Assembly: GCA_016875395.1 (NCBI GenBank)
Contig: VGRF01000011.1
Coordinates: forward strand, 1 to 59,249
DNA: 59,249 nt
Direction: 5' to 3'
Source of the DNA: Deltaproteobacteria bacterium
Lineage (GTDB): Bacteria; Myxococcota_A; UBA9160; UBA6930
Shown: one piece after another, positions 1 through 59,249 of the stretch
Numbering within the stretch: the stretch's first letter is position 1
Layout: each line of letters begins with the position of its first letter
Translations under genes and position numbers: made by a program
The notes under the pieces: model-generated
What the model was told of the DNA's origin: nothing
What the model saw: the letters and a program-made list of their open reading frames with translations, nothing else
Databases searched by the model: none

Positions 1-353
1 AAGCCTGGGCGCAGGCAGCGCACTACGCCGTACAGACGCGACGCCCCTGTGAGCTCGCTTCGACGGACCGTTTCATCTGTGCGGTGACCGTGACGGACGA
101 CTTCGGCAGCGCGCTGGGGTACGTCGCGACCGACACGTTCATCATCACGGTCGAGGGTGAGCGCGCGTCGAACGTCGAGTTCGAGGGGAACGATCCGCCC
201 GTGTTCGAGGAGCTGTTCGCGTGGATCGCGCAGCAGCGCCCGGAAGTTCTCGCCGGCCCGTGCCACGAGATGTTCGCCGGCGGCACGACTCCGGCCGAGT
301 GTTCTCGTGCTGTCGCGGAGGCGGCGCGAGCTTTTGCGAGCCTCCGCAAGTAG
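1..353 (+). CDS. SnoaL/NTF2-like protein, 3' part
   Basis: The frame is open from the first base (codons from position 3) to a TAG at 351-353, giving about 116 residues whose N-terminus lies outside the window. The mix of short beta-strand-like segments (DRFICAVTVTDDFGSALGY, DTFIITVEGERAS) and a late helix resembles a polyketide-cyclase/NTF2-type cone fold. I cannot name active-site residues with certainty. It precedes the monooxygenase gene on the same strand with a 105-bp gap, so an accessory isomerase or binding role in the same pathway is possible but inferred. Two shorter overlapping frames on either strand look like shadows. Confidence 0.5.
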   Translation, partial: AWAQAAHYAVQTRRPCELASTDRFICAVTVTDDFGSALGYVATDTFIITVEGERASNVEFEGNDPPVFEELFAWIAQQRPEVLAGPCHEMFAGGTTPAECSRAVAEAARAFASLRK

Positions 354-458
354 CGCGGCGCGCAGGAACCACACGCGAGAATTCTCCGTGCTACGAACGC
401 GCGCGGCGTGATCCGCTACGCCGCACACGATCCATCGCGAAGCGCACAGGAGTGAGAG

Positions 459-2072
459 ATGACGACCCGCGACGAGCGCTACGACGTGATCGTCATCGGC
501 GCCGGTGTGAGCGGCCTATACGCGCTCCACCACTTCCGCGAGATGGGCCTCTCGGTGCGCGTGTACGACGCCGCGAGCGATGTCGGCGGGACCTGGTGGT
601 ACAACCGCTACCCCGGCGCGCGCGTCGATGGCCCGGGCAGCCCCTTCTACTGTTACACGTTCTCCGCAGAGCTCATGCAGGCGTGGGACTGGCAGGAGAC
701 TCAGTCCGAGTGGTCCGAGGTGCTTGGGTACGTGCGATTCGTCGCCGACAAGCTCGACCTCCGCCGCGACATCCAGTTCGAGACGTGGGTGCGCAGTGCT
801 CGCTACCACGAAGCGGCGCAGCGCTGGAGCATCGAGACCGATCGCGGCGAGCGCGCCTCCGCGCGCTTCCTGATCTGCGCGGTCGGCGCGCTCTCGACGG
901 CGAACGTGCCGAACATCCCCGGCATCCACGACTTCGCGGGCGAGCGCTACCACACCGGCCGCTGGCCGCACGAGCCGGTCTCGTTCGCGGGCAAACGCGT
1001 CGCGGTGCTCGGTACGGGCTCGTCGGGGATTCAGTCGATCCCGGAGATCGCGAAGACTGCGGCGCACGTGACGGTGCTGCAGCGCACGCCGCAGTACTCG
1101 GCCCCGGCCGGGAACCGCCCCCTAACACCTGAGGAGCGGGCAACGGCGCGCGCCGACTTCGCGAAGTTCCGCGCGAAAATGATCGCGAACCCCGGCGGCT
1201 TCCCGTTCGATCCGAATCCGCGCGTCTCGCTCGACCACGACCGCGAGCAGCGCCGCGCCGTGTACGAAGAGCTTTGGCAGCGCGGCAGCTTCCGCTTCTT
1301 CACCGATGGCTACGGCGACGTCGCGACCAGCGAGCAAGCCAACGCCATCTTGTCCGACTTCATCCGCGACAAGATCCGGGAGATCGTGCACGACCCCGAG
1401 ATCGCGCGGAAGCTGCTGCCCGACTTCTACGTGATGACGAAGCGGCCGATTCTCGACGACGGTTACTTCGAGTGCTTCAACCGCAGCAACGTCACGCTCG
1501 TCGACCTGCGCGAGGACCCGATCGAGCGCTTCACCAAGAACAGCGTGGTGACGCGCTCGGGTGAGCATCCGATCGACATGCTCGTGCTCGCGACCGGCTT
1601 CGACGCGATCAGCGGCACGATGCTGAAGCTCGACCCGATCGGGCGCGGCGGCGTGCACCTGAAGGAGCGCTGGCACGATCGCTTCCACAACTACGTCGGC
1701 ATGACGGTCGCCGGTTTCCCGAACCTGTTCATGATTCACGGTCCGGGCTCGCCCGGCGTTCTCTACAACATGCCGCTCGGCGCCGAGCGCCAGATCGGCT
1801 GGATCGGGGAGCTGCTGCGCCACCTCGAGAAGACCGGCGCCGGTGCCGTGGAGCCGACGCCAGAGAGCGAGACTGCCTGGTCCGCCGAAGTCGCCGGCAT
1901 CGCGAACATGACGCTCTTCCCGCGCACGAACTCGTGGTGGACGGGCGCGAACATCGAGGGCAAGCCCCGCTACTTCTCCGCCTACCTCGGCGGCTCGATT
2001 TATTATGCGCGCATCGCCGACGTGGCGGCGAAGGGCTACGCGGGCTTCACGTGCGAGCCGGCGCACACGTGA
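459..2072 (+). CDS. Baeyer-Villiger type flavin monooxygenase
   Basis: A 537-residue FAD/NADPH enzyme expected to insert one oxygen atom next to a ketone (cyclic ketone, steroid or terpenoid). The FAD Rossmann motif GAGVSG is at residues 14-19 and is followed by the DVGGTWWYNRYPGARVD block typical of class I BVMOs. The fingerprint FxGxxxHxxxWP is complete at residues 159-170 (FAGERYHTGRWP). The second nucleotide motif GTGSSG is at 185-190. Length is normal for the family. The ATG at 459 follows AGGAGTGAGAG, a good ribosome site. Its neighbours (reductase, acyl-CoA dehydrogenases, phytanoyl dioxygenase) suggest catabolism of a ring or branched lipid. The substrate is not readable from sequence. 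Confidence 0.92.
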   Translation: MTTRDERYDVIVIGAGVSGLYALHHFREMGLSVRVYDAASDVGGTWWYNRYPGARVDGPGSPFYCYTFSAELMQAWDWQETQSEWSEVLGYVRFVADKLDLRRDIQFETWVRSARYHEAAQRWSIETDRGERASARFLICAVGALSTANVPNIPGIHDFAGERYHTGRWPHEPVSFAGKRVAVLGTGSSGIQSIPEIAKTAAHVTVLQRTPQYSAPAGNRPLTPEERATARADFAKFRAKMIANPGGFPFDPNPRVSLDHDREQRRAVYEELWQRGSFRFFTDGYGDVATSEQANAILSDFIRDKIREIVHDPEIARKLLPDFYVMTKRPILDDGYFECFNRSNVTLVDLREDPIERFTKNSVVTRSGEHPIDMLVLATGFDAISGTMLKLDPIGRGGVHLKERWHDRFHNYVGMTVAGFPNLFMIHGPGSPGVLYNMPLGAERQIGWIGELLRHLEKTGAGAVEPTPESETAWSAEVAGIANMTLFPRTNSWWTGANIEGKPRYFSAYLGGSIYYARIADVAAKGYAGFTCEPAHT

Positions 2073-2249
2073 GCCTCGCGCGATGCGCCCCGCGGACGCG
2101 CCCGGTGAGCGCACCCACCACGCGCGATTGCGTCTCACGTAGGAACTGAGCGCCGGCGCGACCGAGGCTCTCTTCTGCAAGTTGCCGCCGCGCGACTGAG
2201 TCGCCGCGCGCGCGGGCTACGGTGCGCCGCCGCACCTGGAGAGCAGGCG

Positions 2250-3299
2250 ATGGCGATTCGCGTGATCCAGTGGACGACGGGCCACGTCGGCCGCGAAGCG
2301 GTGAAAGCGATCCTCGCGCACCCGGAGCTCGAGCTGGTCGGCGCCTACGCGTGGAGCCCCGAGAAGGACGGCCGCGACATCGGCGAGCTGTGCGGGATCG
2401 GCCGCCTCGGGATCACCGCAACACGCGACGTCGACGCGCTGATCGCACGCGGCGCGGACTGCGTGTGTTACACGCCGAACCATCCCGAGCTCGACGAGAT
2501 CTGCCGGCTGCTCGCCGCGGGGCTCGACGTCGTGGCGAGCAATCTCACGAACTGCCGCTCGTGGGGCGACGGCGCGCGGGCGCGCGTCGAACAGGCCGCG
2601 CGCGCCGGAGGCGCGACGCTGTTCGGCTCCGGGATCTTCCCCGGCTTCGCCAACTACATCGCCGCGCAGATGGCGAGCGTTAGCCACGGCTTCCGCCGCA
2701 TCCGCTTCCTCGAGTCCGTCGACGTCTCGACTTATCAGGCGATCGCGAACTACGCGAACCTCGGCTGGGGCCAGCCGCCGGCGCCGCAGTGGCTCGAAGC
2801 GAGCCGCCGCGTGCTCGGCTTCTACGGCGAGTGCCTCGACGTGATGGCGCAGATGCTCGGCGTGCCCGTCGCCGAGTCGAGCTTCTCGTGCGAGTGGGCG
2901 CTCACGCCCGCCGATCGCGAGATCTACGGCTTCCGCATGCCCGCCGGCACGATCGCGGGTCAAAAATCCAGGTGGACCGCGCGCGTCGCGGGCGAAGCGG
3001 ATCCCGTGATCGAGCTCGACGTGTGCTGGATCGCGGGCCGTGGCCTCGAGCCCGAATGGCCGATTCAGCACGGCTACACGATGCAGGTCGAGGGCAATCC
3101 GAACGTGCAGACGCGCGTCACGTTCTCGCCGGCGAAACGCAACGCGGGGCTGAAGGACTGGGTCGACATGTCGAACACCGTGACCGCGATGCCGGTGGTC
3201 GCCGCGATCCCCACCGTGTTCGCGGCGCCGCCCGGCATCCGCACGTACGCCGACCTCCCGCTGATCACGACGCGCTGGTCGCCGGGGCCGCGCGCGTGA
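2250..3299 (+). CDS. NAD(P)H-dependent dehydrogenase, DapB/2,4-diaminopentanoate dehydrogenase-like
   Basis: 349 residues. The N-terminus (IRVIQWTTGHVGREAVKAI) is the dinucleotide-binding beta-alpha-beta of the dihydrodipicolinate-reductase-like family. CYTPNHPELDEICRLLAAG and the ASNLTN segment follow where these proteins bind cofactor and substrate. The length fits the amine-dehydrogenase-like branch rather than true DapB (about 270 residues). Start ATG 2250 lies behind GAGAGCAGGCG. It follows the monooxygenase gene by 177 bp on the same strand, so the two may share a pathway. Members of this family act on amines, keto-amines or hydroxy acids, and the true substrate is unknown. Confidence 0.72.
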   Translation: MAIRVIQWTTGHVGREAVKAILAHPELELVGAYAWSPEKDGRDIGELCGIGRLGITATRDVDALIARGADCVCYTPNHPELDEICRLLAAGLDVVASNLTNCRSWGDGARARVEQAARAGGATLFGSGIFPGFANYIAAQMASVSHGFRRIRFLESVDVSTYQAIANYANLGWGQPPAPQWLEASRRVLGFYGECLDVMAQMLGVPVAESSFSCEWALTPADREIYGFRMPAGTIAGQKSRWTARVAGEADPVIELDVCWIAGRGLEPEWPIQHGYTMQVEGNPNVQTRVTFSPAKRNAGLKDWVDMSNTVTAMPVVAAIPTVFAAPPGIRTYADLPLITTRWSPGPRA

Positions 3300-3355
3300 G
3301 CGCGGCAGCGATCGCCGCAGGCGCGAACTCTGAGCCCGCTCGCCGCCTGGAGTGA

Positions 3356-3826
3356 TTAGGGACGGCGAGGCAGCGCGAGCTCCTCCGGCGTGAGCGCGAG
3401 GAACTTGCGCCACACCGCGTCCATGCGCGGCTCCCACTTCGCGAGCATCGGCGAGCGCGCCTCGGCTTCGGGCAGGCCGAGGTCGTGGCGCAGGTAGTGG
3501 TACATGAATGCCGAGACGCGCAGGTTCATCGCGCAGTGCACCCACACCGGGCGATCCTCGAGCGCGCGCATCACGCCCACGAACGTGCGCAGCTCCCCTA
3601 CGCGCGGCGCGTCGAACAGCACGGGCAGGTGGAAATAGGACATGCGCAGGCGCGTCACGTGGCCGGCCTCGTCCGCGAGCGCGTTGTCCGAGGTCGGCAG
3701 CGCGAGGTTGATCACGGCCTGATAACCCGCGCCCGCGATCTCCTTCAGCTGTGCGGGGGTGGGCTGGCCCGACGTGCCGACGCGCGGCGTGAGCTGCACG
3801 TAGTTGAGGATGTCGGCGAGCGGCAT
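3356..3826 (-). CDS. tyrosine-phosphatase-fold family protein
   Basis: 156 residues of the small 'protein tyrosine phosphatase family protein' type, with the conserved start TSGQPTPAQLKEIAGAGY and the later AVINLALPTSDNAL. The phosphate-loop equivalent is HCAMNLRVS at residues 97-105. The cysteine (C98) and arginine (R103) are separated by four residues, one fewer than the classical CX5R loop, so catalytic activity is uncertain; relatives I know share this spacing. It is transcribed away from the gene at 3885 (divergent, 58-bp gap), so the two promoters probably share 3827-3884. Confidence 0.75.
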   Translation of the reverse strand: MPLADILNYVQLTPRVGTSGQPTPAQLKEIAGAGYQAVINLALPTSDNALADEAGHVTRLRMSYFHLPVLFDAPRVGELRTFVGVMRALEDRPVWVHCAMNLRVSAFMYHYLRHDLGLPEAEARSPMLAKWEPRMDAVWRKFLALTPEELALPRRP

Positions 3827-3884
3827 CGCTTCTCCCTTGCGGCGCGCAGCGAGGCTTAGCAGCCTGCGCGATCGCGGAGGTGAG

Positions 3885-4523
3885 ATGAAGCTCGAGCATC
3901 AGTTCACGGTGAAGGCGAGCGTCGACGAGACGTGGCGCGTGCTGACCGACCTCGAACGCCTGGCGCCGCACATGCCGGGCGCGGAGCTCACGGGGCGCGA
4001 GGGCGAGGCCTACAAGGGCCGCGTGAAGGTGAAGCTCGGGCCCGTGCTCGCGCAGTACGAGGGCAAGGCGAGCTTCATCGAGAAGGACGACGCGGCCAAG
4101 CGGGGTGTGCTGCGCGCCGAAGGGCGCGAGACGAAGGGGCAGGGCAACGCCAAGGCCACGGTGACGGCGGCGCTCGCGGAGACGCCCGAGGGCACGCGGG
4201 TCACGGTGGAGACCGATCTCGCGATCGTCGGCCGGCTCGCGCAGATGGGCCGCGGCCTGATCGCCGAGGTGAGCGGGAAGCTGTTAGGGGAATTCGTCGC
4301 CAATCTCGAGCGCGAGCTGGCGGCGCGCGCGACGCCACTCACCGGAGTCGCGGCGACCGAGCTCGCGCCTGCGGCGGCGGATGTCCCGGCTCCCGCGCCG
4401 GCTCCGCGCGAGGCCGCGCCGGTCGACCTGCTCGCGACCGCGGGCGTGCCCGTGATGAAGCGCGTGCTGCCGCTCGCGATCGTCGCGGCGCTGCTCGTCA
4501 CCGCGCTGCTCTGGCTGCTGTAA
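3885..4523 (+). CDS. CoxG-like SRPBCC protein with C-terminal membrane anchor
   Basis: 212 residues. Residues 1 to about 145 are an SRPBCC/START-like domain of the carbon-monoxide-dehydrogenase subunit G type (KLEHQFTVKASVDETWRVL, then LAPHMPGAELTG). An Ala/Pro-rich linker follows, and a hydrophobic tail (VLPLAIVAALLVTALLWLL) ends the protein and probably anchors it in the inner membrane. CoxG helps recruit CO dehydrogenase to the membrane, but no coxMSL genes are visible here, so the partner is unknown. The ATG at 3885 behind GCGGAGGTGAG gives the family start; an upstream ATG at 3804 overlaps the divergent gene and is less likely. TTA at 4283 lies in the recurrent CTGTTAGGG motif. Confidence 0.8.
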   Translation: MKLEHQFTVKASVDETWRVLTDLERLAPHMPGAELTGREGEAYKGRVKVKLGPVLAQYEGKASFIEKDDAAKRGVLRAEGRETKGQGNAKATVTAALAETPEGTRVTVETDLAIVGRLAQMGRGLIAEVSGKLLGEFVANLERELAARATPLTGVAATELAPAAADVPAPAPAPREAAPVDLLATAGVPVMKRVLPLAIVAALLVTALLWLL

Positions 4524-4537
4524 GAGGCGGCTTCGCG

Positions 4538-5161
4538 ATGCGCGACGAGGCCGAGCTGCTCGCGCGCATCGAGGCGAACGTCGCGCGCGATCCGCGCGAC
4601 GTCGCGCTGCGCACGGGCGACCTCGTGCGCGTGTTCGGCGAGCGCGCGCGCGGCATCTCCCCCGAGTCGCTGCGCGCCTCCGCGGTGCTCGTGCCGATCG
4701 TGCTGCGCGCGGGCGGCGCCACGCTGCTGCTCACGCGCCGTGCGAGCGGCGTGCCCGTGCGCGGCGGCGACATCGTGTTCCCCGGCGGCGGCGTGCGAGG
4801 CGAAGAGTCCCTCGTCGAGACCGCGCTGCCCGAAGCGGAGGAAGAAGTGGGCGTGCCCGCGGGCCGCACGCGCGCACTCGGCTTTCTCGATGCACACCCC
4901 ACGCTGATCGGCTTCTGGATCCAGCCCGTCGTCGCGCTCGTGCCGGGCGACTTCACGCCGCGTCCGAATCCGCGCGAGGTCGACGCCTTCTACGAGCTGC
5001 CGCTCGCGAGCGCGCTGGATCTCTCGCGCCATCGCCGCGTGCGGGTGACGTTCGACGGCGGCGAGCACGAGGTACAGAACTTCGAGCACGACGGCGTCGC
5101 GCTCTGGGGCGTCAGCGCGGCGATCGTGCACGACCTCGCGGAGCGCGCGGGGAGCGCCTGA
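4538..5161 (+). CDS. Nudix hydrolase, CoA-pyrophosphatase-like
   Basis: 207 residues, 14 bp after the CoxG-like gene and probably co-transcribed with it. The Nudix box runs from FPGGGVRGEESL to LPEAEEEVGVP: the three glutamates and the glycines are present, but the arginine of the usual REUXEE core is a proline. The preceding LLTRRASGVPVRGGDIVFPGG resembles the CoA-diphosphatase signature. Such enzymes cleave CoA or acyl-CoA to phosphopantetheine and 3',5'-ADP, which would suit a region rich in acyl-CoA genes. The start ATG 4538 gives the family N-terminus; longer readings extend into the previous gene out of frame. Confidence 0.78.
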   Translation: MRDEAELLARIEANVARDPRDVALRTGDLVRVFGERARGISPESLRASAVLVPIVLRAGGATLLLTRRASGVPVRGGDIVFPGGGVRGEESLVETALPEAEEEVGVPAGRTRALGFLDAHPTLIGFWIQPVVALVPGDFTPRPNPREVDAFYELPLASALDLSRHRRVRVTFDGGEHEVQNFEHDGVALWGVSAAIVHDLAERAGSA

Positions 5162-5173
5162 CAACTCCGCGCT

Positions 5174-6238
5174 TCAGCTCCGACCGCTCTGGGCGTCGGC
5201 GCGCGCCGTGAGCTCGCGCCAGAATCCCCCCGCTCCCCACTGCGCAGCGGTTCCGCCGAGCTGCTCCGCCCAGAAGCGGTCGTTGCCGAGCTCCCCGCGC
5301 CAGGCGAGCAGGCGCTGCGTGAAGAGGCGCAGGTCTTGCTCGCGCGTGAAGCCGATCGCGCCGTGCACCTGATGCGCGCCCGCGGCGCACAGGTCGGCCG
5401 CGAGATTCGCGCGCAGCTTCGCGCACGCGATCTCGAAGCCCGCCTCGCCGCAGTCGGCGGCGCGGCTCGCCGCGGTGACGGCGCAGTCCGCCGCGATTCC
5501 CTCGCTGCCCATGCACGCGAGCAGCTGCTGCACGGCTTGGAACTGCCCGATCGGCTTGCCGAACTGCACGCGCGTCTGCGCGTGTGCGATCGAGCGCGAG
5601 ATCGTCGCCGCGAGCGCGCCGGCCATCTGGCCCGCGCGCAGCAGCGCCGCCTGTGCAAAGAGCGCCGCGCCTGCGCCAGCCGCGGCAGGTGCAGACGCCG
5701 CCCGGGCGTTCTCGAAGCGCAGCGTGGCGCGCGGCTCCGCCGCGAGGTTCGCGCTCGGCTCGCAGTGCGCGGCGTGCGCGGGCGCGAGCAGCGCGACGCG
5801 CGGCGCTGCGGCGTCCCCTAACAACGCGACCACGCCTGTCGCTTCTGCGCCCCACCGCACGCGCGCGAGCGTGCCGCGGAAGAGCCCGCGCTCGGCATCG
5901 AGCTGCGCGCCGGGCGCGGCCTCGAGCGCGAGTGTGAGCGCGCCCGCGGGCCGCTCGATGCCGGCAGCCGCGAGCGCCTGCTGCGCGAGCAGTGTCTCCG
6001 CGAGTGGGATCGCAGCCGCGTGGCGCCCCACCTCGCGCGCGACGACGAGCGCGTCCTCGAAGCCTCCCCCGGCGCCGCCCTCGGCGTCGGGCACGAGCAG
6101 CGCAGGAATCCCGAGCTCCTCGACCTGCGCCCACAGCGGCGCGTCGAAGCCGGGCCGCTCCGTTTGCGACGCGAGGCGCGCGGCGGCTTCGGCGAACAGC
6201 CGGCCCACGGTCTCGGCAAGCATCTCGCGCTCACTCAT
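5174..6238 (-). CDS. acyl-CoA dehydrogenase family protein (smaller partner)
   Basis: 354 residues. N-terminal helices (PLWAQVEELGIPALLVPDAEGGAGGG) lead to a shortened middle beta domain, then the C-terminal helical domain with RVQFGKPIGQFQAVQQ and HQVHGAIGFTREQDL. The sequence is shorter and more divergent than the neighbour at 6425-7561. This asymmetry between adjacent genes is typical of alpha2beta2 acyl-CoA dehydrogenases known from actinobacterial steroid catabolism, in which only one subunit has the catalytic base. The pairing is inference. The start codon overlaps the end of a small repeat ORF by 8 nt. A motif CCCTAACAA (5816-5824) encodes Leu-Leu-Gly here. Confidence 0.88.
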   Translation of the reverse strand: MSEREMLAETVGRLFAEAAARLASQTERPGFDAPLWAQVEELGIPALLVPDAEGGAGGGFEDALVVAREVGRHAAAIPLAETLLAQQALAAAGIERPAGALTLALEAAPGAQLDAERGLFRGTLARVRWGAEATGVVALLGDAAAPRVALLAPAHAAHCEPSANLAAEPRATLRFENARAASAPAAAGAGAALFAQAALLRAGQMAGALAATISRSIAHAQTRVQFGKPIGQFQAVQQLLACMGSEGIAADCAVTAASRAADCGEAGFEIACAKLRANLAADLCAAGAHQVHGAIGFTREQDLRLFTQRLLAWRGELGNDRFWAEQLGGTAAQWGAGGFWRELTARADAQSGRS

Positions 6239-6428
6239 GCTCGACCCCGCTACCGCGTTGAACTTCGCTCGGCTGCGCCTCGCTGCGCGCTTCGCTTGCG
6301 CGTTGAACTTCGCTCGGCTGCGCCTCGCTGCGCGCTCCGCTTGCGTGTTGAACTTCGCTCGGCTGCGCCTCGCTGCCCGCTTCGCTTGCGTGTTGAACTT
6401 CGCTCGGCTCTGCCTGGCTTGCGCTCAT
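6231..6428 (-). CDS. small repeat-encoded ORF between two acyl-CoA dehydrogenases
   Basis: A 65-codon frame made almost entirely of the 45-bp repeat, giving a 15-residue unit of the form SEAQPSEVQxASxAR about four times. Its ATG overlaps the stop of the upstream dehydrogenase as ATGA (6428-6425), and its TGA overlaps the start of the downstream one by 8 nt, so translation through all three genes could be coupled. Because the repeat also occurs outside genes (47314), it may instead be an intergenic repeat that happens to stay open. No known domain is seen. Protein production is unproven. Confidence 0.35.
   Translation of the reverse strand: MSASQAEPSEVQHASEAGSEAQPSEVQHASGARSEAQPSEVQRASEARSEAQPSEVQRGSGVEHE
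6256..6420. repeat. 45-bp tandem repeat, 3 full and 1 partial copy
   Basis: Units start at 6256, 6301, 6346 and 6391; each begins (C/T)GTTGAACTTCGCTCGGCT. The first three are full 45-mers differing at only a few positions, and the fourth diverges after about 20 bases. The period is a multiple of three, so the minus-strand frame stays open. A degenerate single copy lies at 47314-47354. Confidence 0.9.
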
Positions 6429-7561
6429 CGCAGCCCCAGTCCGCGCGCGATGATTCCGCGCAGGATCTCGCGCGTGCCGCCGCGCAGCGAGAACGAGGGC
6501 GCGACCTGCAGCAGGTACGCGAGCACGCGGGCGAGATCGCTCGCGCTCGCGAGCTCCTCGTCGAGCGCGGCCTGCACGAGCCTCGGCAGCTCCTGCTCCA
6601 GGGCGTTGCCGAGATCCTTCACGACCGCCGCTTCGAGCATCGGGTCGCGACCGGCGGCGAGCTGGCCGGCGACCGAGAGCGACATCTGCCGCAGCGTCCA
6701 GAGCTGCGCGGTGGTGCGGCCGAGCAGCGCGCGCACCGCCTCGCTCGGCTGCGGCCCCGCAGCCCGTAACAACTCGACGAACAGCGCGAAGCTCGATAGG
6801 TATCGCTCGGGCCCGCTGCGCTCGAGCGAGAGCTCGCCCGTGACCTGCTTCCAGCCCGCGCCCTCGGGGCCGAGCAGCGCGCCGTCGGGCAAGAAGGCGT
6901 CGTCGAAGAACACCTCGGCGAAGTGAGCGTCGCCCACGAGATCGACGATCGGGCGCACGCGCACACCTGGCGTGCTCATCTCGATCAAGAACTGCGAGAG
7001 ACCGGCGTGTTTCTCCGCCTCGGGCCGCGTGCGCACGAGCGCGATCATCAGCTGACAGTCGTTCGCGTGCGTGGTCCAGATCTTCTGGCCGCGAATGCGC
7101 CAACCGCCGTCGACCTTGGTGGCGCGGGTTCGCACGGAAGCGAGGTCGCTGCCCGAGCCGGGCTCGCTCATGCCGATGCAGGTGTAGATCTCGCCGCGGC
7201 CCATGCCGGGCAGCCACTTCTGCGCCTGCGCCTCGTTGCCGTAACGCAGAATCGCCATGCCCGATTGGCGGTCCGCGATCCAGTGCGCCGCGACTGGCGC
7301 GCCCGCTGCGAGCAGCTCCTCGAGCACGACGTAGCGCTCGAGCGGACTGCGCTCGTGCCCGCCGAATCGCTTCGGCCACACCATGCCGATCCAGCCGCGC
7401 GCGCCGAGCTTGCGCGAGAACGCGGCGTCGAACTGCGCCCACGAGTTCGCGCGCCGTTCGGGCGCGAGCGCGGGCATCTCGGCTGCAAGGAATCCGCGGA
7501 TCTCCTCGCGGAGCTCTCGCACGGAAGCGGGGAGGTCGACTGCATCGAAACGAAACTGCAT
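6425..7561 (-). CDS. acyl-CoA dehydrogenase
   Basis: 378 residues, full-length for the FadE family. It has the N-terminal helical domain with WPKRFGGHERSPLERYVVLEELLAAGAP, the FAD-contacting block IYTCIGMSEPGSGSDLASVRT followed by GWRIRGQKIWTTHA, and the C-terminal GGTREILRGIIARGLGL, which matches the usual GGTSEIxRNIIAERVLGL ending. It should oxidise an acyl-CoA to the 2-enoyl-CoA using FAD. It is first in a minus-strand unit with the small ORF and the second dehydrogenase. Start ATG 7561 is close to the divergent phytanoyl dioxygenase gene at 7619. Motif CCGTAACAA (6764-6772) encodes Leu-Leu-Arg. Confidence 0.93.
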   Translation of the reverse strand: MQFRFDAVDLPASVRELREEIRGFLAAEMPALAPERRANSWAQFDAAFSRKLGARGWIGMVWPKRFGGHERSPLERYVVLEELLAAGAPVAAHWIADRQSGMAILRYGNEAQAQKWLPGMGRGEIYTCIGMSEPGSGSDLASVRTRATKVDGGWRIRGQKIWTTHANDCQLMIALVRTRPEAEKHAGLSQFLIEMSTPGVRVRPIVDLVGDAHFAEVFFDDAFLPDGALLGPEGAGWKQVTGELSLERSGPERYLSSFALFVELLRAAGPQPSEAVRALLGRTTAQLWTLRQMSLSVAGQLAAGRDPMLEAAVVKDLGNALEQELPRLVQAALDEELASASDLARVLAYLLQVAPSFSLRGGTREILRGIIARGLGLR

Positions 7562-7618
7562 CGTGCCACTCTATAACGCGAAGCCGTACGATCGCGCGGA
7601 GGAAGCGAGGAGCGTTCC

Positions 7619-8395
7619 ATGATCAAGCGCGTCGGCGGCAATCTCACGGTTCGAAGCGAGCCGGCGCCCGAAGCGAGCGCGCAGCTCGAGCGCGACGGCT
7701 ACGCGGTGTTGCGCGGCGTGCTGGCGCCGGAGCTCGTCGCGCACCTAACAAGCGAGATCGAGGCGACGTTCGAGACGCTGCCTCCCGAGCGCGGCCGCTC
7801 CGATCGCGCCGAGTTCCGCTACGAGATGCTGAACCGCTCCGCCGCCGCGCAGGAAGCGGTGGGCCACGCGGCGATCCTCGCCGCGATCGAGCCCCTGCTC
7901 GGAGACGACTGTCACGTCATCGCGAACACGGCGTGGAAGAATCCGCCGGAGTTCGGCGGCGGCCAGTGGCACTGCGATGCGGGCCCGCACGTCCCGCGGC
8001 CCGACGGCGTGCCCTGGGACGACCGCATCCCGTACCCGGTGTTCGCGATCGGCGCCCATCTCTACCTGCGCGACTGCCCCCTCGCGTGCGGCCCCACCGC
8101 CGTCGTTCCGGGCAGCCATCGTTCCGGACGCCTCCCGCCGTTCGAGCGCATGAACGACCCGGCGCTGAGTTATCAGGGCCGCGGCGCGGTCGCGCTCGAA
8201 GCGCAGGCGGGCGACGTCGCGCTGTTCGTCTCCGACTCGTGGCATCGCGGCATGCCGGCCCTGCCCGGCGGCACGGGGCGCCTGTTCTTGCAGGTGCACT
8301 ACGCGCGCCGCGACATCGCGCAGCGCATCCGCACGACCGTCGACGCGAATCAGCTCTCGCCGGAGGCCGCCGCGCGCATCAAGACGCCGCGCTAG
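7619..8395 (+). CDS. phytanoyl-CoA dioxygenase family protein (PhyH)
   Basis: 258 residues of a non-haem Fe(II)/2-oxoglutarate oxygenase. The facial triad is visible as H118-x-D120 in QWHCDAGPH and H209 in SDSWHRGMP, with a downstream arginine (RLFLQVHY) suited to 2-oxoglutarate binding. ERDGYAVLRGVLAPELV is the usual family N-terminus. It is divergent from the acyl-CoA dehydrogenase pair (57-bp gap), consistent with shared control of branched-chain acyl-CoA breakdown, though the substrate is not known. A CTGTTAGGG motif follows the stop at 8402-8410. Confidence 0.88.
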   Translation: MIKRVGGNLTVRSEPAPEASAQLERDGYAVLRGVLAPELVAHLTSEIEATFETLPPERGRSDRAEFRYEMLNRSAAAQEAVGHAAILAAIEPLLGDDCHVIANTAWKNPPEFGGGQWHCDAGPHVPRPDGVPWDDRIPYPVFAIGAHLYLRDCPLACGPTAVVPGSHRSGRLPPFERMNDPALSYQGRGAVALEAQAGDVALFVSDSWHRGMPALPGGTGRLFLQVHYARRDIAQRIRTTVDANQLSPEAAARIKTPR

Positions 8396-8449
8396 CGCAA
8401 GCTGTTAGGGCTGCACGCCGCGTTCTTCTACGATGGTTGAGCGCGGCGA

Positions 8450-8881
8450 TCAGCGCCGGCCGGCCACGAGCCCCTTCAGCAGCTGGGCCCCGAGCTGCCC
8501 GAGCTGATTCTGCGCGGGCGCCTTGCCCTGCGGTGTGAGCTGGTCGATCACGACGGGCAGCAGCTGCGCGAGGACGCTCGCGCCCTGGCCCTGCGGAACG
8601 CCGCCGCGCTGCGCGAGCGCGTCGATGCGCCACTGACCGAGCGCTTTTGTCAGGTCGGCTGGCGAGATCGCCTGGTTCTTCCCGGTCGACACCCACGAGG
8701 CCATCGCGTCGCCGAGGCCGGCCTGCTGGAACTGCTTCGCGAGCCCATCGATGCCCCCCTGCTGTCCGGCCAGCATCTCCATCACGCCCTCGACGAGCGC
8801 GCCGCCGTTGGCACCGGCCTTCGCGCCGCCGCCGGCGAGCGAGCCGAGCGCCTGACCGAGCACCTGATCGAGAAGTCCCAT
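8450..8881 (-). CDS. YidB family protein (DUF937)
   Basis: 143 residues starting MGLLDQVLGQALGSLAGGG and containing GLGDAMASWVSTGKNQAISP, the signature of the YidB/DUF937 family, then a Gln/Gly-rich C-terminal part ending LLKGLVAGRR. Function in the family is not established; it is a small, probably cytoplasmic helical protein. It stands alone on the minus strand, convergent with the phytanoyl dioxygenase gene. Confidence 0.8.
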   Translation of the reverse strand: MGLLDQVLGQALGSLAGGGAKAGANGGALVEGVMEMLAGQQGGIDGLAKQFQQAGLGDAMASWVSTGKNQAISPADLTKALGQWRIDALAQRGGVPQGQGASVLAQLLPVVIDQLTPQGKAPAQNQLGQLGAQLLKGLVAGRR

Positions 8882-8995
8882 CGCGCGTCCCTCCTGATGG
8901 GTTCGAGTGGACGGAACGCTAGGCCCCGCGCTTCAGCTGCCGTGCGCGAAATCCGCGAATGCGAGCGGTCGCATCGCGCCGTCGAGGCGCGAGCC

Positions 8996-9454
8996 TCACT
9001 CCTCGATCACGTTCGGCTTCCCGAGCCCCTGCGCTTCGCATGCGGCCTTGTAGAACGCGAGCGTGCCGATGCCGTCGGCGACCGACTCGACCGTGCCGTC
9101 GGCGCGCAAGTTCAGGTTCACGCCGTACATGTGGAACCACACGCGCGTGTCGTTCTCGACGGCCACGAGCGTGTGCACGGAGCCCGCGGGCTCGTAGAGG
9201 AACGAGCCGGCTCGGTTCACGTAGTCGTACTCCTTGTACTTCCACGCGCCGGAGACCGTGTAGCCCCAAACCGGCCCCGTGTGGCGATGCGTCTGCACCG
9301 CGTAGCCGGCTTGGAAGACGTTCTCGACGATCCACAGCCCCTCGCCGCGCTTCACGTGCAGCACGCGCAGCTTGTTGCCGCCGCCGATCTCCACCCACGG
9401 CAACTCGTCGCGACCGATGTGCTGCGCAACCTGATTCGCGTACGGGTTCTGCAT
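8996..9454 (-). CDS. cupin-fold dioxygenase-like protein
   Basis: 152 residues from the ATG at 9454, which has AGGAGAACGCG directly upstream; the longer frame to 9541 lacks such a site. The cupin motif 1 is seen around THRHTGPVWGYTVSGAWKY and motif 2 around FLYEPAGSVHTLV, so two or three histidines and a glutamate could hold a metal. It resembles 2,4'-dihydroxyacetophenone-dioxygenase-like cupins. Substrate unknown. It is divergent from the DegT-family gene at 9601, with 146 bp between them that must hold both promoters. Confidence 0.75.
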   Translation of the reverse strand: MQNPYANQVAQHIGRDELPWVEIGGGNKLRVLHVKRGEGLWIVENVFQAGYAVQTHRHTGPVWGYTVSGAWKYKEYDYVNRAGSFLYEPAGSVHTLVAVENDTRVWFHMYGVNLNLRADGTVESVADGIGTLAFYKAACEAQGLGKPNVIEE

Positions 9455-9600
9455 CGCGTTCTCCTGTGCGGGCGCACGTTGGTAGCGCACGCACGAACGC
9501 TGCCGGACGCGAGCGAATCGCATACGGTCGCGAGCGGACACGAACGGACAAATCGAGGGTCCAGCGTCAGACGCGGAATCCTCGATTCCGGGGAGAGACG

Positions 9601-10809
9601 ATGCGCATCGAGTACGCCGGCAGCGTTCACGACGAGGAGGAGATCGCGGCGGTCGTCTCCGTGCTGCGCGGCGGCCCCTCCGCGCTGCGCATCGGGAAGC
9701 ACGTGCGCGAGTTCGAGCGGCTCGTGGCGGCGAGCTTCGGCAAGCGGCGCGGCGTCATGTGCAACAGCGGGTCTTCCGCGTTGTACCTCGCGATCGAGCT
9801 GTTAGGGCTCGCCGAGGGCGACGAGATCGTCACTTCGCCGCTGACGTTCTCGACCGACATCGCGCCGATGGTGAAGAGCCGCCTGGTGCCCGTGTTCGTG
9901 GACGTCACGCCCGACACGTTCCAGATCGACGTCGCGCAGATCGAACGGAACATCTCGCCGCGCACGAAGGCGATCCTGGCGCCGAACCTCACCGGCAACT
10001 GCCCCGACTGGGACGCGATCCGCCGCATCGCGGACACGCACGGCCTGCGCGTGATCGAGGACTCGTGCGACTGCCTCGGCGCGACGCAGGGCGGCACGCC
10101 GACGGGCACGCGCGCCGACATCTCCGTCACGAGCTTCGCGCTCGCGCACATCATCACCGCGGCGGGCACGGGCGGCATGGTGTGCGTGGACGACGAGGCG
10201 CTCGCGGATCGCTGCTTGTTGTTACGGCGCTGGGGTCGCCGCAGCGAGGTTCAGCTGTTCGGCAGCCGCAAGGGCAAGGGCGACCGCTTCTTCAGCGACC
10301 TCGACGGCATGGAGTACGACAACCTCTTCATCTTCGACGAGGTGGGTTGGAACTTCGAGCCGTCCGAGCTCTCCGCCGCGTTCGGCGTGGTGCAGATGAA
10401 GAAGCTGCCCGCGAATCTCGAACGCCGGAAGCGCAACTTCGCGATCCTGTGCGAGCGCCTCGGCCGTCACCCCGGCGCGTTCGTGCTGCCGCGCACCACG
10501 CCCGGCATCGACACCGCGTGGCACATGTTCGCCACGCTGATTCGGCCCGAGAGCGGCATTCGCCGCGCGCACTTCCAGCAGTACATGGAGCAGAGCGGCG
10601 TCGACACGCGCATGGTGTGGACCGGCAATGCCGCGCGGCAGCCCGCGTTCAAGAAGATCGCGATGCGCATCGACCCGAACGGGCTTCCGAACGCCGATCG
10701 CGTGATGGAGCACGGCGTGATCCTGCCGATGAACCACGCGCAGGGCGACGAGCAGATGCACTACATCGGCGATCTCGTCGACGCGTACGTGAAGGAGCAC
10801 GCGCGGTGA
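9601..10809 (+). CDS. DegT/DnrJ/StrS-family PLP enzyme with His in place of catalytic Lys
   Basis: 402 residues with the full sugar-aminotransferase fold: MCNSGSSALYLAIELLGL (PLP phosphate loop), VTSPLTFSTDIAPM, VIEDSCDCLGA (cofactor aspartate) and GWNFEPSELSAAFGVVQM. Where aminotransferases have SF(F/H)xxK, this protein reads SFALAHIITAAGTGG, so H183 replaces the Schiff-base lysine. The same Lys-to-His exchange is known in ColD and in the E1/RfbH 3-dehydratases, which deoxygenate C-3 of nucleotide 4-keto-6-deoxysugars. The iron-sulfur cysteines of E1 are absent, so a ColD-like, cluster-free dehydratase is the better guess. No other deoxysugar genes are nearby. The ATG sits behind GGGGAGAGACG. 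Confidence 0.85.
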   Translation: MRIEYAGSVHDEEEIAAVVSVLRGGPSALRIGKHVREFERLVAASFGKRRGVMCNSGSSALYLAIELLGLAEGDEIVTSPLTFSTDIAPMVKSRLVPVFVDVTPDTFQIDVAQIERNISPRTKAILAPNLTGNCPDWDAIRRIADTHGLRVIEDSCDCLGATQGGTPTGTRADISVTSFALAHIITAAGTGGMVCVDDEALADRCLLLRRWGRRSEVQLFGSRKGKGDRFFSDLDGMEYDNLFIFDEVGWNFEPSELSAAFGVVQMKKLPANLERRKRNFAILCERLGRHPGAFVLPRTTPGIDTAWHMFATLIRPESGIRRAHFQQYMEQSGVDTRMVWTGNAARQPAFKKIAMRIDPNGLPNADRVMEHGVILPMNHAQGDEQMHYIGDLVDAYVKEHAR

Positions 10810-11417
10810 GCGAGTCCCGCGAGCCGCGGCTGCTGCTCGCGCTCGGCGCCGTCGCGCTCATCGCCTCCGGCATCGCCCCGTACGATCGCCTCACCTGGGC
10901 GCTCGAAGTCGCGCCCGCCGTGATCACCGCCGCGATCCTCGTCGCCACGCGCCGCCGCTTCCCGCTCACGCCGCTCGCGTACCGCCTCGTCTTCCTGCAC
11001 GCGCTCATCCTGCTGCTCGGCGCGCACTACACCTACGCACGCGTCCCGGTCGGCTTCTGGGTGCAGGACGCGCTCGGCCTCGCGCGCAATCACTACGACC
11101 GCGTCGGGCACTTCATGCAGGGCTTCACGCCCGCGATCGTCGCCCGCGAGGTGTTGCTGCGGGCCTCGCCGGTTCGCGCGAACCCGTGGCTCGCGTGGCT
11201 CACGCTCTGCGTCGTGCTCGCCGCGAGCGCGTTCTACGAGTTCATCGAGTGGTGGGCCGCGCTGATCGGCGGCGTCGCCGCGGAGGCGTTCCTCGCGACG
11301 CAAGGCGACGTGTGGGACACGCAGTGGGACATGTTCCTGTGCCTGTGCGGCGCATGCGCGGCGCTCGCGCTGCTCGGGCGGCGGCATCAGCGCGAGGTGG
11401 AGCGCCTCTCGCGCTGA
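10806..11417 (+). CDS. DUF2238 (YjdF-like) inner-membrane protein
   Basis: 203 residues with about six hydrophobic segments. The conserved stretch ARNHYDRVGHFMQGFTPAIVAREVLLR and the late YEFIEWWAALIGG and GDVWDTQWDMFLCL blocks are typical of DUF2238 proteins. The GTG start (10806-10808) overlaps the TGA of the DegT-family gene by four bases, so translation is likely coupled. Role unknown; an inner-membrane location is inferred from the hydrophobic profile. Confidence 0.8.
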   Translation: MSESREPRLLLALGAVALIASGIAPYDRLTWALEVAPAVITAAILVATRRRFPLTPLAYRLVFLHALILLLGAHYTYARVPVGFWVQDALGLARNHYDRVGHFMQGFTPAIVAREVLLRASPVRANPWLAWLTLCVVLAASAFYEFIEWWAALIGGVAAEAFLATQGDVWDTQWDMFLCLCGACAALALLGRRHQREVERLSR

Positions 11418-11450
11418 TCTACCGTGCTCCCACTTCTCGAGGAGCACGCC

Positions 11451-12587
11451 ATGCACGTCGGCACCGGCATCGTCTATCAGGCCATCGGCGCAGGTCGCAC
11501 CGATCGCGAGGTGTATCAGCGCGAGCTTGCCCTCGCGGACCTCGCGGAGCCGCTCGGGTACGACTCGCTGTGGGGAGTCGAGCACCACTTCACCGACTAC
11601 ACGATGTGCCCCGACGTGCTGCAGCACCTCACCTACTTCGCGGGGCGCACCTCGCGCATTCAGCTCGGCTCGATGGTGGTGGTGCTGCCGTGGCACGACC
11701 CGGTTCGCGTCGCGGAGCAGGTCGCGATGCTCGACCACATGTCGAACGGGCGCTTCGTGTTCGGCATCGGGCGCGGGCTCGGGCGCGTCGAGTTCGAAGG
11801 CTTCGGCGTGAATCAGGGCGACTCGCGCGAGATCTTCACCGAGAGCGCGCAGATGCTGCTCGAGGGCCTCGAGCGCGGCTACGTCGAGTTCTCGGGCAAG
11901 CACATCCAGCAGGCGCGCCGCGAGATTCGGCCGCGCCCGTTCAAGTCGTTCCGCGGGCGCACGTACGCGGCGGCGGTGTCACCCGAGAGCAGCGAGATCA
12001 TGGCCCGGCTCGGCGTCGGCATCATGATCGTGCCGCAGAAGCCCTGGCCGCACGTGGTGCGGGAGCTGAAGGCGTATCGCGAGATCTATCGCGAGGTGAA
12101 CCGCGCGGATGCGCCGCCGCCGCTGCTCTCGGGCTGGGTCTTCATCGACGACGACGAGAGCGTCGCGAAGGAGCTCGCCCACAAGTACATCGGCCGGTAC
12201 TACCGCTCGGTCGTCGAGCACTACGAGCTCGACGGCACGCATCTACAGGGCCTCAAAGGCTACGAGATGTACGGGAAGATCCAAGAGAAGATGGGCGCGC
12301 CGGGCGGCGTCGACGCGGGCGTCGAGTTCTTCACGAGCCTGCATCCGTGGGGCACGCCGAAGCAGGTGTACGAGAAGATCATGGACGCGCGCGGGCTGAT
12401 CGGCGCCGAGGGCTTCGTCGCGATGTTCAGCTACGGCGGCATCCCGTACGACGTGGCGGAGCAGCAAAGCAAGCGCTTCGCGGCGGAGGTGATGCCGAAG
12501 CTGAAGGCCGTCGTGCCTCTCGCGGAGCAGCAGGTCGCGCGCGCGCGGCCCGCGCTCGCAGGCGGAGCGATCTCGGCGAGCGCTTAG
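11451..12587 (+). CDS. LLM-class flavin-dependent oxidoreductase
   Basis: 378 residues of the bacterial-luciferase-like TIM barrel. Recognisable parts are YDSLWGVEHHFTDY near the N-terminus, IQLGSMVVVLPWHDPVRVAEQ, and SNGRFVFGIGRGLGRVEFEGFG. The family uses FMN or F420 to oxidise or oxygenate small organic compounds; the long C-terminal half fits an FMN monooxygenase-like member. The ATG at 11451 has AGGAGCACGCC upstream; a GTG at 11424 would place that ribosome site inside the gene and is rejected. The stop codon shares bases with the stop of the convergent TonB-like gene (12584-12587). Confidence 0.85.
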   Translation: MHVGTGIVYQAIGAGRTDREVYQRELALADLAEPLGYDSLWGVEHHFTDYTMCPDVLQHLTYFAGRTSRIQLGSMVVVLPWHDPVRVAEQVAMLDHMSNGRFVFGIGRGLGRVEFEGFGVNQGDSREIFTESAQMLLEGLERGYVEFSGKHIQQARREIRPRPFKSFRGRTYAAAVSPESSEIMARLGVGIMIVPQKPWPHVVRELKAYREIYREVNRADAPPPLLSGWVFIDDDESVAKELAHKYIGRYYRSVVEHYELDGTHLQGLKGYEMYGKIQEKMGAPGGVDAGVEFFTSLHPWGTPKQVYEKIMDARGLIGAEGFVAMFSYGGIPYDVAEQQSKRFAAEVMPKLKAVVPLAEQQVARARPALAGGAISASA

Positions 12588-13672
12588 CTCTGCTCGTTCG
12601 ACTTCGTCGCCGGTTGCGCCTGCGCCGTGGCGGCGTCGGGCATCTCGATCAGGCGGAACTTCGCGCCTTCGTCGCCGAACACGTAGAGCCGGCACGCGCC
12701 CCATTCATCGGGCACGCGCCAGTTCTTGGCCGTCTCGAACTTCGCGGTGAAGCGTCGCCCCTGACAACGCAGCTCGAAGCGCTCGATCTTCCCGACCACG
12801 TCGACGAAGCCGAACTCGCGCCGCAGGAGGCGCGCCTCCCAGAGCGCCGGCTGCGCTTCCTTGTCGCAGCGGCAGGTGAGCTCCCCCGCGGTGGCGATCG
12901 CTTTGTCGCCCTTCACCTTGCCCGCAATCTCTTCGCCCACGTTGCGAAGCGGCTCGCTCAGCTCCTTCGGGTATTCGGTCTTCAGCTCCTCGTAGAGCGA
13001 GAGCGCGTCTGCCCATAGCTGCAGGTTCGTCGCGAGCGCGAAGGCCGAGCGCGTCGCGTCGGCCTTGAGCCGCTTCTCGACGCCGTACTCGAAGCGTCGC
13101 GCGGATTGCGTCTCCTCGTATTGCGCTCGTCGGTCGTTCCTCTTCTCTGCGATGCGCGCACGCGCGAAGTGCATGCGCGCAGATTCGTAGTTGTTCTCGG
13201 GCACGAGCTCGCTCAGCTTCGCCTCGGCGCCGGCGAGATCGTTCGCGTCGATCAGCTTCTGCGCGGCGCGCCACGGCTTCGCGAACTCTTGTCGAGCGCC
13301 GAGTGGACCTTCCATGTTGAAGCTCAGGCGGACTTGCGTTGCGCACTGCTCTACGGGCGCGCCATCGAGCGTCGCGGGTTCATACTTCCACTTCGGAATC
13401 GAGTTCAGAGCGGCGCGTTCGAACTCCTTCGCCCCGCTCGAGCGATCGATGACTGGGTCTCTCACGGCGCCGGTCGCATCGATGCAGTACGAGACGACCA
13501 CCCAGCCTTCCTTCCAGCGCGAGATTGCGGTCGCCGGATAGCTCGGGTTCCGACGCTCCACGGGCTTCGCCGAGACGAACGTGCCGAACTGAGGCAGATC
13601 CGCGGCAGCAGGAGCGCACACGAGCAGCGCAGCGAAGAGCGCAAAGACAGTCATTCGCGATCGCTTCTTCAT
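12584..13672 (-). CDS. TonB C-terminal-domain secreted protein (paralogue 1)
   Basis: 362 residues from the ATG at 13672. A signal peptide (MKKRSRMTVFALFAALLVC, cleavage after APAAA) leads to a TonB C-terminal-like domain: NPSYPATAISRWKEGWVVV, then IDATGAVRDPVIDRSSG and IPKWKYEPA. The remainder is helical and repeat-like, with cysteine pairs late (LTCRCDKE, FELRCQGR). It lacks the N-terminal membrane helix and proline-rich spacer of true TonB, so it is a periplasmic or secreted relative, not an energy transducer. The next minus-strand gene upstream is a paralogue with the same plan. Confidence 0.75.
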   Translation of the reverse strand: MKKRSRMTVFALFAALLVCAPAAADLPQFGTFVSAKPVERRNPSYPATAISRWKEGWVVVSYCIDATGAVRDPVIDRSSGAKEFERAALNSIPKWKYEPATLDGAPVEQCATQVRLSFNMEGPLGARQEFAKPWRAAQKLIDANDLAGAEAKLSELVPENNYESARMHFARARIAEKRNDRRAQYEETQSARRFEYGVEKRLKADATRSAFALATNLQLWADALSLYEELKTEYPKELSEPLRNVGEEIAGKVKGDKAIATAGELTCRCDKEAQPALWEARLLRREFGFVDVVGKIERFELRCQGRRFTAKFETAKNWRVPDEWGACRLYVFGDEGAKFRLIEMPDAATAQAQPATKSNEQS

Positions 13673-13738
13673 CGTGAGCCTCCGACGTTCTGACACGAGC
13701 CTACTCGGCGAGCTGGCGCGAGCGCGCGTCAAACTTCG

Positions 13739-14797
13739 TCAAAGCGAGTCGGAAGCCGTCGCTTCGCTGGAGGGCGGCTCGACGAGCGTGAAACGCGCGC
13801 CCTCGGATCCGCGGATCTGCACCTGACACTGACTGGCGCCTTCCGGAACGCGGATCAGGGTGTCCGGTGCGAACTCGAGTGCCGCGTCGAGGCAACACAG
13901 CTCGGCGCGAGTGATCTCGCCGCTCTCGCGCGCGAGGAGAAAACGCTTGCGCGTGAGCGGGCTGCTCCAGTGGCTCGGGGCGCGCTCACTCGCGCCGAGC
14001 CGTCTCGCGACTCCCGGCGTTGCGAGATCGACGCCGCCAGGCGCCAGACCGTCGAGCTGTTCCGCGAGTCCGACCAGCTCGGCCGGCAAGGCACCCAGCT
14101 CGCGCAAGCCGCGCACGATCGCCGCGGCTCGCCCGTACTGACGCGCGGCGACGAGTGCGCTCGCTTGCCGGCTCGAGGTTGCGACGAACGCATCGAGGGA
14201 GAGCTGGTCGGCCCGCGCTGCCCTGTTTCGCGCGGTTCTTTCGACGTGTGGACCGAAGCGCGAGGGCAGGCCCGCCCGAGCCACGCGCTCGAGCGCGACG
14301 AGCTCGCCCTCGATGTCGCCCGACGCGCGGGCGAGGTGTGCGCGCATCAGCTCGCGCTGCGTGAGCTCTCGGAGCGAGTTTGCGTGGAAGTCATCGAAGA
14401 TCGCGCGTGCCGCAGCGATGTCGCCCGCCGCGAACGCCTCGTCGAATCGCTCGAGGCGTTTGTTGGGTCCGGTCCTTACGCCCATCTGCAAGGAGAGCCG
14501 AACCTGCACCCCACAACGCGCGGACGAGCCCGGTTCGTAGGTCCACTTGGAAACCGCGCGCAAGACGGAGGCATCGATTTCGGCTTCGCCACTCGAGTCG
14601 GAGACGAAGGCGTCCTCGACATTCCCGGAAGTGCTGATCCGAAACGAGATGACGCTCCAGCCCTCGACGCGCCGCTCGACGAGCGCCCGGGGGTAGTCGG
14701 GACCCACGCGTCGTCGCGGAGTGCTCAGCGGCGCGTCCTACGCGAGCACCGGCATTGCGACGAAAGCGGCCAGCAGCGATCCCCAGCCCAATCTCAT
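13739..14797 (-). pseudogene. TonB C-terminal-domain protein (paralogue 2), amber codon after the signal peptide
   Basis: Reading from ATG 14797 gives a classical leader, MRLGWGSLLAAFVAMPVLA, then a TAG at 14740-14738, then in the same frame DAPLSTPRRRVGPDYPRALV and a full paralogue of the gene at 12584-13672 (VGPDYPRALVERRVEGW matches its NPSYPATAISRWKEGW). The rest, 322 codons from GTG 14707, is intact to the stop. The start lies 4 bp after the MFS stop and behind a GGGGTGAGG site, so the leader is real. The gene is inactivated by one base, is read through, or the base is a sequencing error. Translation from GTG 14707 would give a protein without export signal. Confidence 0.75.
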
Positions 14798-14801
14798 CGC
14801 C

Positions 14802-16109
14802 TCACCCCATTCGCGCACTCTCCAAATCGCGCAGCAGCGTACGCGTCCCTAACAAGAGCGACACCACGCCGAGGCTCATCGTCGCGAGCACGGCGATCAT
14901 CGCGACGCGCAGCGACTCCGCGCCGTAGCGCAGCGCGAGCGCGTCGCTGAGCGCGCCCATCGCCCACGGCCCGAACAGCATGCCGCCGCCGGTGATGAAG
15001 AGGATCAGCACCGAGGAGGTGACGGCGCGGATGCGCGCGGGCGCGAGGCTCTGCGCGATCGCGAACAGCACGGGCGCGTAGCCGGCGCCGACGATGCCGC
15101 TCGGCACGGACAGCCAGATCGCGAGCTTCGGGTCGGGCACGGCGCAAATCGCGATGAGGATCGGCATCGAGAACGCCACGGAGGCGGCCGCCACGCGCAG
15201 GCGCCAGCGCGGATCGAGCCGCGCGAGGCGGTCGGCGAGGAAACCCGCGAGCAGCGTGCCGGTGATCGCGGCGGCGCCGTTCACGAGGCCGTAGCTCATG
15301 CCGAACGACGCCAGCGACATGCCGTGCGAGCGCTGGAACATCTGCGGAAGCCAGGAGCCGAAGCCTGTGCCCGCAAGCGAGGCGAGCATGCCGCCGAACG
15401 CGATCGCCACGAACGTCGGGATGCGCAGCAGCAGCGCGATGCTCGAGAAGAAATCAGCGAGCGCGGAGCCGAGTGACGAGGGGCGCGGCGCGGCGCGCGC
15501 GGGCTCGCGCACCGTCGTCCACAACAACACGGCCAGCACGATGCCGGGCAAGCCCGCGACGAAGAATGCGCCGCGCCAGCCGAGCGGCTCGACGAGCAGC
15601 CCGCCCATCAGCGTGCCGAGCATCGAGCCGATCGGGACGCCGAGCTGGAACACCGAGAGCGCGAACGCGCGGCGCTCGGGCGGGAAGTAGTCGGCGATCA
15701 GCGAGTGCGCGGGCGCGGCGCCAGCGGCTTCGCCGACGCCTACGCCGATGCGCGCGAGCGCCACCTGCCACGCCGTCTTCGCGATGCCGGTGTAGGCGGT
15801 GAACGCGCTCCACACGAGCATGCCTACGGCGATCAGCTGCGTGCGCGAACGCCGATCCGCCAGCCACGCCACGGGAACGCCGAGGCCGGAGTAGAGCAGG
15901 GCGAAGGCGGGGCCGAGGAGCAGGCCCATCGTGCCGTCGGAGATCGCGAACTCGGCCTTGATCGGACCCGCGAGCATCGAGAACACGAAACGGTCGAGGT
16001 AGTTGACGACGTAGCTCGCCGAGAGCAGCGCGAGCACGTAGCTCGCGTTCGAGCGGGGCGTTTTTTCGCTCACGGCGCGCGAGTTACCCCGGCGAGCGCT
16101 CACATTCAA
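14802..16109 (-). CDS. MFS transporter, spinster-like
   Basis: 435 residues with about 12 hydrophobic helices. YVVNYLDRFVFSMLAGPIKAEF near the start and LADRRSRTQL in the first cytoplasmic loop are MFS hallmarks; FPPERRAFALSVFQLGVPIGSMLG and RARIGVGVGEA-type sequence place it among spinster-like or hexuronate/drug-type carriers. Substrate unknown. GTG 16073 is an alternative start that would remove 12 residues. It precedes the second TonB-like gene by 4 bp, so the two form one minus-strand unit. Motif CCCTAACAA (14847-14855) encodes Leu-Leu-Gly. Confidence 0.85.
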   Translation of the reverse strand: MNVSARRGNSRAVSEKTPRSNASYVLALLSASYVVNYLDRFVFSMLAGPIKAEFAISDGTMGLLLGPAFALLYSGLGVPVAWLADRRSRTQLIAVGMLVWSAFTAYTGIAKTAWQVALARIGVGVGEAAGAAPAHSLIADYFPPERRAFALSVFQLGVPIGSMLGTLMGGLLVEPLGWRGAFFVAGLPGIVLAVLLWTTVREPARAAPRPSSLGSALADFFSSIALLLRIPTFVAIAFGGMLASLAGTGFGSWLPQMFQRSHGMSLASFGMSYGLVNGAAAITGTLLAGFLADRLARLDPRWRLRVAAASVAFSMPILIAICAVPDPKLAIWLSVPSGIVGAGYAPVLFAIAQSLAPARIRAVTSSVLILFITGGGMLFGPWAMGALSDALALRYGAESLRVAMIAVLATMSLGVVSLLLGTRTLLRDLESARMG

Positions 16110-16229
16110 CGCAGCGCGTGCCCCGGGTCACAGATGCGAGCCGCGTTCGCGTGCACGATTCGCGCGGGGTGCCACCCATCACTTGCGCGCATCGACCCGT
16201 CGGTGACGCGCTTCATTCAGGGAGAGCTC

Positions 16230-16504
16230 ATGCGGAAGGTGATCTAGGGTCTCATGCTGGCTTTGCGCTCGCCGCTGTCGGCTGCGCGTCGACCTCGGAC
16301 ATGGACACGCTGCGCAGCGACGTGAACGCGGCGCGCTCGGAAGCGGCCGAGGCGAAGCGCGCCGCGGACGAAGCGAAGGCGGCGGCAGCGGCAGCACAGC
16401 AAGAAGCGAGCGCCGCGCGCTCGGCCGCGGATGCAGCCGCGGCGGAGGCCAAGACGGCGAGCGAGAAGGCCGACCGCATCTTTCAGCGCTCTCTGCACAA
16501 ATAA
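16230..16504 (+). pseudogene. Lpp-like alanine-zipper lipoprotein with broken leader
   Basis: The body reads FALAAVGCASTSDMDTLRSD, then an Ala/Glu/Lys heptad helix and a C-terminal ...RSLHK. The lipobox (AAVGC), alanine-zipper helix and terminal lysine match Braun-type lipoproteins, whose last lysine is joined to peptidoglycan by L,D-transpeptidases, two of which follow. The plausible start, ATG 16230 behind GGGAGAG, reads MRKVI and then hits TAG (16245-16247); it must also change frame before the lipobox. One added T in TTT (16262-16264) plus loss of the TAG gives MLAFALAAVGC. Decay or sequence error are both possible. No other good start exists in the lipoprotein frame. Confidence 0.6.
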
Positions 16505-16538
16505 CGAGCGCTTCTCGATCGGGGCGCGGGAGGCGCAG

Positions 16539-17111
16539 GTGCAGCCGGCGGCTCAAGAGGCCGCGGCTGACCTGTTCAATGCGACCGAGGGTGAGCGGGC
16601 GGGGCTTCGCCCCGCAGGCCAGCTACTCGGAGATGACACGTCCGGGCCGAGCTGCGCGGAGCGCGTTGCGTCCGGCGAGATTCGCCCGCGCGTGGAACGC
16701 GTGCTCGTGGAGAAGAGCGCGCGGCGCCTCACGCTCTGGTTCGCGGGCTTCGCGGTGCGCGAGTACCGCGTCGCGCTCGGCCGCGAGCCGGTCGGCGACA
16801 AGCGCTTCGCGCGCGATGGGCGCACGCCCGAGGGCGTGTACACGATCGACGCGCGCAATCCGGGCAGCGAGTTCTACCGCTCGCTCCACATCTCGTATCC
16901 GAGCGCGGCCGACCTGAAGGCTGCGCGCGAGGCCGGGCGCGATCCGGGCGGCGAGATCATGCTTCACGGGCTGCCGAACGGTGCAGACTGGGTGGCGCGC
17001 GATCACGCGCGCTTCGATTGGACCGAGGGCTGCATCGCGGTCACGAACGAAGAGATCGACGAGATTTGGGAGCTGGTCGCGGATGGCACGCCGATCGAGA
17101 TTCGCCCGTAA
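16539..17111 (+). CDS. L,D-transpeptidase (YkuD) family protein
   Basis: About 190 residues. The catalytic YkuD domain starts near VERVLVEKSARRLTLWFAGF and contains GRTPEGVYTIDARNPGSEFY, IMLHGLPNG and DWTEGCIAVTNEEIDEIW, so the histidine and the (S/T)xGC cysteine are present. Such enzymes make 3-3 cross-links or attach lipoproteins to peptidoglycan. The N-terminus is unsatisfactory: no signal peptide can be read in any frame, and GTG 16539 (behind GGGAGG) is only the best available start. The stretch before residue 50 includes a perfect hairpin and may be non-coding. The 3' end overlaps the next gene by 29 nt. Confidence 0.7.
   Translation: MQPAAQEAAADLFNATEGERAGLRPAGQLLGDDTSGPSCAERVASGEIRPRVERVLVEKSARRLTLWFAGFAVREYRVALGREPVGDKRFARDGRTPEGVYTIDARNPGSEFYRSLHISYPSAADLKAAREAGRDPGGEIMLHGLPNGADWVARDHARFDWTEGCIAVTNEEIDEIWELVADGTPIEIRP
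16599..16615. terminator. short perfect hairpin, possible terminator
   Basis: GCGGGGC-TTC-GCCCCGC: a 7-bp perfect G+C stem with a 3-base loop. It lies inside the uncertain N-terminal part of the first L,D-transpeptidase frame and after the lipoprotein gene. No U-tract follows, so it may be a structural pause or an end signal for the lipoprotein transcript. Confidence 0.35.
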
Positions 17112-18069
17112 CAACTCGGCGCTCGCGCTCGCCGCGGGCCTCGCGCTGGCGGGCTGTGGCTCGCTGCCGAGATTCGAGCTCGCGCCGAAGCCCGCGCCGG
17201 CGCATGCGCTCGAGAATCCGCCTCCGTCGGCTGATTTGGTCGGGCGCCTCTCGTTTCGCGAGGCGAAGGCGGAGGACACCTTCGTCGATCTCGCGATCGA
17301 GCTCGGCGTCGGATACCTCGAGCTCGCCGAGGCGAACCAGGAGATCGACCCCTGGGTGCCGACCGCCGGCGCGCGCCTCGTGATTCCCGACGTGCACTTG
17401 CTTCCCGCCGGCGCGCGCGAGGGCATCGTCGTCAACACGGGCGACCTGCGGCTCTACTACTTCGCGCCCGGCGAAGCGCCGCGCAGCTACCCGATCGGCG
17501 TGGCGAAGGAAGGTTTCGCGACGCCGCAGGGCACGACCAAGGTGACGCGCAAGCAGAAGGACCCGACGTGGTACCCGGGCCCGACCGCGCGCCGCGACGA
17601 TCCTTCGCTGAAGCGCGCGGTTCCGCCCGGCCCCGATAACCGCCTCGGCGCGTACGCGTTGTATCTCGGCTGGCCCTCCTACCTCATTCACGGCACGAAC
17701 GATCCCGCGGGCGTCGGGCGAAACACCTCCCGCGGCTGCATTCGCCTCTACCCCGGGCACATCGAGGAGCTGTTCGCGGCCGTGCCGATCGGCACCAAGG
17801 TGCGCGTGACGCACGAGCCGGTGAAGACGGGCTGGGTCGCGGGCGAGCTCTATCTCGAGGTGCACCCCGATCGCGAGCGCGCGCTCGCCTTCGATCAGGG
17901 CGAGAAGCTCGTCCGCGAGCCCGCTCGCGACTTGCGCGCGCTCGTCACGAAGGCGGCCGGCGCAGAGCTTGCGCGCGTCGACTGGGATCGCGTCGCGCGC
18001 GCCTCGCTCGCGAGCGCGGGGATCCCGGTGCGCGTCACGCAGCCCGCTGCGACTGTGGCTGCGGACTGA
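17083..18069 (+). CDS. lipoprotein L,D-transpeptidase with LysM-like region
   Basis: 328 residues from ATG 17083. The leader MARRSRFARNNS is followed by a hydrophobic stretch and lipobox LALAGC (Cys25), so it is an outer- or inner-membrane lipoprotein. Residues of about 55-100 (KAEDTFVDLAIELGVGYLEL, then ANQEIDPWVPTAGARLVIP) are LysM-like. The YkuD domain follows with TPQGTTKVTRKQKDPTWYPG and the active-site stretch LIHGTNDPAGVG ... TSRGCIRLYPG. This is the ErfK/YbiS/YcfS arrangement that links Braun lipoprotein to peptidoglycan. It overlaps the previous transpeptidase by 29 nt and the convergent desaturase by 35 bp. The stop of the previous gene lies in CCGTAACAA (17106-17114). Confidence 0.9.
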   Translation: MARRSRFARNNSALALAAGLALAGCGSLPRFELAPKPAPAHALENPPPSADLVGRLSFREAKAEDTFVDLAIELGVGYLELAEANQEIDPWVPTAGARLVIPDVHLLPAGAREGIVVNTGDLRLYYFAPGEAPRSYPIGVAKEGFATPQGTTKVTRKQKDPTWYPGPTARRDDPSLKRAVPPGPDNRLGAYALYLGWPSYLIHGTNDPAGVGRNTSRGCIRLYPGHIEELFAAVPIGTKVRVTHEPVKTGWVAGELYLEVHPDRERALAFDQGEKLVREPARDLRALVTKAAGAELARVDWDRVARASLASAGIPVRVTQPAATVAAD

Positions 18070-18811
18070 GCGTTCGCTCTGCGCGCACGAACGGCGTGCG
18101 CACCTGAGCCCACCAGCCGTGCGGATGGCTGTGTTCCTCGCCCGGCACGCCGAGCTTCGCGTCGCGCGCCGCGGGCGCGGTCGTCAGGCGCCGCGCGAGG
18201 CGATCCCACACCGAGAAGATCGCGCCGAAGTTCTGCTCGCAGCTCTCGGGGATGTGGTGGAGGTGATGCAGGCGCGGCGTCACGAGCAGCCACTCGAGCG
18301 CGCGCGAGCCGACCTGGAGGTTGCCGTGCACGAACGCCGCCCAGCCGCCGGCGAGGATCGAGGCGACGGCGACGTGCGCAGCGGGGAAGCCTGCGAGGAG
18401 CATCAGCACCGGCGAGATCGCGTGGCGGATCGCGTGCTCGAGCGGATGCATGCGAAATGCGGCGAGCCAATCGAGGTGTGGGCTGGCGTGATGAACCTTG
18501 TGCGCCTCCCACAGGAACGCGAAGTGATGCATCGCGCGGTGCGCGAGCCAGGCGCCGAGGTCGTAGACGAGGAGCGCCAGCGCGAGCGCCGCAACCGGCG
18601 GCCACGCGGCGAGCGGCGCGAAGCCGAGCTGCGCGCCGAGCGCGGCGGCGGCGCTTCGCATCGTGAGCCCGAGCGCAACCACGCCGGTCGCGAAGAAGGT
18701 GAGGTCCGCGGCGAAGTGGGGGCGCAGAAAGCGCGCCGGCAGTCGTCGCCAGCGCGTGCGCTCGAGCCCGATCACGGCCAGGAACGAGAGTGCGATCCAC
18801 GGGAGTTCCAT
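18035..18811 (-). CDS. sterol desaturase/fatty acid hydroxylase family protein
   Basis: 258 residues with four or more hydrophobic segments and the histidine clusters of this diiron membrane family: HRAMHH, EAHKVHH and LHHLHH, followed by NFGAIFSVWDRL. Enzymes of this fold hydroxylate or desaturate sterols, fatty acids or related lipids at the membrane. The ATG 18811 follows AAAAGGAGCACGC, a strong site. It lies 42 bp downstream of the ECF sigma-factor gene on the same strand and may be co-transcribed with it. The 3' end overlaps the transpeptidase gene. Confidence 0.87.
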   Translation of the reverse strand: MELPWIALSFLAVIGLERTRWRRLPARFLRPHFAADLTFFATGVVALGLTMRSAAAALGAQLGFAPLAAWPPVAALALALLVYDLGAWLAHRAMHHFAFLWEAHKVHHASPHLDWLAAFRMHPLEHAIRHAISPVLMLLAGFPAAHVAVASILAGGWAAFVHGNLQVGSRALEWLLVTPRLHHLHHIPESCEQNFGAIFSVWDRLARRLTTAPAARDAKLGVPGEEHSHPHGWWAQVRTPFVRAERTLSPQPQSQRAA

Positions 18812-18853
18812 GCGTGCTCCTTTTCTCAGAGCACGCGCAGTGCGCGCGAATCG

Positions 18854-19798
18854 TTACGGCGCGAACGAGATGCGCGCGAGCTTGCGGGTCCCGAGCACCG
18901 AGTGAATTGCGGCGATGCGTCCGCCCGCGTCGAGCTCGCAGCGCATCAGCACGTGGCGCGCTTGGCGCGCACTCGCGCGCGCGAACGTGATTGCGAGCGC
19001 GGGTAGGCCGTTCGCGGTGCACGGCAGGATGCGCGCGCCGACGCCGCGACTCGTCGCGATGCGCAGATGGAAGCGCGCGACGCCGATGCGCCCGCGGCGC
19101 ACGCCGCGCAACGCGTTGAATTCGCCGCCCGCGTCGGTGGTGGTGGAGACGTCGTCGCGCAGCAGCGCCGTGAGCCCCGCGAGGTCCCGCGTGACGAGGC
19201 ACTTCACCAGCGCTTCGAGCGCTTTGCGGTGCCTCGCCACGAGCTCCGCGTCGGGCCGGCAAGGCGCCGCGTCGTAGCCGCCGAGCACTTTTCGCGCGCG
19301 GTGATGCAGCACGCGCACGCTCTGCTCGCTCGCATCGAGCACGGCGGCTGCCTCGCTCGCCGAGAAGCCGCACACGTCGCGCAGCACGAGTGCAGCGCGC
19401 TGGCGAGGCGTGAGCGCTTCGAGCGCGAGCAGGAACGCGAAGGTCGCGCTCTCGAGCGTTGCGTAGCGAACGTCGGGCGCGCGCTCGCGCGGCGCGGGCA
19501 GCTCGCACGCGTCGTCGCGGGCGAGCGGCGACGGCAGCCAGCTCGCGTCCTCGCCGCGGCGGCGCCGCTTGCGCACGACATCGATCGCGAGATTCGTCGC
19601 GACGCGCACGAGCCACGGCGCCCACGGCTCCTCCGTGCGCGCGGGGGGCTTCGCGAGAGCACGCACGAACGTCTCCTGCACCACCTCGTCAGGGTCAGCC
19701 GCGCAGCCTGTCAAGCGGTACGCGAGACCGAACAGCTCTCGGGCGTGCGTGCGATAGAGCGCCTCCGTGCTGGGTGCGCGCCCGCTGAGCTCGGTCAT
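18854..19798 (-). CDS. ECF sigma factor with SnoaL-like C-terminal domain (SigJ/ECF41-type)
   Basis: 314 residues from ATG 19798. Region 2 is LFGLAYRLTG ... ADPDEVVQETFVRAL with APWLVRVATNLAIDVVRKRRR; region 4 is LEALTPRQRAALVLRDVCGFSASEAAAVLDASEQSVRVLHHRARK. About 110 further residues (VARHRKALEALVKCLVTRDL, then STTTDAGGEFNALRG) form the SnoaL-like extension that regulates SigJ/ECF41 sigma factors without a separate anti-sigma. A much longer upstream reading in this frame crosses the divergent lipoprotein gene and is rejected. The sterol desaturase gene downstream is a candidate target. Confidence 0.88.
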   Translation of the reverse strand: MTELSGRAPSTEALYRTHARELFGLAYRLTGCAADPDEVVQETFVRALAKPPARTEEPWAPWLVRVATNLAIDVVRKRRRRGEDASWLPSPLARDDACELPAPRERAPDVRYATLESATFAFLLALEALTPRQRAALVLRDVCGFSASEAAAVLDASEQSVRVLHHRARKVLGGYDAAPCRPDAELVARHRKALEALVKCLVTRDLAGLTALLRDDVSTTTDAGGEFNALRGVRRGRIGVARFHLRIATSRGVGARILPCTANGLPALAITFARASARQARHVLMRCELDAGGRIAAIHSVLGTRKLARISFAP

Positions 19799-19981
19799 TC
19801 GGAGGAAGCTAGTTCGCCGACGAGCGCTTCCACGCGCCTCTCCAGCGTCGCGCGCGAACGCCAACACCGTTCTCGCATCGGAGGGGAAAAGGCAGGAAGG
19901 AGGATTCGCAGCATGCGTTCTCCACGCGCGGGCATCGAGAATCGTTACGCGGTACCAGTGCTCCGTCGCCCCGGAGGCCCC

Positions 19982-20314
19982 ATGCGCAAGCTCGCCATCG
20001 CGCTCATCGCCATCTGCGCGGTCGGGTGCACGCAAGAGACGCAGAACAAGCTCGGCCGCGCCGTTCAGAACTGGACCGGCACCAACGGCGTGCTCGAGAT
20101 CTACGCGGGCGACACGCTCGTGAAGCGCTTCGTGCAGATCGACAAGCTCTCGACCGCGATGGGCACGAGCGATGGCGAGCCGCGCGAGTACCGCTTCGGC
20201 TATGGCGTGCTCGACGCGAATCAGAACGGCGCCGCGGACCCGGGCGAGAAGAAGATCTACTTCGAGGTGAGCAACTTCTCGACCTACGTGTTCTACGAAG
20301 ACCCGAATGGCTGA
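19982..20314 (+). CDS. small lipoprotein, unknown
   Basis: 110 residues: MRKLAIALIAICAVGC gives a short leader and a lipobox with Cys16. The mature part contains VLEIYAGDTLVKRFVQIDKLST and a beta-rich C-terminus ending YVFYEDPNG. No family recognised. It is divergent from the sigma-factor gene across about 183 bp, so its promoter may be that sigma factor's target. It overlaps the chromate-transporter start by 8 nt. Confidence 0.75.
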   Translation: MRKLAIALIAICAVGCTQETQNKLGRAVQNWTGTNGVLEIYAGDTLVKRFVQIDKLSTAMGTSDGEPREYRFGYGVLDANQNGAADPGEKKIYFEVSNFSTYVFYEDPNG

Positions 20315-21480
20315 GGGTTCGCCCGGTGTAGAGCCTGCGCCCCCGCGCGAGTCACTAGGGCGGCTGTTCCTCCGGTTCCTGCGCTTCGGCGCGCTCGCCT
20401 GGGGCGGGCCGGTCGCCCAGATCGGGATGATTCGGCAGGAGCTGGTCGAGGAGGAGCGCTGGATCTCGCCGGCGCGCTTCAACCGCGTGCTCGCGGTTTA
20501 TCAGGTGCTGCCGGGGCCCGAGGCGCACGAGCTGTGCGTGTACTTCGGGGCGCGCGCGCGGGCGAATCGGGGGAGTGCTCGCGGGGCTCGGCTTCATGCT
20601 GCCCGGCTTCGTGCTGATGTTCGCGTTGTCGGTCGCCTACGTGCATCTCGACTTGCGCGCGAGCGCGCTCGCCGCGGCCTTCGCGGGCGCGCAGCCCGCG
20701 GTGGTGGCGCTGATCGTGCGCGCGGTGCACCGCATCGGCTCGCACGCGCTGCACGACCGCTGGTTGTTAGGAATCGCGCTCGCGTCGGCGGTCGCGACGC
20801 TCGTCGGCGTGAGCTTCGCGTTCGTGCTGCCGCTCGCGGGCATCGCGTACGCCGCGGTCCGCGGGGCGCTGCCGAGCGCGCACGCGGGCGTCGTGTTCCT
20901 CCCGCTCGCTGCGAGCGCTGCGCCGGCGAATGCGTTCGCGCCGAGCGTGCTCGCCCTGTTCGTCACGGGGCTGCGCAGCGGCCTGCTCACCTTCGGCGGC
21001 GCCTACACCGTGATCCCGTTCCTGCGCGCAGACGCCGTCGGCCCCGGCGGCTGGATGACCGACGCGCAGTTCCTCGACGGCATCGCGCTCTCGGGCATGC
21101 TGCCGGCGCCCCTCGTGATCTTCTCCACGTTCGTCGGCTACGTCGGCGCGGGAACCGCCGGCGCGCTCGCGCTCACCGCGGGCGTGTTCCTGCCCGCGTT
21201 CGCGTTCACGCTGATCGGGCACCAGTGGGTCGAGCGCGTCGTCGAGGAGAAGCGCACGCACGCGCTGCTCGACGGCGTCACCGCGGGCGTCGTCGGCCTC
21301 ATCGCGGTGACCGCGCTGCAGCTCGCGCGCGAGACGCTGCTCGCGGACGCAGGCGTGCGCTGGGGCGCCGCTGCGATCTTCGCCGCCGCGCTCTTCGCCG
21401 CGTTCCAGTGGAAGGCGAAGACGGCGGTGCTCTGGATCGTGCTCGCGAGCGCCGCGGCGGGTTTCGTTCTGCTGGGCTGA
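20307..21480 (+). pseudogene. chrA: chromate transporter (CHR family, two-domain), frameshifted
   Basis: The first frame (from ATG 20307) gives FGALAWGGPVAQIGMIRQEL and LPGPEAHELCVYFGARAR. The continuation GRIGGVLAGLGFMLPGFVLM lies in the +1 frame, which runs from about 20557 to 21480 with ALFVTGLRSGLLTFGGAYTVIPFL, the second CHR repeat. Together they make about 390 residues, the usual two-domain length for proton/sulfate-linked chromate exporters. Removing one G from GGGG at 20547-20550 restores a continuous FGRARGRIGG. So either a recent one-base insertion or a sequence error has split the gene. Confidence 0.85.
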
Positions 21481-21564
21481 CGAGATGCGCGCGAAGTTTC
21501 CGCGAAGATTCGGTGATTCCCGACGGAACACACTGATAGAGTGCGCGCGCCTCGGGAGGGCGTG

Positions 21565-22182
21565 ATGGCGTTCCGGTTGATTCCGCGGGAAGAGAAGTTC
21601 TTCGACGACTTCGCCGAGATGGCGGGCGCGATCCAGAAGGGCGCGACGCTGCTCGCGGAGATGCTCGAGCCCGAGCGCCCGATCTGGGAGAAGTCGCAGG
21701 CGATCAAGACCGTCGAGCACCGTTGCGACGAAATCTCGCACGACGTGCTCACGCGCCTGCATCGCACGTTCGTCACCCCGATCGATCGCGAAGACATCCA
21801 CGCGCTGCTCGGCGCGCTCGACGACGTGATCGACGACATCGACGCGTCGGCGGACATGCTGCGGCTCTACCGCATCGAGACCGTGCGGCCTGCGGCGCGC
21901 GAGCTGTCGCGCCACATCGTCGAGGCGTGCAACGAGATGCTGCGCGGCGTCGAGGCGCTGGCGCGCGGCAAGGGCGTGACGGAGGCGGTGCGCGAGATCT
22001 CGCAGATCGAGAACAAAGCGGACGGCGCGTACACGACGGGCGTCGGCACGCTGTTCGAGCAAGAGAAGGATCCCATCCAGGTCATCAAGTGGAAGGAGAT
22101 CCTCGACATGCTCGAGGGCGCGACGGACCGCTGCAAAGACGTCGCGAAGGTGCTCGAAGCGATTTACGTGAAGCACAACTAG
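21565..22182 (+). CDS. DUF47 (PhoU-like) phosphate transport accessory protein
   Basis: 205 residues from ATG 21565 (site GGGAGGG upstream). FRLIPREEKFFDDFAEMAG at the N-terminus and the helical HRCDEISHDVLTRLHRTFVTPIDREDIHALLGALDDVIDDIDASA are the DUF47 signature, with the Asp/Glu clusters that bind metal in PhoU-like bundles. Genes of this type sit directly before low-affinity phosphate carriers and are thought to regulate them. Here the PiT gene starts 8 bp downstream. Confidence 0.92.
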   Translation: MAFRLIPREEKFFDDFAEMAGAIQKGATLLAEMLEPERPIWEKSQAIKTVEHRCDEISHDVLTRLHRTFVTPIDREDIHALLGALDDVIDDIDASADMLRLYRIETVRPAARELSRHIVEACNEMLRGVEALARGKGVTEAVREISQIENKADGAYTTGVGTLFEQEKDPIQVIKWKEILDMLEGATDRCKDVAKVLEAIYVKHN

Positions 22183-22190
22183 GCCGCGCG

Positions 22191-23192
22191 ATGGAGACCG
22201 GGCTGCTCGTCGTCGTTGCGCTGGTCTTGCTGGCGCTGGCCTTCGACTTCATCAATGGCTTCCACGACGCAGCGAACTCCATCGCGACCGTCGTCTCTAC
22301 GCGCGTGCTGTCTCCAGGGATGGCCGTCGCGTGGGCGGCGTTCTTCAACTTCATCGCCGCGTTCTTCTTCGGCACCGCAGTCGCGAAGACGGTGGGCGCG
22401 GGGATGGTCGATCTCGGCGTCGTCACGTTCGCCGTGATTGCCGCCGGGCTCATCGGCGCGATCGTGTGGGACCTGATCACGTGGTACTTCGGCCTGCCGA
22501 CCAGCTCGTCGCACGCGCTGTTCGGGGGCTACGCCGGCGCCGCCGTCGCGCACGCGGGCTTCGATGCCGTGATCGTGTCGGGCTGGACGAAGACGCTCGT
22601 CTTCATCGTGGTCGCGCCCACCATCGGCCTGTGCGTCGGGCTCGCGCTGATGACCGCGCTCTACTGGACCTTTCAGCACACGCCGCCGAAGCGAATCGAC
22701 GGCTGGTTCCGCCGCCTCCAGCTCGTGTCGGCCGCCTTCTACAGCCTGATGCACGGCGCCAACGACGCGCAGAAGACGATGGGCATCATCACCGGCGTAC
22801 TCGTTACAGGCGGCTATCTCGCGACCTTCGAGGTGCCGTTCTGGGTCGTGATCGCAGCGCACACGGCGATCGGCCTCGGCACCCTCGCGGGCGGCTGGCG
22901 GATCATTCACACCATGGGCAACAAGATCACGAAGCTGCAGCCCGTGAGCGGCTTCGCGGCGGAGACCGGCGCCGCCGTCGCGATCTACACGGCGACCGCG
23001 CTCGGTGTCGGCATCAGCACGACGCACACCATCACCGGCGCGATCGTCGGCGTCGGCGCGACGCGGCGGCTCTCGGCGGTGCGCTGGGGCGTCGCGACGC
23101 GCATCGTGTGGGCGTGGGTGCTGACGATTCCCGCGAGCGCGGGCATCGCGGCGCTCACGTACTGGGCGGCGGCGGTGTTCGGGGCGGAGTAG
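22191..23192 (+). CDS. pit: PiT-family inorganic phosphate transporter
   Basis: 333 residues, about ten membrane helices. The duplicated PiT signatures are both present: DFINGFHDAANSIATVVSTR near the N-terminus and LMHGANDAQKTMGIITG in the second half, with GLPTSSSHALFGGY and GVGISTTHTITGAIVG as the matching Ser/Thr-rich loops. It should import phosphate with a cation (H+ or Na+). It forms an operon with the DUF47 gene 8 bp upstream. Confidence 0.94.
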   Translation: METGLLVVVALVLLALAFDFINGFHDAANSIATVVSTRVLSPGMAVAWAAFFNFIAAFFFGTAVAKTVGAGMVDLGVVTFAVIAAGLIGAIVWDLITWYFGLPTSSSHALFGGYAGAAVAHAGFDAVIVSGWTKTLVFIVVAPTIGLCVGLALMTALYWTFQHTPPKRIDGWFRRLQLVSAAFYSLMHGANDAQKTMGIITGVLVTGGYLATFEVPFWVVIAAHTAIGLGTLAGGWRIIHTMGNKITKLQPVSGFAAETGAAVAIYTATALGVGISTTHTITGAIVGVGATRRLSAVRWGVATRIVWAWVLTIPASAGIAALTYWAAAVFGAE

Positions 23193-23373
23193 AGGCGGAA
23201 GCTGCGCCTGCGCTCGATGGCAGCGCAGAAGGCCCGGGGCTAGGGTGCGCCGCCTTTCGAGAGACGAAGGCAACGCCCGACCGAACGCGGCTCGAGAAGC
23301 CGCAAGCGGTCCAGCACCGCGACGCGGTGCAGGCCGCGCGCAGTGAGCCGCAGGCGAACGGAGCTCGTACGAA

Positions 23374-23622
23374 ATGGCGCGAGACGATCTGATCCAGGCG
23401 ACCGGCGCGGTCGAGAAGATTCTCGGCGGCGGCCGCTATCAGATCGCGCTGGACGGCGGCCAGTCCGTAACCGCGCAGCTCTCGGGCCGCATGCGCCGCT
23501 TCCGCATCCGCGTGATCCCCGGCGACCGCGTGCAGGTCGGCCTCTCGCCCTACGACCCGTCGCACGGCTTCATCACGTTCCGCCTGCGCGACGGCGAGGG
23601 GCCTCAGACCGTCACCGAGTAG
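23374..23622 (+). CDS. infA: translation initiation factor IF-1
   Basis: 82 residues with the S1-like OB fold of IF-1: ARDDLIQATGAVEKILGGGRYQI, AQLSGRMRRFRIRVIPGDRV and SPYDPSHGFITFRL correspond to the standard DLIE...GxV, HxSGKMRxxxIRILxGD and SPYDLTxGRIxYR blocks. It is a little longer than the usual 72 residues because of a C-terminal RDGEGPQTVTE tail. It stands outside a ribosomal-protein operon. The acyltransferase gene begins 4 bp after its stop. Confidence 0.92.
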   Translation: MARDDLIQATGAVEKILGGGRYQIALDGGQSVTAQLSGRMRRFRIRVIPGDRVQVGLSPYDPSHGFITFRLRDGEGPQTVTE

Positions 23623-23626
23623 GGCG

Positions 23627-24292
23627 GTGAGCGCGGCGGACGCGTTCCGTCGCGCGTGGCGCATCGGCGGCATGCGCGTGCGCGCTGCGAACGGGCGCGT
23701 GCGGATCGCGGCGCTGTCGGCGCTGCATCCGGGGCTGAGCGTGGACGCGAGCGCGTCGCCGTGCTTCGGCGTCGCGCGCATCTCGCTCACGCCCGGCGCG
23801 CGGCTCACGATCGGCGCGAACGCGGCGACCGAGTACCGGCCCGGCCTCTTGAACCTCGTCGTATACGACGGCGCGGAGATCGTGCTCGAGCCGAGCTCGT
23901 GGCTGCGCACCGAAGTGGGCGCGGTGAATCTGGTGGCGCACGCCGGCGCGCGCATCGTGGTCGGGCGCGAGGTGATGCTGAACGCGTGCAGCGTGAGCGC
24001 GCAGCGCGAGGTGGTGCTCGAACGCCGCGCGACGGTGGGCCCCGGCTCGCGCATCTACGACTTCACGCACGACCTCGATGACGCGCGGCGCGGGCACGCG
24101 GCGCCCGTGCGCATCGGCGAGTGCAGCTGGGTCGCGAGCGACGTGACCGTGCTCCCCGGCGTCACGATCGGTGCGCACTGCGTGATCGGCGCGCGCAGCG
24201 TCGTGACGCGCGACGTACCCGCGCACTCGCTCGCGTTCGGCGCACCGGCGCAGGTGCGCGGCGAAATAGGGGACCGCACGCAGGCGGGGTGA
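23627..24292 (+). CDS. left-handed beta-helix acyltransferase
   Basis: 221 residues from GTG 23627. Hexapeptide-like repeats run through the middle (VVYDGAEIVLEPSSWLRTE, VGREVMLNACSVSA) and the C-terminal part is typical of maltose/galactoside O-acetyltransferases and NodL/WbbJ proteins: IGECSWVASDVTVLPGVTIG, then CVIGARSVVTRDVPAHSLAFGAP. Likely acetylates a sugar or surface polymer using acetyl-CoA. It follows infA by only 4 bp, probably by chance of packing. A strong palindrome lies directly after its stop. Confidence 0.85.
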   Translation: MSAADAFRRAWRIGGMRVRAANGRVRIAALSALHPGLSVDASASPCFGVARISLTPGARLTIGANAATEYRPGLLNLVVYDGAEIVLEPSSWLRTEVGAVNLVAHAGARIVVGREVMLNACSVSAQREVVLERRATVGPGSRIYDFTHDLDDARRGHAAPVRIGECSWVASDVTVLPGVTIGAHCVIGARSVVTRDVPAHSLAFGAPAQVRGEIGDRTQAG

Positions 24293-24295
24293 CCC

Positions 24296-24341
24296 ATTGG
24301 GGTCTGGCACGGAATGGCGCCGTTTCGTGCCAGGCCCCAAT
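24296..24341. repeat. 46-bp hairpin element, REP-like
   Basis: ATTGGGGTCTGGCACG (24296-24311) and CGTGCCAGGCCCCAAT (24326-24341) are inverted copies with one mismatch (a G-U pair in RNA); the 14-base interior centres on GGCGCC. It sits 4 bp after the acyltransferase stop. A shortened version lies at 37731-37749. It could act as a terminator or be a REP/RAYT-type mobile palindrome. Confidence 0.8.
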
Positions 24342-24449
24342 TGGCCGGGCTGCGACTTTTTCCCGGCTTCGTGCGGGAGCGCGCGCATCGCGGCGCGGGC
24401 CGCGCGAGACTCGCGCCTTCGCGCGCCCTCGCGCGTGAAGGAGACCTCG

Positions 24450-25385
24450 ATGCCGCTGCGAATCGCTTACTTCGGGCAGGCGCCGTTCGGGCGCGACGTG
24501 CTCGTGCGCCTGCTCGAGGCCGGCCACGAGATTGCGGGCGTGTATGCACCGCCGGCGCGCGCGGGCGCGAAGGAGGATCCGCTCGCGGAGGAGGCGGCGA
24601 AGCGCGGGCTCGCGCTGTTCCGCCACGCGGCGATGCGCAAGAAGACGGGCGAGCCGATCGCGTCGCGCATCGCGGAGCACGCGGCGCTGAAGGCGGACCT
24701 GAACGTGCTCGCGTTCGTGACGATGATCCTGCCGCCCGAGATCGTCGACGCGCCGCGCTTCGGCTCGCTCTGCTTTCACCCCTCGCTGCTGCCGAAGTTC
24801 CGCGGCGGCAACGCGCTCGCGTGGCAAATCATCTCGGGCGAGCGCGAGGCGGGCGTCACCGTGTTCAAGCCCGACGTCGGCGTCGACACGGGGCCGATCG
24901 TGGTGCAGAAGGGCCCGGTGCCGATCCTCCCGCACCACACCGCGGCGAGCCTGTACTTCGAGTCGCTCTATGCGCTCGGAGTCGACGCCACGGTGGAGGC
25001 GGTGGCGCGCGTCGCGAGCGGCAGCGCGACCTACGCGCCGCAGGACGAGTCGCGCGCGAGCCATCAGGGCCTCGTCGACGACTCGGTCGCACGCATCGAC
25101 TGGTCGCGCCCAACCGCGCAGATCGACTGCTTGATCCGCGGCTGCGACCCGAACCCGGGCGCGCACGCTCGGCTCGGGGACCAGACCGTGCGCCTCTACG
25201 GCTGCACGCTCGCGGCGGGCGAGACCACCTCCGCGCCCGCCGGCACCGTGCTCGCGATCGACGCGAAGGGCGCGCGCATCGCCGCAAGCGGGGGCGTGCT
25301 GCTCGTGGCGAAGCTGAAGCTGGGCGCCGGCGCGAAGGTGGCGGCAGCGGAGGTGGGGATCGCGGCGGGGACGAGCCTCGGCTAG
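24450..25385 (+). CDS. formyl-THF hydrolase-like formyltransferase-fold protein
   Basis: 311 residues from ATG 24450 (site AAGGAGACCTCG). The N-terminal domain has YFGQAPFGRDVLVRLLEAGH, LKADLNVLAFVTMILPPEIV and FHPSLLPKFRGGNALAWQI, then DVGVDTGPIVVQK; the Asn, the HPSLLPxxRG loop and the late Asp of the formyltransferase active site are visible. A C-terminal formyltransferase-like domain follows. The wording of these motifs is closer to the hydrolase domain of 10-formyl-THF dehydrogenase (ALDH1L) than to Met-tRNA formyltransferase. The aldehyde-dehydrogenase part is not present, so it is a stand-alone domain protein. Its exact reaction is inferred. Confidence 0.75.
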   Translation: MPLRIAYFGQAPFGRDVLVRLLEAGHEIAGVYAPPARAGAKEDPLAEEAAKRGLALFRHAAMRKKTGEPIASRIAEHAALKADLNVLAFVTMILPPEIVDAPRFGSLCFHPSLLPKFRGGNALAWQIISGEREAGVTVFKPDVGVDTGPIVVQKGPVPILPHHTAASLYFESLYALGVDATVEAVARVASGSATYAPQDESRASHQGLVDDSVARIDWSRPTAQIDCLIRGCDPNPGAHARLGDQTVRLYGCTLAAGETTSAPAGTVLAIDAKGARIAASGGVLLVAKLKLGAGAKVAAAEVGIAAGTSLG

Positions 25386-25457
25386 CCGCATCGCCAGTGT
25401 CAGACGCGAGGGATGCGGGCAGGGCCACCGATGGCGTCTGACGGTCGCGATGCGGCT
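25384..25457. terminator. imperfect inverted repeat after the formyltransferase-like gene
   Basis: Two stem parts: AGCCGCATCGC (25384-25394) with GCGATGCGGCT (25447-25457), 11 bp perfect, and GTCAGACGC (25399-25407) with GCGTCTGAC (25434-25442), 9 bp perfect. They are separated by 4-base internal loops and a 26-base apical loop. No U-tract. It begins at the stop codon, so a transcript end structure is likely. Confidence 0.5.
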
Positions 25458-25723
25458 TTGCCCCCAGGGACTCGCGCTGCGAGCCTTGCCCCTCGAATCG
25501 AAGCGCCTACTTTCCGCGCCCGTTTCCGGCCCCGCCTGTAAGGGTAGGACGGTGACCGGCCGACACTCCGGCCCGATTCCTCCCCTTCGCAGCTCACAGC
25601 ACAAATCGATCGCACCGGGGCCCGCCAGGCCGCGCACCACGCCGAGAGTCGGCAGTCGGGGCGCACGCCGCGGGCCCACTTCTTCGGCCCGGCTCCCGCA
25701 GCCGTCGCCGACTGGTTCAGCCC
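25386..25723. other. 338-bp intergenic region upstream of fusA
   Basis: No supported gene. The first 70 bp hold the inverted repeat just described. The remainder, down to the fusA ATG at 25724, is C-rich and should contain the fusA promoter and leader. No clear -35/-10 pair or classical riboswitch fold could be picked by eye. There is no strong Shine-Dalgarno directly before the ATG (GGTTCAGCCC). Confidence 0.6.
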
Positions 25724-27820
<2,097 letters not shown>

Positions 27821-27896
27821 TTCTCGATCGCTACGCGCGGACGCGACCTCGCACGGGCGTAGAATCGAGCGAACTCGCGCATCAGGAGATGAGACG

Positions 27897-28586
27897 ATGT
27901 ATCGGAAATTCTTGACGGCGCGGAGTCCGCTGCGAGTGCTCGAGAAGGGCCTGCACGGCGGACTCGGTCAGGGCAACGTCGGGCTCGTGCTCGCGGGCCG
28001 CGGCGTGGGAAAGAGCTCGTTCCTCGTCGGCGTCGCGCTCGACGACTTGTTACGGGGCGGGCGCGTGCTGCACGTCGCCCTCGATCAGACCGTCGCGCAC
28101 GTGCGCGACTACTACGACACCGTGTTCGCGGACCTGCGCGCGACGACGCAGCTCGTGGACGGTGCGGTGGTGCAAGGCGAGATCGAGCAGCTGCGCTCGA
28201 TCCGCGCGGTCAGCTCCGCTGGCTTCGGTGCGGCGAAGGTGCGCGAGGCGGTGCAGCTCACGGAGGCTGCCGGCGGGAAGCCGAGCGCCGTGATCGTCGA
28301 CGGCTGGAACGTCGCGAGCGCGAGCGCTGCCGATCTCGAGGCTCTCTGCGCGCTGGCGAAGGAGATTCCCGCGGAGATTTGGGTTTCGGCGCAGTCGCCC
28401 GGCGAGAAGATCCCGGCGCTGCCCGCGCAGTTCACCGCGGCGCGCGACAAGTTCGCGGTGATCTTGGCGCTCGAGCCCGAAGCGGGAGCGGTCGGCCTGC
28501 GCGCGCTCAAGGACCACGAGAACCCGAATCCCGAGGCGCTTCGCGTCGCGCTCGATCCACGCACGCTGCTGCTGAAGCGCTCGTAA
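27897..28586 (+). CDS. RecA/KaiC-like P-loop protein, unknown
   Basis: 229 residues. Walker A is AGRGVGKS at residues 33-40, after GNVGLVL; a Walker B-like strand is SAVIVDGW (about residues 128-135), and IWVSAQSPGEKIP resembles the sensor strand of RecA-type ATPases. The start RKFLTARSPLRVLEKGLHGGLGQG resembles a KaiC-type preamble. No nuclease, DNA-binding or partner domain is seen. It follows fusA by 76 bp on the same strand, with GGAGATGAGACG before ATG 27897. Function unknown; TTGTTACGG at 28047-28055 encodes Leu-Leu-Arg. Confidence 0.7.
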   Translation: MYRKFLTARSPLRVLEKGLHGGLGQGNVGLVLAGRGVGKSSFLVGVALDDLLRGGRVLHVALDQTVAHVRDYYDTVFADLRATTQLVDGAVVQGEIEQLRSIRAVSSAGFGAAKVREAVQLTEAAGGKPSAVIVDGWNVASASAADLEALCALAKEIPAEIWVSAQSPGEKIPALPAQFTAARDKFAVILALEPEAGAVGLRALKDHENPNPEALRVALDPRTLLLKRS

Positions 28587-28644
28587 GCGCGAGACTCACC
28601 CCGCAGCGCCGCGGGCCGGCGCCGCCTCCGCGGAGGACGCGCCG

Positions 28645-29871
28645 ATGAGCGCCACCCTTTACCTCGTACTCGCGGCGCTCGGCTTCGGCGCTGCGCTCTC
28701 CACCAACGTGCAGGCGCGCAGGCTCGGCCCGCTCGTCGCGCCGTACTTCCTGTTCGCGTGGCTCGTCGGCGAGCTCGCGCCGCACGCGATCACCGCGCAC
28801 GCGCTGCTGAGCGCGGGCTTCATCGCCGGCGGCGCGCTCGAGAGCGGGCGCGGGGTGGCGGCGCTCGCGCTCACGCTCGCGAGCGTGGTGTTGTTGCTGC
28901 GCGCGCACCTGCGCGGCGCGAACGGCGGCGCCGAGGCGGCGAGCGCGCTCGGCGAGATCGGCGTGCGCGCGAAAGGCGAGGTGCCCGCGCTGTTCGGCTT
29001 CCCGCGCGCGTTCTCGTTCGCGCAACCCGGCGTGGAGAAGCTCACGGACATCGCGTACGGCCCCGTGCTCCCCGGCGACAAGGGCAAGCGCAACTTGCTC
29101 GACGTGATCCGCCCGCGCGGAGCGAAGCCCGGCGAGCGGCGCCCGGTGCTGCTGCAAGTGCACGGCGGCGGTTGGATCATCGGCGACAAGCGCGAGCAGG
29201 CGCAGCCGCTGATGACGCACATGGCCGCCGAGCACGGCTGGATCTCGGTCGCGGTGAACTACCGCCTCTCGCCGCAGGCCACGTTCCCCGATCACATCGT
29301 CGACGTGAAGCGCGCGATCGCCTGGATCCGCGCGCACATCGCCGAGTACGGCGGCGACCCGAGCTTCGTGTGCGTCACGGGCGGCTCCGCGGGCGGTCAC
29401 CTCACCGCCCTAACAGCGCTCTCCGCGAACGATCCGCGCTTCCAGCCCGGCTTCGAGCACGTCGACACGCGCATGGTCGCCGCGGTTCCGTTCTACGGCG
29501 TGTTCGACTTCCTCGACCGCAAGAACCTCCGCGGCTCGCAGTCGATGATCCCGATGCTCGCGAAGACCGTGTTCAAGAAGTCCCCCGAGCAGGATCCCGA
29601 GCTCTGGAACGCGATGAGCCCGATCACGCGCATCACCGAGGACGCGCCGCCGTTTCTCGTGATACAGGGGACGCACGACACGCTCGTGTTCGTCGAGGAG
29701 GCCCGTGAGTTCGTGCGCGCGCTGAAGGAGAAGTCGCGCGCCCCGGTCGCCTACCTCGAGATGTTGGGTGCTCAGCACGCCTTCGACGTGTTCCACTCGC
29801 CGCGCTCTAGGCATGCGGTGCTCGCGGTAGCGGCGTTCCTGGAGAAGGTGCGGGCGGAGCGGCAGCGCTAG
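28645..29871 (+). CDS. membrane-anchored alpha/beta hydrolase (HSL-like esterase)
   Basis: 408 residues. The first 100 or so form hydrophobic helices (YLVLAALGFGAALS, LVAPYFLFAWLVGEL, VAALALTLASVVLLLRAHL), then a hormone-sensitive-lipase-like domain with oxyanion motif HGGGWIIGDK, nucleophile elbow GGSAGGHLT, and the acid/His region IQGTHDTLVFVEEA and GAQHAFDVF. It should cleave short-chain or lipid esters at the membrane. It starts 58 bp after the P-loop gene. The TTA-type motif CCCTAACAG (29408-29416) lies here in the antisense sense. Confidence 0.87.
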   Translation: MSATLYLVLAALGFGAALSTNVQARRLGPLVAPYFLFAWLVGELAPHAITAHALLSAGFIAGGALESGRGVAALALTLASVVLLLRAHLRGANGGAEAASALGEIGVRAKGEVPALFGFPRAFSFAQPGVEKLTDIAYGPVLPGDKGKRNLLDVIRPRGAKPGERRPVLLQVHGGGWIIGDKREQAQPLMTHMAAEHGWISVAVNYRLSPQATFPDHIVDVKRAIAWIRAHIAEYGGDPSFVCVTGGSAGGHLTALTALSANDPRFQPGFEHVDTRMVAAVPFYGVFDFLDRKNLRGSQSMIPMLAKTVFKKSPEQDPELWNAMSPITRITEDAPPFLVIQGTHDTLVFVEEAREFVRALKEKSRAPVAYLEMLGAQHAFDVFHSPRSRHAVLAVAAFLEKVRAERQR

Positions 29872-29997
29872 CGCGCCCGCCAAATCGCGGGAGGTCGGGG
29901 ACGAACGCCCACGAGCTTCCGTCGACAACCGCAGGGCAGTCGCCGCCGCCTCTCGTTCGAGATCGGCCCACGTCGCCACGAGTTCCCACGTCGGCAG

Positions 29998-30513
29998 CTA
30001 CCGCCTGCTCTGAAACTCGCTCAGCCGCTCCCGATACTTCGCCTTCACCGCGTTCGCCTCGGCGCGCGTGAACCCGAGCTCTTCGGCGATCGCGACGATC
30101 TCGGCGCTCTCGGCGGGCGCGACGGTGCCGTCGGCGGCGGCGACGGCGAACAGGCACTCGAGTAGCTGCGCGCGCTGGACGCGCGTCGCGAGGTTCTTGA
30201 ACTCGCGCGTGACGACGTAGTTCTCGGTGCCGCAGAGCAGGCGCACCTGCGAGCGCGCGATCTCGACCACGAGATCGGCCTCGTCGGGCGCGAGGTTCGC
30301 GAGCTCCGAGACGATGCGGCGCATCTCGGTCGCCTCGGCGTCCTCGATGCGCAGGTCGGCGCCGGCGCCGCGCGCGAGCACGTAGGCGAACGCGGCGAGG
30401 TAGCGAGCGGTCTGTGGCGGGAGGCGCTCCAGGCGCGCGGAGATCTCGCGCACCGAGGCGGTCTGCGCCGCCGTCTCCGGCTTCGCGTCACCACCGATTC
30501 CCAGCCAACGCAA
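29998..30513 (-). CDS. TerB family protein
   Basis: 171 residues, helical. ECLFAVAAADGTVAPAESAEIVAIAEELGFTR is the TerB core with acidic residues in helix pairs, preceded by a similar EDAEATEMRRIVSELANLAPDE block. The family was named from tellurite resistance, but most members, including likely this one, act in unknown envelope or stress roles. It is a single gene on the minus strand between the esterase and the ArsC-like gene. Confidence 0.8.
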   Translation of the reverse strand: MRWLGIGGDAKPETAAQTASVREISARLERLPPQTARYLAAFAYVLARGAGADLRIEDAEATEMRRIVSELANLAPDEADLVVEIARSQVRLLCGTENYVVTREFKNLATRVQRAQLLECLFAVAAADGTVAPAESAEIVAIAEELGFTRAEANAVKAKYRERLSEFQSRR

Positions 30514-30679
30514 AATCGACGCGTCCGCCCCCGCGAGCGCGGCAGGCTAGGGGAGCACGCCGCGCGCGGCGAGCGTCGCGAGGTCGAGCGCGAAGCTGCG
30601 AGCGCAAGGCAACTCCGCAGGGTCCGACCCCGCGAACCCGCCTCCATGCCCGCGACTCGCGTCCGGCTACGTTGCGCAG

Positions 30680-31045
30680 ATGCTTCCCTTCGATGACGAC
30701 GCGCTGCTGCTGCTCCACAACCCGCGCTGCTCGAAGAGCCGCGAGGCGGCAGCGCTGCTGGATGCGCGCGGGGCACGCTACGAGACGCGGCTCTACCTCG
30801 AGGCGCCGCTCTCGCGCGGCGAGCTTGCGGATCTCGCGCAGCGGCTCGCGCGCCCGGTGCGCGAGCTCGTGCGCACCAAGGAGCCGGCCTTCGCCGCGCT
30901 CGGGCTCATCGCAAGTGCTGGTGACGACGCGCTGCTGGACGCGCTCGCGCGCGAGCCCGCACTGCTCGAGCGGCCCGTGCTCGTGCGCGGCAAGCGCGCG
31001 GTGATCGGGCGTCCCCCCGAAGCGGTGCTGGAGCTGCTCGCGTGA
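30680..31045 (+). CDS. ArsC/Spx-family arsenate reductase-like protein
   Basis: 121 residues. HNPRCSKSRE puts the redox cysteine at residue 17, in the ArsC-type glutaredoxin-fold motif HN(P/x)xC(S/G)xSR. The arginines RPVRELVRTKEP and RPVLVRGKRAVIGRP correspond to the oxyanion-binding and C-terminal strands. It could reduce arsenate with glutathione or glutaredoxin, or be a YffB-like relative. An arsenosugar-type radical SAM gene lies 5 kb away but not in the same operon. Its TGA overlaps the next GTG start. Confidence 0.82.
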   Translation: MLPFDDDALLLLHNPRCSKSREAAALLDARGARYETRLYLEAPLSRGELADLAQRLARPVRELVRTKEPAFAALGLIASAGDDALLDALAREPALLERPVLVRGKRAVIGRPPEAVLELLA

Positions 31046-31665
31046 GCGGCGAGCGCGCGCCGTTCGCGCTGCCGCCCGAGGACGCGGCGCTCGTTGCGGA
31101 GCTGCGCGCGGGCAGCGCGTCGGCCTACGAGCGCTTCGTGCGCGAGAACGCGCCGCGCGTGCTCGGCGTCGCGCGGCGCATGATGCGGAACGACGAGGAC
31201 GCGCGGGACATCGTGCAGGACACGTTCCTCTCGGCGTTCCGCCACATCGGCGACTTCGACGGCAACTCGCGGCTCGCGAGCTGGCTGCACCGGATCGCGG
31301 TGAACGCGGCGCTGATGAAGCTGCGCTCGAAGCGGCGCCGCCCCGAGGAGTCGATCGAGGAGCTTCTGCCGAAGTTCCTCGCGGACGGAAACCACGAGCG
31401 CGAGCCGTCGCCGTGGGCGCTCGGCGGCGAGGCCGCGACCGCGAGCGCCGAGGTGCGCAAGGCGGTGCGCCGCGCGATCGACGAGATGCCCGATCTCTAC
31501 CGCGATGTCGTGTTGTTACGGGACATCGAGGATCTCTCGACCGAGGAGGCCGCGCGCGCGCTCGGGATCACGATCCCGGCGCTGAAGACGCGCCTTCACC
31601 GCGCGCGTCTCGCGCTGCGCGAACGGCTCGACGATCTCTTGCGCGAGCTGGGAGGCGCCCCATGA
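31042..31665 (+). CDS. ECF sigma factor
   Basis: 207 residues. Region 2 reads RVLGVARRMMRNDEDARDIVQDTFLSAFRHI, with LASWLHRIAVNAALMKLRSKRRR; region 4 reads VVLLRDIEDLSTEEAARALGITIPALKTRLHRARLALRERL. Start GTG 31042 overlaps the ArsC-like stop by four bases, and its own stop overlaps the anti-sigma ATG as ATGA, so all three are translationally coupled. Motif TTGTTACGG at 31513-31521 encodes Leu-Leu-Arg in region 4. Confidence 0.92.
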   Translation: MSGERAPFALPPEDAALVAELRAGSASAYERFVRENAPRVLGVARRMMRNDEDARDIVQDTFLSAFRHIGDFDGNSRLASWLHRIAVNAALMKLRSKRRRPEESIEELLPKFLADGNHEREPSPWALGGEAATASAEVRKAVRRAIDEMPDLYRDVVLLRDIEDLSTEEAARALGITIPALKTRLHRARLALRERLDDLLRELGGAP

Positions 31666-31901
31666 CCTGCCGCGAGTTCACCGAATTCCTGATGGCGTAC
31701 CTCGACGGCGAGCTCGCGAGCGACGTCCGCAGCGCCTTCGAGTCGCACATGTTCGGCTGCCAGACGTGCGTTAACTATCTCGAGAGTTATCAGGCCACGA
31801 TCCAGCTCGGGCGCGTCGCGTGCGCGGAGGACGAGCCGGTGCCGAGCGACGTCCCCGAGTCGCTCGTGCAGGCGATCCTCGCCGCGAGGAAGCTGCAGTA
31901 G
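31662..31901 (+). CDS. zinc-binding anti-sigma factor (ZAS/zf-HC2)
   Basis: 79 residues with C3 and H29-x3-C33-x2-C36 (ESHMFGCQTC), the zinc anti-sigma motif. No membrane helix is present, so it is a soluble regulator that should hold the sigma factor encoded directly upstream and release it in response to a thiol-reactive or other signal. The ATG overlaps the sigma stop by four bases. The C-terminus ends AILAARKLQ. Confidence 0.88.
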   Translation: MTCREFTEFLMAYLDGELASDVRSAFESHMFGCQTCVNYLESYQATIQLGRVACAEDEPVPSDVPESLVQAILAARKLQ

Positions 31902-31970
31902 CGGCGCTCAGGGCAGGGCGGCTTCGCGGGCGCGCGGCGTCGCCCTCGTCCGCAGGTGAACTGAGGCGCG

Positions 31971-33532
31971 CTATTGGCAGCGGAAGTTGCTCGCGTTCGT
32001 CGTGCTGCCGTTCGGGTCGATCAGTCGCGCGCGCTGCGGGTAGGGGCACAGCGGACGCGTCATGCCGCCGCCCGATGCGACGATTGCGTCGGGCCGAGTG
32101 CCCCGCTCACTCCACGCCTCGAGCGCGCTCAGGGCGTCGAAGTTCGAGGGGCCGCGGCCGTTGCGGCAGTGGTAGCCGCCCGGCGCCATGTACAAGCGCA
32201 CGAAGTCGTCGCGCGTCGTGGGGCCGAGCCGCAGGCCGATCGTCTCGAACGTGTCGACCGTGGCGCGCGCGGGGATCGCGGCGTCCCACAGCCGTGCCAC
32301 AGGATCAGCTTTCCGCCGCGCTGCTGGAACGCGCGCAGGTCTTGGTTCGCGGAGAAGCCCGCCGGCTCGGGTAGACCGAAGTCGCCGTTTGCGGGATCGA
32401 AGCTGCGAAAGTCCATCGTCGGCGACACGAAGCCGCGGAAGAAGCTGTCGATCATCACGTGTTGCATCGACGGGAACTGGCCCGGAGCGCTGCTCGACAC
32501 CATCCAGTTGCGCCAGTTGCTGCTGTCGCTCTCGCCGCCCTTCGAGTAGCCGAGCGCGCGGTGCCGCCCACCTGGGCCGGCGTAGATGGCGGCGATCACA
32601 TCGATCTGCGCGGTGGTGAAGCACGAGGGATCCGCGGCGTTGCCCGGCGCGCACACGGGGAGGTCACGCCTCGGGTCGAAGGTGCACTCGCGCGGGTCGT
32701 CGAGAATGCGGTCGACGATGCCGTCGAGCGCATCGCAGCTCGCGAGCACGTGCTGCTCGAGCGCCGCGAGCTTGGCGCTCGGAAGAGCCGGAGCGTTGAG
32801 CCGCGTCGGGTCGGGATACATGTGGCGCTGATTCCACGCGAAGCTCGCCATTGCGGCCGCGAGGTCCGCCGGTGCGCCTGCGATCACGCCATCGAAGTCA
32901 CCGGGGTACTGCATCGCTTCCCACAACCCCTGGCGGCCGCCGGTCGAGCAGCCTTCGAAGTAGGCGCGGGTCACGGCGCTGCCGTAGTAACGCAGCAGCA
33001 CCTGCTTCACGCCGACGGTCGCGGCATGAACGCCGCGATCGAGGAAGTCGATGCGCTTTGCGGCCTGGCCCTGCGCCCAGCTCGCATCGGTGCCGGCGCT
33101 CTGGTGGCCCGTGTCGGTCACTGCAGTCGCGTAGCCGCGAGACAGCTCGCGACTCGCGACCGGCGGCAGCGCGCCCGAGAACCCGGAGTTTCCGGAAAAG
33201 TGCAGCTTCGCGTTCCAGCCGGTCGGAAGCTCCGCGCGAAAGTTGACGCGATTGAGACCGACGCGTTTGTCACCCGTGTCCACGTATCCCGACACGAGGC
33301 AGTGCTCGGGCACGCCGCTCGCTGCGGGCTGCCACACGCTCGTGAGGACCGTGGGCTTTCCCGTGCGCGCGCGCTTGCGGATCTTCTTGCGCTTCGTCGC
33401 CGCCTTGAAGTCCGTCGTCAGCGCACTGCAGCTCGTTTGCGATGGGGCGGCGCTCGCCGGCGGCGGCACGGCGATCCAGCCGAGCGCGAGCGAGCAGCCG
33501 AGGACGAGCGCGGAGCGAAGCAGCGTGGACAC
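31971..33532 (-). pseudogene. tannase/feruloyl esterase family protein, frameshifted near the 3' end
   Basis: From ATG 33532 a signal peptide (ALVLGCSLALGWIAVPPPASA) leads to the tannase fold with nucleophile motif FEGCSTGGRQGLWEAMQYP and APADLAAAM. The reading frame is correct to KLILWHGCG; the catalytic aspartate and histidine parts (DAAIPARATVDTFETIG, then GGYHCRNGRGPSNFD) are in another frame that runs to 31971. One additional G in GGG at 32285-32287 would restore HGCGDAAIPA. As written the protein loses its catalytic Asp/His. It is secreted or periplasmic if intact and would cleave aromatic-acid esters. Confidence 0.85.
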
Positions 33533-33575
33533 GAGCGCAGGCTATCGCGCCGCGTGCCGCCCCGCGGTGACGAGA

Positions 33576-35114
33576 TCACACCGCTCGCTTCAGCTTCACG
33601 ATCGCGCCGAGCGCGCGCTTCGCGAACGGCGTGAGCCGCGTGCGCGTGTAGAGGCCCGCGACGCCCTTCAGTGCCTCGCCCTGCGTCGGGTACGGGTAGA
33701 TCACCCGCGTGAACGCGCCGAGGCCGATGCCTTGCGTGATCGCGAGGGTGTACTGCGTGATGAGGTCGCCCGCGTGCGCGGCCACGATCGTGGCGCCCAC
33801 GATCTCGTCCGTGCCCTTGCGCACGTGCACCTTCACGAAGCCTTCCTCGGCGCCGTCCGTCACGGCGCGGTTCGCGCGCGTGATCGGCACCTGATACGTG
33901 TCGATCGCGATGCCCTTCGCCTGCGCGTCGCGCTCGTACATGCCGACGTGCGCGATCTCGGGCGCGGTGTACGTGCACCACGGCATCACGAGCCGCGAGA
34001 GGCGCTGCTTGCCGAACGGGCCGAACGAGAAGAGCGCGTTCTGCACGACGATCTTCGCGGCCGCGTCGGCGGCGTGGGTGAACTTCCAGGCCATGCACAC
34101 GTCGCCGGCGGCGTAGATGTGCGGGTTCGACGTGCGCAGGAAGTCGTCGACTTTCACCCCGAGCCGCGCGTCGTAGTCGACGCCCGCGACCTCGAGGCCC
34201 ATGCCCGTCACGTTCGGCGCGCGGCCCGCGCCCACGAGGATCTCGTCGACGGCGAGCACGCGCGCGCGGCCCGCCTTGTCCGTCACGTGCACGAGCTTCT
34301 CGGCGCCGCGCTTCTCCACGCGTTCGAGCTTCACCTCGAACCACAGGTCGACGCCGTCGCGCGCGAGCGCGTTTTGCACGATCGCGGCGGCGTCGGCGTC
34401 CTCGCGCGTCAGGATCTGCGGGCTCATCTCGAGGATCGTGACTTCGCTGCCGAGGCGCCGGAACGACTGCGCGAGCTCGCAGCCGATCGGCCCGGCGCCG
34501 ATCACGGCGAGCCGGCGCGGGCGCTCCGTGAGCCTGAAGACCGTCTCGTTGTCGAGGTAGCCCGCATCGGCGAGCCCCGGGATCGGCGGCGCCGCGGCGC
34601 GCGCGCCGCTCGCAATCACGGCCCGCCGGAAGCGCAGCGTCTGCTCGCCGACCGCGATGGTGTTCCTGCTCGTGAACTCGGCGTCGCCGAGGTGCACGTC
34701 GACGCCGAACTCTTCCGTGTACCGCTTCGCACTGTCCTCGTGGCTGATGCGGGCGCGGATCTCGCGCATGCGCTCCATCGCCTTCGCGAAGTCCGGCAAG
34801 CCTGAGGACTCGCCGCCGAGCCCGAGCTTCGCCGCCTCGCGCGCTTCGTGGACGTAATGCGCCGCGCGGATCACCGCCTTCGACGGCACGCAGCCCACGT
34901 TCAGGCAGTCGCCGCCCATCAGGTGGCGCTCGATCAGCGCCGTCTTCGCGCCGAGGCTGGATGCGAGCAGCGAGGTCACGAGCCCCGCCGTTCCGGCGCC
35001 GACCACGACCAGGTCGTAGACGCCGTCGGTTCGCGGGTTCTGCCAGGTGGGCGGATGCACGTTCGCGACGAGGTGCTCGTTGTGCTGGTCGAAGGGAGCG
35101 ATGCGCAGGGACAC
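33576..35114 (-). CDS. mercuric-reductase-like pyridine nucleotide-disulfide oxidoreductase
   Basis: 512 residues. FAD motif GAGTAG (39-44), redox pair CLNVGC (C70/C75) followed by VPSKA, NAD(P) motif VIGAGPIGCEL, and FAD motif VDEILVGAGRAPNV. The C-terminal dimer domain ends ITQGIGLGAFTRVIYPYPTQG as in MerA-like proteins, but the C-terminal Cys-Cys pair and the N-terminal NmerA domain of true MerA are absent. It has a roughly 30-residue N-terminal extension. Last gene of the operon arsS-VTT-reductase (4-bp gap to the VTT gene). Its electron acceptor is not known. Confidence 0.9.
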   Translation of the reverse strand: MSLRIAPFDQHNEHLVANVHPPTWQNPRTDGVYDLVVVGAGTAGLVTSLLASSLGAKTALIERHLMGGDCLNVGCVPSKAVIRAAHYVHEAREAAKLGLGGESSGLPDFAKAMERMREIRARISHEDSAKRYTEEFGVDVHLGDAEFTSRNTIAVGEQTLRFRRAVIASGARAAAPPIPGLADAGYLDNETVFRLTERPRRLAVIGAGPIGCELAQSFRRLGSEVTILEMSPQILTREDADAAAIVQNALARDGVDLWFEVKLERVEKRGAEKLVHVTDKAGRARVLAVDEILVGAGRAPNVTGMGLEVAGVDYDARLGVKVDDFLRTSNPHIYAAGDVCMAWKFTHAADAAAKIVVQNALFSFGPFGKQRLSRLVMPWCTYTAPEIAHVGMYERDAQAKGIAIDTYQVPITRANRAVTDGAEEGFVKVHVRKGTDEIVGATIVAAHAGDLITQYTLAITQGIGLGAFTRVIYPYPTQGEALKGVAGLYTRTRLTPFAKRALGAIVKLKRAV

Positions 35115-35118
35115 GGGG

Positions 35119-35862
35119 CTACTCCTTGGCCGCGGCAGTGAGGTCGGAACCGCTCGCGTCGGCGAGGGCGCGCCGTGCGATGCGCGTCACGAGCACGGTG
35201 ACGACGATGGTGGCGAGCAGGCCGACCGCGGTGAGCGCGGTCTTGCCGGCGCTCGCGCCGCCGCCCGCCGCCGCAGCTGCGACGTCGCCCGCGAGGCTGC
35301 CGAGGTACACGTAGAGGAACGTGCCGGGCAGCATGCCCGCCGCGCCGAGCACGTAGTCGCCGAGGCTCACGCGCGTGAGGCCGAGCGCGTAGTTGCCGAG
35401 CGAAAACGGGAAGACGGGCGAGAGCCGTAACAAGAACACGATCTTGCGGCCCTGCTGACCGATCGCGCGGTCGATCGCGGCGAACTGCGCGTTGCCCGCG
35501 ATGCGCGCCGCCACGAAGTCGCGCGCGACGTAGCGCGCGATCAGGAACGAGAGTGTCGACCCGAGCACCGCCGCCGTGAACACGATCGCGGTGCCCTCCA
35601 CGACGCCGAAGATGCCGCCGCCCGCGAGCGTGAGCGCTGCGCCGGGCAGGAACGCGACGACGCCGAGCGCGTAGCCCGCGATGAACACGATCGGCCCGAT
35701 CGCGCCGAGGCTCGCGATCCACACGCGGAACTCCTCGATGCGGCCGCCCGCGTACTTGCCGAGCACGATCAGCGCCGCGACCGCGAGCAGGCCGAGCGCG
35801 AGCTTCGCCCACGGGATGCCGCGCGGCGGCGCATCGCTCATCGGCATGGGCGCATTCGTCAC
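35119..35862 (-). CDS. TVP38/TMEM64 (VTT/DedA-like) membrane protein
   Basis: 247 residues from GTG 35862, preceded by GAGAGGAGAGGCCC. An N-terminal helix (AKLALGLLAVAALIVLG) is followed by the VTT domain: FIAGYALGVVAFLPGAALTLAGGGIFG, LSFLIARYVARDF, and RLSPVFPFSLGNYALGLTRVS. Members are multi-pass inner-membrane proteins thought to move lipids or ions. It lies 50 bp after arsS and 4 bp before the reductase gene, a grouping often seen in bacteria with ArsS. Motif CCGTAACAA (35425-35433) encodes Leu-Leu-Arg. Confidence 0.88.
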   Translation of the reverse strand: MTNAPMPMSDAPPRGIPWAKLALGLLAVAALIVLGKYAGGRIEEFRVWIASLGAIGPIVFIAGYALGVVAFLPGAALTLAGGGIFGVVEGTAIVFTAAVLGSTLSFLIARYVARDFVAARIAGNAQFAAIDRAIGQQGRKIVFLLRLSPVFPFSLGNYALGLTRVSLGDYVLGAAGMLPGTFLYVYLGSLAGDVAAAAAGGGASAGKTALTAVGLLATIVVTVLVTRIARRALADASGSDLTAAAKE

Positions 35863-35912
35863 GGGCCTCTCCTCTCGGGTTCGCGGGCTCTGATGCTCGC
35901 TGCGCATGCGGG

Positions 35913-36875
<963 letters not shown>

Positions 36876-36946
36876 TAGGGCCTCGGCCTCGGGCTTTACG
36901 CCGCTCTCGCGCGCGAGGTTACGCTGATTCGCAGCGAGGAGAGTGC

Positions 36947-37726
36947 ATGAAGCCGGGCATTGCGTGGATCACGGGCGCCTCCTCCGGCATCGGGCGCGAG
37001 CTCGCGCGGCAGCTGGCCGGGCAGGGCTGGCGGCTCGCACTGATCGCGCGGCGCAAGCAGCGACTCGATGCGCTCGCCGCGGAGCTCGCGGCGCGGCACG
37101 GGACGCAGTCGGAGGTGATCGCGGCAGACCTGCTCGCGCCGGGCGATCTCGAGCGCGTGGCCGAGCGCATCGCCGCGGCGCCGCCGGACCTGCTCGTGAA
37201 CAACGCCGGCTTCGGCACCGCGGGCGCGCTCGCGCAGCTCGACGCCGCGCGTGAGCTCGACGAGGTGCGCACTCTCGTGCTCGCGGTCGTGCGCCTCACG
37301 CGCGCGGCGCTGCCCGGCATGCTCGCCCGCGGCAGCGGCGCGATCGTGAACGTGTCCTCGCTCGCGGGCGAAGCGCCCGGCCCCTACAACGCGACCTACT
37401 CCGCGAGCAAAGCGTTCGTCACGAGCTTCAACGGGGCCGTCTACGAAGAGACGCGCGGTAGCGGCGTGCGCGTGATGGCGCTGCTGCCAGGCTTCACCGC
37501 GACCGAGTTCCAGGAAGTCGCGGGCGTCAGCCGCGACGCGATCCCGCCCGCCGCGCGCCTCAGCGCCGAGTTCGTGGTGGCCGAGGCGCTGCGCGATCTC
37601 GAGCGCGGCGCCGCGCGCTCTATTCCAGGCGCCGCATACAAGCTCGCCGCACGCGCCGAGGGCGTCCTCCCGCGCGCCCTGATCCGCCGCATCGTGGGCG
37701 AGGTCTGGCGCCGCGCGCAGCGCTGA
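36947..37726 (+). CDS. SDR-family oxidoreductase (classical)
   Basis: 259 residues: cofactor motif TGASSGIG, LLVNNAGFG for the NNAG strand, catalytic Ser in VSSLAGEAP and YSASK (Tyr/Lys) followed by GVRVMALLPGFTATEF. Classical NAD(P)-dependent short-chain dehydrogenase. The first ribosome-site-like bases are GAGGAGAGTGC before ATG 36947. Divergent from arsS (71 bp). A shortened hairpin element lies just after its stop. Substrate unknown. Confidence 0.9.
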   Translation: MKPGIAWITGASSGIGRELARQLAGQGWRLALIARRKQRLDALAAELAARHGTQSEVIAADLLAPGDLERVAERIAAAPPDLLVNNAGFGTAGALAQLDAARELDEVRTLVLAVVRLTRAALPGMLARGSGAIVNVSSLAGEAPGPYNATYSASKAFVTSFNGAVYEETRGSGVRVMALLPGFTATEFQEVAGVSRDAIPPAARLSAEFVVAEALRDLERGAARSIPGAAYKLAARAEGVLPRALIRRIVGEVWRRAQR

Positions 37727-37730
37727 GCCA

Positions 37731-37749
37731 TTTGGGGTCTGGCCCCAAG
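37731..37749. repeat. shortened copy of the 24296 hairpin element
   Basis: TTTGGGGTCTGGCCCCAAG shares TTGGGGTCTGG and CCCCAA with the element at 24296-24341 but lacks the interior CACG...CGTGCCAG part, as if deleted between direct matches. It is 4 bp after the SDR stop. The following GTGGCGCC also resembles the interior of the longer copy. Confidence 0.65.
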
Positions 37750-37828
37750 TGGCGCCTCCCTCCGGGGCATCGCGCAAGTTCGCGGTTTCGCTCACCGATT
37801 GGCGGGCTAGCTTGCTGAACTGAACTTC

Positions 37829-38467
37829 ATGTCAGTCTCGACTCCGTCACGCCCGATCGTCGATCTCAGCGCCCACCGCGCTCGCCGCGATCCCGTGCGC
37901 ACGCGCGAGCGCCTGATCGCAGCCGGCACCGACCTCTTCGCGCAGCACGGGCTGCACGAGGTCACGAGCGCAGGGGTCGCACGCCACGCGGGCGTTGCGA
38001 CCGGCACGTTCTACCTGCACTTCCCCGACAAGCTCGCGCTGTTCCGCACGATCGTGTTCGACGGGCTCGCCGAGCTGCGAGCGCGGCAGGACGCCGCCGG
38101 CGCGCAGCAGCCGCGCGGCACGGCCGAGGAGCTGCGTGCGCGCCTCGCCACGTTCCTCGAGTTCGCGGAGGAGAAGCGCGCGCTGATGCGCGTGCTGTTC
38201 GCGCGCAGCGCCGAGGCGGCGGGCATCGCGGACGAGATCGTGGCAGCGCTCGCGCCGGGCGTGGAGCGCAGATACGTGGCGCTCCGCGCTGCCGGGCGTC
38301 TGCCCGCGGGCGTGAGCCCGGCGGTCGCCGCGCAGGCGCGCGCCGCCGCAGTCGTGCGCATCGCGGCATGGTGGACCGAAGACCCCGCGCGCGCCACGCG
38401 CCGCGAAGTGATCGACACGCTCGTCGCCCTCGACCCCGCCGCGTTCGCGCCGAGCGTCACTCCCTAA
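37829..38467 (+). CDS. TetR-family transcriptional regulator
   Basis: 212 residues. N-terminal helix-turn-helix: TRERLIAAGTDLFAQHGLHEVTSAGVARHAGVATGTFYLHFPDK, the TetR DNA-binding domain. The C-terminal ligand domain (LRARLATFLEFAEEKRALMRVLF) is fatty-acid-regulator-like in outline. It lies 29 bp upstream of the ferritin-like gene on the same strand and probably controls it. Its TAA stop lies in CCCTAACAA (38462-38470). Confidence 0.9.
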   Translation: MSVSTPSRPIVDLSAHRARRDPVRTRERLIAAGTDLFAQHGLHEVTSAGVARHAGVATGTFYLHFPDKLALFRTIVFDGLAELRARQDAAGAQQPRGTAEELRARLATFLEFAEEKRALMRVLFARSAEAAGIADEIVAALAPGVERRYVALRAAGRLPAGVSPAVAAQARAAAVVRIAAWWTEDPARATRREVIDTLVALDPAAFAPSVTP

Positions 38468-38496
38468 CAACCGCGCCCGACCTGGAGCCGATTCCG

Positions 38497-39624
38497 ATGC
38501 CCCACATCACGCACGACGCCGCCTACAACACCGTTGACCGCGACGACTTCCTCGCGATGATCGAGCCCGCGCGTTACGGCACGCGCTGCGACGCCTTCGA
38601 CGACATCATCTCCGCGACGCGCGATCACCACTGGGATCCGACCGATCCCGTCTACATCGATTTCGACGCCGATGCGTTCGACGTGAAGACGCAGCTGATC
38701 ATGCCGCGCGAGTTCACCGTCGAGCTGCAGTGCGCGGTGAAGGACCGCCTCGACGAGGGCCAGCAGATCCGCCTCGCGAACGAATCCACACGCTTCTCGC
38801 TCTCCTCGATCCTGCACGGCGAGCAGGGCGCGCTCTCGCTCTCGGCGAGCCTCACGCACATCCTGCGCGATCCGGGCGCACAGGAGTACGCCACCAACCA
38901 GGCGCGCGAAGAGGCGCGCCACGTCGCCGGCTTCTCGCGCTACGTCGCGAAGCGCTTCGGCACGCCGCTCGGCTGCGGCTCGACGCTCGCGAGCCTGATG
39001 AACGAGCTCGTGCTCGCGCCCGAGGTCTACAAGAAGCTCGTCGGCATGCAGATGCTGATCGAGGGCCTCGCGATGGGCGCCTTCGCGACGTTCCACTCGA
39101 TGACGAACGATCCGGTGCTGCGCCGCCTGATCCAGCTCACCATGAGCGACGAGGCGTTCCATCACAAGTTCGGAAAGATCTGGGCGGATCGGACGATCTC
39201 GAAGCTCAGCGAGGAAGAGCACATCGTCGTCGAGGACTGGGCGGCGAAGTGCTTCCAGACCTTGCTCTTCAATCTCATCAACGCGGAGCAGAAGCAGGCG
39301 ATCTACCCGCAGTTCGGGCTCGAGTGGCAGTGGGTGCGCGGCGCGGTACTCGAAGCGTTCACCGACAAGGATCGCCGCCAGGCGATGACGCAGAGCACGA
39401 ACATCTTCCGCGTACTGATCAAGACCTTGCTGAAGGCCGGCATCATCACCGAGCGCACGCGCGCGGTGTACGCGGGCTGGGTCGACATGAACGAGCTGCA
39501 GCGTGAGGGCGACGAAGTGATCGGTCACGAGCTCGCGATGCAGACCGTCGCCGAGCTGCGCGACCTGAACGCGCAGCAAGCGAAGGTGATGAGCCGCGCG
39601 CTGAAGGAGCGCCGCGCGAGCTGA
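38497..39624 (+). CDS. ferritin-like diiron protein, AurF/R2-like
   Basis: 375 residues, almost entirely helical. Candidate diiron ligands are visible: SSILHGEQGAL (E109), NQAREEARHVAGF (E139-x-x-H142), LIEGLAMGAF and MSDEAFHHKFG (ExxH). The four-helix arrangement with two ExxH pairs is that of ribonucleotide-reductase-R2-like and N-oxygenase (AurF) proteins. A monooxygenase, desaturase or oxidase role is inferred; no reductase or ferredoxin partner is adjacent. Start ATG 38497 lies behind CTGGAGCCGATTCCG. Confidence 0.75.
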   Translation: MPHITHDAAYNTVDRDDFLAMIEPARYGTRCDAFDDIISATRDHHWDPTDPVYIDFDADAFDVKTQLIMPREFTVELQCAVKDRLDEGQQIRLANESTRFSLSSILHGEQGALSLSASLTHILRDPGAQEYATNQAREEARHVAGFSRYVAKRFGTPLGCGSTLASLMNELVLAPEVYKKLVGMQMLIEGLAMGAFATFHSMTNDPVLRRLIQLTMSDEAFHHKFGKIWADRTISKLSEEEHIVVEDWAAKCFQTLLFNLINAEQKQAIYPQFGLEWQWVRGAVLEAFTDKDRRQAMTQSTNIFRVLIKTLLKAGIITERTRAVYAGWVDMNELQREGDEVIGHELAMQTVAELRDLNAQQAKVMSRALKERRAS

Positions 39625-39641
39625 GCAAGGGCTGCGCTCGC

Positions 39642-40106
39642 CTACTGGTACTCGATCACCAACACAGGCGCGCGAGTTCCATTCGCGGCTTCGGCGGTGC
39701 GCTTGCCCACACCGTTGACGAGAAGCGTGAGAGCGTTCCCGGAGGCCCAACCGGGCTGGCTGAGGATCTCGCTCACGATGGGCGCGAGGTTTGGCGTGCG
39801 CTGGTCGACGCCTGCGACCTGAGCTGTCGGCCACGGAGCGGGAGCCCAGGTGACACTCGAAGTTGTCCGCGCGCGACTCGAGAGCGAGAACGGCGTCGTC
39901 GCAAATGGGGTGGAGTTGGCGACGCGCTTGCCGGTGAGGGTGAGGGTGCAGCTGGCCGTGGTGACTTCATCCGCCTCGAACTGCACGTAGGCATTCGTGA
40001 TCGTCGCGGTCGCTGGGATGGCGATGTTCGTGAAGCGCAGGGCGACGGTTTGGTTGCCGCCCGCGTCGACCACGAGCTCGAGGTCGGAGCTGTTCAGGTC
40101 CACCAC
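39642..40106 (-). CDS. beta-sandwich (DNRLRE-like) C-terminal domain, probably truncated
   Basis: 154 codons: SSDLELVVDAGGNQTVALRF, then IPATATITNAYVQFEADEV and RTTSSVTWAPAPW, ending APVLVIEYQ. This is the repeat-type beta domain usually found at the C-terminus of much larger secreted proteins. Here the similarity stops at about 40110, with no signal peptide, and the upstream bases belong to the head-to-head plus-strand gene. It therefore looks like the remnant 3' end of a larger gene. Expression is doubtful. Confidence 0.55.
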   Translation of the reverse strand: MVDLNSSDLELVVDAGGNQTVALRFTNIAIPATATITNAYVQFEADEVTTASCTLTLTGKRVANSTPFATTPFSLSSRARTTSSVTWAPAPWPTAQVAGVDQRTPNLAPIVSEILSQPGWASGNALTLLVNGVGKRTAEAANGTRAPVLVIEYQ

Positions 40107-40150
40107 GCCCGTGGCGAGCTCCGAACCTGCTCGGCGGAAAGCCGAGCGAC

Positions 40151-40993
40151 GTGTCGATCAAGCTGGCCGGGCACGACGTGTCGGGCTGGCAGGCGGTCGT
40201 CGACGCCCACTACGACCGACTGGTCGCCGACCTCGCCGCCGCAGGCATCGAGGTCGTGCCACAAGCCGAAGTCCGCGCGCAGAAGGAGTACGCGGCGATC
40301 GCGAAGGCCGCCGTCGCGTTGCCGAAGGAAGTCGGCGGCAAGGCGGGGAAGGGCACTTATTACGGCGCACGCGATCTCCCGGTCGTGGTGCAAGACGAGC
40401 TCGCGGTGTTCCAACGCGGCTTCAAGCTCGAGGGCGGCCTGTTCGGCGGGAAACCCGTCGAGGATCTCTACATGAGCGGTGGCTCGAAGATCGCGGCGAG
40501 CTTCAGCACGGGCGCCGTGCTCGCTGCGGAGCGCCAGCTCGCAAGGAAGCTCGACGCGCACGTGCTGAAGGTGCGGCTCACCGTCCTTCCCGCGCAGCTC
40601 ACGGCGGACCGAGACTTCTGGAAGGGCGGCGGCGTCGAGACTAACGCGGCCGTCGCACTGGTGCCGCTCGTCAATCGGTACTTGTTCTCCGGGCCGGACG
40701 GCAAAGACGCGCGCCTGTCCGTGAAGCGAGACCTCGTGAGTACGCGCAGCACCGGCCAACTGAAGGACGTGACCTCGGCCGCGCAGAAGGTCAACCAAAT
40801 CGCCGGCGTCGGCGTTCGCGTGGTCGGCGCGCTGTACGGCGTCTCGACGCCGGGGGCGATCGGCAAGGTGAAGGACTACGAGTTCCGCGTGGACAACGCC
40901 GCGTACCCGGGCGTCGTCGCGGAGACCCTGACGACCGCGCACGAGCTCTTCCTCGCGCGCCTGCTCGAAGCACGCGACGCCGCGGAGGACTGA
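40151..40993 (+). CDS. hypothetical protein, N-terminus possibly missing
   Basis: 280 codons from GTG 40151. The same frame stays open and protein-like upstream (LLGGKPSDVSIKLAGHDVSG, from about 40121), so the true start may be lost. The body mixes helices (VAAGI, AIAKAAVALPKEVGG) and strands, with YLFSGPDGKDARLSVKRDLV and VNQIAGVGVRVVGALYG. No family recognised, no signal or membrane segment visible in what is present. The gene meets the remnant at 39642-40106 head to head without an intergenic region. Confidence 0.5.
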   Translation: MSIKLAGHDVSGWQAVVDAHYDRLVADLAAAGIEVVPQAEVRAQKEYAAIAKAAVALPKEVGGKAGKGTYYGARDLPVVVQDELAVFQRGFKLEGGLFGGKPVEDLYMSGGSKIAASFSTGAVLAAERQLARKLDAHVLKVRLTVLPAQLTADRDFWKGGGVETNAAVALVPLVNRYLFSGPDGKDARLSVKRDLVSTRSTGQLKDVTSAAQKVNQIAGVGVRVVGALYGVSTPGAIGKVKDYEFRVDNAAYPGVVAETLTTAHELFLARLLEARDAAED

Positions 40994-41009
40994 GCGGGCG
41001 GCGTGCGGA

Positions 41010-42404
41010 TCAGGCCGCCGCCGCGGTGTCGTCTTCCTTCAGCGCCGTCGCGATCTCGGCGATCACGCCCTTCGCGTCGCCGAACACCATGATCGTGTTG
41101 TCGGCGTAGAAGAGCGCGTTGTCGATGCCTGCGAAGCCGGGATTCTTCGAGCGCTTGATCGCGATCACGACGCGCGACTTGTCGGCGTCGATGATCGGCA
41201 TGCCGAAGATCGGCGACGACTTGTCGCTGCGCGCCGCGGGGTTCACCACGTCGTTCGCGCCCACGATCACGCACACGTCGCACTGCGGCATGTCGGGATT
41301 GATCTCGTCCATCTCGAGCAGCGCCTCGTACGGAATGTCGGCCTCGGCGAGCAGCACGTTCATGTGGCCGGGCATGCGCCCCGCGACGGGGTGGATGGCG
41401 AACTTCACGTCGATGCCGCGCTTCGTGAGCGAGTCGTACACCTCGCGCACGCGGTGCTGCGCCTGCGCGACGGCCATGCCGTAGCCGGGCACGATCACGA
41501 CGCGCTGCGCGTTGGCGAGGTAGTCCGCGGCGTCGTGCGCGCTCGCGCCCTTCATCACGCGCTCCTCGACCTGGCCGCTCGCCACCTGCACCTGTCCGAA
41601 CGCGCCGAACAGCACGTTGGTGAAGGAGCGGTTCATCGCCTTGCACATGATCACGCTCAGGATGAAGCCCGACGCGCCGTCGAGCGCGCCCGCGATGATC
41701 AGCAGCTGATTCTCGAGCACGAAGCCCATCGCGACCGCGGCGAGGCCGGCGTACGAGTTCAGCAGCGAGATCACGGTGGGCATGTCGGCGCCGCCGATCG
41801 GGATGATCAGCAGCACGCCGAACAAGAGGCTCAGCGTGATCACGACGGGGAACAGGTAGGACTTGGTCGGGTCGGCGATCAGCGCGAGGCCGGCGAGGAT
41901 CGCAATCCCCAACAACACGAAGTTCACCGCGTTCTGGCCGCGGTAGGTGATCGGCCGCGTCGGGATCACTTCCTGAAGCTTGCCCGCCGCCATCAGCGAG
42001 CCGGTGAAGGTCAGGAAGCCGAGCAGCACCTCCACCACGATCGCGCCGGTTCGGAACGAGGTGAGCGTGCCTTCTTCGAGCCAGATCAGGTACTTCGCGG
42101 TGCCGACGAGGCCCGCGGCGAGTCCGCCGAACGCGTGCGAGATCGCCGTTCGCTGCGGCACCGCAGTCAGCGGCACGCGCGAGAGCGGCACGCCGACGGC
42201 GATGCCCGCGAGCGCGGCGAGGCCGATCCACAGGTAGTGCTCGACGTGTGGGTCGAGCAGCGTGCCGAAGATCGCGAGGCCCATGCCGACGACGCCCGCG
42301 AGCACGCCGCGGCGCGCGGTGTTGGGGCGATTCAGCCAGCGCAGCGAGAAGATGAAGAGCATCGCCGCCGCGAGATAGGAGAGGTGCGTGACGATCTCGC
42401 TCAC
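41010..42404 (-). CDS. pntB: NAD(P) transhydrogenase subunit beta
   Basis: 464 residues. The first half has many hydrophobic helices (YLAAAMLFIFSLRWLN onward). The last about 180 residues are the NADP-binding domain III with RVVIVPGYGMAVAQAQ, FAIHPVAGRMPGHMNVLLAEADIPYE and VIVGANDVVNPAA, standard PntB signatures. It passes hydride between NADH and NADP with proton movement. The pntAb stop overlaps its ATG by four bases. The pntAa gene for the NAD-binding domain I is not upstream, so it must be elsewhere. Confidence 0.95.
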   Translation of the reverse strand: MSEIVTHLSYLAAAMLFIFSLRWLNRPNTARRGVLAGVVGMGLAIFGTLLDPHVEHYLWIGLAALAGIAVGVPLSRVPLTAVPQRTAISHAFGGLAAGLVGTAKYLIWLEEGTLTSFRTGAIVVEVLLGFLTFTGSLMAAGKLQEVIPTRPITYRGQNAVNFVLLGIAILAGLALIADPTKSYLFPVVITLSLLFGVLLIIPIGGADMPTVISLLNSYAGLAAVAMGFVLENQLLIIAGALDGASGFILSVIMCKAMNRSFTNVLFGAFGQVQVASGQVEERVMKGASAHDAADYLANAQRVVIVPGYGMAVAQAQHRVREVYDSLTKRGIDVKFAIHPVAGRMPGHMNVLLAEADIPYEALLEMDEINPDMPQCDVCVIVGANDVVNPAARSDKSSPIFGMPIIDADKSRVVIAIKRSKNPGFAGIDNALFYADNTIMVFGDAKGVIAEIATALKEDDTAAAA

Positions 42405-42697
42405 GACTTCGGCCCCTTCTCCTTGAACATCTTCAGCATGCGGTCCGTGATCAGGAAGCCGCTGACGATGTTCGTGATCGAGGCGAACACCGCGATGGCG
42501 CCGAGCACCGTCGTCAGCGTGTCCTTCTGCTCGCCCGCGATCAGGATCGAGCCGACCACCGCGATCGCGGAGATCGCGTTCGTGAGCGACATCAGCGGCG
42601 TGTGCAGCAGCCGCGAGACGTTCTGGATCACGCTGAAGCCGACGAAGGTCGCCAGCATCAGCGCGAACAGCATGGAGAAGCCGAGATCGAGGTCCAC
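42401..42697 (-). CDS. pntAb: NAD(P) transhydrogenase subunit alpha, membrane part
   Basis: 98 residues with three to four hydrophobic helices: LFALMLATFVGFSVIQNVSRLLHTPLMSLTNAISAIAVVGSIL, then VLGAIAVFASITNIVSGFLITDRML. The LLHTPLMSLTNAISA block is diagnostic for the split PntAb subunit. ATG 42697 is preceded by GCAAGGAGCGCACGC. It is the first gene of the unit; upstream lie only a short CTAG-rich spacer and the unrelated DUF2442/DUF4160 pair. Confidence 0.95.
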   Translation of the reverse strand: MDLDLGFSMLFALMLATFVGFSVIQNVSRLLHTPLMSLTNAISAIAVVGSILIAGEQKDTLTTVLGAIAVFASITNIVSGFLITDRMLKMFKEKGPKS

Positions 42698-42749
42698 GCG
42701 TGCGCTCCTTGCGCGCGAGCCAGCGGCGGAAAGCGCGGCTCGGAGCGCC

Positions 42750-42763
42750 GCTAGCTAGCTAGC
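42750..42763. other. 14-bp palindrome with three overlapping CTAG
   Basis: GCTAGCTAGCTAGC is a perfect palindrome in the spacer between pntAb and the DUF2442 gene. CTAG is normally one of the rarest tetramers in bacterial DNA, so three overlapping copies stand out. It could be a regulator-binding site or the mark of a recombination junction. Confidence 0.5.
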
Positions 42764-42793
42764 GCGCGGGGGCGATGCAAGGCGGCGGCGTGG

Positions 42794-43192
42794 CTACGCG
42801 CGGCGACGGGACGTGCGCTTCTTGGCGGGAGCCGTCGCAGGCTTTCTCGCACGAACCGTGTGCGGGCGACGAACGAGCGGCGGCGATGAGGTGGGGAAGC
42901 CATCCGCGTACTTGCGAGCCGGCTTGATTCCGAAGGTCTCGAACCGCACCCGGTCCCAGAGGTACTCCGGCGAGAAGTCAGCGCCGTTCGGCCAGCACAA
43001 AGTCCGATCGACGAAGAGCCTCGCGAAGTATGCGGGGTCTACGAGTGGCTCGAAGATCGCTCCCCACAGCTCGGATCGAAGGTCCAGTTCGCCCGTGAGC
43101 CCGTCCGCGAACTGCAACCAGACGCGGTGCGCGCCGAGCGGCCTCGCAGCGACGACGGGCGAGTAGTCGCGACGCGTCTTTTTCGTACTCAT
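42794..43192 (-). CDS. DUF2442 domain protein
   Basis: 132 residues from ATG 43192, which overlaps the DUF4160 stop as ATGA. The domain reads VVAARPLGAHRVWLQFADGLTGELDLRSELWGAIFEPL, then FVDRTLCWPNGADFSPEYLW, the DUF2442 signature, followed by a basic tail (RARKPATAPAKKRTSRRRA). DUF2442 genes commonly pair with DUF4160 genes, and a toxin-antitoxin-like role has been suggested for such pairs, but that function is not established. The basic tail could contact nucleic acid. Confidence 0.85.
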   Translation of the reverse strand: MSTKKTRRDYSPVVAARPLGAHRVWLQFADGLTGELDLRSELWGAIFEPLVDPAYFARLFVDRTLCWPNGADFSPEYLWDRVRFETFGIKPARKYADGFPTSSPPLVRRPHTVRARKPATAPAKKRTSRRRA

Positions 43193-43446
43193 TCGAGCGG
43201 CTCGATTCGCGCGAGCGGGAGCCTCTGCCGGGCAGCGTCCCAGTTGGCGATCAGCTCGTCGCCGTGAAGGTTGGCCCACTCGCGGACGAGCCTGAGCGCG
43301 CGGGATGGAAAGTCCCCGACCACGCGGCCCGTTCGGATGTAGAAGTCGATCTCATGGCTGCCGTAGATCGCATGGAAGTGCGGCGGTCCATGATCGCGGG
43401 TGTGCATCTGAATCACGATCCCAAAGAACCTGCTGATCTCGGGCAC
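43189..43446 (-). CDS. DUF4160 domain protein
   Basis: 85 residues from GTG 43446 (PEISRFFGIVIQMHTRDHGPPHFHAIYG follows), the normal start of the family. A longer frame to 43596 adds an Arg-rich stretch unlike the family and is rejected. HGPPHFHAIYG and FPSRALRLVREWANLHGDELIANW are family motifs. It is translationally coupled to the DUF2442 gene downstream and faces the SDR gene at 43629 divergently. Confidence 0.85.
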   Translation of the reverse strand: MPEISRFFGIVIQMHTRDHGPPHFHAIYGSHEIDFYIRTGRVVGDFPSRALRLVREWANLHGDELIANWDAARQRLPLARIEPLE

Positions 43447-43628
43447 AGCGCTCTCGAGCGCGTGGGACTTCGCGCGCGCTCGGGGTGAGCGCGGGCAACC
43501 TACCGCCGCGGGCTGCCTCAGCAACGAGACCGCGCGTTCACGCGCGTTGAAACGCCTCGCGCGCGCTGGCAGAGTCCGCCGCTTCGCGCGCAGCACGCGC
43601 TCCGTCGGCGCGCGGCAAAGGAGCGTCC

Positions 43629-44534
43629 ATGTCGCAGATCAGCTTCGCCGGCCGCGTGGCCGTCATCACCGGCGCCGGGGGTGGGCTCGGCCGCACGTAC
43701 GCGCTCGAGATCGCGCGGCGCGGCGGGCGCGTCGTCGTGAACGACCTCGGCGGCAAGCCCGATGGCTCCGGGGCGAGCACGAGCATGGCCGACCAGGTCG
43801 TGAAGGAGATCGCCGAAGCCGGCGGGCAGGCCGTCGCGAACTACGACTCCGTGTCCACGCCCGAAGGCGGCAGGGCGATCGTGCAGACCGCGCTCGACCA
43901 CTTCGGGCGTGTCGACATCGTGATCAACAACGCGGGCATCCTGCGCGACAAGACCTTCGCGAAGCTCACGCCGGAAGAGCTCGAGATCGTGCTCGACGTG
44001 CACCTGAAGGGCGCGTTCTACGTCACGCAGCCCGCGTTCCCGGTGATGAAGCAGAACGGCTACGGGCGCATCCTCTTCACCGCGTCGGCGGCGGGCGTGC
44101 TCGGCAACTTCGGGCAGACCAATTATGGCGCCGCGAAGATGGGCCTCGTCGGCCTCTCGAACGTGCTCGCGATCGAGGGCGCCAAGAACGGCATCCAGTG
44201 CAACGTGATCACGCCGATCGCGAACACGCGGCTCACGCAGGACCTGTTAGGCCCGATCGCCGCGAAGCTCGCGCCCGAGTGCGTCACGCCGCTCGCGCTC
44301 TACCTCGTCTCGGAGCAGTGCACGCTCACGCACGAGATCTTCACGGTGGGCGGCGGCCGCTACGCGCGCTTCTTCATCGGCATGAACGAGGGCTGGGTGA
44401 AGCCCGGCGGCGCGCCGGCGTCGATCGAGGAGATCGCGGGCCACATCGACGAGATCCGCGACACCACGAAGTTCACGATCCCGAGCGGCGTCGGCGACGA
44501 GCTGCGCGTGACCGCGAAGCTGTTCAAGTCATAG
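43629..44534 (+). CDS. SDR oxidoreductase, HSD17B4/FOX2-type 3-hydroxyacyl-CoA dehydrogenase-like
   Basis: 301 residues. GAGGGLGRTYALEIARRGGRVVVNDLGGKPDGSGAS is the diagnostic start of the peroxisomal multifunctional enzyme type 2 dehydrogenase domain; INNAGILRDKTFAKL and NYGAAKMGLVGLS hold the NNAG and catalytic Tyr/Lys. It should oxidise (3R)-hydroxyacyl-CoA to the 3-keto form. A MaoC hydratase gene follows, matching the next domain of the multifunctional enzyme. Start ATG 43629 behind AAAGGAGCGTCC. Confidence 0.9.
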   Translation: MSQISFAGRVAVITGAGGGLGRTYALEIARRGGRVVVNDLGGKPDGSGASTSMADQVVKEIAEAGGQAVANYDSVSTPEGGRAIVQTALDHFGRVDIVINNAGILRDKTFAKLTPEELEIVLDVHLKGAFYVTQPAFPVMKQNGYGRILFTASAAGVLGNFGQTNYGAAKMGLVGLSNVLAIEGAKNGIQCNVITPIANTRLTQDLLGPIAAKLAPECVTPLALYLVSEQCTLTHEIFTVGGGRYARFFIGMNEGWVKPGGAPASIEEIAGHIDEIRDTTKFTIPSGVGDELRVTAKLFKS

Positions 44535-44622
44535 TCGACTCGTCCGCGCTGATCGCCAGCGAGGTTTGCGGCGATCGAGCAGGAGCGCGGAGGAGCTGAT
44601 CCCCTCACCCGCTGGAGCCCAC

Positions 44623-45480
44623 ATGCCCATCAACCCCGCAGAAGCCCTGGCCGCGAAGTTTCCGTCCGCCGAGACGAGCTACGAGGTGGACGACGTGATC
44701 CTCTACCACCTCGGCATCGGCGCGGGCGTGCCGCAGACCGACGCGAACGAGCTCGAGTACACGTACGAGAAGAACCTGAAGGTGCTGCCGAGCTTCGGCG
44801 TGATCCCGACCTTCGGCGCGATGGGCGGCTCGCTCTTCAACACGCCGGGGCTCAAGTTCAACCCCGCGATGCTGCTGCACGGCGAGCAGGACATCGAGAT
44901 TCACCGGCCGCTGCCCACGAGCGCGAAGCTCGTGAACGAGTCGCGCATCGCGGCGCTCTACGACAAGGGCAAGGCCGCGCTCGTCGTGTTCGAGGTGAAG
45001 ACGAGCGAGAAGGGTGGCGCTCCGCTGTTCACGAATCGCTTCTCGCTCTTCCTGCGCGGCGAAGGCGGCTTCGGCGGCGACAGCGGCCCGAAGGTCGGCA
45101 ACGACGCGCCGCAGCGCGCGCCCGATCTCGTGGTGGAATCGAAGACGCTGCCGCAGCAGGCGCTGCTCTATCGCCTCAGCGGCGACAAGAACCCGCTCCA
45201 CGCGGATCCCGGCTTCGCGAAGATGGGCGGCTTCGACGTGCCGATCCTGCACGGCCTGTGCTCGTTCGGGATCGTGTGCAAAGCCGCCGTCGACAAGGCC
45301 CTCGGCGGAGACGTCACGAAGGTGGCGCGGTATCAGGCGCGCTTCGCGGGCGTGTTCTTCCCCGGCGAAACGATGGTCACGTCGATCTGGAAGGAAGGGG
45401 CGAGGTTGCTCGTGAGCAGCATCTCGAAGGAGCGCGGCACGCCCGTGGTGAGCAACGCTGCTGTCGAGCTTCGGGGCTGA
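44623..45480 (+). CDS. MaoC-family (R)-specific enoyl-CoA hydratase
   Basis: 285 residues, double-hotdog length. The hydratase-2 motif YRLSGDKNPLHADPGFAKMGGFDVPILHGL contains the catalytic Asp and His. It should hydrate 2-enoyl-CoA to (3R)-hydroxyacyl-CoA, the substrate of the upstream SDR. ATG 44623 follows TGGAGCCCAC. A 105-bp near-palindrome follows its stop by 11 bp, which may end the two-gene transcript. Confidence 0.92.
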   Translation: MPINPAEALAAKFPSAETSYEVDDVILYHLGIGAGVPQTDANELEYTYEKNLKVLPSFGVIPTFGAMGGSLFNTPGLKFNPAMLLHGEQDIEIHRPLPTSAKLVNESRIAALYDKGKAALVVFEVKTSEKGGAPLFTNRFSLFLRGEGGFGGDSGPKVGNDAPQRAPDLVVESKTLPQQALLYRLSGDKNPLHADPGFAKMGGFDVPILHGLCSFGIVCKAAVDKALGGDVTKVARYQARFAGVFFPGETMVTSIWKEGARLLVSSISKERGTPVVSNAAVELRG

Positions 45481-45491
45481 TGGGCTTGCGG

Positions 45492-45596
45492 CTGACCTCG
45501 CATGCATCCTGGCCAGCTTCGTTGCGCGGCCCTCGACGTATGTGACATACGCCGTCGGGCCGCGGCGCCTCGCTGGCCAGGCGCCTGCGAGGTCAG
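45492..45596. repeat. 105-bp near-palindrome (nested inverted repeat)
   Basis: Four nested perfect arms share a centre near 45544: CTGACCTCGCA/TGCGAGGTCAG (45492-45502, 45586-45596), CTGGCCAGC/GCTGGCCAG (45509-45517, 45572-45580), CGCGGCCC/GGGCCGCG (45525-45532, 45557-45564) and GTATGT/ACATAC (45538-45543, 45545-45550) around a single G. Short unpaired stretches separate them. It lies between the MaoC and SDR genes. As RNA it would be a long rod with bulges; as DNA it could be a mobile palindromic unit. Confidence 0.9.
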
Positions 45597-45635
45597 GACC
45601 GAGGTTCACGGGAAGAAAAGAGAGCAGGAGTCCGC

Positions 45636-46412
45636 ATGAGCATTCTCGATCGATTCTCTGTCGCGGGGCAGGTGGCTGTCGTTACGGGTGGTGGGCGCGG
45701 CATCGGTGAGGGGATTGCGCTCGGGCTCGCGGAGGCGGGCGCGGATGTCGTGCTCGCGGCGCGGCGCACCAAGGAGGTGGAGGCGGTCGCGGAGAAGGTG
45801 CGGAAGCTCGGGCGGCGCGCGCTGGCGGTGACGACGGACGTGATGAAGATCGAGCAGGTCGAGGCGCTCGCGAAGACTGCCTTCGAGCGCATGGGCCGGC
45901 TCGACATCTGGGTGAGCAACGCCGGTGGCGCCGACGACCGCGTGCCGCGCACGTTCCTCGATATGCCCGAACGCCAGTGGGACTTCCAGCTCAACCTGAA
46001 TCTCAAGGCGGTGTGGACCGGCGCGCAGGCGGCGGCGCGCATCATGAAGGACCACGGCGGCGGCAAGATCATCAACATCTCGTCCTCCGCGGCCGGCGCG
46101 GCGGCGCCGTTCAACGGCCCGTACGCCGTCGCGAAGAGCGGCGTGAACAACCTCACGCAGACCCTCGCCGTCGAGATGGCGCCGCTCGGCATTCGCGTGA
46201 ACGGCGTCTCGCCGGGACCGATTCCGACAGAGGTGTTCCTCGAGTTCACGAAGATCAAGCCCGAGGAGATTCCGCAGCTCGGCAAGCGCCTGAACATCCC
46301 GCTCGGGCGCGTGGGAACGCCGGAGGACATCGCGCCGGCGGTCGTCTACCTCGCTTCGGATGCATCGTCTTGGATGACGGGGCAGACGATCGTGGTGCGC
46401 GGCGGGCCCTAA
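45636..46412 (+). CDS. SDR-family oxidoreductase (glucose-1-dehydrogenase-like)
   Basis: 258 residues: TGGGRGIGEGIALGL (cofactor loop), DIWVSNAGGADDR, ISSSAAGAAAPFNGPYAVAKSGV (Ser and YxxxK), GIRVNGVSPGPIPTEVF, and the C-terminal WMTGQTIVVRGGP. Classical NAD(P)-dependent family. The TAA stop lies in CCCTAACAA (46407-46415). The LLM gene starts 25 bp later behind GCAGGAGCATGCC, so they may be one operon. Substrate unknown. Confidence 0.9.
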   Translation: MSILDRFSVAGQVAVVTGGGRGIGEGIALGLAEAGADVVLAARRTKEVEAVAEKVRKLGRRALAVTTDVMKIEQVEALAKTAFERMGRLDIWVSNAGGADDRVPRTFLDMPERQWDFQLNLNLKAVWTGAQAAARIMKDHGGGKIINISSSAAGAAAPFNGPYAVAKSGVNNLTQTLAVEMAPLGIRVNGVSPGPIPTEVFLEFTKIKPEEIPQLGKRLNIPLGRVGTPEDIAPAVVYLASDASSWMTGQTIVVRGGP

Positions 46413-46437
46413 CAACCTCACGTAGCAGGAGCATGCC

Positions 46438-47307
46438 ATGAAGTTCGGACTCGCGTTCGCGGCGAGCATGGGCGTCGAAGGCCCGGCGGCGCTGGAGATC
46501 TGCCGGCGCGCGGAGGCTGCCGGCTTCGAGTCGGTGTGGGGCGGCGAGCACGTCGTGCTGCCCACGCGCATGACGTCGAAGTATCCGTATACCGCCGACG
46601 GCAAAATTCCCGCGGAGCCCGACACGCCGATTCCGGATCCGCTGATCTGGCTCGCGTTCGCCGCCGCCGCGGCGCAGAAGCTGCGCCTCGGCACGTGCAT
46701 CCTGATCGTCCCGCAGCGCAATCCGGTCGTGCTCGCGAAGGAGCTCGCCACGCTCGATCGCCTCTCGGGCGGACGCGTCGAGCTCGGACTCGGCGTGGGC
46801 TGGCTGCGCGAAGAGTTCGAGGCGCTCGGCGTGCCCTGGGAACGCCGCGGCGAGCGCAACGACGAGTACATCGCCGCGATGCGCGCGCTGTGGGCCGGAC
46901 CGCACGCCGAGTTCCACGGCAAGTTCGTCGACTTCCCGCCGGTCACGTGCAGCCCGCGCCCCGTGCAGCGCTCGATCCCGATCCTCGTCGGCGGCGACAC
47001 GGACGCCGCGATCGCGCGCGCAGTGCGCATCGCCGACGGCTACTTCCCGGGCGAAGGCGACGCCACGCGCCTCGCCGCGTTGATCGCACGGCTGCGCGAG
47101 GCCGAGAAGCGCGCCGGCGGGGAGCCCGGCCGCATCCAGATCAACGCCATGTTCGGCGCGCAGATGGCGGACCCCGTCGCGGGAGCGCACCAGCTTGCGG
47201 AGCTCGGCGTCGCGCGCGCGATGCTGCCTGCGTTCTTCTTCGCGGGGCCGGGCGGCCTCGATCGCCTCAGCGAGTTCGGCGAACGCGTGATTCGCCGCGT
47301 CGGCTAG
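46438..47307 (+). CDS. LLM-class F420-dependent oxidoreductase
   Basis: 289 residues of the TIGR03619-like type: FESVWGGEHVVLPTRMTSKYPYT, LRLGTCILIVPQRNPVVLAKELATLDRLSGGRVELGLGVGW, and IPILVGGDTDAAIARAVRIADGYFP. Uses reduced or oxidised deazaflavin F420 in related proteins; no F420 biosynthesis gene is in the window, so cofactor use is inferred. Co-directional with the SDR upstream. A diverged copy of the 45-bp repeat follows its stop. Confidence 0.87.
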   Translation: MKFGLAFAASMGVEGPAALEICRRAEAAGFESVWGGEHVVLPTRMTSKYPYTADGKIPAEPDTPIPDPLIWLAFAAAAAQKLRLGTCILIVPQRNPVVLAKELATLDRLSGGRVELGLGVGWLREEFEALGVPWERRGERNDEYIAAMRALWAGPHAEFHGKFVDFPPVTCSPRPVQRSIPILVGGDTDAAIARAVRIADGYFPGEGDATRLAALIARLREAEKRAGGEPGRIQINAMFGAQMADPVAGAHQLAELGVARAMLPAFFFAGPGGLDRLSEFGERVIRRVG

Positions 47308-47313
47308 CGCGGC

Positions 47314-47354
47314 TGACTTCGCTCGGCTTCGCCGCGCTGCGCGCTTCGCTTGCG
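47314..47354. repeat. diverged single copy of the 45-bp repeat
   Basis: ACTTCGCTCGGCT at 47316, then CGCTGCGCGCTTCGCTTGCG up to 47354, matches the unit at 6256-6300 with a few changes in the middle. It lies between two convergent genes (LLM and SnoaL), 7 bp after the LLM stop and outside any supported coding frame. Confidence 0.75.
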
Positions 47355-47374
47355 CACTCCGCTTGCGGCGCGGC

Positions 47375-47809
47375 TCAGCTTCCGAGCGGCTGCCACGAGT
47401 GGCGCCAGATGCGCCACTCGCCGGCGGCGTCGCGGCGCAGCACGTCGAGGTAGCGCGATCTCGTGGCGGCCTCGGTCAGCGCGCCGGGCTCCGTCACGCC
47501 GACCCCGGGGTTCTTCTGCGTGAGGTGGATCGTGTAGTCGTACTCGGCGACCGCGACGTCGCCGAGCACCGTGACTTCCGGCGCGCTGTGAATCTCGATG
47601 CGATACGTCGCCGGGCCGAACACGCCCTCGAGAAACTCGCCGTAGCGCTTCGCGGTGTCGATCGCGGGCGCGCCCGGCGGCATCAGCCGCACGTCGGGAT
47701 GCAGCACGCGCAGGTAGCCCGGGATGCTGCTGCCCTCGACGGCGCGGCGGTACTCGGCGTAGAGGGACTCGATCTTGCGGCGCTCGCTCGCGGCATCCGT
47801 GCTGCTCAT
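47375..47809 (-). CDS. SnoaL-like/NTF2-fold protein
   Basis: 144 residues from ATG 47809 (site AAAGGAGACGC). RKIESLYAEYRRAVEGSSIPGYLRVLHPDVRLMPPGAP is the N-terminal helix pair of a SnoaL-like DUF4440-type protein; YTIHLTQKNP and GEWRIWRHSWQPLGS are the beta-sheet strands. A role in isomerisation or hydration of small organics is common but unproven. It is preceded by a ureohydrolase gene on the same strand (10-bp gap), so the two may be one transcript. Confidence 0.82.
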   Translation of the reverse strand: MSSTDAASERRKIESLYAEYRRAVEGSSIPGYLRVLHPDVRLMPPGAPAIDTAKRYGEFLEGVFGPATYRIEIHSAPEVTVLGDVAVAEYDYTIHLTQKNPGVGVTEPGALTEAATRSRYLDVLRRDAAGEWRIWRHSWQPLGS

Positions 47810-47819
47810 GCGTCTCCTT

Positions 47820-48653
47820 TCACTCAATCGCGCTCATCAGGCCGATCAACTCCTTCACCAGCTTCGCGCAGGTTGCGGCCGTGATCCCGCCCACGTCGCG
47901 ATGCGGGTTGAGCTCGACGAGGTCGGCGCCAACGATCGGCGCGCGCGGATTCCCCGCCAGCGCGTGCAGCACGTCGAGTGCCTGTCGCGTCGTGAAGCCG
48001 CCGCCTTCGGGGTGCGAGACGCCGGGCGCGAACGCGGGATCGAGCCCGTCGACGTCGAACGAGACGTAGACGGGCGTGTCGAAGCGCAGCGCCGCGGTGC
48101 GCGCCCAGTGGCGCATTTCGATGAGCTCGACGCCGAAGCGCGCGGCCTGCTCGCGCTGGTGCGCGTGGAGCGAGCGCACGCCCACCTGCACGAGTCGCGT
48201 CGCGAGCCCGGCTTCCATGATTCGCGCGAACGGACACGCGTGCGAGAAGCGGTTGCCTTCGTAGTGGTCGTAGAGGTCCGGGTGCGCGTCGAAGTGGAGG
48301 ATCGTGAGCGGCTGCGCGCGCGGCGCGACGGCGCGAACGATCGGCAGGGTGATCGAGTGATCGCCGCCGAGCGAGAGCGGCTTCGCGCCGCGGGCGAGCA
48401 CGCCGGCGATCGCGGCCTCGATCACGGCTTGCCACGCATCGCTCTCGGGCACGGCGATGTCCCCGTGATCCGACCACAGGCCCGGCTCGGCGAGGTCGAG
48501 GCCGAGCTCGGTCCAGAGGTTCGAGGAATCGCTTTGCAGCGCTGCGCGAATCACCGGCGGAGCATCCGCCGCCCAGCGCAGGAACGAGGACTGCGCGTCG
48601 TAGCGAAAGCCGAGCAGCGCGACGCGCGCGGGTGCGGGGTCGGGGTTCGTCAC
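47820..48653 (-). CDS. agmatinase/arginase-family ureohydrolase
   Basis: 277 residues with all metal-binding motifs of the family: SLGGDHSIT, ILHFDAHPDLYDHYEG, and SFDVDGLDPAFAPGVSHPEGGGF. The two Mn ions should therefore bind. Compared with arginase and agmatinase, the N-terminal part and substrate loops do not let me choose between agmatine, guanidinobutyrate or another guanidino substrate. It heads a minus-strand unit with the SnoaL-like gene. Confidence 0.88.
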   Translation of the reverse strand: MTNPDPAPARVALLGFRYDAQSSFLRWAADAPPVIRAALQSDSSNLWTELGLDLAEPGLWSDHGDIAVPESDAWQAVIEAAIAGVLARGAKPLSLGGDHSITLPIVRAVAPRAQPLTILHFDAHPDLYDHYEGNRFSHACPFARIMEAGLATRLVQVGVRSLHAHQREQAARFGVELIEMRHWARTAALRFDTPVYVSFDVDGLDPAFAPGVSHPEGGGFTTRQALDVLHALAGNPRAPIVGADLVELNPHRDVGGITAATCAKLVKELIGLMSAIE

Positions 48654-48929
48654 GAGTGCGAGTCTCCGCGCCCGCGCGCACTCGCGTCAACGCCTTGCCG
48701 CACCGCCCGTCGCCGTTACCGTGCGCGCCGCTTCGCTCGAGGTATGCGCAATGTCTGCCGGGGTCTCTCACTCCTAGCCGGTTCGGCCGCGACGCTTTCG
48801 TCCGCGCGCTCTGACGCGCGACGTGTGCCGCGGCCTTGGTGAGTGCAAGCGGCGCTTCGCCGCGCGCACATCTCGGCTAGTCCGAGAGACCTCTCTCGCG
48901 CCGCCTGCGCGGCGCGTTTCGAGCAGACG

Positions 48930-49325
48930 ATGGGACGCACATTCCGGCACGACCCGGACGAGCCGCACGCGCGCGAGCCGCGGCGCGAGTCCGAGAGCGA
49001 CACATTCCGGTGTCAGCACTGCCGCGCGGAGATTCCGCGCGCGGCGTTCGGCACCGAGCACCGCAATCACTGCCCGCTCTGCCTGTGGAGCGTGCACGTC
49101 GACGAGCGCCCGGGCGACCGGCGCGCGGCGTGCCGCGGCGGCATGGAGCCGATCGCGGTGTGGGTGCGCGACTCGGAGGAGTGGGCGCTCGTGCACCGCT
49201 GCGGCACCTGCCACGTCGTGCGCGTGAACCGCATCGCGGGCGACGACAACGAGTACGCGCTGCTGACGCTCGCGGCGCGCCCGATGGCGCTGCCGCCGTT
49301 TCCGGTGACGCGGCTTCGCAAGTGA
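48930..49325 (+). CDS. RNHCP domain zinc-binding protein
   Basis: 131 residues. FRCQHCRAEIPRAAFGTEHRNHCPLCLWSVHVDE shows the CxxC and RNHCPLC cysteine/histidine set after which the family is named; a further CGTC pair follows. Probably a small zinc protein of unknown role. ATG 48930 is chosen because relatives begin near it; an ATG at 48843 is in frame but adds non-conserved sequence. Upstream 48654-48929 contains no supported gene, only a short hairpin near 48847. It ends 50 bp before the Lhr gene. Confidence 0.82.
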   Translation: MGRTFRHDPDEPHAREPRRESESDTFRCQHCRAEIPRAAFGTEHRNHCPLCLWSVHVDERPGDRRAACRGGMEPIAVWVRDSEEWALVHRCGTCHVVRVNRIAGDDNEYALLTLAARPMALPPFPVTRLRK

Positions 49326-49374
49326 GCGCGTTCGCTCGCGCAGCCGAGCGAAGCGGACGCGGTAGCCTCGTCGC

Positions 49375-52300
49375 GTGAGTGAATCCGTCGACGCGCTTGC
49401 TCCCTTCAGCCCCGCCGCGCGCGAGTGGTTCGCCTCCGCGTTCGCGGCGGCGACTCCCGTGCAGCGCGACGGCTGGGCGCGCATCGCGGCCGGCGAGCAC
49501 GCGCTGCTGCTCGCGCCGACGGGCAGCGGCAAGACGCTCGCGGCGTTCTTCTACGCGATCGATCAGCTCGGCAGCGCGCCGCGCGACGGCGGCGCCCGAG
49601 GTGTCGAGCTGCTCTACATCTCGCCGCTGAAGGCGCTCGTCGCCGACATCGAGCGCAATCTGCGCGCGCCCCTCGTGGGCGTGGCGCGAGCGGCGGACCG
49701 CATCGGCGCGCGCTTCGCGGCGCCGCGCGTGGCGCTGCGCACGGGCGACACGCCCGTGCGCGATCGGCGCACGCAGGCGCGCGATCCCGCCGAGATCCTC
49801 GTCACGACTCCGGAGTCGCTCTACCTGATCCTCGGCTCCGCGCAGCGCGAGACGCTGCGCGCGGTGCGCTGGATCGTGGTGGACGAAGTGCACGCGCTCG
49901 CGGCGACCAAGCGCGGCGCGCACCTCGCGCTCTCGCTCGAACGCGTCGCAGCGTTGTGCGGCGAGCGCGAGCCGCAGCGCATCGGGCTCTCGGCGACGGC
50001 TCGCCCGGTGAGCGAGGTGGCGCGATATCTCGGCGGCTCGCGCGCCGTCGCGATCGTCGACGCGACGGGGCCGCCGAGGCTCGACCTCACGATCTCGGTG
50101 CCCGTGCCAGACATGACGAAGCCGGGCACTGCGGCGCGAGTCACGCTGAGCGCGCGCGAGCCCGAGGTGCACGAGATCGCGCTGCCGGGGCACGAGGCGA
50201 GCGCTGGGTCGGAGCTGCTCGCGCCGTTCAAGTCGCGCGCGAAGGGCGCCGGCGGCGAAGACCCGGACACGAGCCTCTGGCCGGCGATCTATCCGAAGCT
50301 GTTGGAGGCGATCCGCGCGCATCGCAGCACGATCCTGTTCGTGAACAGCCGCGGCCTGTGCGAGCGGCTCGCGCGGCGCCTCAACGAGCTCGCGGAAGAA
50401 GATCTCGTGCGCGCGCATCACGGTTCGATCGCGCACGAGCAGCGCCGCGCGATCGAAGAAGATCTCAAAGCGGGGCGGCTGCGCGCGATCGTGGCGACGA
50501 GCTCGCTCGAGCTCGGCATCGACATGGGCGCGGTCGACCTCGTGCTGATGGTCGAGTCGCCCGGCGCGGTCTCGCGCGGCCTGCAGCGCGTCGGCCGCGC
50601 GGGGCATCAAGTCGGCGCCGCGAGCCGCGGCCTGATCTTCCCGAAGCACCGCAGCGACCTGCTCGAAGCGACCGTCGTCGCGAAGGGCATGCGCGCCGGC
50701 GCCGTCGAGTCGCTGCGCGTGCCACACACGCCGCTCGACGTGCTCGCGCAGCAGATCGTCGCGATCACCGCGCTCGAAGGTTGGGACGTGAGCGCGCTGC
50801 ACGACTTGTTACGGAGAAGCGCGAGCTACGCCGACCTGTCGCGCGAGCTGCTCGGCTCGGTGCTCGACATGCTGGCGGGCCGCTATCCGAGCGCGGACTT
50901 CGCGGAGCTGAAGCCGCGCATCACCTGGGACCGCGAGCGCGACCGCATCGAGGCGCGGCCGGGCGCGGGCAAGGTCGCGCTGCTCTCGGGCGGCACGATT
51001 CCCGATCGCGGGCTCTACGGCGTTCACGTGGGCGCCGACGGCCCGCGTGTGGGCGAGCTCGACGAAGAGATGGTGCACGAGACGCGCGCGGGCGAGATCG
51101 TGACGCTCGGCGCCTCGAGCTGGCGCGTCGCCGAGATCACGCGCGATCGCGTGATCGTGAACCCCGCGCCCGGCGAGCTGGGCAAGCTCCCGTTCTGGCG
51201 CGGCGACGGCCCCGGCCGGCCGCTCGAGCTGGGCCGCGCGCTCGGCGCGTTCGTGCGCGAGCTGGGCGAGCAAATCGGGCCGGACGCCGCCGCCGGTGAG
51301 ACATTTCGGCCCGGCCAGAATGATCGCCCCTCGCGCGATCGCGCCGAGGCGTGGCTCGCCGCGCACTGGGATCTCGACGCGTACGCCGCGCGCAATCTCG
51401 TGGACTACGTGCAGGAGCAGCGCGAGGCAACGGGCTCACTGCCGAGCGATCGCAGCATCACGATCGAGCGCTTCCGCGACGAGCTCGGCGACTGGCGCGT
51501 GTGCATCCTCACGCCGTTCGGCTCGCGCTTGCACGGGCCGTGGGCGCTCGCGATCCAGGCGCGCCTCGCGGCGGAGAAGGCGACCGAGGTGCACGCGCTG
51601 TGGAACGACGACGGCATCGCGCTGCGCTTCCCCGACGCCGACGAGGCGCCGCCGACCTCGCTGTTCTTGCCCGAGCCCGAGGAGGTGCGCGACCAGGTGG
51701 TCGAGCAGGTGGAGCGCTCGGCGCTCTTCTCCGGCCAGTTCCGCGAGAACGCGGCGCGCGCGTTGTTGTTGCCGCGCTGGCGGCCGGGCGGGCGCACGCC
51801 GCTCTGGAGCCAGCGCCTGCGCGCGCAGACGCTGCTCGGCATCGCGCGCGGCTTTCCCTCGTTCCCGATCTTGCTCGAGACGTATCGCTCGTGCCTGCAG
51901 GACGCCTTCGACCTGCCCGCGCTCGAGGACTTGCTCGCGCAGATTCGGCGGCGCGAGGTGCGCATCGACGACGTCGAGACGCGCAGCGCGTCGCCGTTCT
52001 CGCGCAATCTGGTCTTCGCCTACACCGCGGCGTTCCTCTACGAGTACGACAACCCCGTCGCCGAGAAGCGCGCGCACGCGTTGTCGCTCGATCGCGCGAT
52101 GCTGCGCGAGCTGCTCGGCCACGAGGAGCTGCGCGAGCTGCTCGACCTCGCGGTCGTCGAGGAGGCCGAGGCCGAGCTGTGCGGGCGTGCGCCCGAGTTT
52201 CGAGCGCGCGCTGCGGAGCAGCTGTTCGACTTGTTGCGGCGCGTGGGCGATCTCAGCGACGCCGAGATCGAGGAGCGCAGCGAGGGCGACGCGCGCGCTT

Positions 52301-53922
52301 GGCTCGAAACGCTCGCGGCGGAGCGGCGGGTCGCGCGCGTGCGCATCGCGGGCGAACCTCGCTGGATCGCGGCGCACGAGGCCGGGCTCTATCGCGACGC
52401 GTTCGGCGTGAGTCCGCCCGCGGGTCTGCCCGCCGAGTTCCTCGAAGCGGCGCCGGATGCAATCGCGAGCGTGGTCGCGCGTTTCGCGCGCCGGCGCGGT
52501 CCCTTCGTGACGGGTGACCTCGCTTCGCGCTACGGGCTTCCGCTCGCGCAGGCCGAGCTCGCGCTCGCGAGTCTCGAAGCGCGGGGGAAGCTCGCGAGCG
52601 GAGACTTCCGCCCCGGCGGCGCCGCGCGCGAGTGGTGCGACGCCGACGTGCTGCAGTTGTTACGGCGCCGCTCGCTCGCCCGGCTGCGCGGCGAGGTGGC
52701 GCCGGTCGAGTCGCGCGCGCTGGTGCGCTTCCTGCCGGAGTGGCAAGGCGTCGCGAGCGGCGGCTCCCTCGCCGACGCGCTCGATCGCCTCGAAGGCGTG
52801 CCGCTGCCGTGGAGCGAGCTCGAGCGCGCGGTGCTGCCCGCGCGCGTGAAGAGCTTCGACCCGCGCGCGCTCGACGAGCTCTCCGCGCTCGGCGCGCTGG
52901 TGTGGATCGGCGCGGGCGCGCTCGGCGATCGCGACGGTCGCGTCGCGCTCTATCGCCGCGAGCGCGCCGCGTTGCTCGCGGATTCGCCCATCGCGCCCGA
53001 TTCGCTGAGTCCCCTCGCGCAATCGATCCTCGCGCAGCTCACGGCCCGCGGCGCTCTCTTCTTCGGCGAGCTGCTCGCGGCGAGCGGCGGCGCCTCGGCC
53101 AAGGACGTACTCGACGCACTCTACGAGTTGGTGTGGGCGGGCCTTGCGACGAACGACACCTTCGCGCCGCTGCGCAGCCTCGGCACGCGCGCTCCGCTGC
53201 GGCGCGGCGCGCTGCCCGGCGGCGCAGCGGGGCGTTGGTCGAGCGTCGCGAGCGTGCTCGCGAGCGCGATCTCGGACACGCAGCGCGCGCACGCACGCGC
53301 GGGCGTGCTGCTCGAGCGCTATGGCGTGCTCGCGCGCGAGGCGTTCGCGCAGGAGCACTGGCGCGGCGGTTTCGGCGGCGTGTACCCGGTGCTGCGCGCG
53401 ATGGAGGAGGCGGGCAAGGTGCGCCGCGGCCACTTCGTCGCGGGTTATCAGGGCGCGCAGTTCGCCTACGCCGGCGCGGTGGATCGCCTGCGCGCGGCGC
53501 GCACTCCGTACGAGGCGAACGCGAACGCCGCTGCCGCGCTGCTCGTGCTCGCCGCGTGCGATCCCGCCGTGCCGTTCGGGACGCTGCTGCCGTGGCCGAC
53601 GCCCAGCTCGCCCCTCGCGCGTCCACGGCGCTCGGTCGGCGCGCGCGTCGCGCTCGCCGACGGCGTGCTCCTCGCTTTCATCGAGCGCGGCGCGAAGAAG
53701 CTGTGGACGTTCCGCGACGCCACCGAAGCGCAGCCGGAGCTCCTCGCTCGCGCAATGCGCGCGCTCTTCGCGGACCGCTCGCTCGCGGTCGTGCGCCTCG
53801 AAGAGATCGACGGCGCGCCCGCCGCCGAGTCGCCGCTCGCCGAGGCGCTGCTGCGCGGCGGCTTCCGGCGCGGCTACCGCGGGCTCGAGCTCGAACGGTC
53901 GGCGGCGAGTCGAGAGATCTAG
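49375..53922 (+). CDS. lhr: Lhr-family ATP-dependent helicase, long form
   Basis: 1515 residues. Superfamily 2 motor: Walker A APTGSGKT (residues 47-54), motif II DEVHAL, motif III LSATARP, then helicase C-terminal HHGSIAHEQRR, ATSSLELGIDMG and GRAGHQVG. It continues through the Lhr-specific winged-helix and beta-barrel core and a long C-terminal half. Length corresponds to the full Lhr (about 1500) rather than Lhr-Core (about 900). Acts as a 3'-5' DNA/RNA-DNA helicase in DNA repair. GTG 49375 start. The Nei gene begins at the base after its stop. It carries two TTGTTACGG motifs (50806, 52657). Confidence 0.95.
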   Translation: MSESVDALAPFSPAAREWFASAFAAATPVQRDGWARIAAGEHALLLAPTGSGKTLAAFFYAIDQLGSAPRDGGARGVELLYISPLKALVADIERNLRAPLVGVARAADRIGARFAAPRVALRTGDTPVRDRRTQARDPAEILVTTPESLYLILGSAQRETLRAVRWIVVDEVHALAATKRGAHLALSLERVAALCGEREPQRIGLSATARPVSEVARYLGGSRAVAIVDATGPPRLDLTISVPVPDMTKPGTAARVTLSAREPEVHEIALPGHEASAGSELLAPFKSRAKGAGGEDPDTSLWPAIYPKLLEAIRAHRSTILFVNSRGLCERLARRLNELAEEDLVRAHHGSIAHEQRRAIEEDLKAGRLRAIVATSSLELGIDMGAVDLVLMVESPGAVSRGLQRVGRAGHQVGAASRGLIFPKHRSDLLEATVVAKGMRAGAVESLRVPHTPLDVLAQQIVAITALEGWDVSALHDLLRRSASYADLSRELLGSVLDMLAGRYPSADFAELKPRITWDRERDRIEARPGAGKVALLSGGTIPDRGLYGVHVGADGPRVGELDEEMVHETRAGEIVTLGASSWRVAEITRDRVIVNPAPGELGKLPFWRGDGPGRPLELGRALGAFVRELGEQIGPDAAAGETFRPGQNDRPSRDRAEAWLAAHWDLDAYAARNLVDYVQEQREATGSLPSDRSITIERFRDELGDWRVCILTPFGSRLHGPWALAIQARLAAEKATEVHALWNDDGIALRFPDADEAPPTSLFLPEPEEVRDQVVEQVERSALFSGQFRENAARALLLPRWRPGGRTPLWSQRLRAQTLLGIARGFPSFPILLETYRSCLQDAFDLPALEDLLAQIRRREVRIDDVETRSASPFSRNLVFAYTAAFLYEYDNPVAEKRAHALSLDRAMLRELLGHEELRELLDLAVVEEAEAELCGRAPEFRARAAEQLFDLLRRVGDLSDAEIEERSEGDARAWLETLAAERRVARVRIAGEPRWIAAHEAGLYRDAFGVSPPAGLPAEFLEAAPDAIASVVARFARRRGPFVTGDLASRYGLPLAQAELALASLEARGKLASGDFRPGGAAREWCDADVLQLLRRRSLARLRGEVAPVESRALVRFLPEWQGVASGGSLADALDRLEGVPLPWSELERAVLPARVKSFDPRALDELSALGALVWIGAGALGDRDGRVALYRRERAALLADSPIAPDSLSPLAQSILAQLTARGALFFGELLAASGGASAKDVLDALYELVWAGLATNDTFAPLRSLGTRAPLRRGALPGGAAGRWSSVASVLASAISDTQRAHARAGVLLERYGVLAREAFAQEHWRGGFGGVYPVLRAMEEAGKVRRGHFVAGYQGAQFAYAGAVDRLRAARTPYEANANAAAALLVLAACDPAVPFGTLLPWPTPSSPLARPRRSVGARVALADGVLLAFIERGAKKLWTFRDATEAQPELLARAMRALFADRSLAVVRLEEIDGAPAAESPLAEALLRGGFRRGYRGLELERSAASREI

Positions 53923-54735
53923 GTGCCCGAGGGCGACACGCTCTACCGGGCCGCGCGCTGGCTCCACGACGAGCTGGCGGGCCGCGCGATCGACGCGCTC
54001 TGGATTCGCGGGCGCGGCCTCCTCCCCGGCGGAGTCGTGACGGAGTCGCGCGCGCTCGGGAAGCACGTGCTCGTCGGCCTCGCTGCGCACGCGAAGGAAG
54101 GCGAGGGCGCGCTGCAGCCGGACGCCGTGCTGCACTTCCACCTCGGCATGTACGGGAAGATCCGGCGCTACGACGTGGCGTTCGCGGGCGAGACGTCGCT
54201 CACCTCGCTCTGGATCGCGCGCGGCGACACGCGCTGGATCGTGTTCCGCGCGATGACGGCCGAGTTGTTACGGCGCAGCGCGCTCTCCGATCACCCGCAG
54301 CTCGCGAAGCTCGGTCCCGACGTGCTCGCGCCTCGCCTCGACCTCGCCGCAGTCGTCGCACGCGCGCGCGCTGCGCATCGCCCGACGATCGCGGACCTCC
54401 TCGTCGATCAGCAGGTGGCGGCCGGCATCGGGAATCGCTGGAAGTGCGAGGCGCTCTTCCACGAGGGCGTGCATCCGCAGACGCAGCCCGAGGCGCTGAG
54501 CGACGCGCAGCTGCTCGCGCTCTACCGGCGCGCGCGCGAGCTGATGGCCGACGCCGTCGCGCGCGGCGGGCGCGACGCGCACTTCCCGACGCCGCGCGGC
54601 GCGCCGCACGGGCGCAGCTGGGTCTACGGCCGCGACGGGCGCCCGTGTCCCGCGTGCGGCGCGCCGATTCGCGTCGCGCGCATGGGCGACGACGCGCGGG
54701 GCGTGTGGTGGTGCGCGCGCTGCCAGCGCGGGTGA
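53923..54735 (+). CDS. nei: Fpg/Nei-family DNA glycosylase (endonuclease VIII-like)
   Basis: 270 residues, GTG start 53923 immediately after the lhr TAG. PEGDTLYRAARWL: catalytic Pro2 and Glu3 after removal of the start residue, in the PEGDT form of Nei2-type enzymes. FHLGMYGKIRRY and the helix-two-turn-helix DQQVAAGIGNRWKCEALF are present, and a C-terminal zinc finger CPACGAPI ... CARCQRG. It removes oxidised pyrimidines and nicks the strand. Lhr-Nei pairing is known in other bacteria and implies a joint repair role. TTGTTACGG at 54265-54273 encodes Leu-Leu-Arg. Confidence 0.93.
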   Translation: MPEGDTLYRAARWLHDELAGRAIDALWIRGRGLLPGGVVTESRALGKHVLVGLAAHAKEGEGALQPDAVLHFHLGMYGKIRRYDVAFAGETSLTSLWIARGDTRWIVFRAMTAELLRRSALSDHPQLAKLGPDVLAPRLDLAAVVARARAAHRPTIADLLVDQQVAAGIGNRWKCEALFHEGVHPQTQPEALSDAQLLALYRRARELMADAVARGGRDAHFPTPRGAPHGRSWVYGRDGRPCPACGAPIRVARMGDDARGVWWCARCQRG

Positions 54736-54736
54736 G

Positions 54737-55219
54737 TTACGCCGCCGGCGCGATCAGCGCGTCGAGCGCGGGCCACTCGACCGCGCTCTGCGCCGCGAAC
54801 GCCTGAATCAACAGCTCGCGATCCTCGGCGCCATCGCCTGCGCGGAACTTCGCGACCGCCTCGGCGAGCCTCTCGCGCGCGGGCTCGGCGGGATTGTCGT
54901 TCTTCAAAATCCCGTTCTCGTGCTCGATGCCGAGCGCGTCGAGCCATTCCGTGAGCAGGTCGCGCCGCACTTCGAGGAAGTAGGCCGCGAGCACTTCCTC
55001 CGCGATCGGCGAGGCCGCGAAGCGCGCGAGCGCCGAGCGCACGAACTGCGCCTGCTTCTCCTTGCTCTGCTTCATCATGAACTGCGGGCGCGCCTTGAGC
55101 GTCACGCACGCCGCGCCGACGGCCTGCGTGTACACACCCGGCAGCTTCGCCTTCACTTGCTGCAGCACGTGGAGCGCACGCTCCTGCGACATGTGGCCGA
55201 AGATCTCGTGCGGCTTCAT
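54737..55219 (-). CDS. hypothetical helical protein
   Basis: 160 residues, no signal peptide or membrane segment. Helical, with MSQERALHVLQQVKAKLPGVY, FMMKQSKEKQAQFVRSALARFA and a C-terminal LIQAFAAQSAVEWPALDALIAP. The segment EWLDALGIEHENGILKNDN resembles conserved blocks of uncharacterised proteins. Not recognised further. Its ATG overlaps the heme A synthase stop as ATGA, so it is the downstream member of that unit and may concern cytochrome oxidase assembly, which is guesswork. Confidence 0.65.
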   Translation of the reverse strand: MKPHEIFGHMSQERALHVLQQVKAKLPGVYTQAVGAACVTLKARPQFMMKQSKEKQAQFVRSALARFAASPIAEEVLAAYFLEVRRDLLTEWLDALGIEHENGILKNDNPAEPARERLAEAVAKFRAGDGAEDRELLIQAFAAQSAVEWPALDALIAPAA

Positions 55220-56133
55220 CTCGTCTCCTTCGCGAATGCGACGCGGGTGCAGGACGTGAGCGTGAGCACGAGCGCGCCGGCGAGCGCGGTGTGCAGCGCC
55301 GTGATCTCGACGCGCAGCTCGAGCAGCACGTTGGCGACGCCGACTGCGATCTGCACGAACACCAGCACCGCGGCGAGTCGCGCCTTCTTCGAGATCTGCG
55401 GAATTGCGCGCGTCGCCCACACCATCGAAAGCACAAACAGCGCGAGCAGGTAGCCGTTCGCGCGGTGGTGGACGTGGAGGCCGACGGGGTCGCTCATGCC
55501 CCACACCGGGAACCAGCGCTCGTCGTAACAAGCGGGCCAGCGCCAGCAGGCGAGGCCCGCGTAGCGCGACGAGAGCTGGCTGCCGAGAAACACTTGGAAG
55601 AACAGGAAGAGCGCGCTGAGCGCGACGGACCACCTCGCAGCGCGCGCGAGCGGCGCGGGTGCGGGCTCGCCTCGCGCGAACGCGCGCAGCGTGAGACCGA
55701 GCCACAGCACCGAGGCGTTCCACACGTTCCCGACGATCAGGTGCGAGGTGACGCTCCACGACGCGAGCAGGTGCCACACGGTGAGCGCGCCGAGCAGGCC
55801 CTGGACGGCGAGCAGCGCGAAGCTCACTCCCCAGGTGGCACCGGCGACGCGGCGCAGCGTGGCGTCGCGGAGGATCAGCGCGCCGAGCGTGAGGAACGTC
55901 ACGCCGAACGCCCAGCCCACGTAACGGTGCGATACCTCCCAAGCGACCTTGAAGTCGAACTGCGGCACCACTTCGCCGAAGCACAGCGGCCAATCCGGGC
56001 ACGCGAGACCCGCGCCGTGTGCGCGCACGAGCGCGCCGAGCATGATGTTCGCGAGGATGAAGCCGTTGAAGACGAAGCACGCGCGGGCGAGCGCGGCGGC
56101 GCGCGTGCGGGCGAGTGCGTCGGCTGCAGACAT
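55216..56133 (-). CDS. ctaA: heme A synthase (CtaA/Cox15 type)
   Basis: 305 residues from ATG 56133, about eight membrane helices. The two heme-binding halves are recognisable: ALVRAHGAGLACPDWPLCFGE with SHRYVGWAFG, then TSHLIVGNVWNASVL; in the second half GLACWRWPACYDERW, HVHHRANGYLLAL and TALHTALAGALVL. The Cys pairs (CPDWPLC, CWRWPAC) are those of CtaA. It oxidises heme O to heme A for cytochrome c oxidase. Upstream in-frame codons to 56364 look non-coding. No ctaB or cox genes are adjacent. Confidence 0.9.
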   Translation of the reverse strand: MSAADALARTRAAALARACFVFNGFILANIMLGALVRAHGAGLACPDWPLCFGEVVPQFDFKVAWEVSHRYVGWAFGVTFLTLGALILRDATLRRVAGATWGVSFALLAVQGLLGALTVWHLLASWSVTSHLIVGNVWNASVLWLGLTLRAFARGEPAPAPLARAARWSVALSALFLFFQVFLGSQLSSRYAGLACWRWPACYDERWFPVWGMSDPVGLHVHHRANGYLLALFVLSMVWATRAIPQISKKARLAAVLVFVQIAVGVANVLLELRVEITALHTALAGALVLTLTSCTRVAFAKETR

Positions 56134-56275
56134 GGGCGGCGCACGGTAGAGGACGCGCACCTCGCTGCCAGACAGCCGCGCTGCGGTTGCCGCTCGCTCG
56201 CGCGTGCGAGAGGCTCGCGCCGGCAGTTCGCTCGGCGGGATCAAGCGCGGTGCGGCGGCCGTCGATACGAGGCGC

Positions 56276-56695
56276 ATGGCGATGGCGCTCCCCTCACCGA
56301 TCGCGAAGGACGACCCGCGGCAGCTGCGCGTGCTCTTCGAGCGCGCCGTGGTCTGCTCGCGCATTCACGAGGTGCCGTGCACGTTCATCGGCGTCGCGGC
56401 GCCGGAAGGCGATTTGCTCGCGCGCGACTTCCTCGACTTCGTCGAGAGCGAGCTGCGCGTGGAGGACCCGATCTTCCGCATGCTGCGCGAGCGCGCGGTG
56501 GTGCTGATGACCGACGTCGATGAGCGCATGGCGCGCCGCGTGATCGAGCGCCTTTGCGCAGAGTTCGCGTCGCGCTTCGCGCCGCGCACCGAGCTGCCGC
56601 TCACGTTCGGCTTCTGGGAAGTGCGCCCCGGCGCGACGCCGACCTCGAAGGACGTGCTGCCCGCGCTGTTCGGGATGAAGCCCGGCGCCGACTAG
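56276..56695 (+). CDS. hypothetical protein, possibly degenerate GGDEF-like
   Basis: 139 residues from ATG 56276. VLFERAVVCSRIHEVPCTFIGV and DVDERMARRVIERLCAEFASRF alternate strand and helix as in a response-regulator or GGDEF-like fold, and LTFGFWEVRPGATPTSKDVLP has the look of a late strand-loop of diguanylate cyclases. No GGDEF motif is present. It stands alone between ctaA (divergent) and the TIGR01777 gene (convergent). Function unknown. Confidence 0.55.
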   Translation: MAMALPSPIAKDDPRQLRVLFERAVVCSRIHEVPCTFIGVAAPEGDLLARDFLDFVESELRVEDPIFRMLRERAVVLMTDVDERMARRVIERLCAEFASRFAPRTELPLTFGFWEVRPGATPTSKDVLPALFGMKPGAD

Positions 56696-56699
56696 CGCG

Positions 56700-57611
56700 T
56701 TACTTCGCGACGATCTCCGAGAGCGCGGCGTCGAGGGTCGGGTAGCGGAACGTGAAGCCCGCGCTCTGCGCCGCGGCGGGAACGATGCGCCGGCTCGCGA
56801 GCAGCTCGGTCGAGATGTCGCGTAGGGCGGTGCGCACCGCAAACGCAGGCACGGCAAAGAACGCGGGGCGGTGCAACTGCTTCGCGAGCGCGGCGCTGAA
56901 CTCTGCATTGCGCACGCTGCCGGGCGCGGTGCAGTTCCAGGCTCCGCTCGCGGCTTCACTCGTCAGCGCGAACTGCATGAGCGCGGCGCAATCTTCGAGG
57001 TGGATCCACGGGAACCACTGCCTGCCGTCGCCCAGCTTGCCGCCGAGTCCAGCGCGAAAGATCGGCAGCATCAGACCGAGCGCGCCTCCGCTGCGCGCGA
57101 GCACGACGCCGATGCGCAGTGAGCACACGCGCACGCCGAGCGCGCGTGCGCGCGCGGCCTCGGCCTCCCAGTCGCGGCACAGCTCGGAGATGAAGCCGGG
57201 GCCGGGCGGATCGCTCTCGCGGATCTCGTCGTCGCCCGAGTCGGCGTAGTAACCCACCGCGGAAGCGCACACGAAGACGCGCGGGCGGCTCGCGTCTGGC
57301 AGCGCGGCGAGGGCGTCGACCACGCTGCGCGTCGAGTCGATGCGGCTCGACCAGATGCGCTCGCGCCTCGCCGCAGTCGGGAGCCCGCCGAAGATCGGCT
57401 CTCCCGCGAGGTGCACCACCGCGCCCGCACCGTCCAGCCACGCGGTCTCCACCTTCGTCCCGTTCCACGAATAGGCGCGCTCGCTGCCGCGCAGCGCGAC
57501 GCGCGCGGCGTCGCGCGTGATCCAGCGAAGCGCGCGCCCCTCGGCCCGTAACAACTCGGCGAGACGCGCGCCGATCATCCCCGTGCCGCCGGTGAGGACT
57601 ACGTCCGTCAT
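56700..57611 (-). CDS. TIGR01777-family SDR-like oxidoreductase (YfcH/SulA-like)
   Basis: 303 residues. Extended-SDR start MTDVVLTGGTGMIGARLAELL, then AVVHLAGEPI, RIDSTRSVVDALAAL, SAVGYYADSGDDEIRESDPPG and FPWIHLEDCAAL, the standard blocks of the TIGR01777 epimerase-like family. A DUF1731-like C-terminal part ends YPTLDAALSEIV. Family function is poorly known, with links to cell-division inhibition in E. coli relatives. Motif CCGTAACAA (57546-57554) encodes Leu-Leu-Arg near the N-terminus. Confidence 0.9.
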   Translation of the reverse strand: MTDVVLTGGTGMIGARLAELLRAEGRALRWITRDAARVALRGSERAYSWNGTKVETAWLDGAGAVVHLAGEPIFGGLPTAARRERIWSSRIDSTRSVVDALAALPDASRPRVFVCASAVGYYADSGDDEIRESDPPGPGFISELCRDWEAEAARARALGVRVCSLRIGVVLARSGGALGLMLPIFRAGLGGKLGDGRQWFPWIHLEDCAALMQFALTSEAASGAWNCTAPGSVRNAEFSAALAKQLHRPAFFAVPAFAVRTALRDISTELLASRRIVPAAAQSAGFTFRYPTLDAALSEIVAK

Positions 57612-57711
57612 TGCGGTGCCCCTCGCGGATGCTCGACCTCGCAGCGCCGGCTTGTCTCGGTCATCGAGGCCACTGTTCGATCTCCGCTCGGCTCTGCCTA
57701 AACGCGCGCGC

Positions 57712-58722
57712 TCAAGAGGCGCTTGCCGACGGCGCGAAGGTCTCGTAAATCCGCAGCGCTTCGTCGCGGCTCGTCGCGAGCGGCGCGATCACGGGCGTCG
57801 TCACGCCCGCCTTCACGAAGCCCGCGAGTTGCTCCTTGCACTCCTCGGCGGTGCCGATGATCGCGATGCGATCGACGATCTCGTCCGTAATCGCTGCGGC
57901 GACCGCTGCGCGATCCTTCTTCGCGAAGCCCTCGGCGATCGCCTTCGCCTCTTCCTCGAAGCCGCACCACGCGAGGAACGCGTTGTAGACCGGCGCTGAG
58001 AGATATCCGCCGAATGCCATGCGCACGAGCCCGCGCGCCTTCGCGCGATCGTTCGTGACGCACACCTGGAAGCGGCACACGACCTCGTCCCGCGTGCCGT
58101 CGCGCCCCGCCTTCGCGGCGCCGCGGCGATAGGCGGCGAGGATCTGCGGCATCGCGCTCGCGGGCTGGAAGTTGATGATCAGCCCTTCGCCGACTTCGCC
58201 GGCGAGCTCGCACATCTTCTCGCGCAGCGCGGCGAGGTAGATGCGCATCGGCTTCTTCGGCTTCGCACCGAGGCGCAGGCCGTTCGAGCGGAAGTACTTG
58301 CCGTTGAAATCGGTCTTGTCCGCGTTCAGTGCTTGCCGGATCACGGCCACCGACTCGCGCACGTGGCCGAGCGGCTCGCGGAAGTCGCAGCCGTTCCAGT
58401 CGCGCATGATCGCGTGCGACGACGAGCCGAGGCCGAGGATGAAGCGGTCGTTCGAGAGCTGCGCGAGCGTCGCCGCGCTCATCGCGAGCACCGCGGGCGT
58501 GCGGTTGTAGACCGCCACGATCGCCGTGCCGATCTCGATCGTGCTCGTCGAGACGGCCAATGCGCCCGCGAGCGAGAACGAGTCCGGTCCGGCGGTCTCC
58601 GCCATCCAAATCGCGGGGTAGCCCCACTCGCGCTCCGCGCGCTGCGCGAGCTCGATCTGCCCGCGCGCGTCGTAGAACGGGGCAGGGATCGTGAGCGCCA
58701 TCCGGCCCAGGTTCAGCGCCAT
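57712..58722 (-). CDS. LLM-class F420-dependent oxidoreductase
   Basis: 336 residues from ATG 58722 (site GGAAGGAAGAGAC). MALTIPAPFYDARG, YPAIWMAETAGPDSFSLAG, TSTIEIGTAIVAVYNRTPAVLAM and NDRFILGLGSSSHAIMRDWNG are typical of the actinobacterial F420-linked group that includes enzymes of lipid and steroid metabolism. Cofactor use is inferred from the motifs. It shares a strand and short spacing (50 bp) with the SDR gene cut by the window end, so the two probably form an operon. Confidence 0.88.
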   Translation of the reverse strand: MALNLGRMALTIPAPFYDARGQIELAQRAEREWGYPAIWMAETAGPDSFSLAGALAVSTSTIEIGTAIVAVYNRTPAVLAMSAATLAQLSNDRFILGLGSSSHAIMRDWNGCDFREPLGHVRESVAVIRQALNADKTDFNGKYFRSNGLRLGAKPKKPMRIYLAALREKMCELAGEVGEGLIINFQPASAMPQILAAYRRGAAKAGRDGTRDEVVCRFQVCVTNDRAKARGLVRMAFGGYLSAPVYNAFLAWCGFEEEAKAIAEGFAKKDRAAVAAAITDEIVDRIAIIGTAEECKEQLAGFVKAGVTTPVIAPLATSRDEALRIYETFAPSASAS

Positions 58723-58773
58723 GTCTCTTCCTTCCCTCGGCACGCAGCCGCGTCAGTTGTTACGGGGCTTCGC

Positions 58774-59249
58774 TCAGCGCGGCTGCATCCGGATGGCGCC
58801 GTCGAGGCGGATCACTTCGCCGTTCAGCATCGGGTTCTCGACGATGTGGCACGCGAGCGCGGCGTACTCCTCGGGGTTGCCGAGGCGCGACGGGAAGGGC
58901 ACCTGCTTGCCGAGCGAGGCGCGCGCGGGCTCCGGCAGGCCCATCAGCATCGGCGTGAGGAAGAGCCCCGGTGCGATCGTGCACACGCGAATGCCGACGC
59001 TCGCGAAGTCGCGCGCGATCGGCAGCGTCATGCCGACGACGCCGCCCTTCGACGCGGAGTAGGCGCACTGCCCGATCTGGCCCTCGAACGCGGCGACCGA
59101 CGCGGTGTTGATCACCACACCGCGCTCGCCGCCGGCGTTCGGTGCGTTCGTCTGCATCTTCGCCGCGCTGAGGCGGATCACGTTGAACGTGCCGATCAGG
59201 TTGACCTCGATCGTCTTGCGGAAGAGATCGAGGTTGAATGGCTTGCCTT
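58774..59249 (-). CDS. SDR dehydrogenase, HSD17B10-like, 5' part missing
   Basis: About 158 residues are visible; the gene continues beyond the right edge. [20 protein letters not shown], then [28 protein letters not shown] with Ser and YSASK catalytic residues and the long [15 protein letters not shown] loop match type-II 3-hydroxyacyl-CoA dehydrogenase (HADH2/HSD17B10). It should reversibly oxidise 3-hydroxyacyl-CoA or 3-hydroxysteroids with NAD. TTGTTACGG lies just after its stop (58757-58765). It precedes the LLM gene. Confidence 0.88.

Follow-up and report, generated by a model that had tools for sequence, protein, structure and literature searches.

A DegT/DnrJ/EryC1/StrS protein encoded in the window, the 59,249-nucleotide stretch of deltaproteobacterial DNA analyzed here, represents a real, conserved, and probably misannotated branch of the DegT family. 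In a review (PMC8987622), Lys-to-His DegT enzymes are presented as deoxygenases that act on nucleotide sugars in pathways to surface polysaccharides and antibiotics. Since the present clade lies beside breakdown genes rather than sugar genes, its members may remove hydroxyls from quite different molecules. We propose, at about an even chance of being right, that they are lysine-less, PMP/PLP-dependent reductive dehydroxylases with ColD-type chemistry, derived from enzymes of nucleotide-sugar biosynthesis and taken over by catabolism, perhaps that of steroids or terpenoids.

Histidine in place of the PLP lysine

The DegT gene is an open reading frame of 402 aa running from an ATG to a TGA codon (Table 1), with a Shine-Dalgarno-like GGGGAGAG upstream of its start, and its product matched PF01041 with 266.7 bits (E value, 4.5e-79; gathering score, 19.8). 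The first-pass annotation had proposed that His183 stands where the PLP lysine would be expected. In an alignment of 103 sequences, the window segment SF-ALA-H183-IITAAGTGG aligned with SF-YPA-H220-HIT of E1, placing His183 in the column of E1 H220, the residue that is mutated in the E1 H220K structure 3bb8; the spacing from the histidine to the GG pair was one residue longer than in E1. All members of the Fe-S-free clade (82/82) had histidine in this column, as did E1, ColD, and the RfbH proteins aligned (three rows), and the 16 Lys-type DegT rows had lysine (16/16). The PLP-binding lysine after SF.xx that marks Lys-type sugar aminotransferases was absent from the window protein and from each of the 82 clade members, and no other lysine aligned at this column. 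The proposed replacement was thus confirmed, and since the histidine is common to the whole clade and to E1, ColD, and RfbH, a misalignment or a mutation peculiar to this one protein does not account for it.

The Fe-S cysteines of E1 had likewise been reported as missing. Among the ligands C193, C251, C253, and C261, only C193 has an equivalent in the window protein (C156); equivalents of the other three were not found there in the same alignment, whereas the three RfbH rows retained 4/4. His183, Asp154, Ser178, Gly191-192, Arg209, Trp211, and Arg213 were invariant across 56 to 63 diverse sequences, and the positions kept throughout the clade comprised S56-G57, D154, S178-F179, H183, G191-G192, R209, W211-G212-R213, W307, R337, and G342-N343..R346.P348. 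Asp154 presumably corresponds to the aspartate partner of the pyridine nitrogen in the aspartate-aminotransferase fold. The database label "aminotransferase" is probably wrong for the whole Lys-less, Fe-S-free clade.

Table 1. Features of the window, with positions counted from its first nucleotide
Feature	Position	Strand	Evidence
Baeyer-Villiger-type flavin monooxygenase, PtlE-like	459..2072	+	282 bits, below cut-off of 1100
Acyl-CoA dehydrogenase, probable small subunit, IpdE2-like	5174..6238	-	95 bits, below cut-off of 450
Acyl-CoA dehydrogenase, probable large subunit	6425..7561	-	Best PDB match Tcur3483 (6wy9; E value, 4.7e-41), then 4x28
Phytanoyl-CoA dioxygenase family protein	7619..8395	+	PF05721; E value, 2e-17
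Cupin (Cupin_7), divergent; distantly like 2,4'-dihydroxyacetophenone dioxygenase, which cleaves an alpha-hydroxyketone	8996..9541	-	
Lys-less (His183), Fe-S-free DegT-fold protein, predicted PMP/PLP-dependent dehydroxylase	9601..10809	+	PF01041, PDB sequence and fold matches, trees
Asp154 codon	10060..10062	+	Residue invariant in both conservation alignments
Active-site motif S178-F-A-L-A-H183-I-I-T-A-A-G-T-G-G192	10132..10176	+	103-sequence alignment, invariant columns
His183 codon, in place of PLP lysine	10147-10149	+	103-sequence alignment
DUF2238 membrane protein, overlapping the 3' end of the DegT gene by 4 bp (GTGA)	10806..11417	+	PF09997, 195 bits
Luciferase-like flavin monooxygenase, 6 bp past DUF2238, co-directional	11424..12587	+	PF00296, 215.6 bits; luciferase alpha-like
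MFS transporter that may serve the region as an importer	14802..16109	-	TIGR00893/00895, below cut-off

Kinship with E1/RfbH and ColD

When the window protein was searched against the PDB with phmmer, E1 (3bcx and 3bb8) ranked first and ColD second. An AlphaFold2 model built on a 56-row alignment (pLDDT, 95.3; pTM, 0.93) gave the same top match in Foldseek (E1; TM score, 0.91; rmsd, 2.2), with ColD structures at TM scores of 0.86 to 0.90, interspersed with a few Lys-type sugar aminotransferases that scored about as high. Phylogenies of 103 proteins (quick tree) and 42 proteins (careful tree) agreed. In the careful tree, all His proteins formed one clade (support, 100/96), and the Fe-S-free His group formed one clade (100/100) beside E1/RfbH; ColD, a long branch, was tentatively left out of the group of E1 and the window protein, with support of 86/23. 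The relationship to E1/RfbH and ColD suggested by the first-pass annotation was supported.

Kinship with E1/RfbH did not extend to membership. E1/RfbH (CDP-6-deoxy-L-threo-D-glycero-4-hexulose-3-dehydrase) shares with the window protein the fold and the histidine for lysine, and D154, S178, W211, R213, W307, R337, and the GN..RQP motif are common to E1 and the window clade. However, identity is 29%, three of the four Fe-S cysteines are gone, the best NCBIfam match, RfbH (NF011936), reached 275.4 bits against an equivalog cut-off of 423, and the window branch has no rfbF or rfbG neighbors. Because the Fe-S site, the model cut-off, and the pathway genes all fail, the window protein is not an RfbH member. 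The window protein could belong with ColD (GDP-4-keto-6-deoxy-D-mannose-3-dehydratase; 2gms and 3b8x), which resembles it in having histidine for lysine and no Fe-S site; identity is 27 to 28%, and no colitose genes were recognized near the window DegT gene.

Separation from nucleotide-sugar relatives

Within the Fe-S-free clade, a rhizobial/roseobacter (alphaproteobacterial) group was basal and lay outside a derived clade (support, 96/99) that includes the window protein. Members of the basal group reside in CDP-sugar operons containing rfbF, rfbG, and DegT, usually with a methyltransferase, a ketoreductase, and a glycosyltransferase, as judged from annotation and, for the unannotated loci L100 and L104, from tblastn, which found no methyltransferase match in L100. 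The uncharacterized His-type DegT proteins of these operons (L099, L100, L102, L104, and L105) are 46 to 50% identical to the window protein, lack the Fe-S cysteines, and carry a His motif of the same type (SFYGSHVI). They differ from the window clade at about 13 clade-specific positions; L61, S84, D86, A180, R210, E216, and W340, among others, systematically set the window protein apart. At A180, two residues past Ser178, tyrosine in the CDP-operon group is replaced by alanine in the window clade, and these differences, the loss of the aromatic residue included, fit a changed pocket. Three residues of E1 (Arg337, Asn343, and Arg346 in window numbering) are shared by the window clade, so nucleotide binding could still occur. 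As a separate observation, the five operons combine an Fe-S-free, 3-dehydratase-like DegT with, in most cases, a SAM methyltransferase, and they possibly make an unassigned CDP-3-deoxy or branched sugar.

The absence of any nucleotide-sugar gene nearby, noted in the first-pass annotation, was supported: across the entire 59-kb window and the other loci, tblastn detected rfbF, rfbG, and the methyltransferase, ketoreductase, and glycosyltransferase genes in 0/74 non-CDP loci, the whole window among them. In the window genome, moreover, no match to TIGR02622 or TIGR02623 (CDP-glucose 4,6-dehydratase and glucose-1-phosphate cytidylyltransferase) exceeded the cut-off; CDP-glucose 4,6-dehydratase did so in 2 of 19 carrier genomes, the window genome not among them. 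A GDP-mannose 4,6-dehydratase gene (gmd) is present in the window genome, and the ColD substrate could thus be made in the cell.

These data bear on the possibility that the window protein is an ordinary, ColD-like nucleotide-sugar 3-dehydratase acting on a GDP- or CDP-4-keto-6-deoxyhexose, with its partner genes merely unlinked. The CDP-sugar operons of the basal relatives, the RfbH model as best NCBIfam match, the three residues held in common with E1, and gmd would all suit such an enzyme. We nevertheless regard it as unlikely, given the CDP-sugar partner genes missing from all 74 loci, a window genome without rfbF and rfbG, an RfbH score far under the cut-off, residues 61, 84, 86, 180, 210, 216, and 340 unlike those of the CDP-operon group, and the tight operon that the Rhodococcus DegT gene forms with a steroid aldolase module (see below). 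Since the basal members belong to CDP-sugar operons and the window branch to catabolic ones, C-3 dehydration of a nucleotide sugar is probably right as to the chemistry and probably wrong as to the present substrate. The window branch arose inside a lineage of CDP-4-keto-6-deoxyglucose-type dehydratases and would then have been recruited to catabolism.

Catabolic gene contexts and a possible partner SDR

Neighboring genes were called with a GC-frame gene caller that was checked against the annotation of L099. In the derived clade, they encoded short-chain dehydrogenases/reductases (SDRs), acyl-CoA dehydrogenases, PF04909 amidohydrolase-type proteins, KstD-like flavoproteins, P450s, Baeyer-Villiger-type and luciferase-like monooxygenases, MaoC hydratases, CoA ligases, and MFS transporters, so that by gene context the window branch is probably catabolic. 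The PF04909 gene overlaps the DegT gene by 4 bp in some Acidimicrobiia, and the nearest solved relatives of its product are PtmU3 and DitZ; this family spans carboxylases, hydratases, hydrolases, and dinuclear monooxygenases (PMC10811679).

SDR genes occupied 26 of 153 positions directly adjacent to DegT (±1), compared to 18 of 383 at ±4 to 6, counts that ignore relatedness, and 25 of the 26 lay on the DegT strand. In a tree of 65 neighboring SDRs, a 12-row clade (support, 100) consisted entirely of members co-directional with DegT and no more than two genes away, from Acidimicrobiia, Frankia, Rhodococcus, and two Myxococcota. The same subfamily was also found away from DegT. In the window, no SDR lies within 6 genes of DegT, and the closest relative of the subfamily in that genome is only 45% identical.

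In four Rhodococcus genomes (4 loci), DegT is part of a tight, TetR-linked operon in the order ChsH2-type MaoC, ChsH2 zinc-ribbon/OB (DUF35), ChsH1-like protein, Ltp2-like aldolase, DegT, SDR, thiolase, and three acyl-CoA dehydrogenases. The Ltp2-like protein matched 6ok1 with an E value of 2.7e-166. The ChsH1-ChsH2-Ltp2 module takes off the last steroid side-chain carbons as propionyl-CoA, leaving a 17-ketosteroid (PMC11321319). Other lineages, unlike Rhodococcus with DegT between the Ltp2-like and SDR genes, have different neighbors, and the window does not show this embedding among ChsH2, ChsH1, and Ltp2 genes. The flanks of the Rhodococcus island appear, from called open reading frames only, to be unrelated genes, and HsaA, a gene for ring degradation, is at another place on the chromosome. 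We know of no DegT-type enzyme described as part of this module, and literature searches on DegT enzymes in catabolism returned nothing relevant. The clade is also represented in culturable species, namely, Rhodococcus erythropolis and R. globerulus.

Steroid/terpenoid-type markers (KstD, Ltp2, amidohydrolase, BVMO, and ACAD) were counted around DegT in Myxococcota and compared to 40 random 20-kb regions of the DegT-bearing Myxococcota genomes. They were not significantly enriched (12/35 DegT loci versus 11/40 random regions; P = 0.62), and the neighborhood argument for steroids in Myxococcota was dropped. SDR density, measured with one query, gave too few matches in either set. HsaA over the cut-off and the clade occurred in the same Myxococcota genome 12 times against 0.9 expected (379 genomes) and, within the 61 nearest relatives, 4 times against 1.1 expected (P = 0.011), an association confounded by phylogeny; the window genome has no HsaA over the cut-off. 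Because Myxococcota genomes are rich in such markers, it is the Rhodococcus operon and the HsaA co-occurrence that speak for a steroid link. The substrate in Rhodococcus, and perhaps generally, may be a steroid- or terpenoid-like compound, which we treat as the leading hypothesis and not as a result.

Surroundings of the DegT gene in the window

The DUF2238 membrane protein had been described as coupled to DegT, and the overlap of the two genes is real (Table 1). A meaningful link to DegT did not emerge, since DUF2238 was confined to the window's own locus among the fetched homologous loci; it was rejected as a partner. The divergent cupin is real and occupies the same place in only 3 other loci (L006, L007, and L011). 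The luciferase-like monooxygenase belongs to a sequence cluster that recurs near DegT in 20 loci, and relatives of the PtlE-like monooxygenase occur near DegT in 6 other loci. Tcur3483 and 4x28, matched by the large acyl-CoA dehydrogenase subunit, are steroid acyl-CoA dehydrogenases. Two further observations concern the window itself. Positions 2250-3299 encode a DapB_N oxidoreductase, 2,4-diaminopentanoate-dehydrogenase-like with a low score, and a related type adjoins or is near DegT in three other loci (L116, L136, and L138). Two adjoining L,D-transpeptidase (YkuD) genes overlap by ~28 bp at 16431-18069.

Proposed reaction

In E1, ColD, and SpnQ, the ketone of the substrate is bound by PMP as a Schiff base, the histidine that replaces lysine takes the C4' proton, and the adjacent hydroxyl leaves (PMC8987622). 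By analogy, PMP in the window protein would form a Schiff base with a substrate ketone, His183 would take the C4' proton, and the neighboring hydroxyl would be expelled; the resulting enamine would hydrolyze to a deoxy-ketone and ammonia, leaving PLP. As in ColD, transamination with glutamate as the donor would then restore PMP. Because there is no Fe-S site, the ColD route is the natural one to propose, and with PMP renewed from glutamate, neither an Fe-S cluster nor a reductase would be needed. A partner SDR may provide the ketone used by the DegT enzyme by oxidizing a vicinal diol at one of its two hydroxyls.

A lysine-independent aminotransferase or deaminase, which would swap an amino for a keto group or the reverse on a compound being degraded, such as an amine-bearing alkaloid, with the hydroxyl retained, seems improbable to us. 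ColD does renew PMP from glutamate without a lysine, and SpnQ transaminates in vitro, but ColD and E1 showed no transferase activity under SpnQ's conditions (PMC8987622); known relatives with the histidine are dehydratases, and no recurring amine-handling gene was identified among the neighbors. A noncatalytic or regulatory homologue, for which a missing PLP lysine can be a sign and which would agree with neighbors differing from lineage to lineage, is very improbable, given the invariant residues listed above and a His183 that is the same histidine as in proven catalysts.

The size of the clade (over 70 homologues), its spread over three or more phyla, its catabolic contexts, and one steroid-aldolase-type operon suggest that B6-dependent deoxygenation has been recruited for degradation; if so, this would be a route of hydroxyl removal without radicals, flavins, or Fe-S clusters. 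A bolder version, possible rather than likely, is that these are widespread PMP-dependent reductive dehydroxylases for steroid or terpenoid alpha-ketols made by the partner SDR from a vicinal diol, which would be the first catabolic use of ColD/E1 chemistry on non-nucleotide polycyclic substrates.

Distribution and paralogues

Hosts of the derived clade include Myxococcota, Acidimicrobiia, Frankia, Rhodococcus, Nocardia, Embleya, and Chloroflexi. DegT occurs as 2 to 4 paralogues in several Myxococcota genomes; in five of them (G174, G229, G335, G347, and G356), 3 or 4 divergent His-type paralogues coexist, which suggests several substrates. One Myxococcota paralogue group, 43% identical (L130, L132, L133, L137, and L139), has a partly conserved neighborhood of its own, with a SnoaL-like protein, an enoyl-CoA hydratase, a 380-aa protein without a Pfam match, a glutamine-synthetase-like protein, a Rieske oxygenase, and a beta-lactamase-fold esterase. 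The DegT gene and neighborhood of L006 (CAMDCC010000254.1), labeled as a Bifidobacterium breve MAG, are near-identical to those of L007, from a lake Acidimicrobiia MAG, and the L006 record is probably mislabeled or misbinned.
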